Positions 1 to 45,496 of a stretch of DNA of 45,496 nt are shown here, one piece after another. The position numbers and the translations under genes were made by a program. This DNA is from Armatimonadota bacterium (GTDB lineage Bacteria > Armatimonadota > Fimbriimonadia > Fimbriimonadales > Fimbriimonadaceae), in NCBI GenBank assembly GCA_021413725.1, contig JAIOPU010000071.1, positions 1 to 45,496 on the forward strand, in the 5' to 3' direction. Below the pieces are notes generated by a model, which saw only the letters and a list, made by a program, of their open reading frames with translations, ran no database searches and was not told the DNA's origin. Numbering within the stretch: the stretch's first letter is position 1; each line of letters starts with the position of its first letter.

Positions 1-1412
1 TCGAAGGGCTTGTGGGATGGAACGAGAAGAATGAAGTGGTGGGTCTAGTGGCCGAAAGTTGGGAGGTTAAAGACGGGGGAACGACCTATGTCTTCAAGAT
101 CCGCTCCGGCGTTAAGTTCCACAACGGTCGGGACGTGACAGCCGAGGACTGCAAGTGGTCCTTGGAGCGCTCAACGAATCCAAAGTTGGCCTCAAGCGTC
201 TCAGGTACTTACCTTAACAATATAGTAGGAGTTACCGAAAAGCTAGCTGGGAAGTCACCGGATGTGAGCGGCATCACTGTCACCGGCCCCATGGAACTCA
301 CGATCAAGATCGACAAGCCGCGACCCTATTTCCTGGCAAAGCTGACTTACCTGACCGCTGCCGTTGTTCCAAAGGAGTCGGTACCTCTCGATGCGGAAAT
401 AAAGTCCGTGGCTCAAATGATCGGGACCGGGCCCTACAAGGCAGATTCTTACAATACCGACCAACTGGTCAAGCTCTCTGCCAACAAGGATTACTGGGGG
501 GGAGCACCTTCGATTGAGACAATTGAGCGACCTATTGCCAAGGACGCACAGACCCGCCTCAATATGTATAAGAGCGGGGAAGTTGACCTCGTTCAGCTTG
601 AGCGGCAGGACATCGAGCCTCTCAAGAATGATGCGAAATTTAAGGATCAGATTAAGTATTTTGATCGACCTTCTATCTGGTACGTGGGGTTTGGCCAGAC
701 GCATTACGCTCCGTTTAAGGACATTCGCGTTCGCCGCGCTTTTGCGATGGCAATCAATAAAGAAGTTATCGTGAACGAACTGTTGGGCGGGCAGAATACG
801 GTTGCCAACGCAATCTTGCCTCCCACCGTCGCCGGTGCCCGTGCCAAGGGAGCGGTTTTGGCCTACAACCCGACTGAGGCAAAGGCTTTGCTGGCGTCGG
901 CAGGATTTCCAGATGGAAAGGGTTTGCCACCTTTGGAATTTAATTTCCGCGATGGACGACCGGATGTCAAGATCGCGGCGACCAAAATTGCCGAAGACCT
1001 GAAAACGAATTTAGGTGTAAGCGTGGATGTGCGAAGCATGGACTATGGCGCTTATCTAGAAAAACGAAATCGAGGCGAACTTCAGCTCTTTCACATGCGC
1101 TGGGGAGCGGATTATTTGGACCCTGAGAACTTCCTCAGCCTGTTGTTGACGACGAACGGGGCTGAAAACAAGACGGGATATTCCAATCTGAAAGCAGATG
1201 CTCTCTGTGCACAAGCGGATGTGATGGAAAATGGCGAGGCACGGTGGAAGCTCTATGCGGATGCAGAAGACATGATGCTACAGGATGCAGCCTGGATGCC
1301 CCTCTATTTCCAGCGTGACGCCGAATTGATCGCACCACGCGTAACCGGGCTCCAGGAATCAGCGTTTGGGCATCTTCCCCACCGCACAGTGAAGCTAATT
1401 GCACCCAAGTAG
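1..1412 (+). CDS. ABC transporter substrate-binding protein, family 5 (5' end outside window)
   Basis: Periplasmic or lipid-anchored solute receptor of a peptide/oligopeptide-type ABC importer (SBP_bac_5 family). The reading frame is already open at base 3 (EGLVGWNEKNE...), so the GTG at 12 is an internal codon; the signal peptide and first strand lie upstream. Family hallmarks are visible: a LVAESWEVKDGGTTYVFKIR segment, then VKFHNGRDVTAEDCKWS, a GTGPY motif, and the IRVRRAFAMAINKE segment near the middle. About 470 residues remain, so little is missing. The AraC regulator follows after 6 nt and is probably co-transcribed. No permease genes are in view; the lone peptide-type ATPase at 8359 could belong to the same kind of system but is not adjacent. 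Substrate cannot be told from sequence. Confidence 0.9.
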   Translation, partial: EGLVGWNEKNEVVGLVAESWEVKDGGTTYVFKIRSGVKFHNGRDVTAEDCKWSLERSTNPKLASSVSGTYLNNIVGVTEKLAGKSPDVSGITVTGPMELTIKIDKPRPYFLAKLTYLTAAVVPKESVPLDAEIKSVAQMIGTGPYKADSYNTDQLVKLSANKDYWGGAPSIETIERPIAKDAQTRLNMYKSGEVDLVQLERQDIEPLKNDAKFKDQIKYFDRPSIWYVGFGQTHYAPFKDIRVRRAFAMAINKEVIVNELLGGQNTVANAILPPTVAGARAKGAVLAYNPTEAKALLASAGFPDGKGLPPLEFNFRDGRPDVKIAATKIAEDLKTNLGVSVDVRSMDYGAYLEKRNRGELQLFHMRWGADYLDPENFLSLLLTTNGAENKTGYSNLKADALCAQADVMENGEARWKLYADAEDMMLQDAAWMPLYFQRDAELIAPRVTGLQESAFGHLPHRTVKLIAPK

Positions 1413-1418
1413 TTTCCG

Positions 1419-2579
1419 ATGAACACCCTTTTTGTTGCGGGTGCATTCGATCGAACTGAAGGGGGGCTTCGATGCGAGCATTGGACTGGGAGTGGCGACG
1501 TCGCTCCCGGGAGAGAACCGGCGTGGATGTCAAGCGAAAGCTTGGATGGGCGGATTAGGATTTCAGTGCCCAAGGAGGGCGGCATGGTCGCTCGCCTTTG
1601 GCTTATCGGCAGTATGCCTCCGCCGACAGCCCCCTCGTTTCAACTCGTCCGAATTGAGGTCCTTGATTCAACTCGTGTCCGGGAGGTACGAGTTGTCAAT
1701 GGGGCTGCAGTCGTTTTAGCTGGGACTGATCCCGGTTTAAATTCACTGGGCGATGGAACTGGCATAGAGTTCATCTCATGCGTAAACACGGACAGAGGTT
1801 ACGAACCTGTTCATCGGATTTCGATTGACTTAACCCCTACGATGGATGCCGAACACGTCATCCTTTTATTCGGAAGAAATCTGAATTACGCCCTCATGGA
1901 CGTGTATTTTGAAATTCGTGCCGCGATTGGATGTCCTTTCCACTCGCAAAGCCAAGGTGTTTCGTTAGCAGAACTAGGTTCTGTGGTCAGGACGGGGGAT
2001 CGATTGCGGTTTGATAAGGCTTTGCGACAATTCAGAAAAAGTCTGGCGAGATCTGAGGACCTCGATGAGGCACGTGGCTTGGCATTGACCTTTTTAGCCG
2101 TGATTGCGGCCGCCCTTCTCGAACTGGGCGCACCACGAAGTTTGCATCGTTTTCAACTTGACGCTGCGCGGTCGTTGGACAAGATAAGGGAAATTGAAAG
2201 GGTCGCTGAAAAAGCGATCGTCCTTGCCCAAGAGTTAGTCGAAGCGCGAATGGCTGTCGGTGATGCAGGAGTGGGCAATCAAGTAAAGCACGCGCTGTCA
2301 TTTGTTGATCGACACTTTGCCCAGGCGCTTTCAGATGATGAAATGGCCCGCGAACTCGGGTTGAGCACATCACACTTCCGTCAACTCTTTCGCCAAGTTA
2401 CCGGGGAACCGTTTCATCGGTATTTGGTGGGAGTTCGGCTTGAGAAAGCCAAGCAACTCATTGTGGATCACCGTGTACCTGTAGCTGAGGCGGCGCAAAT
2501 GGTGGGCTTCGTTAGCCCTGCACACTTTAGCCGTGCATTTTTAAAGCGATTTAATTGCTCGCCCTCTAAATTGCGGTGA
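1419..2579 (+). CDS. AraC-family transcriptional regulator
   Basis: DNA-binding regulator of 386 residues. The C-terminal ~100 residues form a typical AraC double helix-turn-helix: VKHALSFVDRHFAQALSDDE, ARELGLSTSHFRQLFRQ for the first HTH, then VPVAEAAQMVGFVSPAHFSR for the second, ending with the usual FNCSPSKLR. The first ~280 residues do not look like the common arabinose-cupin or periplasmic-binding sensor; they hold a beta-rich part (residues ~45-165) and a helical part (~180-280). Effector unknown. It starts 6 nt after the solute-binding protein and may control that uptake locus. No clear Shine-Dalgarno precedes the ATG; an internal ATG at 1528 is a possible alternative start. Confidence 0.85.
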   Translation: MNTLFVAGAFDRTEGGLRCEHWTGSGDVAPGREPAWMSSESLDGRIRISVPKEGGMVARLWLIGSMPPPTAPSFQLVRIEVLDSTRVREVRVVNGAAVVLAGTDPGLNSLGDGTGIEFISCVNTDRGYEPVHRISIDLTPTMDAEHVILLFGRNLNYALMDVYFEIRAAIGCPFHSQSQGVSLAELGSVVRTGDRLRFDKALRQFRKSLARSEDLDEARGLALTFLAVIAAALLELGAPRSLHRFQLDAARSLDKIREIERVAEKAIVLAQELVEARMAVGDAGVGNQVKHALSFVDRHFAQALSDDEMARELGLSTSHFRQLFRQVTGEPFHRYLVGVRLEKAKQLIVDHRVPVAEAAQMVGFVSPAHFSRAFLKRFNCSPSKLR

Positions 2580-2649
2580 ATGTACCGAAAATCTCTATTA
2601 TCGACGGAACCTCGCAAAAAGGCGGGGACGAATAGTGGAGGTAGAAGGA

Positions 2650-2823
2650 ATGATTTTCATAATGATTGGCGCTGTTCTTGGAATATATTTAGCATCGGCT
2701 GCGGCATTTTATGCCTATATGAACCTTGCCGCGCAGCCTGAACCGGAGTTTGAGAGCATTATCCCGGTCAAATTGGAAGTAGTCGATGGCGGGTTCCGCG
2801 AAGACGTGCGGCGCGCAGCTTAG
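2650..2823 (+). CDS. small single-pass membrane protein, hypothetical
   Basis: A 57-residue protein with one hydrophobic segment at residues 1-24 (MIFIMIGAVLGIYLASAAAF) and a short acidic cytoplasmic or periplasmic tail. The ATG at 2650 is chosen because a purine-rich GGAGG...GAAGGA stretch sits just before it; the upstream GTG at 2635 overlaps that ribosome-binding region. Its stop shares bases with the stop of the convergent lemA-like gene (overlap 2820-2823). I recognise no family. Coding status rests on the ribosome-binding site, a plausible membrane topology and the tight packing. Confidence 0.5.
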   Translation: MIFIMIGAVLGIYLASAAAFYAYMNLAAQPEPEFESIIPVKLEVVDGGFREDVRRAA

Positions 2824-3359
2824 GTTGGCTCTGCCAATTCCTCAATCGCGTCAAAAAAGTCACGTTTTTTGAATTTGCCAAGCTTTCCGATGAGGCTGAA
2901 GGGCCACATTTCGAGCACCGTATTGTACTCCGACACAGCCCCATTGTAATACTCTTTGGCGAAGGCAATCTTGGCATCACTTGCGGCGAGTGACTTCAGG
3001 ATTGACGTGACCGCTTCGCCATCCAGGATATCGGGATATGTTTCCGTGATTGATAGAAATCCTGCGACAACTTGCTTTGTTTGTGAGTGGCTGTGGGCTA
3101 CTTGATGAACCCCGGCAATGGCGGCTGTTGTGCCTCTGGAGCGGAGCATTTGCATTGCCACCTCACATTCTTCGCGCGCGAAATTCTCTGCAACTCCGAG
3201 GAGTTCTGGCAGCAAGTCTTGCTTTTGCTTCACCTGAATCTCAATACTTGACCAGGCTAGAGACAGGTTATTTCTCAGCCTTACAAGCCTATTGAAAGTC
3301 GCTATCATGCCTACTGCGAAGAGCAACGCGACGAGAGCGAGTGTTTGTGCGGACGACAT
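2820..3359 (-). CDS. LemA family protein
   Basis: Membrane-anchored LemA-type protein of 179 residues: N-terminal membrane helix (residues 5-24, LALVALLFAVGMIATFN) followed by a coiled, helical outer domain. The LemA signature is present as FNRLVRLRNNLSLAWSSIEIQVKQKQDLLPELLGVAENFA, and the later YYNGAVSEYNTVLEMWPFSLIGKL block matches the family end. The Asp-Leu-(Ile/Leu)-Pro core is kept. Function of LemA proteins is not established; they are often found beside membrane proteases or stress proteins. Here the neighbours are a small membrane protein (convergent, overlapping) and a lipoprotein upstream, not a TPM/HtpX partner. Confidence 0.88.
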   Translation of the reverse strand: MSSAQTLALVALLFAVGMIATFNRLVRLRNNLSLAWSSIEIQVKQKQDLLPELLGVAENFAREECEVAMQMLRSRGTTAAIAGVHQVAHSHSQTKQVVAGFLSITETYPDILDGEAVTSILKSLAASDAKIAFAKEYYNGAVSEYNTVLEMWPFSLIGKLGKFKKRDFFDAIEELAEPT

Positions 3360-3430
3360 TGGCCTAGGTCAAAACGGGATGTGAATAGAAGTCCCGATGA
3401 CTGACTTACGGTTTTGAACCTGCATGGGTT

Positions 3431-3808
3431 TCAACTTTTGCGTCTCATTAATATTGAGACTTTGTCCTCGGGGTCGGAGTACATCAGATCGCCCTTTGTG
3501 AATTTCAACAACACGGGCTTACGCTCCTGGTGAGGTTCGAGAGAACGCCCGAGGAGTGTTTTGAACTCAAGGAGAATCCCGCCTTCTCCAGAATGCCAGG
3601 TGCCGGCGAGGGGCATACTTTCTTCAACAAGCTCAAACGTCCCGTCGCGCTTCACTTCGAGCTTTAGCCTTGATAGTGACGCGCGGATTTCCGGGGGCGT
3701 ATGAGCGGCCAGGTCAAGGCTTTTTTCCCCAGTCCAAGAGCCGACATACCGGGTTGTGTCTTGTCCGCAACCGAGGCAACCAGCCATAATTGCTAGCATG
3801 AGCGTCAT
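3431..3808 (-). CDS. putative lipoprotein, unknown function
   Basis: Predicted 125-residue lipoprotein starting MTLMLAIMAGCLGCGQD, with two candidate lipobox cysteines (MAGC and CLGC), followed by a small beta-rich domain (RYVGSWTGEKSLDL, RDGTFELVEESMPLAGTWHSGEG, KPVLLKFTKGDLMYSD). This pattern resembles lipocalin-like or META-like fold proteins that score a test-molecule 'GTW' turn, but I cannot assign a family. The ATG at 3808 is used since it gives the lipoprotein signal; a longer in-frame reading to 3919 lacks a signal sequence. Its 5' end overlaps the divergent purL start by 11 bases. A TATATT box ends 9 nt before the ATG. Confidence 0.65.
   Translation of the reverse strand: MTLMLAIMAGCLGCGQDTTRYVGSWTGEKSLDLAAHTPPEIRASLSRLKLEVKRDGTFELVEESMPLAGTWHSGEGGILLEFKTLLGRSLEPHQERKPVLLKFTKGDLMYSDPEDKVSILMRRKS
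3785..3797 (+). promoter_or_regulatory. purL leaderless promoter (-10 box CATAAT)
   Basis: CATAAT at 3785-3790 ends 7 nt before the purL ATG at 3798, so transcription would begin at or next to the start codon. A TTGTCC element at 3761-3766 gives a plausible -35 with 18 nt spacing. No Shine-Dalgarno is present. The promoter lies inside the 5' part of the longer upstream reading of the opposing lipoprotein gene. Confidence 0.55.
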
Positions 3809-5995
3809 AGAACCTGAAATATATCGAGCGATGGGAGTCACGGATTTTGAGTTTAACCTGATTCTCGGATTATTACAAAGGGTTCCGACGCACACTGAGC
3901 TGGGAATGTTCGCAGTCATGTGGAGCGAGCACTGTGGCTATAAATTTTCACGACCTGTTTTGGCCCGATTTAAGAAGTATAAGGAGGCCATGGACGGGGA
4001 CGGTTTAGAAAATGCGGGAATTGTTCCGATCGGGGGCGGTCTCGGCATTACGATGAAGGTTGAGTCGCACAACCACCCGTCGGCAGTGGAGCCCTATCAA
4101 GGCGCTGCGACCGGGGTCGGGGGAATCCTTAGAGATATCTTCACGATGGGGGCACGGCCGATTGCGTGCCTGAATTCACTCCGATTTGGCCCCATTGTTG
4201 ATGGTGAGGCATCGCCAGAGGTTGTCCAGCGAAATCGTTATCTATTCCGTCGCGTTGTGGCAGGAATCGGTGGCTATGGAAATTGTGTCGGGGTGCCGAC
4301 GGTAGGTGGGGAGGTGTTCTTTCATCCTCGCTACTCGGGGAACCCGTTAGTGAATGCAATGGCGGTGGGAATTCTCAAACTTGATGAGGTGACCACCGCC
4401 GGTGCGGCAGGGATTGGTAATCCCGTGATCTACCTTGGGTCTAGTACCGGCAAGGACGGAATTCACGGAGCGACATTCGCGAGTGACACTCTCGGTGAAG
4501 ACAATGAGGCAAAGCGCCCGAACGTCCAGATCGGAGATCCTTTCGCTGAAAAACTCCTGATTGAAGCTACCCTAGAAGCTCTTAAGACAGGCGCCGTTGT
4601 CGCAATTCAAGATATGGGGGCAGCAGGTTTGACATGTAGCACGATTGAAATGTCGAGCAAAGGTGGAGTGGGAATGGACGTAAACCTTGACCTGGTTCCT
4701 GCGCGCGAAGATGGGATGACCGGTTACGAATTGATGCTGAGCGAAAGCCAAGAGAGAATGCTCGCCGTCGCGCATCTTGGGCGTGAGCACGAGGTCATTG
4801 ACGTCTTCAAAAAGTGGGGAATTCATGCCGTTGTGATCGGGACCGTTACGAATACGGGAGTCGTCAAGATCACACGCAATGGCATCGTCGAAGCTGAGGT
4901 GAATCCAAAGCTACTCACTGATCACTGCCCAACCTATCGGGTCGAGTCGGAGATTCCAGATTACTATTTCGATGCTACGGAATTCGAAATTGCTTCGGTT
5001 AAGGAATCTGACCCAGTTGAGGCTCTCAAAAAGATCGTGGCAAGCCCTAATATCGCCAGTAAGCGATGGGTTTTTCAGCAATACGACCAGGAGGTTCAAA
5101 CTCAAACCGCGGTCTTGCCTGGTCAAGGTGACGCGGCAGTGTTAGCCCTCAGAGGTACCCAAAAAGCGATTTCGCTGTCGATTGATGGCAACGGCCGCCA
5201 GGTTTACTTCGATCCCTATCGGTCGCGGCAACGGACGGTTTGAATTTCGGGAACCCTCAACTGGGGCACATCTACTGGCAATTTGATCAAGCAGTGCGGG
5301 GAATCGCGGAGGCTGCTGAAGCACTTCATACTCCGGTGATCAGCGGAAATGTGAGTTTCTACAATCAGAGTGACCTCGGCGAGGTTTATCCTACGCCTCT
5401 GATTGGAATGCTTGGCTTGATTGAGGATGCAAGTAGCCGCAAGTCCAGCATTATCACGAGTAATTCGTGTCTAATCGTTCTCGTATACTATGGTTTGAAA
5501 AATCTTGCACAAGAAGGGTTAGGAGCAAGTGAATACTTGGCAACGGTTCTCGGAATCGAAAATGGTCGGCCAGTTGCCCCCCATCTAGAAAGCGAACTGA
5601 AGCTGTGCGACTTCCTCGTGGAAGCCGCAGCAACAAATGAATATGAGGCTGCGCACGACTGCAGCGAGGGCGGATTTGCTTTGACAATCGCAGAACTGTG
5701 CATGGTGAGCCAAGGTGGGGCAAAAGTCTCAGCTGCGGGAACAGCTTTCGATCAACTGAGTCGTAATGATGCGAGGCTCTTTGGGGAACTGCCTGGGAGG
5801 GTTGTTCTGGCCGTTGATCCACAAAAACTTGCCAACATTTCGGCGTTGGCTTCGTCTTATGGATTGATGTGCGAATCTGTGGGTGAATTCGCCAAAAATT
5901 TGGAGACGCTCCAGATCAATGAATGGATTTGGAATGTGCAGGAACTGAACGAATTGTTTGAGGGTGCGATTCCTTCGATCATGTCGGGCAGGTGA
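3798..5995 (+). pseudogene. purL: phosphoribosylformylglycinamidine synthase PurL, disrupted by an internal deletion/frameshift
   Basis: PurL catalyses the ATP- and glutamine-dependent conversion of FGAR to FGAM, step 4 of purine synthesis. The first frame (3798-5243, 481 residues) has the N-terminal EIYRAMGVTDFEF, MWSEHCGYKFSRP, VESHNHPSAVEPYQGAATGVGGI and NSLRFGP motifs, then ends in RSRQRTV-stop. The second frame, open through 5219-5995, resumes at VAATDGLNFGNP and carries GNVSFYNQS, YPTPLIGMLGLIE and the HDCSEGGFALTIAE end. Compared with the family, about 20 residues (the GGxxAVAEAxRNxxCxGAxP block) are missing between DPYR (5220) and VAATDG, so roughly 61 bases are absent at a CGG junction. 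The small-type PurL would otherwise be ~750 residues. Either a damaged gene or an assembly gap. The TPR gene follows at once. Confidence 0.9.
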
Positions 5996-6006
5996 GAAAT
6001 ACTAAC

Positions 6007-7464
6007 ATGAAACGATTTTTCAAGGCGTTTATTTTAACTTTGACAATAGGTGCGGCAATGGCAGTTCCGGCGATGCCGGTCATGCAAGACGAGATCAAAA
6101 TGCAGATCGTCGAGGCCGCCGCCAAGTACAAGGACGGAAACTTATCAGGGGCAATTTCCCAACTTGAGGCAGCCCTTGAAAAGGCACCCGATAACCCAGA
6201 AGTTTTGTCTTGGCTCGGATTCTTCTACATCAAGAACAACCAGAGCGACCTCGCTGTCAAAGTGCTTGAGAAAGCCCAGAAGGCCAAGCCAGACGACCTT
6301 GAGGTCATTAATAATCTTGGAAACGCATACCTTGCTACGAAGCGAGATGACATGGCTCTCGCACAGTATAAGAAAATCGTCGAGAAGAGTCCAAATATGT
6401 ATGAGCCGTGGTACAACATTGGGGGCATTTGCCTGCGGAAGCAAGATTTCACAGGGGCTGTCGGTGCTTACGAGAAGGCGCTGAGTCTTCGTAAGGATGC
6501 ACCCGATGGCTACTCTTTGAACAATCTGGGAATTGCGTACGAAGGGGCTGGTCAACTGGCAAAGGCGACGGAATATTATCAGAAGGCGGTAACAGCTCGA
6601 CCAGACGAAAAGCTTTTCAGCCGAAACGCTGGATTCGGTCTTTTCAGGCTCGGGAAGAGTGAGGAGGCGTTGCCGTACCTTGAGACCGCCGCGCAGGGTG
6701 AGGTTGATGTTGATGCCGCTTCCGCGCTGGCACAAATTTACATTAAGCAAGGCAAAACCGACATGGCTCTATCACAGTACACGGCTTTAGAGTCAAGTCG
6801 AGGCGATAAGTCAGACTACTGGTACAACCTGGGTGTTCTGAGATCGGCAGCGAAAGACTCAAAGGGTGCAGAAGCGGCGTATCGAAAATCGATTTCTATG
6901 AATCAGAAGGACAAGGATGCGATCAACAACCTTGGCCTGCTTCTGTTCAGCAGCGGCCGTTACGAGGATGCTCTTCCATTCTTCGAACGACTCTATAAGA
7001 TGAATCCGACTTCCGCAACTCAGTTGAACTATGCATCTTGCCTTTCGCAAGTAGGCGATCTCAAGAAATCTGTTTCGTTGTGGAACTCGTACCTAAGCCA
7101 AAATCCGAAGCGAACCGATGTTCGAGTTGAAATGGCGAATGCCCAGTGGCAAATGGGAGACAAGGAGTCTGCTCGATCCAATTATGCCGCGATTCTTGCT
7201 GTGGACCCTAAAAATGTTCAAGCCATGAACGGAATGGGGCTGTACTACTACGCAGCCGATCGATTGAAGGATGCTGAGGCAGCATTCCGCAAGTCAATCT
7301 CTGTGAAGGCAGCCTATCTGCCGCCTTACAACAACCTTGCGGTAACACTTGAGAGAATGAATCGAAAGAAGGAAGCTATGACTTTTCTTGAAAAGGCTCT
7401 CTCTATGAATCCGAACTATGTCGAGGCAAAAAGAAACCTCGAGCGAATGAGAGCGTCTGGCTAA
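6007..7464 (+). CDS. exported tetratricopeptide (TPR) repeat protein
   Basis: A 485-residue protein with a cleavable signal (MKRFFKAFILTLTIGAAMA) and about 13 consecutive 34-residue TPR units covering residues ~30 to the end. Typical units are visible, for example NPEVLSWLGFFYIKNNQSDL, EVINNLGNAYLATKRDDMAL and NVQAMNGMGLYYYAADRLKD, with the conserved A/G-Y-A positions and Pro at repeat ends. TPR arrays are protein-protein scaffolds; the partner is unknown. The ATG at 6007 is preferred over the GTG at 5992, which overlaps the purL stop, since it starts directly at the signal peptide. It sits between purL and nadK (6 nt gap) and is probably read from the purL transcript. Confidence 0.85.
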   Translation: MKRFFKAFILTLTIGAAMAVPAMPVMQDEIKMQIVEAAAKYKDGNLSGAISQLEAALEKAPDNPEVLSWLGFFYIKNNQSDLAVKVLEKAQKAKPDDLEVINNLGNAYLATKRDDMALAQYKKIVEKSPNMYEPWYNIGGICLRKQDFTGAVGAYEKALSLRKDAPDGYSLNNLGIAYEGAGQLAKATEYYQKAVTARPDEKLFSRNAGFGLFRLGKSEEALPYLETAAQGEVDVDAASALAQIYIKQGKTDMALSQYTALESSRGDKSDYWYNLGVLRSAAKDSKGAEAAYRKSISMNQKDKDAINNLGLLLFSSGRYEDALPFFERLYKMNPTSATQLNYASCLSQVGDLKKSVSLWNSYLSQNPKRTDVRVEMANAQWQMGDKESARSNYAAILAVDPKNVQAMNGMGLYYYAADRLKDAEAAFRKSISVKAAYLPPYNNLAVTLERMNRKKEAMTFLEKALSMNPNYVEAKRNLERMRASG

Positions 7465-7470
7465 AGACAT

Positions 7471-8343
7471 TTGCAAATCAATATCCTCGTCAACGGTCAT
7501 CGCATAGATGCGATTACTGCGGCAAAGCAAACGGTTGGATACCTACGCGAACGCGATGTTCGCGTAGGTTCTGACATTGAAGGGTCCGAACTTATTGGCG
7601 TTGAGTCAGTTCGCGCAGATGAGCTTGCAAATGCCAATCTTGTCATTACCTTTGGGGGCGACGGAACCCTTATTCGTGCGGCTCACATTTGCTCAACTCT
7701 GGGCACTCCCATACTCGGCGTCTATTACGGGCGATTTGGCTTTGTCACACAGTGCAATCCAGCGGATATTGGTGCTGCGCTGAGCCTTTTTTTCGACGGG
7801 CAAGCTCGGATTGAGGAACGTATGATGCTTCAGGCAGAACTCATCAGGAATGAGCAAGTTGTGGCGACGTTACATTCTTTGAACGAGGCGGTTTTGCAGA
7901 GGGCGGCTACAACCCGCATGCTCCACTTTGAAGTTACGGTCGATGGACATATGCTGACTCGCTATCCGGCGGATGGAGTCATGGTTGCAACTCCAACGGG
8001 ATCCACGGCTTACAATCTTTCCGCCGGCGGACCCATTTGCCATCCGCAGCTCAGTGCAATGCTTGTTACGGCGATTACTCCGCACACGCTTTCAGCGCGC
8101 CCCTTGGTACTCTCTGCGGACAGCGTGATAGATGTGCGCATTGAAACGCGCGGAGACGCGATATTGTCGAGTGATGGTCAAAGCCGCCTACAAATGCTGA
8201 GCGGAGATTCGGTCCGCATCAGACGATCTGATCGAGTGACGAAATTAGTCACAGTTGACGAGGGAGACTTCTTGGTAAAGTTGACCGAGAAATTGCTTTG
8301 GAGTCACCACGTGCCCGAGGGTGGTCCATCGGACGAAGACTAG
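7471..8343 (+). CDS. nadK: NAD kinase
   Basis: ATP-dependent phosphorylation of NAD to NADP in the cytoplasm. The 290-residue product has the diagnostic GGDGT at residues 62-66, the NEAVLQR block (NE of the NAD-binding site), and the glycine-rich TPTGSTAYNLSAGGPICHP motif, followed by the SARPLVL strand. Length matches the bacterial family. Start is taken as TTG at 7471, six bases after the TPR stop; it gives the expected INILVNGHR opening strand, with no internal ATG before conserved sequence. Likely the last gene of the purL-TPR-nadK run, since the next gene has its own -10 box. Confidence 0.95.
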   Translation: MQINILVNGHRIDAITAAKQTVGYLRERDVRVGSDIEGSELIGVESVRADELANANLVITFGGDGTLIRAAHICSTLGTPILGVYYGRFGFVTQCNPADIGAALSLFFDGQARIEERMMLQAELIRNEQVVATLHSLNEAVLQRAATTRMLHFEVTVDGHMLTRYPADGVMVATPTGSTAYNLSAGGPICHPQLSAMLVTAITPHTLSARPLVLSADSVIDVRIETRGDAILSSDGQSRLQMLSGDSVRIRRSDRVTKLVTVDEGDFLVKLTEKLLWSHHVPEGGPSDED

Positions 8344-8345
8344 GC

Positions 8346-8358
8346 TACAATACGCAAA
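8346..8358 (+). promoter_or_regulatory. leaderless promoter (-10 box TACAAT) of the peptide-type ABC ATPase
   Basis: TACAAT at 8346-8351 ends 7 nt before the ATG at 8359, directly after the nadK stop codon. No Shine-Dalgarno lies between. I see no good -35 hexamer. Confidence 0.5.
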
Positions 8359-9108
8359 ATGCTCGTCGTTGACAAAGTTAGTGTGCAGTTTCAAACCGGG
8401 GGGAAGCAGGTCCTTGCGGTGGATGGTGTATCCCTGACCGTCGGTGAGGGCGAGTCGTTCGCCTTGGTCGGAGAGAGCGGCTGCGGTAAGACTACTTTGG
8501 CTCGTGCTATTCTGGGGTTGCAGCCCCTCACATCGGGTTGCATCGCAGTCAACGGTGAACCGCTTCAGCGCAACCGCCTTGCAGAGCAAATTGGAATCGT
8601 GTGGCAAGATCCTTATGCGAGCCTTGACCCGCGATGGACGATTGGCCGAAGTCTCGCCGAGCCTGGAAAGTTGATGGGGCGGGCCGTTGACCTTGCCGCC
8701 CTGATGAGCGATGTTGGACTTGACCCGAGCCTTGCGGATCGCTATCCTCACCAGCTGAGCGGAGGGCAGCGTCAGCGGGTCGCTATTGGTCGGGCGCTGG
8801 CATTAAGACCGCCGTTAGTGATTCTCGATGAGCCGACGGCTGCATTGGATTTGAGTATTCAAGCGCAGATTTTGAATTTGCTCAAAGATATTCAGCAACA
8901 GACCAAAACTAGTTTTCTTTACATTTCTCATGACCTTCTCACCGTGCGATACATTGCTAATCGGGTTGCGGTGATGCTCCGGGGGCAGATTGTTGAGGAA
9001 GGGCCAGTAGATCAGATTTTCGACCACCCCACCAACGAGTACACGCGAACTCTGCTTGATGCCGCGCCCAAAGCCGATTGGATGCTGACGGGAGCCCATG
9101 CGGACTGA
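8359..9108 (+). CDS. ABC transporter ATP-binding protein, dipeptide/oligopeptide (DppF/OppF-like) type
   Basis: Cytoplasmic ATPase subunit of 249 residues. Walker A is GESGCGKTT (residues ~35-43), Q-loop region WQDPYASLDPRWTIG is the hallmark of the peptide/nickel importer ATPases, signature LSGGQRQRVAIGRAL, Walker B LVILDEPTAALD, H-loop ISHD. The C-terminal TNEYTRTLLDAAP matches the oligopeptide family tail. Such proteins normally come in pairs with two permeases; here it is single, and its last 11 bases overlap the start of a polysaccharide-export permease of a different ABC class. It may serve the solute-binding protein at the window start or an unlinked importer. Confidence 0.9.
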   Translation: MLVVDKVSVQFQTGGKQVLAVDGVSLTVGEGESFALVGESGCGKTTLARAILGLQPLTSGCIAVNGEPLQRNRLAEQIGIVWQDPYASLDPRWTIGRSLAEPGKLMGRAVDLAALMSDVGLDPSLADRYPHQLSGGQRQRVAIGRALALRPPLVILDEPTAALDLSIQAQILNLLKDIQQQTKTSFLYISHDLLTVRYIANRVAVMLRGQIVEEGPVDQIFDHPTNEYTRTLLDAAPKADWMLTGAHAD

Positions 9109-9952
9109 ACTCAAGGAGCTCTGGCGGTTTCGTGAGCTTTTGTTCAGCATGGTCGAACGCGAGATTCGCATTCGATATAAGAACAGCTTTTTCGGCTTCT
9201 TCTGGAGTCTGCTGAATCCGCTCGTCACAATCGCGGTGATGACGGTAGTCTTCAAGTTTATTCTTGATAACCCGATGGAGAGCTTTAGCTCTTATATCTT
9301 GGCGGCGTACCTGCCCTACATGTTTTTTCAGCTCGCGATTCTGGATAGCGCGCAATCCGTAATCGCTTCACTGCCGGTTGTGAAAAAGGTCTATTTCCCT
9401 CGGGAGATTTTGCCGTTGGCATCTTTGATCAGTAATTTCATTCACCTGCTATTGGCGCTGATGGTGTTTTTTGTCTATCGCCTTGTGCTATGGGCGATCT
9501 TTCGAGGTCCGGCGCCGTTCACGTCTTCAATTCTGCTATTGCCGATTGTCCTCCTTATTCAGCTTGCCCTCACGGTTGGCGTTGGCTTTATCGTTTCTGC
9601 CTTGAACACGTTCTATGAGGACGTGAAATACATCACGGCGGTGGTGCTTTATCTCCTGTTCTTCGTTTGCCCGATCATGTATTTTAGCGAAACGGTGGCG
9701 GCGGCGAGCATTGTTAAGAAATATCCGTGGATCTACGCGGCTTACCATTTGAATCCGATTGCGATGCTTTGCACTGCTTATCGAAATGTCTTGGTGCCTT
9801 CGCGTCCGGTTTACGTGAAGGGGGCTTATGTGGATCCGATTCCGTTGGATTGGGGGATGTTGGGTTTTACGGGGGTTCTTTCTTTGGTTGTTTTGGTCGG
9901 CGGTTACGCGATGTTTAACCGGATGAAGTGGAGGTTTGTCGAGCGGCCATGA
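9098..9952 (+). CDS. ABC-2 type permease, polysaccharide/O-antigen or teichoic-acid export type (Wzm/TagG-like)
   Basis: Integral membrane subunit of 284 residues with about six membrane segments. The amphipathic N-terminus ELLFSMVEREIRIRYKNSFFG followed by FFWSLLNPLVTIAVMTVVF is characteristic of Wzm/TagG/RfbA permeases, as is the VKKVYFPREILPLASLISNF loop and the CPIMYF segment before the last helices. It pairs with the downstream ATPase, with which it shares an ATGA stop/start. Together they would export a lipid-linked glycan across the inner membrane. No glycosyltransferases are adjacent, so the substrate is open. Confidence 0.9.
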   Translation: MRTELKELWRFRELLFSMVEREIRIRYKNSFFGFFWSLLNPLVTIAVMTVVFKFILDNPMESFSSYILAAYLPYMFFQLAILDSAQSVIASLPVVKKVYFPREILPLASLISNFIHLLLALMVFFVYRLVLWAIFRGPAPFTSSILLLPIVLLIQLALTVGVGFIVSALNTFYEDVKYITAVVLYLLFFVCPIMYFSETVAAASIVKKYPWIYAAYHLNPIAMLCTAYRNVLVPSRPVYVKGAYVDPIPLDWGMLGFTGVLSLVVLVGGYAMFNRMKWRFVERP

Positions 9953-10680
9953 GTGAGGTTATGATTTCGGTGCAGCACCTCCGCAAGGAGTTTCAGTTGA
10001 GCCATAGTGGCGCTTCTTCGCTGAAAACCATGCTGCTTTGGTGGAAGAAGCGGTCGATAGAGCAATTTGTGGCTCTGGAGGACGTTTCATTTGAGGTTCG
10101 GCGGGGGGAAAGCGTGGCCTTGGTAGGGCGGAATGGGGCGGGGAAGAGTACGCTTTTGAGCCTTATGGCGCGGGTTTACAAGCCGACCTCGGGGACTGTG
10201 ACCGTCAATGCTCGGGTTGCACCCTTGCTTGAGCTTGGGGCGGGGTTTCACCCTGATTTAACGGGACTTGAAAATATTCTGTTTAATGGCGTAATTCTGG
10301 GCTTGACTCGGGCTCAGGTGCGGGAGCGCACGCCTGATATTATTGCCTTTGCCGAGCTCGAACACCATATTGACGCCCCGGTTCGCACTTATTCTTCGGG
10401 GATGCTGGCTCGTCTCGGTTTTAGCATTGCCGTTCATGTTGATGCCGAAATTTTGGTCGTTGACGAAGTCCTTGCGGTCGGAGACTTTGCTTTTGAGCAG
10501 AAGTGCTATTCCCGACTGGAGGAATTCCGCGCCGAAGGAGGCACGATCTTCTCCGTCTCGCACAACCCTGCCGCCGTGAAGCGAGTCGCCGAGCGTTGCA
10601 TTTGGCTCAAGCGGGGCGTAGTGATAGCGGACGGTCCTGTTTCTGAGGTTTTGCCTCGTTATCAAGCTGATCAAGACTAA
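9949..10680 (+). CDS. ABC transporter ATP-binding protein, polysaccharide export (Wzt/TagH-like)
   Basis: ATPase partner of the preceding permease. Start is the ATG at 9949 (MSEVMISVQHLRKEF), overlapping the permease stop by the ATGA pattern; an upstream GTG at 9928 is less likely. Family features: the SSLKTMLLWWKKRSIEQFVALEDVSFEV insert before Walker A, typical for Wzt/TagH, Walker A GRNGAGKST, the ARVAPLLELGAGFHPDLTGLENI block, signature YSSGMLARLGFSIAV and Walker B ILVVDEVLAVGD. It ends shortly after the catalytic domain (243 residues), so it lacks the C-terminal carbohydrate-binding domain found in long Wzt proteins. Converges on the HEAT-like gene 30 bases downstream. Confidence 0.92.
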   Translation: MSEVMISVQHLRKEFQLSHSGASSLKTMLLWWKKRSIEQFVALEDVSFEVRRGESVALVGRNGAGKSTLLSLMARVYKPTSGTVTVNARVAPLLELGAGFHPDLTGLENILFNGVILGLTRAQVRERTPDIIAFAELEHHIDAPVRTYSSGMLARLGFSIAVHVDAEILVVDEVLAVGDFAFEQKCYSRLEEFRAEGGTIFSVSHNPAAVKRVAERCIWLKRGVVIADGPVSEVLPRYQADQD

Positions 10681-10710
10681 AGACTGGAGGAACCTTTGGA
10701 CTCCATGCAG

Positions 10711-11691
10711 TCAGAGTTCTTCCGGGAACACGACGTCACTGACGTGATCTGACTCTCCGGATATGACATCCCGGAGCATGGCTTGGGCGTAGTTTCTGAG
10801 GAGTTCTTCGGGGTCGGATTTGGATACTGACTCCAGGGCGTGGACGATGAGTTCTTGTTGCTCAGGCATCCACTCGGCGAGGTGGAAGGAGGCGTGGATG
10901 GCGCTTCGGCGTCCGTGCTTGGAGGGGGCTTGGAGGCAGTTGAGGACGGCGCCAGCGCTTTCTTCGGTGCAGATGTGGCCGCCGAGGACGACACCCGCTT
11001 TGTAGATCGTTCTACCCCAATCGTCGGTGGAATTATAGATGAGCTGCCGTATGGCCTCGATGGCGGGGGCTTGGGCCTCGGGGGTGGGGCAGTAGCTCGG
11101 GAGGTCCTCAAAAAGATCCAGGACGCACCATTGCGCATGGCGACGATAAGGGTGCTTGTCGTCGGCGAGAATGGCGATGAGTGTTGGGGCGAAAAGCGCG
11201 AGGCTGGCGTGAGTTTCGATTTCCACACACGCATCGTGGGAGATATCTCGATCCTCGGAATAGAGAAGCCGGATCAGGTTTGCAGGGCTGAGGTCACTAA
11301 TGCGCCCTTCGTAACGTTTCTTGCTCCCGATGAGTCGAGCAATTTCTCGCTGGCGGTAGAAGAACGGTTCTGCGCTTTGCTTGAGCTTGGCGGGGAGTTT
11401 GTCTTCGGTTTCGGTTTTGGCCTCATTCCAGAGCTTCTCAACCCGTCCAAATAGTCCGTGAGGAGTTCGCGCAATTTGGAAAGGGAACAGCTGCCCCTCA
11501 ATTTCCAGAGTCCCGCCTGGTTGCCATTCATTGGCCTGGACATGAAAATCACTGCTGATAGAATGCGGCGGCCACACGAACGGAATCCGGGGCCGCGGTC
11601 TTACTAGCGGCCCGGATGGGGTTCCGTTCAGCCAAGTAAGGGTTGCGCTTAGCAACTCAAAGGCTGACATTTCGTGGGTATCAGTAGGCAT
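10711..11691 (-). CDS. HEAT-like repeat protein, hypothetical
   Basis: A 326-residue protein without a signal peptide. The first ~100 residues are Pro-rich with a beta-like part (FHVQANEWQPGGTLEIEGQLFPFQI). From ~residue 150 on there are helical pairs with HEAT-like character: LFAPTLIAILADDKHPYRRHAQWCVLDLFEDL, IEAIRQLIYNSTDDWGRTIYKAGVVLGG, GRRSAIHASFHLAEWM. HEAT arrays bind proteins; no enzymatic motif is visible. It starts 7 bases after the metalloprotease stop on the same strand and is probably co-transcribed with it. The opposite strand has a long open frame (10840-11454) that I treat as a shadow. Confidence 0.65.
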   Translation of the reverse strand: MPTDTHEMSAFELLSATLTWLNGTPSGPLVRPRPRIPFVWPPHSISSDFHVQANEWQPGGTLEIEGQLFPFQIARTPHGLFGRVEKLWNEAKTETEDKLPAKLKQSAEPFFYRQREIARLIGSKKRYEGRISDLSPANLIRLLYSEDRDISHDACVEIETHASLALFAPTLIAILADDKHPYRRHAQWCVLDLFEDLPSYCPTPEAQAPAIEAIRQLIYNSTDDWGRTIYKAGVVLGGHICTEESAGAVLNCLQAPSKHGRRSAIHASFHLAEWMPEQQELIVHALESVSKSDPEELLRNYAQAMLRDVISGESDHVSDVVFPEEL

Positions 11692-11698
11692 CTTAAGA

Positions 11699-14527
11699 TC
11701 AAGGTTTTCCTAGAAGGGAGCGCAGGTCGAGTCCTGCTCCCCCACCGCCGCCGCCTGGGATACCTTCCACGCGTTGGCGCTTGGTGAATCGGTCGATCTC
11801 TGCGGCAAGTGTCGAGACGTGCGACCGGCTTACCGCATTTGTGTTCGCCTTTGCATAGCTGGTGCAAAGCGAGCGAATGGCGACGAGGCATTGATTCGCT
11901 ATCTGACGGCTATCTTCATTGACGCCCCCGGACATAGAGCCGGCCTGGTCAATCAGGTTGTCCACCAAGTAACGTTGAAGATCACGTCGCAAGGGCGAGA
12001 TACTCGTTCCGTTACTGATCTCAGCGGTGATGTTCGCGACGATCTTGCCGTAGTGTTCGTCGAGCATGTACGTTCCCGGTTTTTCTTTGAGCTTGAACGC
12101 ATTCTCTGAGATGTTGTCGAGCCGGGACGCACCCATGAGTGCGCTGAGCATCATCATTTGCTGGCTAGAAACCAGGCTACGTATCGGGGCTGTCCAACCG
12201 CTACTTGTGCCCGTGTCGTAATCATTCCCCATCGAGTTCAGAACGCTCTCAGGAAAGTCGAAAGCTTTGGCGTTGAAGCAACTGGTAAGAATCAAGTTCA
12301 ACGCTTGGCGTTGCTGATCGGCATCCACCGGTCGGAGGTTTGCGCTTTCGCCCGAGTCGCCCTTGAAGGTTCGATTGCCGTTGATTCCACCAATGAACCG
12401 AGCCGCACTCATTCCGTCCCGGAATTTTCGCCCGATGAGTCCCACGATAATCCTGTTTCGCTTGGCGTAACTCTCGCCCGGAGCCGGGTAGTTAGCCAGC
12501 ACGTAGGCAAGAGTTTTGGCGGCGACTTTGCTTTCTGCGGTCAAATAGTTAAGGGGATCGCGCGCTCCATCGAAGCGGACCACTCGCGGATCGTCGCCAT
12601 CGGCGTCTTCGTCGGTCATGAACTCAAGCCCGCGCTTTCCGCCTTGACTGGCGATTTGTGAGAGCGCGAACTTCTCTCCTTCGGGAGTGTCTGCCTTGAC
12701 ATCGGTGTAGCCGTACCGAATCGCGTGGATGTCATAGGGGCCAACCGTACTGTTGAAGAATACTCCGGAGCCCTTCAAGACGGCCATGGCATTGATATCT
12801 GTGTAGTCCATCACGCTCGCGGAGAAGCCTTGCTCCGCGACTAAAGCGTCGTTAGCGAGTTCTGCGGTCGTCAAGTTAGCGCTCGCCACGAAGTTGTGGC
12901 GAAGACCCATACAATGACCAATCTCATGAGCGGTCACGTCGGTGACGTACTGGTCCACCAGTTCTTTCTTGGTGATTTTCGTGTTTCCACCTGCCTTGAG
13001 GCTGATAAAGTCCATTTGGAGTCTCTTGCCACGTTCAGCGGCAAAATGGCACTCTTCTTTGGACCAGCCCGATTTGTCAAGGATGGCCCCAAGCAGGGCT
13101 TGGGGCGCGCTGTAGTTCGGGTTGAACATTGCATTCATCGCAATGGAACTTGAACGCGGATCAGTATTGCTGTGAATGAGCGCTTGCTTCGAAAGAGCTC
13201 TCGCAGTCTGGGCGCTCGGCACTACAAGTTGCTCGAACTCTTGCTGTCCTGCAAAAACGAATGTAGCATCAAAATTCACAGCTGAATTAAGAATCTCGCC
13301 GGTGAAAGGGTCGATGCGCGGAAGGGCAATGGCTCCGTCATAGCCATTCGTTACCGACCAGCGATAGACGTTGTATCGACCGTCAGCGTGGTCGTAATCG
13401 GGGTCGTTGGGGACGTCTTGGACTCGTACGGCGTTCTTGTAGCCAAGCTTTTCAAAAGCTTTGTTCCAAAGTAATATTCCTTTCTTGGCGGCTTCTCGGT
13501 ATTCCTTGGGGACGGAATTGTCTACCGTCCACAGGATAGGCTTCACCGGTTCACTCATGGCGGCGGCAGAGTCCTTCTTCTTGAGATTCCAACGTGTGAC
13601 ATATCGTGTGGTTCGGTCTGCCTTTAAATAGCGATTAAAGTTTGTGAAATCTTGCGTGAAGTAGCCAACTCGGGGGTCAGCGATTCTGGGTTTGTAATCC
13701 GATTCGGGGCGGAAGTACATGTTGTAGCTGATCTTAAAGTTGACGCTTCGCTTGTCTTCCAAGTTGTTATTGCCGCCCATCATGGCCGCGAGCATTGCGG
13801 CAAAGCCAGTGGCTGGTGCTTGGGTGGACGTGTAATACATATCCATCCGCAGCGTCGTGTTGGTCGGGAACCCTTTAACTTTGTCGACTCCGGTCTTCTC
13901 TCGATCGGGGACCAAGGGCACCCCGCCTAACGCAGTAAGAGTTTGGCTGAGATTTAGAAGTTCACCAGAGAAAAGGTTGGTGGCGTTGATTAGATAGACC
14001 TTCTTTTCGGGATTGTATTGCTCGATTCGCATGTCAGCGAGATAGGCTTTGGGGAAACTGCGCGAAATTGCCTCGGCTAGTGAGTCGTTCTTGTCCCAAC
14101 GGAATTTTGTGTTGGGGCGGGTGAGCCAGACACGCTCATCGCCTTTCTTCTCGATGGCGTAGGTGTCGATTGCCCCCCATGCATCCCATGATGGGGACTG
14201 AATAGGCAATCCCTGTTGGACGTTTGTGGACCAACCGGTATTGAACGCGGCTTGGATCATGAATAGCTTGCCAAAATTTGCCTCTGGCAGTTCCAGCAGG
14301 ATATCCTTCTTGCGGAGGTAAAGCGTGAAGGCACCCTCGTACTTCGGAAGGTCTTTAATCGCCTTTTCGTACTCGACGGCTTTTTGGTCTCGTTTGGGTT
14401 CGTCTTTCTTCGGTTCTTCCTTTTTGGGTTCCTCTTTGTGAGCCTCTTGGCTGTACGCAGGGAGTGCGGTTCCGAGAGCAAAAACGGCAAGAAGTGCGGC
14501 TGAAAAAAGTTTTTGGCGTCCGATCAT
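11699..14527 (-). CDS. secreted zinc-dependent metalloprotease, DUF5117/DUF4953 type
   Basis: A 942-residue exported protein with a signal peptide (LFSAALLAVFALGTALPAYS) and a charged Glu-Pro-Lys linker just after it. The metzincin zinc site HEIGHCMGLRH starts at residue 534, with the family context VTDVTAHEIGHCMGLRHNF and, downstream, the SVMDYTD Met-turn. N-terminal regions match the DUF5117-like part (AFNTGWSTNVQQGLP, STQAPATGF) and the C-terminal part matches DUF4953. The protein probably degrades peptides outside the cytoplasm; the substrate is not known. A CGAGGAA Shine-Dalgarno precedes the ATG. Divergent from the PafA-like gene (87 bases between starts) and followed by the HEAT-like gene. 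Confidence 0.9.
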   Translation of the reverse strand: MIGRQKLFSAALLAVFALGTALPAYSQEAHKEEPKKEEPKKDEPKRDQKAVEYEKAIKDLPKYEGAFTLYLRKKDILLELPEANFGKLFMIQAAFNTGWSTNVQQGLPIQSPSWDAWGAIDTYAIEKKGDERVWLTRPNTKFRWDKNDSLAEAISRSFPKAYLADMRIEQYNPEKKVYLINATNLFSGELLNLSQTLTALGGVPLVPDREKTGVDKVKGFPTNTTLRMDMYYTSTQAPATGFAAMLAAMMGGNNNLEDKRSVNFKISYNMYFRPESDYKPRIADPRVGYFTQDFTNFNRYLKADRTTRYVTRWNLKKKDSAAAMSEPVKPILWTVDNSVPKEYREAAKKGILLWNKAFEKLGYKNAVRVQDVPNDPDYDHADGRYNVYRWSVTNGYDGAIALPRIDPFTGEILNSAVNFDATFVFAGQQEFEQLVVPSAQTARALSKQALIHSNTDPRSSSIAMNAMFNPNYSAPQALLGAILDKSGWSKEECHFAAERGKRLQMDFISLKAGGNTKITKKELVDQYVTDVTAHEIGHCMGLRHNFVASANLTTAELANDALVAEQGFSASVMDYTDINAMAVLKGSGVFFNSTVGPYDIHAIRYGYTDVKADTPEGEKFALSQIASQGGKRGLEFMTDEDADGDDPRVVRFDGARDPLNYLTAESKVAAKTLAYVLANYPAPGESYAKRNRIIVGLIGRKFRDGMSAARFIGGINGNRTFKGDSGESANLRPVDADQQRQALNLILTSCFNAKAFDFPESVLNSMGNDYDTGTSSGWTAPIRSLVSSQQMMMLSALMGASRLDNISENAFKLKEKPGTYMLDEHYGKIVANITAEISNGTSISPLRRDLQRYLVDNLIDQAGSMSGGVNEDSRQIANQCLVAIRSLCTSYAKANTNAVSRSHVSTLAAEIDRFTKRQRVEGIPGGGGGGAGLDLRSLLGKP

Positions 14528-14614
14528 AAAATTCCTCGTAGTAATGACTCTGCGAGGTTACCCAATGATGCACAATTTGGCTACCGCCCCGGGCGTAAAA
14601 TCGTAGGAACTGGC

Positions 14615-16087
14615 ATGGCATCACTTTCAGATCGAATCATTGGCGTTGAAACGGAATTTGGATGCTTGGTCCAAGACGAGAGCATCGGGACCTCCGAGCA
14701 GGCGGTCGAACAAATAAAAATCGCGGTTTTTTATGATCTGAAACTCGGTGCAATTGACATGCACGCTCGAGATGAAGTTTTTGAGCCAGCACGGTCCGGG
14801 GGGTTCTTGATCAACGGTGCTCGGTTGTATATTGATGCCGTCGGATCCCATTTGGAGTATGCAACGGCAGAAACTCGGAACCTGAGAGATTTGGTAGCTC
14901 AGGATCGAGCCGGGCAGAGCATCATCGTCAGGGCGATTGAAGAGGCTGGGCTGAAGGGCCAGGTTCGGATGTACAACAATTCCGTGGACCACTTCGGCGG
15001 TCACACATTTGGTTGCCATGAGAACTACCTTGCTCGGATTGATGATGAGTTTTTCGCCACTCGCGCTGAATACGTTTACGGTTTTCTTGTGACTCGCCAG
15101 ATTTTTGCGGGCGTTGGTCGAGTGGGTGGGCATGTGCTCTCGACGAACCATCGCCGCCCAACATATGAAGAAGTCTCCGAGAACCCTATTGACTACATTT
15201 GGGTGAACTCGATTTATCACGTCGCGCCCGATAGCACGGTGAAGTTTCAACTGAGCCAGCGAGCAGACCATATTTTAAAGACCATCGCGAGTCGCGTTCG
15301 TTTTAACCGCGCATTGATTAACCCAAAGTGGGAGCATTACTACTCTCACGAGGAGTTGCAGCGGTTGCACATTTTGTTTGGAGAGTCCAATCAGAATGAG
15401 TACGCTTACGCACTCAAGGTTGGGACGACACACTTAGTTTTGCGGCTTTCGGAGGATGGTTTGCTCGGAGACGAGCACTTGCTGGCGAGTCCGATTTGGA
15501 CTCTTCGGGAAGTAAGCCGAGACGAAACTTACGAGTGGCCAGTTATGCTCGAGGATGGCTCGATTATTTGCGCCACAGATTTCCAACGAAGATATCTCGC
15601 GCTGGCCGAGAAACACTACCGAGGCCAGGACGACCAGACGGATTGGGTCCTTGCGCAATGGGCTTCGATTCTGGATGACTTAGAAAGGGACCCATTGTCG
15701 CTCGGGGACAGACTTGATTGGGTGGCGAAGAGGAATATGATTTCTGGCTTTGTCGAGTCCGAAGGGCTGGATTGGCAGGACGATGTCTTGCACTCGCTTG
15801 ATTTGGAATACCACAACATTGATCCGAGCGAGTCCTTATACCACGCTATTCAGCCCACCCAAAGATACATCGACGACATGCAAATCCTTGACGCGATGAC
15901 AGAACCCCCCGTTGATACGCGCGCCTTTGGTAGGAGCAAATTGGTGCGGCAGGCCATGGAGAAGAAAGGAGCTAAATTCTATGTGTTTGACTGGAGCGCG
16001 GCGGCGATCGGTCGAAATGAGTACTTTGATTTGAGCGACCCCTACAACCCCTACGAGAATCCGGTTGGACAATACTATAAATCTTAA
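14615..16087 (+). CDS. pafA: PafA/Dop family carboxylate-amine ligase (Pup/UBact ligase homologue)
   Basis: The PafA/Dop family attaches (PafA) or deamidates/removes (Dop) the small protein Pup, or UBact in Gram-negative phyla, to mark proteins for the bacterial proteasome. The 490-residue product shows GVETEFG (E12, E14 for Mg-ATP), NGARLYID with D74 at the catalytic aspartate position, EYATAE, GCHENYL, QLSQRADHI, LKVGTTHLVL and TEPPVDTRA. The GVETEFG and EYATAE details favour ligase over Dop. Two oddities: one extra residue after the aspartate and Leu instead of Pro in the usual SHPEY. Start ATG at 14615 precedes MASLSDRIIG; a longer frame to 14513 has no support. No Pup/UBact, Dop or proteasome subunit gene is seen in the window. 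A strong terminator follows. Confidence 0.85.
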   Translation: MASLSDRIIGVETEFGCLVQDESIGTSEQAVEQIKIAVFYDLKLGAIDMHARDEVFEPARSGGFLINGARLYIDAVGSHLEYATAETRNLRDLVAQDRAGQSIIVRAIEEAGLKGQVRMYNNSVDHFGGHTFGCHENYLARIDDEFFATRAEYVYGFLVTRQIFAGVGRVGGHVLSTNHRRPTYEEVSENPIDYIWVNSIYHVAPDSTVKFQLSQRADHILKTIASRVRFNRALINPKWEHYYSHEELQRLHILFGESNQNEYAYALKVGTTHLVLRLSEDGLLGDEHLLASPIWTLREVSRDETYEWPVMLEDGSIICATDFQRRYLALAEKHYRGQDDQTDWVLAQWASILDDLERDPLSLGDRLDWVAKRNMISGFVESEGLDWQDDVLHSLDLEYHNIDPSESLYHAIQPTQRYIDDMQILDAMTEPPVDTRAFGRSKLVRQAMEKKGAKFYVFDWSAAAIGRNEYFDLSDPYNPYENPVGQYYKS

Positions 16088-16168
16088 CCAAAATTGTCAA
16101 TCTCCATGGAACATTGAAGCGTGGGGTGCGCTCTAACAACTGAACCAACTTGTTCATCTCCTTTCTCA

Positions 16169-16197
16169 AAAAGCCGACTCCAACGTCGGCTTTTTTG
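16169..16197 (+). terminator. rho-independent terminator after the PafA-like gene
   Basis: Perfect 8-bp stem AAGCCGAC (16171-16178) / GTCGGCTT (16185-16192) with a 6-base loop, preceded by A residues and followed by a run of T (16191-16196). It sits 83 bases after the stop. Because of the A-run on the left it could also work in the other direction. Confidence 0.9.
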
Positions 16198-16257
16198 ATT
16201 TTCGGGGGCAAAGCTAGAGTTTGGCGCAGGTAAGCCGATAATGATAGTGAGGAAATC

Positions 16258-17043
16258 ATGACTTCATTACTTGTTGCCTTCGCCATAACCGTTACTCTCG
16301 ATGACCACCACGGCAAGTCTGCGCCAGTTGCAAAACCTGCGCCGACTGTCAGCGGAGCTAAGAAGTCGCTCGGGAACGGGTCTTCGATCAGAGTTTATGC
16401 CCCAGAACCGGAGATGACGGTTGCGCTGGCGGTGGAAAAGTTGAAGGAAGGCAATGCTCGATTTGCGAAGCGCAAAACTCAGAATCCGCACAGGGATACC
16501 GGCCGCCTTGCTGAAGTTGCCAAAAGCCAAGCTCCTTTTGCGGCTGTTTTAGGCTGTGCGGATTCCAGACTTTCGCCTGAGCTGATTTTTGACCAAGGAT
16601 TTGGCGATCTTTTCGTCGTTCGAGTGGCTGGAAATGTGGTGGATCTATTCGGGACGGCTTCCATGGAGTATTGCGTTGAGCATTTGGGAGCGAAGGTGAT
16701 TATTGTGTTGGGGCACGAGCGATGCGGCGCGGTGAAGGCCGCGTGCGACACCTTTGCCTCTCGAAGCGAGACCACTGTGGCCTCCATGGACACAGAAGGG
16801 CATGCCGCAATGGCGACTTCGATTCCAAGTTTGATTGAGCACATTATGCCGAGCGTTAATCGGGCAGCCACGACTAAGCCATTTTCACTCATTGACACCG
16901 CGATAGCCTTTAACGCACAGGACTCTAAGAAGCAACTCCTGTCTGGTTCGCCGATGATTAAGGCGATGGTGGCCAAGGGAGAGCTTAAGGTTCTGAGCGG
17001 GGTTTATGATTTGGACACTGGGTTAGTCAAGCTATTGGACTAA
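16258..17043 (+). CDS. beta-class carbonic anhydrase, predicted exported
   Basis: Zinc enzyme for reversible CO2 hydration, 261 residues. The beta-class metal and catalytic residues are present: C100, D102, R104 in CADSR and H153, C156 in GHERCGAVKAA, with VRVAGNVV and MEYCVEHLGAKVIIVLGH between. The first ~16 residues (MTSLLVAFAITVTLDD) look like a short signal peptide and a ~35-residue Pro/Ala/Lys linker follows, so export to the periplasm is inferred; most beta enzymes are cytoplasmic. A GTGAGGA Shine-Dalgarno precedes the ATG. The 3' end overlaps the convergent VOC gene by 12 bases. Confidence 0.9.
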   Translation: MTSLLVAFAITVTLDDHHGKSAPVAKPAPTVSGAKKSLGNGSSIRVYAPEPEMTVALAVEKLKEGNARFAKRKTQNPHRDTGRLAEVAKSQAPFAAVLGCADSRLSPELIFDQGFGDLFVVRVAGNVVDLFGTASMEYCVEHLGAKVIIVLGHERCGAVKAACDTFASRSETTVASMDTEGHAAMATSIPSLIEHIMPSVNRAATTKPFSLIDTAIAFNAQDSKKQLLSGSPMIKAMVAKGELKVLSGVYDLDTGLVKLLD

Positions 17044-17358
17044 GTTGAGGTTCACTCGAATTCCGTCGGACTGAATCATGAATTTTTCACCGACTCGGTC
17101 GGTAGTCTCGGCGTCTAATGCGAAGTGGTTTGCTTCGAGAAGCCTTTGGGCGGCTTCGGGGTCATTGGTATCCACAGAAAATGCGATGTCGCGGGTTCCG
17201 TCCTCGACAAGGTAGAGCCGGAACGGGCCAGCCGTAAGCTCGATCCAGTCTTCTTTTTGGTCGGTAATTTCTGCCTCAAATGCGCGGCAAAAGTCGCTCG
17301 CGGTTTGCTTCATGTCCGCGACTCCGATGGCTATGCAATTATTGAAGGGAAGCCTCAT
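17032..17358 (-). CDS. VOC/glyoxalase-fold protein
   Basis: A single-module vicinal-oxygen-chelate protein of 108 residues: NNCIAIGVADMKQTASDFCRAFEAEI opening strand-helix, then DWIELTAGPFRLYLVEDGTRDIAFSVDTNDPEAAQRLLEA, ending in a GEKFMIQSDGIRVNLNLV strand. Such half-size proteins dimerise; members act as lyases, dioxygenases or binding proteins, and no specific metal ligand set can be named here. Start ATG at 17358 is chosen because a CATAAT box sits 6 nt upstream and the fold begins there; the frame stays open to 17451 but that stretch crosses the divergent gene start. Confidence 0.8.
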   Translation of the reverse strand: MRLPFNNCIAIGVADMKQTASDFCRAFEAEITDQKEDWIELTAGPFRLYLVEDGTRDIAFSVDTNDPEAAQRLLEANHFALDAETTDRVGEKFMIQSDGIRVNLNLVQ

Positions 17359-17370
17359 TCTATAATTATG
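17359..17370 (-). promoter_or_regulatory. leaderless promoter (-10 CATAAT) of the VOC gene
   Basis: On the minus strand CATAAT (17365-17370) ends 6 nt before the ATG at 17358. No Shine-Dalgarno intervenes. Confidence 0.5.
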
Positions 17371-17393
17371 CAACCGTGCGCCATCGCAATTGG

Positions 17394-17407
17394 TAGAATG
17401 CTCATAG
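17394..17407 (+). promoter_or_regulatory. leaderless promoter (-10 TAGAAT) of the 17408 membrane-protein gene
   Basis: TAGAAT at 17394-17399 ends 8 nt before the ATG at 17408. Together with the VOC promoter it forms a compact divergent pair, the two start codons being 49 bases apart. Confidence 0.45.
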
Positions 17408-18157
17408 ATGTCCGACAAGTTATTTTCTGAAACCGAGGTAGGGCAGGTCATGCGCAGAGCGGCGGAGTTGCAAGAATTGGGGTCAACAGCGGGCTACGTT
17501 CCGGGCGTGACCTCCACCGAATTGATCCGGATCGCGAAGGAGATTGGCATTGATCGAAAGTTTCTGGACCTTGCCATTCAGGAGAACCACAACCCGCCTT
17601 CGAGCACGAAGAAGAAAGTCAGATTTCCTGAAATTGAGCGTATCTACCCGATTGAGATTGAAGCGGAGAACTTTGACGTGATCACGGAGTACATCAAGCC
17701 TCATGCCTCTACCGGCCAGCCAGGCGTCTCCGGCGGGCCGGGCGTTTCTCAACTCGGCCGGACTCTGCAAGGGCAGGCGGCTACATCTTGGGCCAGTCCA
17801 ACTTTTAGAGTGAGTTCTCGCGATGGTCGCACAAGGGTAGTCGTGAGTTCGGACGAGGGGACTCCAGTCGGCCTGACATGCCTCTGGATACTGCCTCTTA
17901 TTTTCACCATCGCCCTCTTCAAGCTTTCGATTGCGGCAGGGATGATTGGCGTTTTGACGTGCTTCCTGCTCGGGTACTTTAGCTATCTGTTTTTCGCTCG
18001 CAAAAGCGCGGAAATGACTGTGAAGACGGCCGACGATCTAGAGCGGGCGATTTTGGAATACCAAGCCTCCCGCTCTGCGCAAATGCTCTCGGGAGCGACT
18101 ATGGTTGTGAAGGAAGTTGAACCTGAGAATCAAGTTCATGTTGAATCTGGCTTATAA
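17408..18157 (+). CDS. membrane protein with N-terminal helical SHOCT-like module, hypothetical
   Basis: 249 residues. Residues 1-60 (FSETEVGQVMRRAAELQE, then TSTELIRIAKEIGIDRKFLDLAIQE) match a recurrent N-terminal pattern of predicted membrane proteins in several phyla, where a short helix-turn motif is followed by a soluble part and a hydrophobic hairpin. Residues ~150-200 hold two adjacent membrane helices (TCLWILPLIFTIALFKLSI and MIGVLTCFLLGYFSYLFFA). The last ~50 residues are polar. Function unknown. Starts divergently from the VOC gene; ends 5 bases before the end of the convergent dsbD locus. Confidence 0.65.
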   Translation: MSDKLFSETEVGQVMRRAAELQELGSTAGYVPGVTSTELIRIAKEIGIDRKFLDLAIQENHNPPSSTKKKVRFPEIERIYPIEIEAENFDVITEYIKPHASTGQPGVSGGPGVSQLGRTLQGQAATSWASPTFRVSSRDGRTRVVVSSDEGTPVGLTCLWILPLIFTIALFKLSIAAGMIGVLTCFLLGYFSYLFFARKSAEMTVKTADDLERAILEYQASRSAQMLSGATMVVKEVEPENQVHVESGL

Positions 18158-18162
18158 GTCTT

Positions 18163-19891
18163 CTACTCGTCCTTCAGAAACTTCAAGAACCCATCGCGAT
18201 CCTTGGTGAATCCAGTGATTCTTAGTGCGGTTTTTCCGTCGGCCTTCATGATCACGTAGCTCGGTAGCTCTGTGCTCTTGGTCAATTCCTCTTTGAGCTT
18301 GGCGTTGATGTCGTCTTGCTTGTTTCCGGGACGGTCGCAGTAGAGTTTCACCGTTACAAACTTGCTCATCTCAGCTTGCACGGCAGGGATGGGGAACATA
18401 TTCTTTTCCATTGCTCGGCAGTTGGTGCAGAAGACTCCGGTGAAGTCGACAAAGAGCAACTTGCCTTCCTTTTGAGCTTGCTCAGCAGCTTTGGAAAGGT
18501 CTTGTTGCCATGTGAGGCCATCTACGCTTTCAGCGGCGAGACTCGATGATGGATAGGGGTCAGGAGGCATAAACGCGTTAAGGTCGCCGAGGCCGAGGCC
18601 GTTGATTGCGCCGAGAAATGCTCCGCCCATCACAAGTGTTGCAATGGCAAAGCCTCGCCGGAACCAGCCGATTTTGACCGGTTCGCGGTCGTGGCTGAGG
18701 ACGAGCCAGCCGAGTAGATATAAGGCCGCGATGATCGCGAGAGTCGCCCAGATCGCAAGGAATACAGGTCTTGTTAGGATGCCAAGGTTTAAGGCAATCT
18801 CGGCGGACGAAAGGAACTTCAGAGCCGCCATCAGTTCAATGAAACCAAGGTATGCCTTCGCCGTGGAAAGCCAGGAGCCAGATTTTGGGAGCTTATGAAA
18901 AAGTTGTGCCCATGAAGATCGGGGCAAGCGCCCCGCCCTTACGGCCCAGGGAGTCCATTTTGGTCAGGACTGAAGAAGGCAATGCAAGTTCGAAGACCCC
19001 GAATAGGCTAAAGGAAAGCGCAATAAAGAGCAGACCGAGAAATAGGTTTACCCACAGATTCGTGGCAAGCCGATTGAGATTTGCCGCACCAAAGAGCGAT
19101 GTGATCCCGAGACCAAGGACAGTGAACGTGCCGATTATTCCTGCGCAATAGAGTGCAGCACCTTTCAATTGCTCTTTGAGACTGCCCCCGGCTTTCTTCG
19201 TAAAGAAACTCACCGTAACCGGGATCATGGGGAAGACGCAGGGTGTAATTAGGGCTCCCAGGCCCGAGATGAAGGCAAAGAAAAAGAAGGAAAGAAGGCC
19301 GTCATTCTTCGCTGCGTTGAATTGAGTGGCTTGGTCGTTCCTTGGGGCTTTTTGAACTTCAGCCGTAGCAAGTCGATCTGGCCTGGGCTCCCCGGGAGAG
19401 ACAGCAATCGTAGCTGTCAAATCTGGTCCGTAGGGTCTCTGGCAACCGTTTTCATTGCACGCCTGCGCGAGGACTTTCACACCCACCTCTACCTTGCCAT
19501 TGGTTCCTGCCTTCACAGTGAATGGGACTTTGAAGCTTACTTCACCCTCGAAGTAACCGACCTCCAAGTTAAAATTCGGATCAAACTTCTTTAGAGGGGT
19601 TGGTTCGATGACTTCACTGACCTCGCTCCCAGCGACAATCAATTTCCTGGTCTCAATGCCTTGACCTGTAACCGTGAATGTCGTCGGATAGGGTCCCTTC
19701 AAGACTTCCTTGGTTGAATAGATGTGCCAGCCCTTGACAGTCGTGCCTGTCAAAATGAGTTGCCCTGACTCGCCCGATCGGATATCTGCCGGACTGACCT
19801 TAACGGTCCACTTCGTGATATTCTCAACGTTCTGCCCAAATGCAATGAGGCAACTGGAAATCAGAAGGAGCAGGAGTATGAGTCTTTGCAT
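18163..19891 (-). pseudogene. dsbD: thiol:disulfide interchange protein DsbD-like, disrupted by internal deletion/frameshift
   Basis: DsbD passes electrons from cytoplasmic thioredoxin to periplasmic thiols. The first frame (19891 to 18893) holds a signal peptide, the N-terminal beta domain with the QACNENGCQRPYG cysteines, and membrane helices including ALITPCVFPMIPVTVSF (first membrane cysteine), ending FMGTTFS-stop. The second frame (from about 18905 to 18163) resumes at FHKLPKSGSWLSTAKAYLGFIELMAALKFLS and ends with a thioredoxin domain (VDFTGVFCTNCRAMEKN). In the family about 45 residues lie between, including the SFTC second membrane cysteine; these are absent. So ~134 bases seem missing at a CTTTTTC junction. 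Either a dead gene or an assembly gap. Last gene of the cyclase-NIL-esterase-dsbD run. Confidence 0.88.
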
Positions 19892-19903
19892 GTGCGTATT
19901 TAA
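19892..19903 (-). promoter_or_regulatory. possible leaderless promoter (-10 TTAAAT) of the dsbD-like gene
   Basis: On the minus strand TTAAAT (19898-19903) ends 6 nt before the ATG at 19891. It lies in the 25-base gap after the esterase stop. Confidence 0.35.
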
Positions 19904-19916
19904 TCCGTTTGGATGC

Positions 19917-20773
19917 CTAAAGGTTCCCTAAAAGCCAGTCGCGGTTGTTCACCACCATGTCTGGGTGCCAATCGTGACCCCAGTCGTAGGTAACTAAGTT
20001 CTTTTCTACCGCAATCACAGCCTGAAATATTGCATCCACTGTTTCAGGACGGCAAGCGGGGTCTTTTAGCCCTCGCGAAATCTGAGTTGGAATATGGCAT
20101 CGAGTCGCCTGATTCAGTGTGTCGAAGTAACTGAGGGTGTGCATGACCCGCTCGCGACCGAATGGAATCGCTTCCATGAGATCGACAAGCTCTTTGAGCG
20201 GATATCGGTAGGCGGTCTTGCTCAACGTTACGGGCATCCCACCAAGAAAGGGCCTATCGCATGCGATGGCCTTTATAACCGGACAGTGCGCGCCCAGCCA
20301 AATGGAGAGTCCCGCGCCTTGGCTCATTCCCATGCATCCGATGCGCTTTTCGTCCACTTCAAATTGAGCCTCTAGCACCCTCGCGGCGATGAAACAATCC
20401 TGAAACATGCGACGAAAAAACCACGATTCCGGTACTTCCGAACCTTCTCCTGGTGGAAAGCCCCCTCTCCATGGAGGTTCAGAGACAGGCTCGTGAAGCC
20501 GGATCGAGTGCCGTATTCGTTGGGCAGGAGAGATTCGCGTCCGTAGGGCGGAATCCACAGAAACCCAGGGTGCATTTTCGCTCCGGGTTCGTGGGCAATC
20601 CAGCCTTCTACGGTTCGCCCACCTACGGACGAAAACCAAATGGTTTCGACGACAAAGCCGTCTAGTTCAAAATCGTTGTGGCGCGAACGTCGAAAATCAA
20701 GTGGAACGGTGCGGGCTTCTTCCACCGCCTCAGCCCAAAAGGCATCAAAATCTTCGGGAACGTACGGCTCCAT
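19917..20773 (-). pseudogene. acetylxylan esterase/cephalosporin-C deacetylase family alpha/beta hydrolase, frameshifted
   Basis: The first frame (20773 to 20372) carries the family N-terminus (DFDAFWAEAVEEAR, VETIWFSSVGGRTVEGWIAHE, LNLHGEGAFHQEK), then runs out of register. The second frame resumes at GEGSEVPESWFFRRMFQDCFIAARVL and contains the nucleophile elbow GMSQGAG, the acid Asp in SRGLKDPACRPETV and the catalytic His in YDWGHDWHPD. Relatives have a few more residues (an RGYFxxG stretch) between FHQEK and PESW, so a deletion of about 30 bases at a GAAG repeat near 20442-20450 is more likely than a one-base slip. The intact enzyme would remove acetyl groups from sugars. Sits 10 bases after the NIL gene. 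Confidence 0.85.
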
Positions 20774-20783
20774 GAATCAGAAG

Positions 20784-21023
20784 CTAGGCCTTGACGGAGC
20801 GCTGGACGGCGTCTACATGCATTCCGGTCGTCATCAGCCATGCTGTAGCGCGCTGAATTTCTTCGATGGGACCGACGAGTCGCATGTGCACCCAACCAAA
20901 GTCAGTGTCGATGCTCGCCTTGATAATGTTGACGCTCACATTGAACTCCTTGGAGATTCTCCAAAGCCAAGGCTCGGTGACGGAATCTCCGTTAACTGTG
21001 AGGTTGATATCGACTTCTGCCAT
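20784..21023 (-). CDS. stand-alone NIL-domain protein
   Basis: A 79-residue protein made of one NIL domain, the ACT-like ligand-binding fold found at the C-terminus of methionine-importer ATPases and in some ferredoxins. The pattern DINLTVNGDSVTEPWLWRISKEFNVSVNIIKASIDTDFGWVHMRLVGPIEEIQRATAWL follows NIL strand-helix order, including the EP after strand 1. Here it has no attached ATPase or iron-sulfur domain. The gene lies 52 bases after the cyclase and 10 before the esterase, same strand. A role as a small-molecule or protein-binding regulator is a guess. Confidence 0.75.
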   Translation of the reverse strand: MAEVDINLTVNGDSVTEPWLWRISKEFNVSVNIIKASIDTDFGWVHMRLVGPIEEIQRATAWLMTTGMHVDAVQRSVKA

Positions 21024-21075
21024 TACTTTGAAATGTTACCCGCGGCTGTGCTAACCTTGCCCCGAAGCAGACCCA

Positions 21076-22398
21076 TCACAGTCCAAATTCACGAATGTAG
21101 GCTCTCAGTCCGCGCTCGTGGGCAACCCTATCTGCCGGCGAATCTAATCCGACAAGCACTTTCCCAATCGCGGCGATATTCTTTAAACCTGGGTTATCTC
21201 GGGGAAGTGTGAGTTCCGTTCCGTCGGCGTGCTGAACTTGGATTGCGTTCGCAGCAAACCAAACTTTGTCCCCTTCGACGAGCAAAGGAGATTCGGGTTT
21301 AATGGCAGATATGGCACTATCGAACCAGGTGAGAAATGCTTGGACGCGGTCATAGTGAGCCGCAAGCAATCGTGCGGTAGGACCCTTAGACCGGATTACT
21401 TCGGCAATGTCAGCAAACCGGTTCTTAGATTTGAGTTCGGCGATGAGCGCCTTGGCACTTGCATCACTGCCGAGCAGTGTGTCCAACTCGGCGGAAGGCT
21501 GCTCTACTTCTGTTTCGGCATTGGAAGAGTCTGTGGGCGGGTTTGGAACGTTTGGAATAGGATTTGTACCGGGCGTAGCTTGCTTGTCGCTTTTCGAGTC
21601 CCGCTTTTCCTGTTTCTTTCGCTCCCTTTCTTCTTCGAGTTTCTTATTATTCGCAGCATCAATCTTTGCAAATTCACCTTGCCTTTTGATGAGCATCATC
21701 CCGCCGAAAACCGGCACAGAAATGGCAATAACGATGGCGATAAGGACTCCGATTCCGCGAGTGCGGCTTGGTTCCACGTGGATAGGGGTTGGCAAGTCGA
21801 GTGCCATGTCTAGCGGCGCGGTCGTGGTCAATCGTCGTCCGTCAAATCCCGCTGCGCCAATCGGTGGCACAGCCCAAATCACCACCGGATCAATGAGGTG
21901 CTTAAGATGCTTTGGTCCCAGATTCATCGCCTGAACCTTCATCTTGCCCTTGACGACATCATAAACCGTCTGGGAAAAACATATTCCTCCGGGCTTCGCC
22001 TCAGTTTGGAGTCGCTGGGCAATGTTGACACCATCTCCGACAACGTCATTCTCGGTGACCATCACGTCGCCAAGGTGGACTCCGATCCTGTGTTCCAAGA
22101 CTTCCGAGGACGAAAGACCCTTGGCTTGCTCTCGGATAAATTCTTGAATTTCAATGGAAGCCTGCAGTGCCTCCACCGCGCTCATGAACCGCATCAGAAG
22201 CCCATCGCCGGTACGCTTCATCACGAGGCCTTCGTGAGCGCGGCAGATGGCTTCCATGTTCATGAAGTCACGTTCGAGTGCCGCCAGTGTCCCTGCCTCG
22301 TCCCGACCCATGAGCAGGCTAAAGCCGACGATGTCGGTGAAAACGATGGCCGCCAGCATTCGCTGGGCTCCTAGACCTTGGATTGGAATATCTGACAC
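21076..22398 (-). CDS. class III adenylate/guanylate cyclase with membrane helix
   Basis: 440 residues. The catalytic domain is N-terminal (residues ~12-190): IVFTDIVGFSLLM with metal-binding D22, VMKRTGDGLLMRF with the second metal Asp and a Lys at the purine-specifying position, and GDGVNIAQRLQ with the transition-state Asn and Arg. Residues ~228-250 form one membrane helix (VLIAIVIAISVPVFGGMML), then a Lys/Glu coiled region and a ~150-residue C-terminal domain I do not recognise. Cyclases with the catalytic domain before the membrane helix resemble the CHASE-less actinobacterial and proteobacterial types. GTG start at 22398, with AATAAT 8 nt upstream and no Shine-Dalgarno. Confidence 0.88.
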   Translation of the reverse strand: MSDIPIQGLGAQRMLAAIVFTDIVGFSLLMGRDEAGTLAALERDFMNMEAICRAHEGLVMKRTGDGLLMRFMSAVEALQASIEIQEFIREQAKGLSSSEVLEHRIGVHLGDVMVTENDVVGDGVNIAQRLQTEAKPGGICFSQTVYDVVKGKMKVQAMNLGPKHLKHLIDPVVIWAVPPIGAAGFDGRRLTTTAPLDMALDLPTPIHVEPSRTRGIGVLIAIVIAISVPVFGGMMLIKRQGEFAKIDAANNKKLEEERERKKQEKRDSKSDKQATPGTNPIPNVPNPPTDSSNAETEVEQPSAELDTLLGSDASAKALIAELKSKNRFADIAEVIRSKGPTARLLAAHYDRVQAFLTWFDSAISAIKPESPLLVEGDKVWFAANAIQVQHADGTELTLPRDNPGLKNIAAIGKVLVGLDSPADRVAHERGLRAYIREFGL

Positions 22399-22412
22399 TA
22401 CTCTCTATTATT
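22399..22412 (-). promoter_or_regulatory. leaderless promoter (-10 AATAAT) of the cyclase gene
   Basis: On the minus strand AATAAT (22407-22412) ends 8 nt before the GTG start at 22398. It is divergent from trigger factor, whose start lies 88 bases away. Confidence 0.4.
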
Positions 22413-22486
22413 CTCTAATTTGGTGCGGGACATCCCTCGCGGGGTAAACTCCGTGGTCTATTCCTCCGAATTAAAGAGACTTAACT

Positions 22487-23914
22487 ATGCCAACCGCAAC
22501 CAAGATGTCCGTAAAGCGCGAAGATTTGAATCCTTGCACCATCAAACTTGAAATCACCTGCTCACCCGAGCAGGTCACCCAAGGCTATGACAAGGCCTAT
22601 AAGCAGTTTGCCAAGCAAATGCGCGTCCCAGGATTCCGTCCCGGACATGCTCCGAAGCACGTCGTCGCCCCCCTGCTTTCGCCGGACGAGTTGAACAGCC
22701 AAGCTGCTGACAACATTGTCAACTCGGTACTCAAAGCGATTTTGGTTGAAGAGAAGATTCAACCCCACGATTCCCCTGCAGTCTCTCTCACGAAGATTGA
22801 CATTGCTGGAGAATGCGAGTTCACTGCAAAAGTTCCTCTGGCGCCGATTGTAGAACTGGGCGAGTATAAGGGCATCGAGGTCAACAAGCAGAAGGTTGTG
22901 GTGACCGACGTCGAAGTTCAAGAGCACTTGGACGAGTTGCGAAAGCGTGCCGGAAAGCGCGAAGCTGTTGCAGACCGAGCAGCGGAAGAAGGCGATATTG
23001 CTGTAGTCAATATCAAAACCGAAAAGGAAACCGGGGACGGACAGAGCTTCATGGTAGTGGTCGGCAAGACCTTTGAAGATATGGACAAGGCGGTTCTCGG
23101 AATGGCCGCCGAAGAAATGAAGGTTGTCACCCTGAATTTTCCTGCGAATTTCCAGGACAAGTCGCTTGCTGGTAAGAAAGAGAAGGTGAAACTCGCGGTC
23201 AAGAGCCTGAACACGATCGTGATGCCCGAGCTCACCGATGAGTTCGCCCAAAGTTTAGGCGGCGACCTCAGCGCACTCAAAAGCGAAGACGTCAAGACAC
23301 TTAAAGGCCAGCTTCACTTGCGAATCGAAGCCGCGAAGGCGCAGATGTCGCAAGAGATGGTCAACGAGAGCATCCAAGAGGAACTCGTCAAGCGAAGCAA
23401 GATCGAAGTCCCCGATACCATGTGGGAGAGCGTTGCCAACCAGCGAATGAACGAACTCGCGCAGGAAGCTCATTCTCAAGGTTCGAGCATCGAAGCCTAC
23501 GCCAAGTCAAACGGTATGACCGTGGAAGAAATGGTCGCCAATTGGCAGACTGAAGCCAAGATTCAGGTCATGCGCGCAGTTGCTGCCCGCGAAGTCTTCG
23601 CGAAAGAGAAGTTGAAGCTCAGTAACCAAGATATGAATGAAATGCTCATCGCGATGGCGTACGAGTACCAGGTTGCCCCTGCCGAAATTCTTCAGATCAT
23701 GAAGAAGAACAATAACTTCCGCGAGTTGGAGATTCGTGCTGTCTTTAAGAAAGTCATTGACTTCCTGAACAAGGCTGCAGTCATTACCGAAGTCGACGAA
23801 CTCGGGAGTGCGCCGGCAGCGAAGCCCGCAAAGAAGAAGTCTGAGGCGAAGGAAGAAGCGGCACCTGTCGCTGAAAAGCCGAAGAAGGCTCCGGCGAAGA
23901 AGAAGTCGGAATAG
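22487..23914 (+). CDS. tig: trigger factor (ribosome-associated chaperone/PPIase)
   Basis: Ribosome-bound chaperone that receives nascent chains at the exit tunnel. The 475-residue protein has the ribosome-docking signature VPGFRPGHAPKHVV in the N-terminal domain, a central FKBP-like PPIase domain (EEGDIAVVNIKTE, FMVVVGKTFEDMDKAVLGM, TLNFPANFQDKSLAGKKEKVKLAVKSL) and the helical C-terminal arms. An unusual feature is the last ~40 residues, a Lys/Ala/Pro/Glu low-complexity tail (AAKPAKKKSEAKEE...). Start ATG at 22487; ATG at 22505 (MSVKREDL) also fits. Standing alone, without clpP/clpX next to it, and followed by a strong terminator. Confidence 0.95.
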   Translation: MPTATKMSVKREDLNPCTIKLEITCSPEQVTQGYDKAYKQFAKQMRVPGFRPGHAPKHVVAPLLSPDELNSQAADNIVNSVLKAILVEEKIQPHDSPAVSLTKIDIAGECEFTAKVPLAPIVELGEYKGIEVNKQKVVVTDVEVQEHLDELRKRAGKREAVADRAAEEGDIAVVNIKTEKETGDGQSFMVVVGKTFEDMDKAVLGMAAEEMKVVTLNFPANFQDKSLAGKKEKVKLAVKSLNTIVMPELTDEFAQSLGGDLSALKSEDVKTLKGQLHLRIEAAKAQMSQEMVNESIQEELVKRSKIEVPDTMWESVANQRMNELAQEAHSQGSSIEAYAKSNGMTVEEMVANWQTEAKIQVMRAVAAREVFAKEKLKLSNQDMNEMLIAMAYEYQVAPAEILQIMKKNNNFRELEIRAVFKKVIDFLNKAAVITEVDELGSAPAAKPAKKKSEAKEEAAPVAEKPKKAPAKKKSE

Positions 23915-23930
23915 TTATTCATCTGGAGAT

Positions 23931-23970
23931 AGAACGGGTCTGCCAGTTTGGCAAGACCCGTTCTCTTTGT
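23931..23970 (+). terminator. rho-independent terminator after trigger factor
   Basis: Inverted repeat AGAACGGGTCT (from 23931) / AGACCCGTTCT (to 23964), extended inside by GCC/GGC, then TTTGTTT. It starts 17 bases after the stop. Confidence 0.85.
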
Positions 23971-23994
23971 TTAGGAGGGAATCAATTCCCCCCA

Positions 23995-24026
23995 CCTGCC
24001 CAACCCTCTCCTGGGGTTAGGGGTTC
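23995..24026. repeat. degenerate CCCTCTCC...GGGTTAGGG intergenic repeat
   Basis: CAACCCTCTCCTGGGGTTAGGGGTTCCC-like sequence lying between the convergent trigger-factor and hsp20 genes. It resembles the widespread short G/C-rich palindromic intergenic repeats that contain CCCTCTCC and TTAGGG blocks, and shares such blocks with the one at 34222-34285. Confidence 0.4.
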
Positions 24027-24032
24027 CCTTGA

Positions 24033-24449
24033 TCATTTAGCCCCGATAATGGGAATCTTCTTCGTTGGCCTTGCTTCGGCTTTCGGAAGCGTTACCGTGA
24101 GAAGACCATCCTTGAAAGTGGCTTTGATCAAGTCCGGTTTGATCGGCACATCAATCGTGAAGGATCGCTTGAAGCTTCCATATCCTCGCTCGATGCGCAC
24201 GTAATCGTCTTTCTTTTCTTCTTTGTTGAACTCTCGATGTCCGGTAATCGTGAGAATGTCACCAACCATCTCAATTTCGACATCTTTCTCCAGTAGGCCG
24301 GGTAGTTCAGCTACGAGGACAATCTCTTTGAGAGTTTCCTTGACATCTACCAAGGGTGTCCAGACACTGGGTGCACCAGAGAAGACATCTTCCATCATCT
24401 TGTTGAAGCGATCAAAAGATAGAACTCGTTCTGGTAATCGTGTAATCAT
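24033..24449 (-). CDS. Hsp20/alpha-crystallin family small heat-shock protein
   Basis: ATP-independent holding chaperone of 138 residues. The alpha-crystallin domain runs from SVWTPLVDVKETLKEIVLVAELPGL through DVEIEMVGDILTITGHREF to RGYGSFKRSFTIDVPIKPDLIKATFKDGLLTVTLPKAE, including the conserved A/G-x-L-x-I/V (GLLTV), and ends with a short KKIPI tail carrying the IxI-type motif (IPI). Start ATG at 24449 is set by a strong GAGGGAGGAG Shine-Dalgarno at 24456-24465; a longer frame to 24578 is unlikely. The leader contains a GGCG/CGCC hairpin just upstream of the ribosome-binding site, which could affect translation, but no CIRCE element is present. Confidence 0.93.
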   Translation of the reverse strand: MITRLPERVLSFDRFNKMMEDVFSGAPSVWTPLVDVKETLKEIVLVAELPGLLEKDVEIEMVGDILTITGHREFNKEEKKDDYVRIERGYGSFKRSFTIDVPIKPDLIKATFKDGLLTVTLPKAEARPTKKIPIIGAK

Positions 24450-24591
24450 TTTTTTCTCCTCCCTCGGCGTTTTGCGCCTCGGGTATCTTAAGTATTGCTG
24501 GGTTTCGTCGCGGCCGCAAGTGCTATTTTTCTTGTCAGGGAAATCTATTACAGGTTCGTCGTCGGGAGGAGCGACCATGCTTGGAGCAACA

Positions 24592-24618
24592 AAGGGAACT
24601 CAGTTTCTGAGTCCCCTT
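24592..24618 (-). terminator. hairpin terminator downstream of the PEP-CTERM gene
   Basis: AAGGGAACTCAG / CTGAGTCCCCTT inverted repeat with a TTT loop (one A/C mismatch), 80 bases beyond the stop of the minus-strand PEP-CTERM gene. The T-tract on the minus strand is short (TTTGTT), so termination is likely but not certain. The rest of 24450-24697 shows no gene. Confidence 0.55.
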
Positions 24619-24697
24619 CTATCAAGCTGAGAGTGCCGGTGTTCTTCAATTGGTGTTCTGGGTTAGCCCCAGCAACTCTCGGCTAGCTTTTTCGGCA

Positions 24698-25702
24698 TTA
24701 TTTGTGTCGCCGTCGGGCGAGGATGCCGAGTCCGAGTACCATCGCGAGGATGGAGGCCGGTTCCGGCACTGCCACTGCCTTGAATGCCTCGGCCTTGTCG
24801 TGGTAGCCAATCGTTGCACTGGGCACACCTCTCAGATCAACCGCTCCGCTGAGGATAAGTTGATCAGAAGAGAAGGTTTGGTTGTTAAGTGCGGTTAAGA
24901 GCGTCTGTTCCATTTGAGCTTCCGTTTGATCCCACAAGACAGGAATTCCGACTCCAATCGGGTTGCCCAGGGTCACATCTGCCCACATCCCCGTGGAATT
25001 TTGCCCACAGGCGACGGTGTACAACGGTTCCGGATTGCTCTGCTGGTGGAAAATATCAACATCGTCAATGGCCGCATTCTTGATGAGTGCAGAGAATGAA
25101 GCATTCCAAGTACCGCCGCTAATCTGCGCTCTAAATTCTGGGGGAAGCTCGAATTTGAAGTCTAGACCATCGTAGATAGGCATAAATCCCCCAATTCCAA
25201 AATCCCAAGGATCCCAGGTCTCCCCAATAAAGGAGGCACTACCTTCGGGGTGCGCCACTGGAGCGACGTTAGCAATGAACACCGATTTTGCATTCCCAAC
25301 TAACTTTGGAGAGAAGAATCCAACCACGGCAGCGCTACCAGTTAGTGTGGAGGATCCGTCCGCATGACACGGCCCTTCGGTCACATTTGCACTTTGCGAT
25401 ATTGTCCCATTTGAGAACGTCCCCAAGCCACCCGCCCCGGGAGGCGCGTAGGAAAGCTTGATGCCGCTCTTAAAATATGGAGCCGCGCTAGGTCCTCCGT
25501 GCGCAAACGCCTTAGCGTACACTCGACCGTTCCAGTCCTTTGCTTGCCATTGTATTGAGCCTAAGTCAAATTCTCTGGATGTAGTATGAGAGTGAACGCC
25601 TTCAACATCGAATATTTCAATACCATATGCACTGTTTCCAACCCCGATCAAAGCAACTCCAAGGGTTCCGCGAACTACTGTATTCGAAATTTTGTTATTC
25701 AT
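24698..25702 (-). CDS. PEP-CTERM sorted surface/exported protein
   Basis: 334-residue exported protein. Signal peptide NTVVRGTLGVALIGVGNSAYG at the N-terminus; C-terminus VPEPASILAMVLGLGILARRRHK is a classical PEP-CTERM sorting tail: PEP motif, ~14 hydrophobic residues, then Arg-rich end. Such proteins are processed by exosortase and usually become part of extracellular matrix. The body is rich in Gly, Ser, Asn and predicted beta, with no catalytic motif I recognise. ATG at 25702 is preferred because GGAG lies 6 nt upstream; ATG at 25714 is possible. No exosortase gene is in this window. Confidence 0.85.
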   Translation of the reverse strand: MNNKISNTVVRGTLGVALIGVGNSAYGIEIFDVEGVHSHTTSREFDLGSIQWQAKDWNGRVYAKAFAHGGPSAAPYFKSGIKLSYAPPGAGGLGTFSNGTISQSANVTEGPCHADGSSTLTGSAAVVGFFSPKLVGNAKSVFIANVAPVAHPEGSASFIGETWDPWDFGIGGFMPIYDGLDFKFELPPEFRAQISGGTWNASFSALIKNAAIDDVDIFHQQSNPEPLYTVACGQNSTGMWADVTLGNPIGVGIPVLWDQTEAQMEQTLLTALNNQTFSSDQLILSGAVDLRGVPSATIGYHDKAEAFKAVAVPEPASILAMVLGLGILARRRHK

Positions 25703-25983
25703 CTTTTGCTCCATCGCGGATTCATCTCCGCGTCTGACTGAGTAACTCACTGTGGATTTCGATGCTGAATGCACTCCGTATCCAATGTGACTTCCTTACT
25801 GTAATTCTACGGGGCGGAGCGACTTCACGCAAGTCGCATTTTCATTGTCCGTACTTTGAATGACAGGTGAAGTGTGGGACAAGGGGTTGTTCTCGCGGAC
25901 ATACCGCCTCTTTGAACTTGCCAGTATCCTCGTAACAATGCTGGCTTTCAGATCAAAGGTAGGCAGTGAGCAGCTCTTCCATA

Positions 25984-25995
25984 TATACTTAAGAT
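25984..25995 (+). promoter_or_regulatory. leaderless promoter (-10 TATACT) of the dockerin-like gene
   Basis: TATACT at 25984-25989 ends 6 nt before the ATG at 25996. No Shine-Dalgarno. The remainder of the 293-base divergent gap (25703-25995) shows no gene. Confidence 0.55.
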
Positions 25996-27105
25996 ATGAG
26001 ACTACTCACCGCATCATTCATTTGTTTTGCTTGGGGAACGCTCGGCTATGCCACGATTTTCGACATCAAGGCGGATTGGAGTGATGTCAACAATCCGAAC
26101 GGGGTTTGGACTTTGCGAAAGTCGCCGACAGCAATATTCACCACAAACCAGGCGGACTTCTACGCCAACGGGACAAACCAGAAGGCATGGGCGGATCAAC
26201 CCGCCAATCAACTCCAGCACGTCCCTGTATGGATGAAGGGCACCGTTGTTGGCGCTGGGTACACCGACTTTCCTTTCGGGGAAATATATCTCCATGGGGC
26301 AGAAGTAGATCGTACGGGGAGTAACTACACGAGTGCGGTCTGGACTTCCAGCGAGGCGGGTACGGCCGCCATATCTGGAAGCCTGTGGAACGTTCGTCAT
26401 CTTGGACGATCCATGTTTTGGCAACTCAGAAAAAACGGTGCCACCCTTTCGTCAGGCTCCATTTCGTCAAGTGATCCTTACACTTCGACCGCTCCACTTA
26501 ATCTTTCTGCAGGTTCTGGTGGTGTTGCCGCACTCACACAATCCATCATCCCGGGCACTCAGCTAGAACTGGCTTTCATTAGTCCAGATTCAAATTTGGG
26601 AGAACTCGTCGGTGTAAGGTACGTCATCCAAACGAACATTGGCACCGAATCGGTTTCGGGCACTCTAACCCTTTCGGACTTCGTTGGTAGTGCTCCCGAT
26701 TCAAGCGTTTTGCCTGTGACCGTCCGTGTCCTTGACAACGCAAACAATCTCTTGCAATCCACAAATCTCAACGTCTCTACTTCGGCTGGAGTTGGAACCT
26801 ACTCTCTGGGCCTGCGAAGCGGAATTACCGGAGCAATCAAGCTGGCATTTGACGCCCCGACTTGGCTCGTCGAAACAATAACTTCGAGCGTGGGAGCGAG
26901 CAACGCAAATGCAGTGCTCGCCAATGGCGACGCTGTCAAAGACGGCGTCATTGATTTGAGCGACTATACGGTTATTTTGACCGCATTCAACGCTCTGCCA
27001 ACATCGGGAAATTGGAATGTACGTGCCGATCTGAACCGGGATGACGTTGTCGACCTGACGGATTACATTATCGTGGTCACAAACTTCAACCAACTCAACA
27101 GCTAA
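25996..27105 (+). CDS. secreted protein with C-terminal dockerin-like domain
   Basis: 369 residues with a signal peptide (LLTASFICFAWGTLGYA). The central region is Ser/Thr/Gly-rich and beta-like, of unknown function. Residues ~315-365 hold two calcium-loop repeats resembling dockerin type I: NGDAVKDGVIDLSDYTVILTAF and ADLNRDDVVDLTDYIIVVTNF, each with DxxxDG/D-x-D spacing and a following helix. Dockerins bind cohesins in cellulosomes, but similar loops are common as C-terminal modules of secreted proteins in this phylum and need not imply a cellulosome; no cohesin is seen here. Divergent from the PEP-CTERM gene, 6 bases from the convergent small secreted-protein gene. Confidence 0.75.
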   Translation: MRLLTASFICFAWGTLGYATIFDIKADWSDVNNPNGVWTLRKSPTAIFTTNQADFYANGTNQKAWADQPANQLQHVPVWMKGTVVGAGYTDFPFGEIYLHGAEVDRTGSNYTSAVWTSSEAGTAAISGSLWNVRHLGRSMFWQLRKNGATLSSGSISSSDPYTSTAPLNLSAGSGGVAALTQSIIPGTQLELAFISPDSNLGELVGVRYVIQTNIGTESVSGTLTLSDFVGSAPDSSVLPVTVRVLDNANNLLQSTNLNVSTSAGVGTYSLGLRSGITGAIKLAFDAPTWLVETITSSVGASNANAVLANGDAVKDGVIDLSDYTVILTAFNALPTSGNWNVRADLNRDDVVDLTDYIIVVTNFNQLNS

Positions 27106-27111
27106 CCGCAA

Positions 27112-27627
27112 CTATGCCTTTAATTTGGCAGTCTCCACCATTCGCTGAAACTGTTTGATGAGCGTCTTTTCTTCTTTCTTGTCAGCTATCCGAATCGACA
27201 AGGCTAGGATGCTTCCCGACTTGGCCTTGAGGATCAGGAATCTCCGACTGGCATAGTCCTCCTCGTTCATCACCGAAAAGCTCATGGACTCGTAGCCTTG
27301 CTTTGATTTGCCGAGCACATAGGGAGAGGCCTTGCCTTTTTCCTCGCGCATGATGAAGTAGAGGGAAGTTTGGTAGAGTTGCTTCCAGTCTGCCTGGGAG
27401 GCACCGCCGGTCATCACACCCAATTCTGAGGGGTTCTCCTTGTTCGTCATCGTCCTCGCGCCCCAAGGGGTCTGCGTAGAAACCGTCCAGCTTTTCGGAA
27501 CTTGAACCGTGTACTCAGTGGTGTCCACCTGAACAAAACCGTCTTTGAGATCGGTGAGTTTGGCATCCTTTGGGGAAGATTGAAGTGCGAGGGAAAGAGC
27601 AAGAATCGGTAGCGAGAGGGTAACCAT
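27112..27627 (-). CDS. exported protein of unknown function
   Basis: 171 residues with a short signal peptide (MVTLSLPILALSLALQS). The mature part reads DGFVQVDTTEYTVQVPKSWTVSTQTPWGARTMT, a strand-rich pattern seen in small periplasmic proteins that bind or protect envelope components (PsbP/Mog1-like fold is a possibility, not shown). The C-terminal part, LILKAKSGSILALSIRIADKKEEKTLIKQFQRMVETAKL, matches the same fold class. No catalytic residues can be named. Last gene before queG, 31 bases from it on the same strand. Confidence 0.6.
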   Translation of the reverse strand: MVTLSLPILALSLALQSSPKDAKLTDLKDGFVQVDTTEYTVQVPKSWTVSTQTPWGARTMTNKENPSELGVMTGGASQADWKQLYQTSLYFIMREEKGKASPYVLGKSKQGYESMSFSVMNEEDYASRRFLILKAKSGSILALSIRIADKKEEKTLIKQFQRMVETAKLKA

Positions 27628-27658
27628 GAAAATTTCTACGAGATTGCTTTGCTAGATG

Positions 27659-28588
27659 TCAGCGCGGAGTTCCTTTGGCCCGGTTTTCGGCGACGATTAG
27701 CGCGTTACGCCTGAGGCCCTTAACCCCCGCCCTTCTCACGGGAGACCCTTGGGTTAGATCATCCCATGTGGATTCCTCCAAGTTTACGAGCGACTCTATG
27801 TCTGGCCAAGTACGAAGCCTTAAGAACTCGTCGCAGGACGTGTGCTCTGCTCGCAGCGGTTGGGATGGGCGTGGAGTGTTAAACGGGCAAACTTCTTGGC
27901 AGATATCGCAACCAAAAACGAGGTCCTTGATTTTCGGCTTTAGGTCTTCCCTTATCGGGCCGCGATGCTCAATCGTGAGGTAGCTGATGCAGGAGCGGGC
28001 GTCAATCTGCCACCGACCCTCGGCTTCCACGATGGCGCCCGTAGGACAAGCGTCAATGCACTTCCGGCACGTGCCGCAGCCTCCGACAGCAGGGTGATCA
28101 TACTCGAACTCCTCCGTACAGAGGATGAAGCCCAGTACGAACCAACTTCCGCGAGCGGAGTTGATGAGCATCGTGTTTTTACCGAACCAGCCGAGTCCGG
28201 CTTGCTGGGCGATTTCGCGCTCGAAGAGCGGGGCAGTGTCCACGCAGACGCGACAGGCTCCCGGCATTTCTTTGGCGATCCGCTTGAGTTTGCCACGGAG
28301 GACCTTGTGATAATCGCGGCCGAGCGCGTATCTGGCGATCTTAACTTCCTTTGGTTGTGGTTGGTTGTAATTCAAGCCAACGGCTACTAAGGACTTTACA
28401 CCAGGCAAAAGGGACTCCGGAGATTCGCGAAGTGTTCGCTGCCTTTGCATGTAGTCCATTTCGCCGTGAAATCCGGCCCCAAGCCAGGAGTCATAAAAAT
28501 CTAAGTGCTGGGCAGGAACAGCCGGAGTGATGCCGACCAGCTCAAAGCCTTCTGCGAAGGCGAGGGCTTTGAGCTGGTCGGAGGTCAT
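27659..28588 (-). CDS. queG: epoxyqueuosine reductase
   Basis: Cobalamin- and iron-sulfur-dependent enzyme that reduces epoxyqueuosine to queuosine in tRNA, the last step of queuosine synthesis. The 309-residue product has RYALGRDYHKVLRGKL, CVDTAPLFEREIAQQAGLGWFGKNTML (with the catalytic Asp of VDTAP), the first cluster CGTCRKCIDACPTGAI, DARSCISYLTIEHRG and the second cluster FGCDICQEVCPFN. It lacks the HEAT-repeat C-terminus of the long QueG form and is the shorter type. Its ATG overlaps the stop of the DUF1854 gene (ATGA), so it is translated from the ABC-DUF1854 transcript, an unusual setting. Confidence 0.93.
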   Translation of the reverse strand: MTSDQLKALAFAEGFELVGITPAVPAQHLDFYDSWLGAGFHGEMDYMQRQRTLRESPESLLPGVKSLVAVGLNYNQPQPKEVKIARYALGRDYHKVLRGKLKRIAKEMPGACRVCVDTAPLFEREIAQQAGLGWFGKNTMLINSARGSWFVLGFILCTEEFEYDHPAVGGCGTCRKCIDACPTGAIVEAEGRWQIDARSCISYLTIEHRGPIREDLKPKIKDLVFGCDICQEVCPFNTPRPSQPLRAEHTSCDEFLRLRTWPDIESLVNLEESTWDDLTQGSPVRRAGVKGLRRNALIVAENRAKGTPR

Positions 28589-29064
28589 AGGATTTGGGCA
28601 ATGAACTGCGTACTCTTCGGGTCGAGCGCGGTGATGTCCGGAATCTCGAAACGATTCCCGTCAACATCGAGCAAGACGAGGTGATTTGGCGCCAGCCACT
28701 GAGCGTTTTCCTGGAGACTCTGGGTCACCAAATCTCGCTCACCGCGCTCGGTCAGAACGCTCCAATAGGTTGCCCCAAACTCGACTTTAGCGTGAATGAT
28801 CTTGTGAATGGTTGAGGTCAGGTATCGCTTCTTGACTTCAAACTCAACGGCCTTCCTTGATTCCTCGTCAAGTCCAGAAGTATCATCCAGCAAGACAATC
28901 TCGGTCCCTTTGGCGTCTGTTAGGGAGAGATAGCGACTCGGATAGCTGATTGGTGACGCCCATCGGGGGACTACGGTTGGATAAGATTTCTCGTCTCCAA
29001 CCGTGAGCCGAAGACGGTCCTTTGGTTCGTGAAAGATTTTTAGTTTGGATGTTTCGATGCTCAT
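28585..29064 (-). CDS. DUF1854 family protein
   Basis: 159-residue soluble protein matching DUF1854: RLRLTVGDEKSYPTVVPRWASPISYPSRYLSLTDAKGTEIVLL, then YLTSTIHKIIHAKVEFGATYWSVLTERGERDL and the FEIPDITALDP end. The family is usually encoded beside a full ABC exporter of the kind found just upstream, and in some proteobacteria this pair is linked to cyanophycin metabolism; that link is not supported here because no cyanophycin gene is in view. Coupled at both ends by ATGA overlaps: with the ABC gene and with queG. Confidence 0.85.
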   Translation of the reverse strand: MSIETSKLKIFHEPKDRLRLTVGDEKSYPTVVPRWASPISYPSRYLSLTDAKGTEIVLLDDTSGLDEESRKAVEFEVKKRYLTSTIHKIIHAKVEFGATYWSVLTERGERDLVTQSLQENAQWLAPNHLVLLDVDGNRFEIPDITALDPKSTQFIAQIL

Positions 29065-31259
29065 GCGTTTATCGTCCCCAATTCGATAATTTCGTTGATT
29101 GCGGTTTGTGTTTGAACGAGTTTGTAGAACACACCCTTCTTGTCCATCAATTCCTCGTGCGTACCCATCTCGGCGATCTCACCCCGATCCAGCACAATTA
29201 GTCGATCTGCATTTTTCAAGGTTGATAGTCTGTGAGCAATCGCAAAGGTCGTTCGCCCCGCGACGAGTCTTTGAATTGCCTCTTGGATTTTCTTTTCGGT
29301 CTCGATGTCCACGCTTGAAGTTGCTTCGTCCAGAATGAGAATCCTTGGGTTATGTAGGATCGCTCTCGCGATTGAGACTCGTTGGCGCTCGCCGCCTGAG
29401 AGCTTCGCTCCGCGCTCACCAACCATAGAATCATATCCATCGGCTTTACCGATGATAAAGTCATGAGCATTTGCTGCGCGCGATGCCGCAACAATATCCT
29501 CAAAAGAAGCTCCGGGCTTGCCATACGATATATTCTCGGCGATGGTCCCGTTAAAGAGGAATGGTTCCTGCAAAACGATACCAATCTGCTCGCGCAAATC
29601 CTGCAGGGGGATGTCTTTGTAATTTACCCCGTCCACTTTGATCAGCCCGGCGTCGGGTTCGTAAAAGCGGCCAATCAGGTTGATCGTGGTTGATTTGCCA
29701 GCACCGGACTTGCCAACCAATCCAATCATTTCGCCGGGTTTTGCCGTAAAGCAGATGTCCTTCAGCACTGGATTGGACTTATCGTAGCCAAAGCGAACGT
29801 GGTCGAATTCCACTTCGCCCGTGATGTCGATTCTCTTGGCTCTGTCTCCGTAGGATTCAGGCTCCATGTCCGTAACCTCAAAGATTCTCTCCGCTCCTGC
29901 CATAGCTCGGCTAAACCAGTTGTTTACCGCGGCAAACCACTGCAAGGGCCCGTAGACCAAACTTAGGTATGCCTGCATCATCCAGAATTCGCTCAGAGCA
30001 AGTTTTCCAGAGGCGACGAGGTAACCGCCCATCGCCCAGCATAGAACTGTACCGACAGTCGTAAAGAAGATCATTCCGCCAAAAATCGTAAACCAACGCG
30101 CGTCCGCATGCACTCCGGCATTGCGCAACTCGTGATTGCGTTGTTGGAATTTGGTGAACTCTCCGTCTTCCTTGGCGAAGGCCTTGACAACCCGGATTCC
30201 GTGCAGAGATTCGTTGAGATGGTTATGGAACCTTGCCCACTTCTGACCCACTCGGTGGAAGAGCTGAGATTGACCTTTCCAAAACGCTACGCCAATGAAC
30301 GTGACAATCGGCACGGGTGCAAGGATTACCGCTGCCATAAGTGGGTTAATGAAGATCAGAACGCCGACGACCCCGATCAGAGTCAATCCGTTGAGAAGGA
30401 AGTAGGGAACACCCTCAACCAAAAAGCCCCAAACACGGTCCGTATCGCTTGTGACACGGCTCGCAATCGCGCCAACTTGCTTCTTGTCGAAGAAGGTGAG
30501 TTGGAGGAATTCGATAGCGCGGTACACGGTAGACCGAAGGTCGGCGGCAACGTTTCCACTCAACCACGCGGTCAAACGGTCTCGTGTGATATTCACAACC
30601 GTGCCCAAGATCGCGATTAGAATCCAGACGCCAATCAATTGCCAGAGCAAAGGCAGGTTCGTCTTCTTTTCAAAAACCTCGCGAATCAGTCGCCCTTGGA
30701 TGTAGGGTGGAGTTAGATTCATGAGCGTCGTACAGAAGCTCAAAACGGTAAGAAATATAGCTTGCTTCTTGTAGGGCGCGACGAACCTCAGGATGCGGAT
30801 GAGCGTTTTTCCGCGATCCACGCAAGCAGGGCAAACTCCATCGGCTTCGGGAAGCAACCGGCCACATTTGATGCAACGGGTCAGCTCCCTCTTCAAGTTG
30901 ACCAGGAGTTCTTTGCCTTGGGCTAGCTGTTCGATTCCGCGAGCAGCTTCACTGAACTTGGCGCCCAGGGTGTGCGTGTAGGAGATGATCGGGATGATCT
31001 CGCCAAGTTTAGTCGTGAGTTCAAGGCGACCTCCGCCGACCAAGGGTTCATTTCGGGCACTGGCGATTTCTGTCATTGGAATGCGAAGAACTTCAACGCC
31101 TCCCTTTTCCAGAATACGAACCACACCGGAGGTGACCTCCAGAGTTTGGTGACCGTAGTCAAAATTGGCGTCCAGGTCGGCCTCAAGCTGGATCAGGATG
31201 TCGCTTGAGGCCGTGGTTTGGTCTGGGTCTAAAAGGGATGGATTTATTGGATTTGTCAT
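29061..31259 (-). CDS. ABC exporter (fused permease-ATPase) with N-terminal zinc-ribbon-like domain
   Basis: 732 residues. The N-terminal ~130 residues form a soluble beta domain, then a CIKCGRLLPEADGVCPAC cysteine set (CxxC...CxxC) precedes the first membrane helix; six helices follow in the type-IV exporter arrangement. The ATPase has Walker A GKSGAGKST, Q-loop LQEPFLFNGTIAENISYG, signature LSGGERQRVSIARA, Walker B ILILDEATSSVD and H-loop AHRLSTL. This N-terminal layout is the DUF1854-associated type. Start ATG at 31259 (MTNPINPS) or GTG at 31289 are both possible. First gene of the ABC-DUF1854-queG run; the substrate is unknown. Confidence 0.9.
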   Translation of the reverse strand: MTNPINPSLLDPDQTTASSDILIQLEADLDANFDYGHQTLEVTSGVVRILEKGGVEVLRIPMTEIASARNEPLVGGGRLELTTKLGEIIPIISYTHTLGAKFSEAARGIEQLAQGKELLVNLKRELTRCIKCGRLLPEADGVCPACVDRGKTLIRILRFVAPYKKQAIFLTVLSFCTTLMNLTPPYIQGRLIREVFEKKTNLPLLWQLIGVWILIAILGTVVNITRDRLTAWLSGNVAADLRSTVYRAIEFLQLTFFDKKQVGAIASRVTSDTDRVWGFLVEGVPYFLLNGLTLIGVVGVLIFINPLMAAVILAPVPIVTFIGVAFWKGQSQLFHRVGQKWARFHNHLNESLHGIRVVKAFAKEDGEFTKFQQRNHELRNAGVHADARWFTIFGGMIFFTTVGTVLCWAMGGYLVASGKLALSEFWMMQAYLSLVYGPLQWFAAVNNWFSRAMAGAERIFEVTDMEPESYGDRAKRIDITGEVEFDHVRFGYDKSNPVLKDICFTAKPGEMIGLVGKSGAGKSTTINLIGRFYEPDAGLIKVDGVNYKDIPLQDLREQIGIVLQEPFLFNGTIAENISYGKPGASFEDIVAASRAANAHDFIIGKADGYDSMVGERGAKLSGGERQRVSIARAILHNPRILILDEATSSVDIETEKKIQEAIQRLVAGRTTFAIAHRLSTLKNADRLIVLDRGEIAEMGTHEELMDKKGVFYKLVQTQTAINEIIELGTINA

Positions 31260-31438
31260 GAGAAAAAATTGAGGGTCATGGATGCGCACTTTCTACGGCA
31301 TCGGACGCTAAGGTTTGCGGAAATTACAGGAATCCGCAGGGAATCGGTGACGCAAGGAGGCTTAGTTTCCTGTTTATGGTCCCGATTCAAATAGTTTTAA
31401 TCATGCAAAGCCACCTGGGCGGATCGCCCAACGGGGAA

Positions 31439-31480
31439 CGCCCCCGACCTGTAAGAATAAATCTTAGCAGATCGGGGCGT
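31439..31480 (-). terminator. long hairpin after the DinB-like gene
   Basis: Arms 31439-31456 and 31462-31479 (CGCCCC...CTG...TAAGA with one-base bulges) form a long stem around a short A/T loop, starting 11 bases after the minus-strand stop at 31491. A second small perfect stem GGGCG/CGCCC lies at 31417-31429. The T-tract is weak, so this is a terminator or mRNA-stabilising structure. The rest of 31290-31438 shows no gene. Confidence 0.5.
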
Positions 31481-31490
31481 GATTTGTCAA

Positions 31491-31910
31491 TCAGTCGTGC
31501 TTATAAATTGAATACGCGGGCCACTCTGGATCAAGCGTCAGACGAAGTGTGCACATTTGCCCAACATGGTAGCAGTCGTGCAGGACGAGGAAGTCTAAGG
31601 CGAGGGGCACAACTGTTTCCTCGTTACCCGCATTGAATACTGCAACCGCTTCTTCACGAAGAGACCAAACGTACTTCGCGGGATCAGCTTTGACTTCGTC
31701 GGGAACTTGAAAAACCCCCCACTCATGCTTGCCGCCGCCAGCATGAGTGATGAACGCGGTGTAGCACTCAAAGAGATGCGCGAGGGTTTCCCGGGGTGAC
31801 ATGCTCACCGGGATCGGCTTTACATCAAGATCGGCCAGCCCCTCAAAGCACATCTTGATCTGATGGAGGGAACTGTCGAGGGCATTTTGAATCGCGGCTT
31901 TTGCTTCCAT
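31491..31910 (-). CDS. DinB-like superfamily protein
   Basis: 139-residue four-helix protein of the DinB/YfiT type: MEAKAAIQNALDSSLHQIKMCFEGL opens helix 1, METLAHL-like PRETLAHLFECYTAF has the first His, and LVLHDCYHVGQMCTLRLTL carries the HxxxH pair of the usual metal site. Members bind a divalent metal; some are thiol transferases, most are unassigned. TATAAT ends 6 nt before the ATG, a leaderless arrangement. It is followed by a hairpin and preceded by ppa 21 bases upstream. Confidence 0.8.
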   Translation of the reverse strand: MEAKAAIQNALDSSLHQIKMCFEGLADLDVKPIPVSMSPRETLAHLFECYTAFITHAGGGKHEWGVFQVPDEVKADPAKYVWSLREEAVAVFNAGNEETVVPLALDFLVLHDCYHVGQMCTLRLTLDPEWPAYSIYKHD

Positions 31911-31922
31911 GCCCTCATTATA
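31911..31922 (-). promoter_or_regulatory. leaderless promoter (-10 TATAAT) of the DinB-like gene
   Basis: Consensus TATAAT on the minus strand (31917-31922) followed by 6 nt and the ATG at 31910. The box sits in the short gap after the ppa stop, so this gene can be transcribed separately from ppa. Confidence 0.6.
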
Positions 31923-31931
31923 CGAGGAACT

Positions 31932-32447
31932 TTAGCCAGGAATGTCTGTTCGATACTTCTGAATGAGTTCGCGAGCGAGTTCTGGACCGTGCCATCCTAA
32001 AATCTCAACATCTTTCTCTTCGAGAACTTTGTAAATTTCGAAGAAGTGGCTGATTTCCGCAAGAGTGTGCGGGTTGAGATCGTTAATGTGCTTACGATTT
32101 CGGAAGCGAGGATCCTTTGTGGCGACGCAGAGAATTTTCTCGTCAGAGCCCTTTTCGTCCTTCATCTCGAGGACTCCAATAGCGTGAGCCTCGACTAAGC
32201 AACCCGGAACTGTGGGGTGGCTGAGCATAACGAGTACGTCAAGGGGATCCCCGTCTAAGTAGTGAGTCTGCGGTATGTAGCCGTAATCGAATGGGTAAAA
32301 CAACGGGGAATAGAGAACCCGGTCAAGGGTGATGATGCCCGTCTCCTGATCCACCTCGTACTTATTGGTGCTGTATCGAGGGATTTCGATGATAGTGTTG
32401 AAAATTTCGGGAGCATTGTCTCCAATTTTGGCGTGTCGTATTGACAT
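31932..32447 (-). CDS. ppa: inorganic pyrophosphatase (family I)
   Basis: Hydrolyses pyrophosphate to phosphate, driving biosynthetic reactions. 171 residues with family I signatures: IIEIPRYSTNKYEVDQETG (substrate Lys and Tyr), FYPFDYGYIPQTHYLDGDPLDVLVM (metal-binding Asp residues in DGDPLDV), and VEAHAIGVLEMKDEKGSDEKILCV. Length fits the bacterial hexameric type. Start ATG at 32447 has CATAAT 8 nt upstream and no Shine-Dalgarno. Lies 36 bases after recJ on the same strand. Confidence 0.95.
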   Translation of the reverse strand: MSIRHAKIGDNAPEIFNTIIEIPRYSTNKYEVDQETGIITLDRVLYSPLFYPFDYGYIPQTHYLDGDPLDVLVMLSHPTVPGCLVEAHAIGVLEMKDEKGSDEKILCVATKDPRFRNRKHINDLNPHTLAEISHFFEIYKVLEEKDVEILGWHGPELARELIQKYRTDIPG

Positions 32448-32461
32448 GAGCCTCTATTATG
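32448..32461 (-). promoter_or_regulatory. leaderless promoter (-10 CATAAT) of ppa
   Basis: CATAAT on the minus strand (32456-32461) ends 8 nt before the ATG at 32447, inside the recJ-ppa gap. Confidence 0.5.
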
Positions 32462-32483
32462 GCTTGGATACGAACTCCATAGT

Positions 32484-34208
32484 TCATTTTGAATGAGGTC
32501 GTAGTGCTTTAATTTTCCATTTAGCCTTAGTTACGCCGCGAAAAGTATCGGCGGTGACGTCCCCTGCGATGTCAATTCGTTGACCGAGAGCAAGCTGCGA
32601 CGTCAGTTCAGAACTGCTGAACATGATGGCGGAATGATCTGATCCAGAGTCGTCACGCAAATCGAATTGCGTGTGACTAAGGTCAGCTCCTACATGCCGC
32701 ATGCCTCGAATTTCGAGACTCGCGCTCATGAATAGCGGGCGAGGATTTCCCATGCCGTAAGGCCCGAGACGGTCCAGTTCCTCTAAAAGGTTAATCGACA
32801 TTTCACCTGGGAAGATTTCCGCATCAATAGAGAGTTGCGGGATGAATTGCTCCGGGTCGAGGATTTTACTCGCGTATTCGTGAATCCTAAGGGCAAACTC
32901 GTCAATACGATCCAGTTCAAGAGACACTCCCGCCGCCATTGCGTGGCCCCCGCCGCCAAGCAACACATCGCTATGAGCCTGTATTGCATCGTAGAGGTTG
33001 AAGCCAGGAATTGACCGGGCAGAACCTTTCGCGATTCCATCGATGGAGGTCATGGCGAACGCAGGACGGTAGAACCGCTCACAAAGCTTTCCTGCTATGA
33101 GTCCGACAAGTCCTGGGTGCCAATTTTCGTCGTAAACGACGATGACGTTTCGGTCGCCGAGGCCACTTTCCTCAATTCTGGCGTGCGCTTCTTCGACCGC
33201 TTTTGCTTGCTCAAACCGACGTTCGGTGTTGATTGTTTCGAGGAACTTTGCAATCTCGTCCGCCTCAGATTGGTCTCGTGTCAGTAGAAGCTTTAAGGAG
33301 TGCGCAGCATCGTCGAGACGACCAGCAGCGTTGAGGCGCGGTCCCAATCCAAATCCGATGTCCACTGTGGTTAGCGGGCGTTGGGTGTCTTTTACTGCGG
33401 CCTTGAGTAATGACTTCAGACCAAGTTTGTTGGTTTCCTTCAGCCGATGAAGCCCGTATGTAACGATGATTCGGTTCTCGTCAATCAGCGGCATGATGTC
33501 GGCGACGGTACCCAAAACTGCGAGATCTAGGAATTTATCGAAGTAGCTTTGGACTGGGTAACCCAAGTCGCGCGTGAGGCCAGCGCAGAGTTTGAAGACC
33601 ACTCCGGCACCGCTCAATCCCTCGAATGGATACTTTGATGACGACAAATGGGGGTTGACGAGAGCATCCGCGTCCGGGAGGATTTCGCCTGGTTCGTGGT
33701 GATCGGTGACGATCACTTTCATACCTAATGCCTTGACAGCGGCAACTTGCTCGACTGCGCCTACTCCGCAGTCGCAAGTAAGGAAAATCTCGGCTTTTTG
33801 TTCAACCGCCCGCTGAACCGCAGAGTCATGGAGGCCGTAACCTTCCTTTGTCCGGTGGGGGACGTGGACATAGTAGTTGGCTTTTACAGAGTCGAAAAAT
33901 CTTGCGAGGATCGCCGCACTGGTTACGCCATCGACATCGTAGTCGCCGTGGATGTAAATTCGCTTTTTGGTCTCGAAGGCGTCCAGCAGAATGTCACGAG
34001 CTTTATCGTAATCCGGCAGCAGGGAAGGGTCGTGCATCCCTGTGAGTTCGGGATGCAGGAAGGTATGAGCTGCGCTAGGATCGCTGTACCCGCGCTGGGA
34101 GAGAACGGCGGCTGTTACTCTGTGAATTCCAAGCTCTCGAATGAGCACGTCCTCCTGCTCGGGACAGCGGGGGGTTATGGACCATCGGAGTTCGGATGCG
34201 GTGAGCAT
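32484..34208 (-). CDS. recJ: single-stranded-DNA-specific exonuclease RecJ
   Basis: 5'-3' exonuclease of recombination and mismatch repair, DHH superfamily. The 574-residue product shows IYIHGDYDVDGVTSAAIL (motif I), DCGVGA and VTDHHEPGEILPDADALVNPH (DHH motif), the ADIMPL motif, DIGFGLGPRLNAAGRLDDA, and the DHHA1 region GSARSIPGFNLYDAI...GGGGHAMAAGVSL, plus a C-terminal OB-like domain (LALGQRIDIAGDVT). Start ATG at 34208 (MLTASELRW) fits; a longer frame to 34238 is less likely. It follows nusG, with a repeat-containing gap of 84 bases between. Confidence 0.95.
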   Translation of the reverse strand: MLTASELRWSITPRCPEQEDVLIRELGIHRVTAAVLSQRGYSDPSAAHTFLHPELTGMHDPSLLPDYDKARDILLDAFETKKRIYIHGDYDVDGVTSAAILARFFDSVKANYYVHVPHRTKEGYGLHDSAVQRAVEQKAEIFLTCDCGVGAVEQVAAVKALGMKVIVTDHHEPGEILPDADALVNPHLSSSKYPFEGLSGAGVVFKLCAGLTRDLGYPVQSYFDKFLDLAVLGTVADIMPLIDENRIIVTYGLHRLKETNKLGLKSLLKAAVKDTQRPLTTVDIGFGLGPRLNAAGRLDDAAHSLKLLLTRDQSEADEIAKFLETINTERRFEQAKAVEEAHARIEESGLGDRNVIVVYDENWHPGLVGLIAGKLCERFYRPAFAMTSIDGIAKGSARSIPGFNLYDAIQAHSDVLLGGGGHAMAAGVSLELDRIDEFALRIHEYASKILDPEQFIPQLSIDAEIFPGEMSINLLEELDRLGPYGMGNPRPLFMSASLEIRGMRHVGADLSHTQFDLRDDSGSDHSAIMFSSSELTSQLALGQRIDIAGDVTADTFRGVTKAKWKIKALRPHSK

Positions 34209-34221
34209 ATTATTTTTCAGG

Positions 34222-34285
34222 CAGGAAGCAACCCTCACCCAAGTTTCCTTCGGTCACAGCACCTCTCCCATGGAGAGGGAACACT
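34222..34285. repeat. short palindromic intergenic repeat (CCCTCACCC ... CCTCTCCATGGGAGAGG)
   Basis: AACCCTCACCC at its left end, then CCTCTCCCATGGAGAGG (34262-34278, a near-perfect inverted repeat) and a GGGAAC end. This is the general form of abundant short intergenic repeats in many bacterial genomes. It could act as a terminator or mRNA stabiliser between nusG and recJ. A degenerate relative lies at 23995-24026. Confidence 0.5.
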
Positions 34286-34292
34286 TGCCAAA

Positions 34293-34820
34293 CTACATTT
34301 TTTCGACTTGATTAAAGTCCAGTTCGACCGGAGTTTCGCGACCAAAGATATTGATAAGAACGCGGATCTTTTCCTTATCGGCAACGACTTCTTCGATTTT
34401 TCCAGAGTAGTCGCTGAACGGGCCTTCGACAACTCGGATGACGTCGTTTTTGCTGTAAGCGATCTTCGGCGACTCCTTGCTCTGCTCTAGGTTGGTCAGA
34501 ATTCGGCGTACTTCATAGTCTTCAAGAGGTACAGGTTTATTTCCGGATTGAATGAACCCGGTAACTCCGCTCGTACCCTTGACAACCTTATACGTGTCGT
34601 CCGTGAGGTTCATGCGGACGAGGATATAGCCGGGGAAGACTTTTTTGTCCTTGACCACTCGCTTTCCGTTGCGCGTAGCCATTTCTTGCTCCGTTGGGAT
34701 CAAGATTTCGTAGATATCGTAGTCCCAGAGATTCTCAATTTGGGCGCGTCGCGTCAAAAGATCGCGAACTTTATTTTCATGGCCTGCAATTGTATGCACG
34801 GCGTACCAAGCTCTTGCCAT
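34293..34820 (-). CDS. nusG: transcription termination/antitermination protein NusG
   Basis: RNA-polymerase-bound elongation factor, 175 residues. NGN domain: ARAWYAVHTIAGHENKVRDLL, then VFPGYILVRMNLTDDTYKVVKGTSGVTGFI; KOW domain: NDVIRVVEGPFSDYSGKIEEV near the C-terminus, ending in FGRETPVELDFNQVEKM. Length is the standard for the family. It lies 9 bases after secE, the usual gene pair, but recJ follows in place of the ribosomal rplK-rplA genes. Confidence 0.97.
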   Translation of the reverse strand: MARAWYAVHTIAGHENKVRDLLTRRAQIENLWDYDIYEILIPTEQEMATRNGKRVVKDKKVFPGYILVRMNLTDDTYKVVKGTSGVTGFIQSGNKPVPLEDYEVRRILTNLEQSKESPKIAYSKNDVIRVVEGPFSDYSGKIEEVVADKEKIRVLINIFGRETPVELDFNQVEKM

Positions 34821-34829
34821 TACTTTTCC

Positions 34830-35075
34830 TTATTTCCCCATAAGCGCGTTAAACAGTGCCTCGAGTACGAGGGAAATTGTGAACAGAAACGCGACTACCA
34901 TCACGCAGACTAGATAAACGACGTTTGTCAAGCGGGTCGTTTCGTGCTTGGTCGGCCAGTGGACCTTTTTCATTTCGGCAAACGCTTCACGCATGAAGAC
35001 GCGGAGCCCCTTCTTAATTTTCGGGATCGGAATCGAACCTGCCTTTGGCATTGGCGTTTTATCTACCTTGCTCAT
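34830..35075 (-). CDS. secE: preprotein translocase subunit SecE
   Basis: Essential inner-membrane part of SecYEG, the single-helix type, 81 residues. Hallmark: LRVFMREAFAEMKKVHWPTKHETTRLTNVVYLVCVMVVAFLF, where the KKVHWPT amphipathic stretch precedes the membrane helix. Start ATG at 35075 (MSKVDKTP) is chosen; the longer frame to 35102 adds unlikely residues. Pairs with nusG. No tRNA-Trp or rpmG gene is seen upstream, which often accompany this gene in other phyla. Confidence 0.93.
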   Translation of the reverse strand: MSKVDKTPMPKAGSIPIPKIKKGLRVFMREAFAEMKKVHWPTKHETTRLTNVVYLVCVMVVAFLFTISLVLEALFNALMGK

Positions 35076-35191
35076 TTGAAAAATCCTTCGCCCCGGAGGC
35101 AAACTCTCATTAAGGCCTTATCCTTTAGGGGAAGCACGAGTGTACCACAGGGAAGGTTTTCTAGTGAGGCGGGTACGCTGGGGGTTACCCC

Positions 35192-35998
35192 ATGCAAACT
35201 GGACTTGAAATTCTTGGCGCGACCTTTGCACAACTTCGAGCGAAGAGTGAAGGGGCTCTCATTCCGTTCATCACCGCCGGTGACCCCTCTCTTGAGGATT
35301 TGCCCGCCATCCTGACGGCGTTGACGGAGGGCGGGGCTGACTTGATCGAAGTTGGAATTCCCTTTAGTGATCCAATCGCCGATGGGCCAACGATTCAGGC
35401 GAGTAGCCAGCGAGCTTTGGACAGAGGGGTCACTCCACGGGCAATTTTAGAGTTGCTGGCGACAAATGATCAGGCAAATTGGGCTCCGATAGTGATTATG
35501 GGGTACTACAATCCGCTGTTGCGATTTGGACTGCCCGCATTTGCTCAAGCCGCAACAAAGTGCGGCACGGTGGCAACAATCATCAGCGATCTGACGCCAG
35601 AATCCGCACAGCCTTGGCTTAGCGCAAGCGCAGAATCTGGCCTTGGAAATGTCTTCCTGATCGCCCCCACAAGTTCTCCAGAACGAATAACGAAAGCAAT
35701 TGCAAGTGCATCCGGGTTTGTTTACGCGATCAGTCGTACTGGTGTAACGGGAGCCGGTAAATCTGAGGTTAACGACGTGACAGCCATGATTTCTCAGATA
35801 CGTGATGCGACAGAGCTGCCGGTGGTAGTCGGTTTTGGAATCTCGACCCCGGAGCAAGTCAGGACGGTATGCCAGGTTGCAGATGGAGCGGTTGTAGGTT
35901 CAACATTGGTCCAAATGCTTGCGGACAACTGGGAATCAGGCAAGGGTCGTCCAGGCGTCATCGAATACATTCGGAGCTTGAAAGCAGCTACCCGGTAA
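35192..35998 (+). CDS. trpA: tryptophan synthase alpha chain
   Basis: Cleaves indole-3-glycerol phosphate to indole and glyceraldehyde-3-phosphate; the indole passes to TrpB. 268 residues, the standard length. The active-site Glu is in ADLIEVGIPFSDP and the Asp in the following IADGPTIQ. Also seen: IPFITAGDPS at the start, MGYYNPLLRFG and VGFGISTPEQV (phosphate loop). A small oddity is DLTPE in place of the usual DLPPE. trpB and the remaining trp genes are not in this window, so trpA is separated here. Divergent from secE. Confidence 0.95.
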   Translation: MQTGLEILGATFAQLRAKSEGALIPFITAGDPSLEDLPAILTALTEGGADLIEVGIPFSDPIADGPTIQASSQRALDRGVTPRAILELLATNDQANWAPIVIMGYYNPLLRFGLPAFAQAATKCGTVATIISDLTPESAQPWLSASAESGLGNVFLIAPTSSPERITKAIASASGFVYAISRTGVTGAGKSEVNDVTAMISQIRDATELPVVVGFGISTPEQVRTVCQVADGAVVGSTLVQMLADNWESGKGRPGVIEYIRSLKAATR

Positions 35999-36079
35999 CA
36001 TCCATAGCTCGGCGAAATACCAGAATTAGTTGACCTTGGTAACGGTACTAGGGTGCCGTTTTGCTGAAGCAGGAAAACA

Positions 36080-36610
36080 ATGAGCATGAGGTCTCGTCGT
36101 TTTCTTGCCATCGGGTTTCTGACCCTCGCGACTGTACTTAGTCAAGCCAACTCCTCGCCGCTGTCACGAGTTGGACTGGCTATCTCGGAAGCGTCCCCGA
36201 ATGCAAAAATGGCGGTCTTTAATGACCAAGTGCTCGTTTTGACGAATAAAGAACGCGCAGCGGCGGGCCTCAAACCTCTTGTTACTGATGAAACTCTGAA
36301 TAAGGCCGCTTACTGGAAGGCCGTTGATCTTTCAACGGCCCCAGTATTCGACCATAAAGATTCCTTGGGACGACCTCCGAAGGATCGAATTGAGTCGTTT
36401 GGTTACCTTGACTGGGCACGACTGAGCGAGAATATTGCCGGTGGGTACTTCACCCCGGAAGAAGTTGTCGCGGCTTGGATGAAAAGTCCGGGGCATCGGG
36501 CAAACATCATGGATCCAAAGGTGAAAGAGATCGGGCTCGCATTCTATTACGATCCGAGTAGCCGACACGGGTACTACTGGGTTCAGAATTTTGCCCGGCG
36601 CCAGAGCTAG
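36080..36610 (+). CDS. CAP/SCP domain protein, exported
   Basis: 176 residues with a signal peptide (RRFLAIGFLTLATVLSQANS). The CAP domain follows: LVLTNKERAAAGLKPLVTDETLNKAAYWKAVDLS, FDHKDSLGRPPKDRIESFGY, SENIAGGYFTPEEVVAAWMKSPGHRANIMDPKVKEIGLAFYYDP, and a final YYWVQNFA. The conserved His and Glu of the CAP cleft (FDHK, SENIAGG, PGHRANI) are present. Such proteins are secreted; their bacterial function is mostly unknown. AGGA Shine-Dalgarno before the ATG. Its TAG shares bases with the stop of the convergent methyltransferase (36607-36610). Confidence 0.9.
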   Translation: MSMRSRRFLAIGFLTLATVLSQANSSPLSRVGLAISEASPNAKMAVFNDQVLVLTNKERAAAGLKPLVTDETLNKAAYWKAVDLSTAPVFDHKDSLGRPPKDRIESFGYLDWARLSENIAGGYFTPEEVVAAWMKSPGHRANIMDPKVKEIGLAFYYDPSSRHGYYWVQNFARRQS

Positions 36611-37650
36611 TCTGGTTTTGCGAACAAATAGTGGGAAACACCCCACTCCTTACCGTCATTGTAGCCGAAGAGTTCGGCGCAGGCCATAAAGAACATTCTC
36701 CACCGGTGGAACCAAAGGTTGGCCTTATCCGAACCATAGTGGCTTCCAAAAATCGCGAGGATTTCTTCGCGATTTCTGTCCATATTTTCGAGCCAAGCGT
36801 TCGCAGTTCTCATGTAGTGCGATCCATCAATCAACCAGTTTTGCTTTTGTTTCAGAGAACTTTGGGCAAGTGAGAGTAACTCGTTGCTGGGCATTATTCC
36901 GCCGGTGAAGAAGTGCTTACCCATCCAGTTTCCAGCACCGTCTGCATCGAACAGCTAAGGAAACTGCTTATGGCGAAAAATGTGGATGAACATTTTCCCA
37001 TCGTCTTTCAGCCAGTTAGCAATTCGTGAGAATAGCAGAGAGTAATTGCGAACGTGCTCCAACATTTCCACGGTGACTATTCTGTCAAAAGCGTTGTCTG
37101 GCTCAAAATCATTGATATCGCTGGTGATTATTTTTAGGTTATCCAGGCCACGCACTGCGGCCTGAGCCATGATATATTCTCGTTGCGAGTTAGAGTTCGA
37201 AACTCCTGCGAACTGGCTGTCAGGATACTTCTCGGCGGCGAATAGGCTAAATGATCCCCAACCGCAACCGAGTTCGAGAATCTTCTGGCCGGCGGAGATG
37301 TCTGCGCGCTTACAGATCGTTTCTAGCGAGAATGTTTCAGCCTGCCCAAGAGAAAAGTTGGGATTCCAGTCACATCCACTGTACTTGCAGTGAGGACCAA
37401 GGACGAGTTTAAAGAATTCCTCTGGCAATTCATAGTGCTGGTCGTTCGCTTCCTGGGTCGACTCTGCAACAGAATATGTGTTTAGAGTCTCAACAAACGC
37501 TGCGGTTGTCTCCGACTGATCTCTCTCGTAAGACTCTCGAACGGTTCTCAGCCGATTGAAACAAGCCCACCGAATTCCCAGCCTGAGAAGTGGATCAGGG
37601 ACTCGGCCATTTTCAGCCCAGGAGAGTGCACTTCGAGCGAGAGAATCCAT
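36607..37650 (-). pseudogene. CFA-like SAM-dependent methyltransferase interrupted by an in-frame amber codon
   Basis: Cyclopropane-fatty-acid-synthase/coclaurine-N-methyltransferase-like protein. Before the stop: the substrate-side YELPEEFFKLVLGPHCKYSGC, the SAM site LELGCGWGSFSLFAAEKYP, GVSNSNSQREYI, and VEMLEHVRNY. The codon at 36955-36957 is TAG, where relatives have Tyr (HxxFxY). The same frame goes straight on with LFDADGAGNWMGKHFFTGGIMPS and a normal C-terminus to 36607, so a single-base change (TAC or TAT to TAG) explains it. TAG is used as an ordinary stop elsewhere in the window, so recoding is unlikely. ATG at 37650 abuts the DUF1295 stop. Real mutation or sequencing error. Confidence 0.85.
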
Positions 37651-38427
37651 CTAGCTATCCCTCTCACGACGAGGCGGAACAGGAAAAAATGCACTCACTC
37701 TGCGCTGGTAGTCACGATAGATATCGCCTCTTGATAGGATTGAACGTGCTTCGGTGAGGGGAATGCCGCTAATTTTTGTGAGGAAAATTAGCATTACTAC
37801 CGGGCCGAGCATAGCCAGCGATAGGCTTGGACCTCCGAGTGCAAGCAACGGGTATGCAAACCAGTGAATCCACTCAAAGAAATAGTTTGGGTGACGGGAC
37901 CATGCCCACAGTCCATCCTCGCAGACACGGCCCTTGTTGGCTGGGTTCTTCCGAAATCTCGCGAGTTGGGCATCGGCGACGCCTTCACCGGCGAGGGCGA
38001 TTGCCCATATCATGATTCCGACAAAGTCGGCGATGCCGAACGGTGACGAATTCTGAGCGGCAGCGTAAGCGGGAAGTGCAAACAGGACCGCCCAACTTGC
38101 TTGGATCATGTAGAATCCGAACATAAGGGCTTGCGTTCGGTCTCCCCACTTCTCCCGCAACATCTTGTATCGGCCGTCCTCGGCTTCAGAGAAAACGCGA
38201 ACGGCGAGGGTGGATCCGAGACGAATTGCCCAGATTCCCATAAGAAGAGCCACAACAATGCGGCGATTCGCATCCCCCGAGGAGCCGATGCAAAACCAAA
38301 CTGCGCAAAGTCCAGTTCCAAAACTCCAGGCGACATCAACAATCCCCGCGTTATGTCGCTTGTACTGCACGTACCAAAGTGCCACCATGAGCGCGATCAT
38401 CGCGATTAAGGCAGAAATGATCAGCAT
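37651..38427 (-). CDS. DUF1295 (steroid 5-alpha-reductase-like) membrane protein
   Basis: 258 residues, about six membrane helices. The DUF1295 hallmark at the end, CEDGLWAWSRHPNYFFEWIHWFAYPLLAL followed by RGDIYRDYQRRVSAFFPVPPRR, is clear; the first part has the VDVAWSFGTGLCAVWF segment. Members likely reduce or methylate lipid double bonds, but the exact reaction is not established. It overlaps the upstream CFA synthase gene by 7 bases and abuts the second methyltransferase, consistent with one lipid-modifying operon. Confidence 0.9.
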   Translation of the reverse strand: MLIISALIAMIALMVALWYVQYKRHNAGIVDVAWSFGTGLCAVWFCIGSSGDANRRIVVALLMGIWAIRLGSTLAVRVFSEAEDGRYKMLREKWGDRTQALMFGFYMIQASWAVLFALPAYAAAQNSSPFGIADFVGIMIWAIALAGEGVADAQLARFRKNPANKGRVCEDGLWAWSRHPNYFFEWIHWFAYPLLALGGPSLSLAMLGPVVMLIFLTKISGIPLTEARSILSRGDIYRDYQRRVSAFFPVPPRRERDS

Positions 38428-39749
38428 TTGCGACCCGATTCCTCTCGCGACTGAGACAGATGTTCATGGAGGCCCTTGTAGCTCACCTGAATTCTCGGAA
38501 AAGGCGCGCGACAATGTGGCTTGTCAAAAACAACGTGGATGTTGCCAACATGTCTCTCCTCGAATCCGGCCTCACAGTAGCAGAAATAGAGATGCCATAA
38601 ACGGAGAAACTCATCGGAATAGCCGAAGTTTCTTGCGGCATCAATATTGGCGACAAACTGCTGCCGCCAGCGCCTTAGAGTCTCCGCGTAACTGGGACCG
38701 ATCTCATCAAGATGCACTGCCTTTAGTTTTGAACTTTTCGCGGCTGCACCTAGAATCGCAGTACGCGCCGGGCAGCAACTTCCTGGAAAAATAAAGTGGC
38801 GAATCACATCCGTGCGACGAAGATACTCGCGGTAGCCCTGATCAGGCATCGTTATCGCTTGAATCGCCAAGCGGCCTTCGGGATTCAGCAGGGAGTCGCA
38901 CTTCGCAAAGAACTCTCCCAATCCCGCATCGCCGATCGCCTCAATCATTTCGATCGAAACGATCCGGTCATAGGTTCCTTGGACGTCGCGATAGTCCCGC
39001 AAGAGAACTTGCACTTGATTTTCTAGACCAGCTTCGCGAACCCTGCGGGTCGCTTCTTGGTGTTGACTCGGTGAGATCGTCACTGTGGTGACTCGGCAAC
39101 CAAAGGTTCTTGCTGCGTAGATCGCAAAGCTTCCCCAACCAGTTCCAATCTCCAGAACGCTCTGACCGGCAGTGATACCCGCCAACTCACAAAGTCGATG
39201 CAGTTTCACTCGGGATGCCTCTTCCATCGAGACTTCTGGTGATTCAAAAATCCCGCTTGAATAGGTCATTGACGGGTCGAGAAACAGTTCGAAGAAGTCA
39301 TTTCCTACATCGTAGTGAGCTTCAATGTTCTTTCGGCTATTCGCACGCGTGTTTCTCCGGGCAATGCGGGCAACTGTCGAGGGGAATGTCAACAGTGATG
39401 CTATCCGACGCTCAAAGGCTGACTCTTGGCCAATGCGTCGTACAAAAATCTGGAAGAGTTTTGTGAGGTCGTCCGCGTCCCAGTAGCCAAGTCGATAAGC
39501 TTCGGCAATGCCGATTCCACCTTGCGTAGCAGCGAGAACATAAAAGCGTGGATCGTATATCCGGGCTGTTACAGTGAGTTCGCAGTGGGCTCCAAGGCGG
39601 TAGATTCCCTCTGCGTCCTCCAGTTGAACTAGACCATGATCAATATTCCTCAGATTCGCCAAAACGGCTCGCTTGGCGATGCTTTCCAGCGGTTTAAACT
39701 TACGCGGTTCAATCTTTGCTCGTAGGCAAGATGTTTCAAAAGTGCTCAA
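38421..39749 (-). CDS. cfa: cyclopropane-fatty-acyl-phospholipid synthase family methyltransferase
   Basis: Transfers a methylene or methyl group from SAM to unsaturated acyl chains of membrane lipids. The 442-residue product has NIEAHYDVGNDFFELFLDPSMTYSSGIF, the SAM motif LEIGTGWGSFAIYAARTFGCRVTTVTIS, SIEMIEAIGDAG, and IQAITMPDQGYREYLRRTDVIRHFIFPG, all typical. TTG at 39749 is taken as start since AAGGAGGCGG lies just upstream and it overlaps the DUF1365 stop; the upstream frame to 39788 lies inside that gene. Fourth gene of the run ADA - FAD oxidoreductase - DUF1365 - CFA - DUF1295 - methyltransferase. Confidence 0.93.
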   Translation of the reverse strand: MSTFETSCLRAKIEPRKFKPLESIAKRAVLANLRNIDHGLVQLEDAEGIYRLGAHCELTVTARIYDPRFYVLAATQGGIGIAEAYRLGYWDADDLTKLFQIFVRRIGQESAFERRIASLLTFPSTVARIARRNTRANSRKNIEAHYDVGNDFFELFLDPSMTYSSGIFESPEVSMEEASRVKLHRLCELAGITAGQSVLEIGTGWGSFAIYAARTFGCRVTTVTISPSQHQEATRRVREAGLENQVQVLLRDYRDVQGTYDRIVSIEMIEAIGDAGLGEFFAKCDSLLNPEGRLAIQAITMPDQGYREYLRRTDVIRHFIFPGSCCPARTAILGAAAKSSKLKAVHLDEIGPSYAETLRRWRQQFVANIDAARNFGYSDEFLRLWHLYFCYCEAGFEERHVGNIHVVFDKPHCRAPFPRIQVSYKGLHEHLSQSREESGRKC

Positions 39750-40480
39750 CTCCCCGCCTCCTTTTTGGGATGGGCGTGATAGGGGCACCCTTTCCGCCAG
39801 AGTCGCAGAGCTTGCCAGTAAATCGCTGCAATAACTTTATGGGTCATCAGAGGGTGTTCTACGAAAGTTCGGAGCCTTTCAATTCGGGATAAGGGAAATC
39901 GCTTGAGAACAAGGGTTGCATCAAAGACACATTGCCCGTCTACAACGTTCTCCATATGGACAACGAGTGCTTTTTCGGGGCATGTGAATCGCCAGCAATA
40001 CTCCTGCTCCATGGGCATGAACGGAGAGACATGAAATTGTTTCCTGAAATGAAAGCCATGCTTCATGGTCTCGGGGAGAAACGGGATGATGTAACAATGC
40101 GTCTCATTCCACGGAGTGTTGTGAACCTCCGCTACAATCGTTTCTAGTTGCAACCCATCTGGGGCGAAGCAGTAGAAGAAACTCACCGGGTTCATGACGT
40201 AGCCTAAGCAACGTAGATGTGTGAGTACTCGAATTGGACCCATTGGGCGGAGTGTGGTTTGCGACTCCACGAAATCCCGAACCGTAACATCGAGCGAAAT
40301 AGCGGGGTCGCCAAAATGGTCTGATCGGCGGAAACCTCGAAACTTTGAGCGCAATGCAGGCGTTGCAAGTTCCTGCAAATCGACATACGTCATAAACAGA
40401 CGGGTGCGAAAGGAGTGTCCCACCGGTGAGAATCGTCGATGCCGGACCCAGCCTTTATAAGTGGCACTCGTCAAGTTCAT
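39746..40480 (-). CDS. DUF1365 family protein
   Basis: 244 residues matching DUF1365: YKGWVRHRRFSPVGHSFRTRLFMTYVDLQEL at the start, VLTHLRCLGYVMNPVSFFYCFAPDG in the middle, AEVHNTPWNETHCYII, and a FHVSPFMPMEQEYCWRF region. Nearly always encoded with a FAD oxidoreductase and a CFA synthase, as here. The biochemical role is not established; a part in modification of lipids is inferred from this context. ATGA overlap with the oxidoreductase gene upstream. Confidence 0.92.
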   Translation of the reverse strand: MNLTSATYKGWVRHRRFSPVGHSFRTRLFMTYVDLQELATPALRSKFRGFRRSDHFGDPAISLDVTVRDFVESQTTLRPMGPIRVLTHLRCLGYVMNPVSFFYCFAPDGLQLETIVAEVHNTPWNETHCYIIPFLPETMKHGFHFRKQFHVSPFMPMEQEYCWRFTCPEKALVVHMENVVDGQCVFDATLVLKRFPLSRIERLRTFVEHPLMTHKVIAAIYWQALRLWRKGCPYHAHPKKEAGS

Positions 40481-41715
40481 CTTCGAATATCAAAGCCCTC
40501 CGCAACTTCTACGGCACTTCGGACGCCATCCTCATGGAATCCGTACCCCCAGTAGGCTCCACAATATGAAATACCTTTGTGTCGGATCATTTCTGAGCGG
40601 CGAAGCCTTGCTAATTCACCCTCAATCGTCGCCACTGGATGCTCATAGCGAAAGGACTTAATGATTTTCGCGGGATCTATTTGATCGGTCTCGTTTAGGG
40701 AGACGCAAAAGGTCTCCTCTGCATCAAGACCCTGAAGAATGTTCATGTTGTAGGTGACTGTGGCCTGAGTTGACGGGGTAGTGGGGATTCGATAGTTCCA
40801 AGCCGCCCAAGCGCGCCGTGACTTTGGCAGCAAGCTTGAATCCGTATGGAGGACAACGTCGTTGGTCTGGTACGGGAATCCGCTGAGGATTTCGGCTTCT
40901 GACTCGGTTGGAGATTGGACCATGCGCAACGCCTGATCGGAATGGCATGCCAGTACGACCTCATCATATTCAATACACTCCGTTCCAACTGTCAGTCGCA
41001 CACCAGACTGAATGCGTTCGATTAATAAAACGGGCGAACCTATGCGAATATCTACTTTCAGACTGGCAAGCAACTTCTCTAAATAAGTCTTAGAGCCATC
41101 TTTGATCACTCTCCATTCGGGCCGATCTGATAGTTGGAGCATCGAATGGTTCTCCAGAAATTCGAGCACGAATCTCACCGGGAACTGATGGATCGAGTCC
41201 AGCGGACACGACCAGAGGGCTGATGCAAGCGGCACGAGGAATTGCTGATCAAATCCCTTCGAGTAGCCTCCTCGGCGAACAAACTCCAGCAGGGTCATGC
41301 TCGCATCGGCGCGAGCCTGAAGCGCACCTTGCGCCATGAATCGACGAATGTCGACCAGGAGGCGCCAGTGCTGGGGTCGAAGCAGATTTTTGCGTTGCGC
41401 GAAAAGACTGTTCACCGAATTGCCGCAGTATTCGAGACCCGTCCGATCGTCTTTCACTCCAAAACTCATTTTTGTAGGCTGAGTGACAACCTCAAGTTCG
41501 TCAAGAAGGGCAGTAAATAGAGGGTAGTTGAGAGGATTGAAAACGATAAACCCAGTATCGATGTTAAAAATCCGGCCACTTGACTGAACTTCAACGGTGC
41601 TGATATGTCCGCCAATTCGATGGTCAGCTTCATAGACGGTGACCTCATGCTTGCTCGAAAGCAATTTGGCGACGACTAGTCCAGAGACTCCAGAACCGAC
41701 AACAGCAATCTTCAA
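40477..41715 (-). CDS. FAD-dependent amine-oxidase-like oxidoreductase
   Basis: 412 residues. N-terminal dinucleotide-binding motif KIAVVGSGVSGLVVAKLL (GxGxxG, residues 7-12) followed by YEADHRIGGH, then FNIDTGFIVFNPLNYPLF and a C-terminal YCGAYWGYGFHEDGVRSAVEVAE flavin motif, as in the partner gene of DUF1365/CFA clusters. Substrate unknown; by context, a lipid or acyl-chain oxidation. TTG at 41715 gives the expected first strand; no ATG lies closer. Starts 8 bases after the adenosine deaminase stop on the same strand. Confidence 0.9.
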   Translation of the reverse strand: MKIAVVGSGVSGLVVAKLLSSKHEVTVYEADHRIGGHISTVEVQSSGRIFNIDTGFIVFNPLNYPLFTALLDELEVVTQPTKMSFGVKDDRTGLEYCGNSVNSLFAQRKNLLRPQHWRLLVDIRRFMAQGALQARADASMTLLEFVRRGGYSKGFDQQFLVPLASALWSCPLDSIHQFPVRFVLEFLENHSMLQLSDRPEWRVIKDGSKTYLEKLLASLKVDIRIGSPVLLIERIQSGVRLTVGTECIEYDEVVLACHSDQALRMVQSPTESEAEILSGFPYQTNDVVLHTDSSLLPKSRRAWAAWNYRIPTTPSTQATVTYNMNILQGLDAEETFCVSLNETDQIDPAKIIKSFRYEHPVATIEGELARLRRSEMIRHKGISYCGAYWGYGFHEDGVRSAVEVAEGFDIRR

Positions 41716-41723
41716 GGGTCTGC

Positions 41724-42740
41724 TTATGCTCCGATAGTACTGTGGGCGACCTTCGACCGGAGTGCTTGCTTTGCCGAATCTGGCAGGAATGATGCGTCAA
41801 TCGCTGTCTCAGTCAATTGCTGCGCAACCTCATCGTCCCAGTCAAAGACTTCACTGCACCGGATCCACTCGTCAGTGAGGCTGGTCCCGAACATCGGCGG
41901 GTCGTCAGAATTAAGCGTCACGGCCAGTCCGGCTTCCATAAGTTCCGGCAAAGTGTGCATTTCCAGTGAAGGGAAGACACCCAAGCAGACGTTGCTTGTG
42001 GGGCAAACCTCGAGGACCATCCCCTGTCGGATGAACTCTGATACTAATTCGGGATCCTCCAGTATTCGAACGCCATGCCCGATTCTGGGCGCGCCAGTGA
42101 GTTCCCAGGTCTCTTGAATTGACCAGGCTCCTTCAGTTTCGCCCGCATGTGCGGTTACGGGGACACCTCTACGTTTTGCTTCGCCGAAAACGTCCGCAAA
42201 AACTTTCGTGCCAAGGGATTCAAACCCCGCAAGGCCCAGTGCGCAAACACCTTTGCCCAGGTTATCGCTCACCCAGTCGAGAACTTGCGCGGCTCGCTCG
42301 GGCGTGTCACCTCGAACAATATCGAGAACAAATTGCGCTTCGACATCAAGCGCCTTTTTGCCCCAATCCAGCGCGCTCCGCAGTGCATCGAGCTGTTCGT
42401 CCACAGGAATACCGCAACGCTTTTCTATTGTGCAAGCGGTGTAAGTGACCTCACTGTAAAGAATGTTTTGGGTCGCTTGCCCAAGCAGAAACTCTTTCGC
42501 AATAAACTCAATATCCTCAGTGCTTCGGATGCAGTCGGAAACACCAACATAAATTTTGACAAAGTGAGGAAAATTTTGAAATTTGTACCATTCTTTCAAT
42601 CCAACGAGGTCGTTCGCCGGGAGGGACACACCATTATTTGCGGCAAGTTGAAGGACCGTTTCCGGGCGAATGGAACCCTCAAGGTGGACATGCAGCTCAA
42701 CTTTGGGCATTGATCGGCACATCTCAGGTGTGAGTTTCAT
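41724..42740 (-). CDS. add: adenosine deaminase
   Basis: Deaminates adenosine to inosine (purine salvage). The 338-residue product has PKVELHVHLEGS (zinc His17, His19), a middle AGFES region, VPVTAHAGE (zinc His and catalytic Glu), RIGHGVRI, the LEVCPTSNVCLGV stretch and VTLNSDDPPMFGTSL (Asp zinc ligand and catalytic partner). Start ATG at 42740 with CATACT 6 nt upstream; the frame open to 42896 crosses the recQ start and is not used. May provide purines in a strain whose purL is broken, if that break is real. Divergent from recQ. Confidence 0.93.
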   Translation of the reverse strand: MKLTPEMCRSMPKVELHVHLEGSIRPETVLQLAANNGVSLPANDLVGLKEWYKFQNFPHFVKIYVGVSDCIRSTEDIEFIAKEFLLGQATQNILYSEVTYTACTIEKRCGIPVDEQLDALRSALDWGKKALDVEAQFVLDIVRGDTPERAAQVLDWVSDNLGKGVCALGLAGFESLGTKVFADVFGEAKRRGVPVTAHAGETEGAWSIQETWELTGAPRIGHGVRILEDPELVSEFIRQGMVLEVCPTSNVCLGVFPSLEMHTLPELMEAGLAVTLNSDDPPMFGTSLTDEWIRCSEVFDWDDEVAQQLTETAIDASFLPDSAKQALRSKVAHSTIGA

Positions 42741-42752
42741 ACCTAGAGTATG
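42741..42752 (-). promoter_or_regulatory. leaderless promoter (-10 CATACT) of the adenosine deaminase gene
   Basis: CATACT on the minus strand (42747-42752) ends 6 nt before the ATG at 42740. The divergent recQ start is only 28 bases away, so both promoters must overlap. Confidence 0.5.
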
Positions 42753-42768
42753 GTGTATCTTGAAGGGA

Positions 42769-44961
42769 ATGTCGCAGATGGCCACCGAATCGCTCGAACA
42801 AATTCTCCATCGAGTTTGGGGTTTTGATGAGTTGCGCCCATTGCAACAAAGGGCCGTGGATCTGACCGTGGCGGGTGCTGACTCGCTGGTGGTCATGCCG
42901 ACAGGTGGCGGAAAAAGCCTTTGCTTTCAGCTTCCGCCGCTCGTTGATGGCGGCTTTACTCTCGTGGTTTCTCCTCTGATTTCTCTCATGGCCGACCAGG
43001 TCCAGGGGCTTCGCTTGGTGGGTTATCCTGCTGAGGCTTTGCACAGTGGGATGAGCAGTGAGGAGGTAGAGGCGACGAATATTCGAGTTTTGAGCGGCGA
43101 GACCAGACTGTTGTACGTAAGTCCCGAGCGGGTATTGACCTCGGCTTCGGTGAGTCTTTTGAAACAGGCCAATAATGGGGCTGGGGTCGCTCGAATTGCG
43201 ATTGATGAGGCTCACTGCATCAGTGCTTGGGGACATGATTTTCGCCCAGAGTATCGTGTTCTTTCGCGCTTGCGCGAGCATTTTCCTAGTGCGCCGATTC
43301 AGGCGCTCACAGCGACAGCGACGCCAAAAGTTCGCGACGACATCGCGGCTCAGTTGCAACTTCGTGAGCCTGAATACCTCATTGGCAACTTCGATCGCCC
43401 CAACCTGGTTTATCGAGTCGTTCCGAAATCCGATCCTATTCGTCAGGTGGCGACCGCGATTCAACGACACCCGCGAGACGCGGCGATTGTATATTGCATC
43501 AGCCGCAAGGACACGGAGGAAATGGCGATGGGTCTGAATGCACTTGGGATCAATGCTAGTGCTTATCATGCCGGCTTGAGTTCAGAGCAGCGGGCGATCA
43601 TAAGTGAGGATTTTGCGATGGAGCGGCTTCATGTTGTGGTCGCTACAGTCGCTTTTGGCATGGGAATTGACCGGTCCAACGTTCGTTGCGTAATTCACGC
43701 ATCGCTTCCCAAGAGCATCGAGGGTTATCAGCAGGAAACCGGTCGTGCTGGTCGTGATGGGTTACCATCGGAGTGCATTACATTGTTTTCGCAAGGCGAT
43801 ATTGTGCGGTGGAATCGAGTTTTGATGGGGGCTTCGCCGGAGCTAGAGATTCACCAGAAGCAATTGCTTGACGAGATCCGTAGGTTTGCAACGGCGATTA
43901 AGTGCCGCCACCAATCTTTGGTGGAGTATTTTGGGCAAGAGTACGACGGGCCGATGCCGTGCGGAGCCTGCGATGTTTGCGAAGACGCTCCTGAGCTTGC
44001 ACCAAACTCGACTTTGACCGCGCAAAAAATTCTTGCGACTGTTCGTGAAATGCAGCAGAAGAAACCTGAGCTTGGGTTTGGACTTAACCATATTGTCGGG
44101 ATTTTACGCGGGGCAGACACGAAGCAAATCCGGGCTTTCAGTCACCAGGAATTGCGTGGATACGGGTGCCTGAAAGCCTTTCCAGTGAGCCGTATTACGA
44201 GTTGGATTCAGCAGTTGATGGACCTCGAGTTCCTGGGGCAAACTTCTGGGAAGTATCCAACGGTGTTTTACACGGAAGCAGGCGCTCAAGCGATGCTGGA
44301 TCGCATCGAAGTCAACCTTTACAACTCGCAGTCTGTGGGAGGCTCTACCGAGACAGAAACTAGCATCGCCAAGGATGATCCGTTGTTTGAAGTCTTGCGT
44401 GGAGTACGGCGCGAGTTCGCGGAGGCAGGTGGGGTCCCGGCTTGGATGATCCTGCCTGACGCAACGCTTATTGCTCTTGCCGGCCAGCGACCCACTAGTT
44501 CCGAGTCCCTGCTCGGGGTGTCGGGAATTGGCGAGAAGAAAGCGGCTGAGTTTGGACCGAAGCTTCTAGAAGTGATTTCCGAATACTGCCGACAGAACAA
44601 TCTTCCCACCGATCTAGCGGCAAAAAAGACCGTAAAAAAAAACGTCGCAAGCGGAAAACTAACAGCAACCGCGCTCGTCGCAAGGCCCCTGTTCGAAAGA
44701 GGAAATAGCATTGCCGAGATCATGGAAACGACAGGTCGGGCGAGCAGCACGATCATGGGCTACCTTGCCGAATGGATTGAAGAGACTGCCCCAGAATCAG
44801 TTTCAGCCTGGATTGACGATTCGACCCTCGCTCGCGTGCAAGAGGCGGTCAAAATCGCCGGTGATGGCGCACTTAGGCCGATTTACGAAGAACTCAAAGA
44901 AGAAGTACCCTATGACCAGATTCGGACGGCAATCGCCTTTTTCCGAGCCCACAGCGAATAA
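42769..44961 (+). CDS. recQ: ATP-dependent DNA helicase RecQ
   Basis: 3'-5' helicase of recombination repair, 730 residues. Walker A MPTGGGKSLCFQLP (residues 43-56), DEAH box IDEAHCISAWGHDFRPEY (D146), ATVAFGMGIDRSNVRCVIH, QETGRAGRDG; zinc-binding CRHQ...CGACDVC (~378-404), winged-helix domain, an HRDC domain (~537-607, PLFEVLRGVRREFA...GVSGIGEKKAAEFG), and a C-terminal helix-turn-helix (ARPLFERGNSIAEIMETTGRASSTIMGYLAEWI) of the HTH_40 kind. ATG at 42769 or 42778 (MATESLEQ); the latter has better Shine-Dalgarno spacing. The S4-domain gene follows after 3 bases. Confidence 0.95.
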   Translation: MSQMATESLEQILHRVWGFDELRPLQQRAVDLTVAGADSLVVMPTGGGKSLCFQLPPLVDGGFTLVVSPLISLMADQVQGLRLVGYPAEALHSGMSSEEVEATNIRVLSGETRLLYVSPERVLTSASVSLLKQANNGAGVARIAIDEAHCISAWGHDFRPEYRVLSRLREHFPSAPIQALTATATPKVRDDIAAQLQLREPEYLIGNFDRPNLVYRVVPKSDPIRQVATAIQRHPRDAAIVYCISRKDTEEMAMGLNALGINASAYHAGLSSEQRAIISEDFAMERLHVVVATVAFGMGIDRSNVRCVIHASLPKSIEGYQQETGRAGRDGLPSECITLFSQGDIVRWNRVLMGASPELEIHQKQLLDEIRRFATAIKCRHQSLVEYFGQEYDGPMPCGACDVCEDAPELAPNSTLTAQKILATVREMQQKKPELGFGLNHIVGILRGADTKQIRAFSHQELRGYGCLKAFPVSRITSWIQQLMDLEFLGQTSGKYPTVFYTEAGAQAMLDRIEVNLYNSQSVGGSTETETSIAKDDPLFEVLRGVRREFAEAGGVPAWMILPDATLIALAGQRPTSSESLLGVSGIGEKKAAEFGPKLLEVISEYCRQNNLPTDLAAKKTVKKNVASGKLTATALVARPLFERGNSIAEIMETTGRASSTIMGYLAEWIEETAPESVSAWIDDSTLARVQEAVKIAGDGALRPIYEELKEEVPYDQIRTAIAFFRAHSE

Positions 44962-44964
44962 CTT

Positions 44965-45195
44965 ATGGCACTTGAACTGACATTTACAATCACTGGCGAA
45001 ATTATCACGCTCGGACAATTTCTCAAGGCGGGCGACGTTGTGGGCTCGGGCGCGCAGAGCAAGGGTTTCCTAAGCAACGGCGCGACCCTTGTCAACGGAG
45101 AACCCGAAATCCGGCGCGGTCGAAAGCTGAGGGCTGGAGACGTTGTGACCCTGCCCAATGGCGACAGGATCACAATTGCCACGATGCAGCCCTAA
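44965..45195 (+). CDS. S4-domain RNA-binding protein (YaaA/YbcJ type)
   Basis: A 76-residue protein with one S4 domain: GEIITLGQFLKAGDVVGSGAQSKGFLSNGATLVNGEPEIRRGRKLRAGDVVTLPNG. This is the small RNA-binding family encoded elsewhere beside recF or in ribosome-related settings. Here it starts 3 bases after recQ, so translation is probably coupled. Ends 1 base before the convergent DinB-like gene. Confidence 0.9.
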   Translation: MALELTFTITGEIITLGQFLKAGDVVGSGAQSKGFLSNGATLVNGEPEIRRGRKLRAGDVVTLPNGDRITIATMQP

Positions 45196-45196
45196 A

Positions 45197-45496
45197 TTAC
45201 ATTTCCTTGTCGCCGTACAACGTCTGAATGTAGTTGATCTGCCCGAGGTGGTAGTCGAAGTTCCACGCCGGAATCGCCATAACTTCGGCAAAGTTGAATG
45301 TTCCCCAAGGGAGCGTAATTTCTTCCGAGAGGCGGCTCTCCGGGAATGCACTGATAGCCGCGTTCATCGTTTTTAGGTTTTCATCCAGAGTCGCTTTGCA
45401 CTCGTCGAAACTTGTCATTTTGGAGATGGCTTCGCCGTATTGAGCCATAGCTTCCTCGCTCATTTCAAATCCGCCTTTGGCGAGAATCTCTACTGC
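45197..45496 (-). CDS. DinB-like protein, 5' end outside window
   Basis: C-terminal ~99 residues of a DinB/YfiT-like four-helix protein. The frame stays open to the window end (AVEILAKGGFEMSEEAMAQYG), so the ATG at 45463 is internal. The last helix motif WNFDYHLGQINYIQTLYGD holds the HxxQ variant of the family metal-site region. A second DinB-like gene is at 31491. Function unassigned; one family member class is a metal-dependent thiol transferase. Confidence 0.8.
   Translation of the reverse strand, partial: AVEILAKGGFEMSEEAMAQYGEAISKMTSFDECKATLDENLKTMNAAISAFPESRLSEEITLPWGTFNFAEVMAIPAWNFDYHLGQINYIQTLYGDKEM

Follow-up and report, generated by a model that had tools for sequence, protein, structure and literature searches.

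At positions 14615..16087 on the plus strand, the window (the whole 45,496-nucleotide stretch of DNA that we analysed) carries pafA, a gene for a Pup/UBact-type protein ligase of 490 aa, recognised from its reading frame, its family match and its place in a tree. UBact is a small ubiquitin-like protein tag, which PafA attaches to other proteins. The frame is intact, with an ATG start and no internal stops, and its product gives a full-length match to the Pup_ligase family PF03136 in Pfam (E=2.5e-120, 402.9 bits, model positions 1-439 of 441). Elsewhere in the window, on the minus strand, a DsbD-like gene (18163-19891) and an esterase-like gene (19917-20773) each consist of two overlapping frames, possibly reflecting frameshifts or assembly errors.

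The NCBIfam equivalog models score the window protein at 270.7 bits for PafA and 269.5 bits for Dop, each far under its cut-off. The PafA cut-off (551.3 bits, TIGR03686) belongs to a model of the actinobacterial type and is a naming threshold rather than a biological requirement; orthologues tested alongside also fall below it, at 277-297 bits. PafA and Dop profiles of this kind are insufficiently discriminative, as noted by Hecht et al. (PMC7947786). In a tree of 35 proteins, all from the single phylum Armatimonadota, proteins with a PafA loop and proteins with a Dop motif form clades split at 100/100, and the window protein lies inside the PafA clade, sister to the PafA of a congener (G224; 98/99). 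In an alignment, it has the ligase residue at F64, V76, G77, S78, A83, T84 and A85 among the PafA/Dop discriminating sites (PMC7947786) that we checked, departing from the ligase pattern at the Leu63 position, which is Ile, and at one of two Ser sites, which is Arg. Dop (depupylase/deamidase; PDB 4b0r, 5lrt) shares the superfamily and the overall score, but falls in the other clade and carries a motif, DHAHPEY (NDHGHPEY in Armatimonadota), that is missing from the window protein, where DAVGSHLEY stands instead; motif and tree together rule out that the window gene is Dop.

The PF03136 match and the 100/100 split thus bear out the PafA-family call of a first-pass annotation of this DNA, and the PafA/Dop tree that it had proposed puts the protein among the ligases. 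An AlphaFold model of the protein, built from 10 sequences, was too poor (mean pLDDT 56.8) and was left out of the evidence. We conclude from the sequence that the window gene very probably encodes PafA, the orthologous ligase for UBact in a bacterium of the Fimbriimonadaceae (Armatimonadota), a degree of confidence that covers the identity of the gene only, and not whether its partners are present. Two further observations concern the proteins compared. The inner branch of Dop leading to Fimbriimonadaceae is long in the same 35-protein tree, at 0.92 versus 0.27 for the corresponding PafA branch. A record titled Methanoregulaceae archaeon (L004) has a PafA almost the same as that of a member of the Fimbriimonadaceae (L003), and is likely a mislabelled or contaminated bin.

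The active site and its loop

The predicted Mg-ATP glutamates lie in the motif GVETEFG (E12-T-E14, 14648..14656, plus strand) and, together with the catalytic D74, are kept in the window protein and invariant among its near relatives, as the first-pass annotation had read them. The active-site loop (D74-A75-V-G-S-H79-L80-E-Y-A-T-A-E86, 14834..14872, plus strand) does have the two peculiarities recorded there: a HMMER alignment of Y72-I-D74-A75-V-G-S-H79-L80-E-Y-A-T-A-E86 to YLD-VGSHPEYATAE of Corynebacterium glutamicum PafA (PDB 4b0t) shows A75 as an extra residue after the catalytic aspartate, and L80 in place of the actinobacterial Pro of SHPEY. A third difference, unmentioned earlier, is a stretch of about 25 additional residues relative to C. 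glutamicum PafA (4bjr) within G171-F211 (15125..15247, plus strand), which close relatives also have. Apart from these three differences, the window protein resembles the actinobacterial enzymes (4b0t, 4bjr) in its glutamates, its catalytic Asp, its VGSH-EYATAE context and its overall family.

The loop had been taken as altered and specific to an orphan enzyme, with a comparison to relatives named as a test. That comparison shows it to be ordinary. Every Fimbriimonadaceae PafA that we read has D-[AN]-VGSHLEYAT, while in a relative at order level (G191) and in 19 genomes from other families the motif is D-x-VG[SD]Hx-EYAT, where Glu, Gln or Met replaces Leu; Dop copies in Armatimonadota have NDHGHPEY or nearly so. 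The extra residue is therefore present in every Armatimonadota PafA read, within the pattern D-x-V-G-[SD]-H-x-E-Y-A-T, and the residue after the His is Leu, Glu, Gln or Met and never Pro, so the loop is no alteration. Going by these sequences, an additional residue and the lack of Pro characterise Armatimonadota UBact ligases across the phylum, and this distribution rules out the loop as a sign of new function.

The enzyme also appears constrained. Window PafA breaks none of the 104 columns invariant among 42 other Armatimonadota PafA. Its terminal branch measures 0.84 times the mean of relatives, against 1.09-1.34 for plsX, fabH and yceD from this genome; unbroken columns and a short branch rule out a pseudogene or a relaxed enzyme.

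Identity and gene arrangement can be read from sequence, and the chemistry that we propose is carried over from the PafA family, in which the C-terminal glutamate of the tag is activated with ATP and then forms an isopeptide bond with a substrate lysine (PMC2588565, PMC3511204). UBact of a relative (G165) ends in Gln (RYRQRSGQ), a residue that Dop would need to deamidate to Glu beforehand. Mg-ATP held by the N-terminal glutamates of PafA would then phosphorylate the gamma-carboxylate of that Glu, D74 would help the substrate lysine attack to form the isopeptide bond, and the ARC ATPase would feed the UBact-tagged protein to the PrcA/PrcB 20S core.

A dispersed UBact system in Fimbriimonadaceae

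The ligase and its loop match those of the UBact conjugation-proteasome system of Armatimonadota (NCBIfam NF033388, a PF03136 pair, PrcA/B and ARC), whose genes, in loci that we fetched from other families of the phylum, follow the operon order ARC-Dop-UBact-PrcB-PrcA-PafA. In Fimbriimonadaceae, by comparison, this operon is broken up and the system is spread over four loci: PafA, ARC and PrcA each stand singly, and Dop, UBact and PrcB form a cassette (for example L083, L076, L077, L130, L160-L173). Throughout the fetched Fimbriimonadaceae loci, the PF03136 copy between a lipoprotein gene and UBact-PrcB has NDHGHPEY and is Dop, and the remote copy has DAVGSHLEY. The cassettes fetched from Fimbriimonadaceae share a context: they follow geneA, a conserved gene of lipoprotein-like type, and many of them adjoin yceD-plsX-fabH; in the congener G224 the cassette is located behind rpsI. 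PrcA has no neighbours conserved across Fimbriimonadaceae loci, and a synteny test for it is therefore impossible. The geneA that precedes Dop in these cassettes (L083 4773-6341 and relatives) has no Pfam or NCBIfam matches.

We searched 85 Fimbriimonadaceae genomes, 70 of them high-quality. Pup_ligase and UBact occur together in 68 of these 70, with two PF03136 genes in nearly all, and UBact is also carried by the congener. The two exceptions are 1.5 Mb g16 genomes with no match to Pup_ligase, UBact, PrcA or ARC.

Because the system is dispersed across the family, missing neighbours are no sign of an orphan enzyme. Whole-assembly searches placed no UBact, Dop, proteasome subunit (alpha, beta or HslV) or ARC/Mpa ATPase in the window's contig, in agreement with what the first-pass annotation had seen, but the orphan status that it drew from this does not follow, since PafA apart from the cassette is the norm in Fimbriimonadaceae. 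The window gene is an ordinary PafA/UBact ligase in a lineage with a dispersed system.

Partner genes in the window's own assembly

The window's assembly (G000) comprises 3.13 Mb in 282 contigs and is 87.7% complete. It contains an ARC ATPase (C46:6233-7774) with AAA and proteasomal OB domains, scoring 435.5 bits to TIGR03689, which is under that model's cut-off, as are the ARC scores in all 85 Fimbriimonadaceae genomes. This ARC ends in DVI, which fits x-[IV]-[IV], the ending of 35 of 36 Armatimonadota ARC (e.g. L147 6098-7825); actinobacterial Mpa, in contrast, has a QYL tail. The window pafA is the only PF03136 gene in the assembly, so Dop was not found in this 87.7%-complete sequence; within the same limits the UBact HMM gave no match at E<=1, and PrcA and PrcB were likewise not found, with no PF00227 protein, HslV included, and no TIGR03691 match. 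A search for UBact-like small ORFs near pafA, covering nine relatives and 27 kb of the window, returned two weak chance candidates only. Neither the cassette nor PrcA is thus seen in this assembly. The first-pass annotation had held a distant partner set credible, and had said that a standard locus elsewhere, together with the same loop in near relatives, would make the gene ordinary. Partner genes are normally remote in Fimbriimonadaceae, and almost every relative, the congener among them, has such a locus; in G000, which is incomplete, searches for UBact, Dop, PrcA and PrcB came back empty.

The two positions at which relatives carry the cassette are both assembled here and hold none, so it is absent from its known places. 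In G000, geneA is interrupted by a contig boundary, one part lying at the end of C263 and the part with the 3' end at the end of C71; beyond that 3' end come a terminator-like stretch and a convergent LON-substrate-domain gene, and no Dop. At the rpsI site (C159), the 596 bp from rpsI to the contig end hold no Dop sequence. With both sites read through, loss of the cassette to a contig break at geneA or rpsI is ruled out. As a separate observation on contig C263, fabH, a normally essential gene, has one in-frame TAG (L120 3157-3159) where relatives have Ser (FPST*CIV), which is either a consensus error or a nonsense mutation.

We judge, rather than measure, the balance between a recent loss and a relocated, unassembled cassette to be about even. 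That the UBact system is complete in this organism, with PrcA and a Dop-UBact-PrcB cassette moved to a third site both lying in the unassembled part, has close to an even chance. The assembly is incomplete and fragmented into 282 contigs, PafA and ARC are intact and constrained, and no high-quality Fimbriimonadaceae genome out of the 70 has Pup_ligase but lacks UBact, a combination otherwise seen only in incomplete ones (G209, G234, G244). The cassette has already moved once nearby, to its place behind rpsI in G224. The ARC tail also keeps the relatives' ending, while in organisms that have no proteasome genes the ATPase lacks the C-terminal interaction motif (PMC3511204), an observation that concerns a different tail sequence than x-[IV]-[IV]. 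Against a gap, the two known cassette sites are assembled and empty, and PrcA, at a separate locus, would have to be missing too. These same points, four genes absent at two loci and two cleanly empty sites, favour a real and recent deletion of Dop, UBact, PrcB and PrcA that left PafA and ARC over, yet undecayed; we hold this to be a serious contender at somewhat below even chances. Complete loss has happened once in Fimbriimonadaceae, in the two g16 genomes, but a partial state is found in no high-quality relative, the assembly is incomplete, and PafA has no sign of relaxed constraint. The last of these points also fits loss, since a very recent deletion would leave no decay either.

It is improbable that a loss of this kind was followed by a change of role, in which the ligase, possibly together with ARC, came to join a different small protein or peptide to its substrates, as the earlier suggestion of another small substrate would have it. 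The ligase is conserved and UBact goes undetected in the assembly, and corynebacteria provide a partial parallel, using pupylation and the ATPase without a proteasome (PMC3511204): ligase and ATPase are kept and 20S genes are unseen, as in the window's assembly, although corynebacteria still have Pup, whereas searches of G000 detected neither UBact nor Dop, and its ARC has a conserved tail. However, the loop and all invariant sites are the same as in UBact-bearing relatives, accelerated evolution is absent, and the small-protein screen, limited to the UBact HMM, gave no candidate substrates; another small substrate has no positive support. More specifically, that UBact, Dop and the 20S core are truly lost while ligase and ATPase are kept under selection, with PafA now joining another small protein or peptide, strikes us as very unlikely.

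Whether the cassette and PrcA are unassembled or recently lost, the apparent oddity of this gene is settled: its extra loop residue and its lone position are the norm of its lineage, and the UBact system of Fimbriimonadaceae is a dispersed, multi-locus one. What remains of interest is that one incomplete genome apparently lacks the tag, its hydrolase and the 20S core. Should this strain prove to have lost them, it would offer a natural case for asking how a tag ligase functions once its tag is gone.
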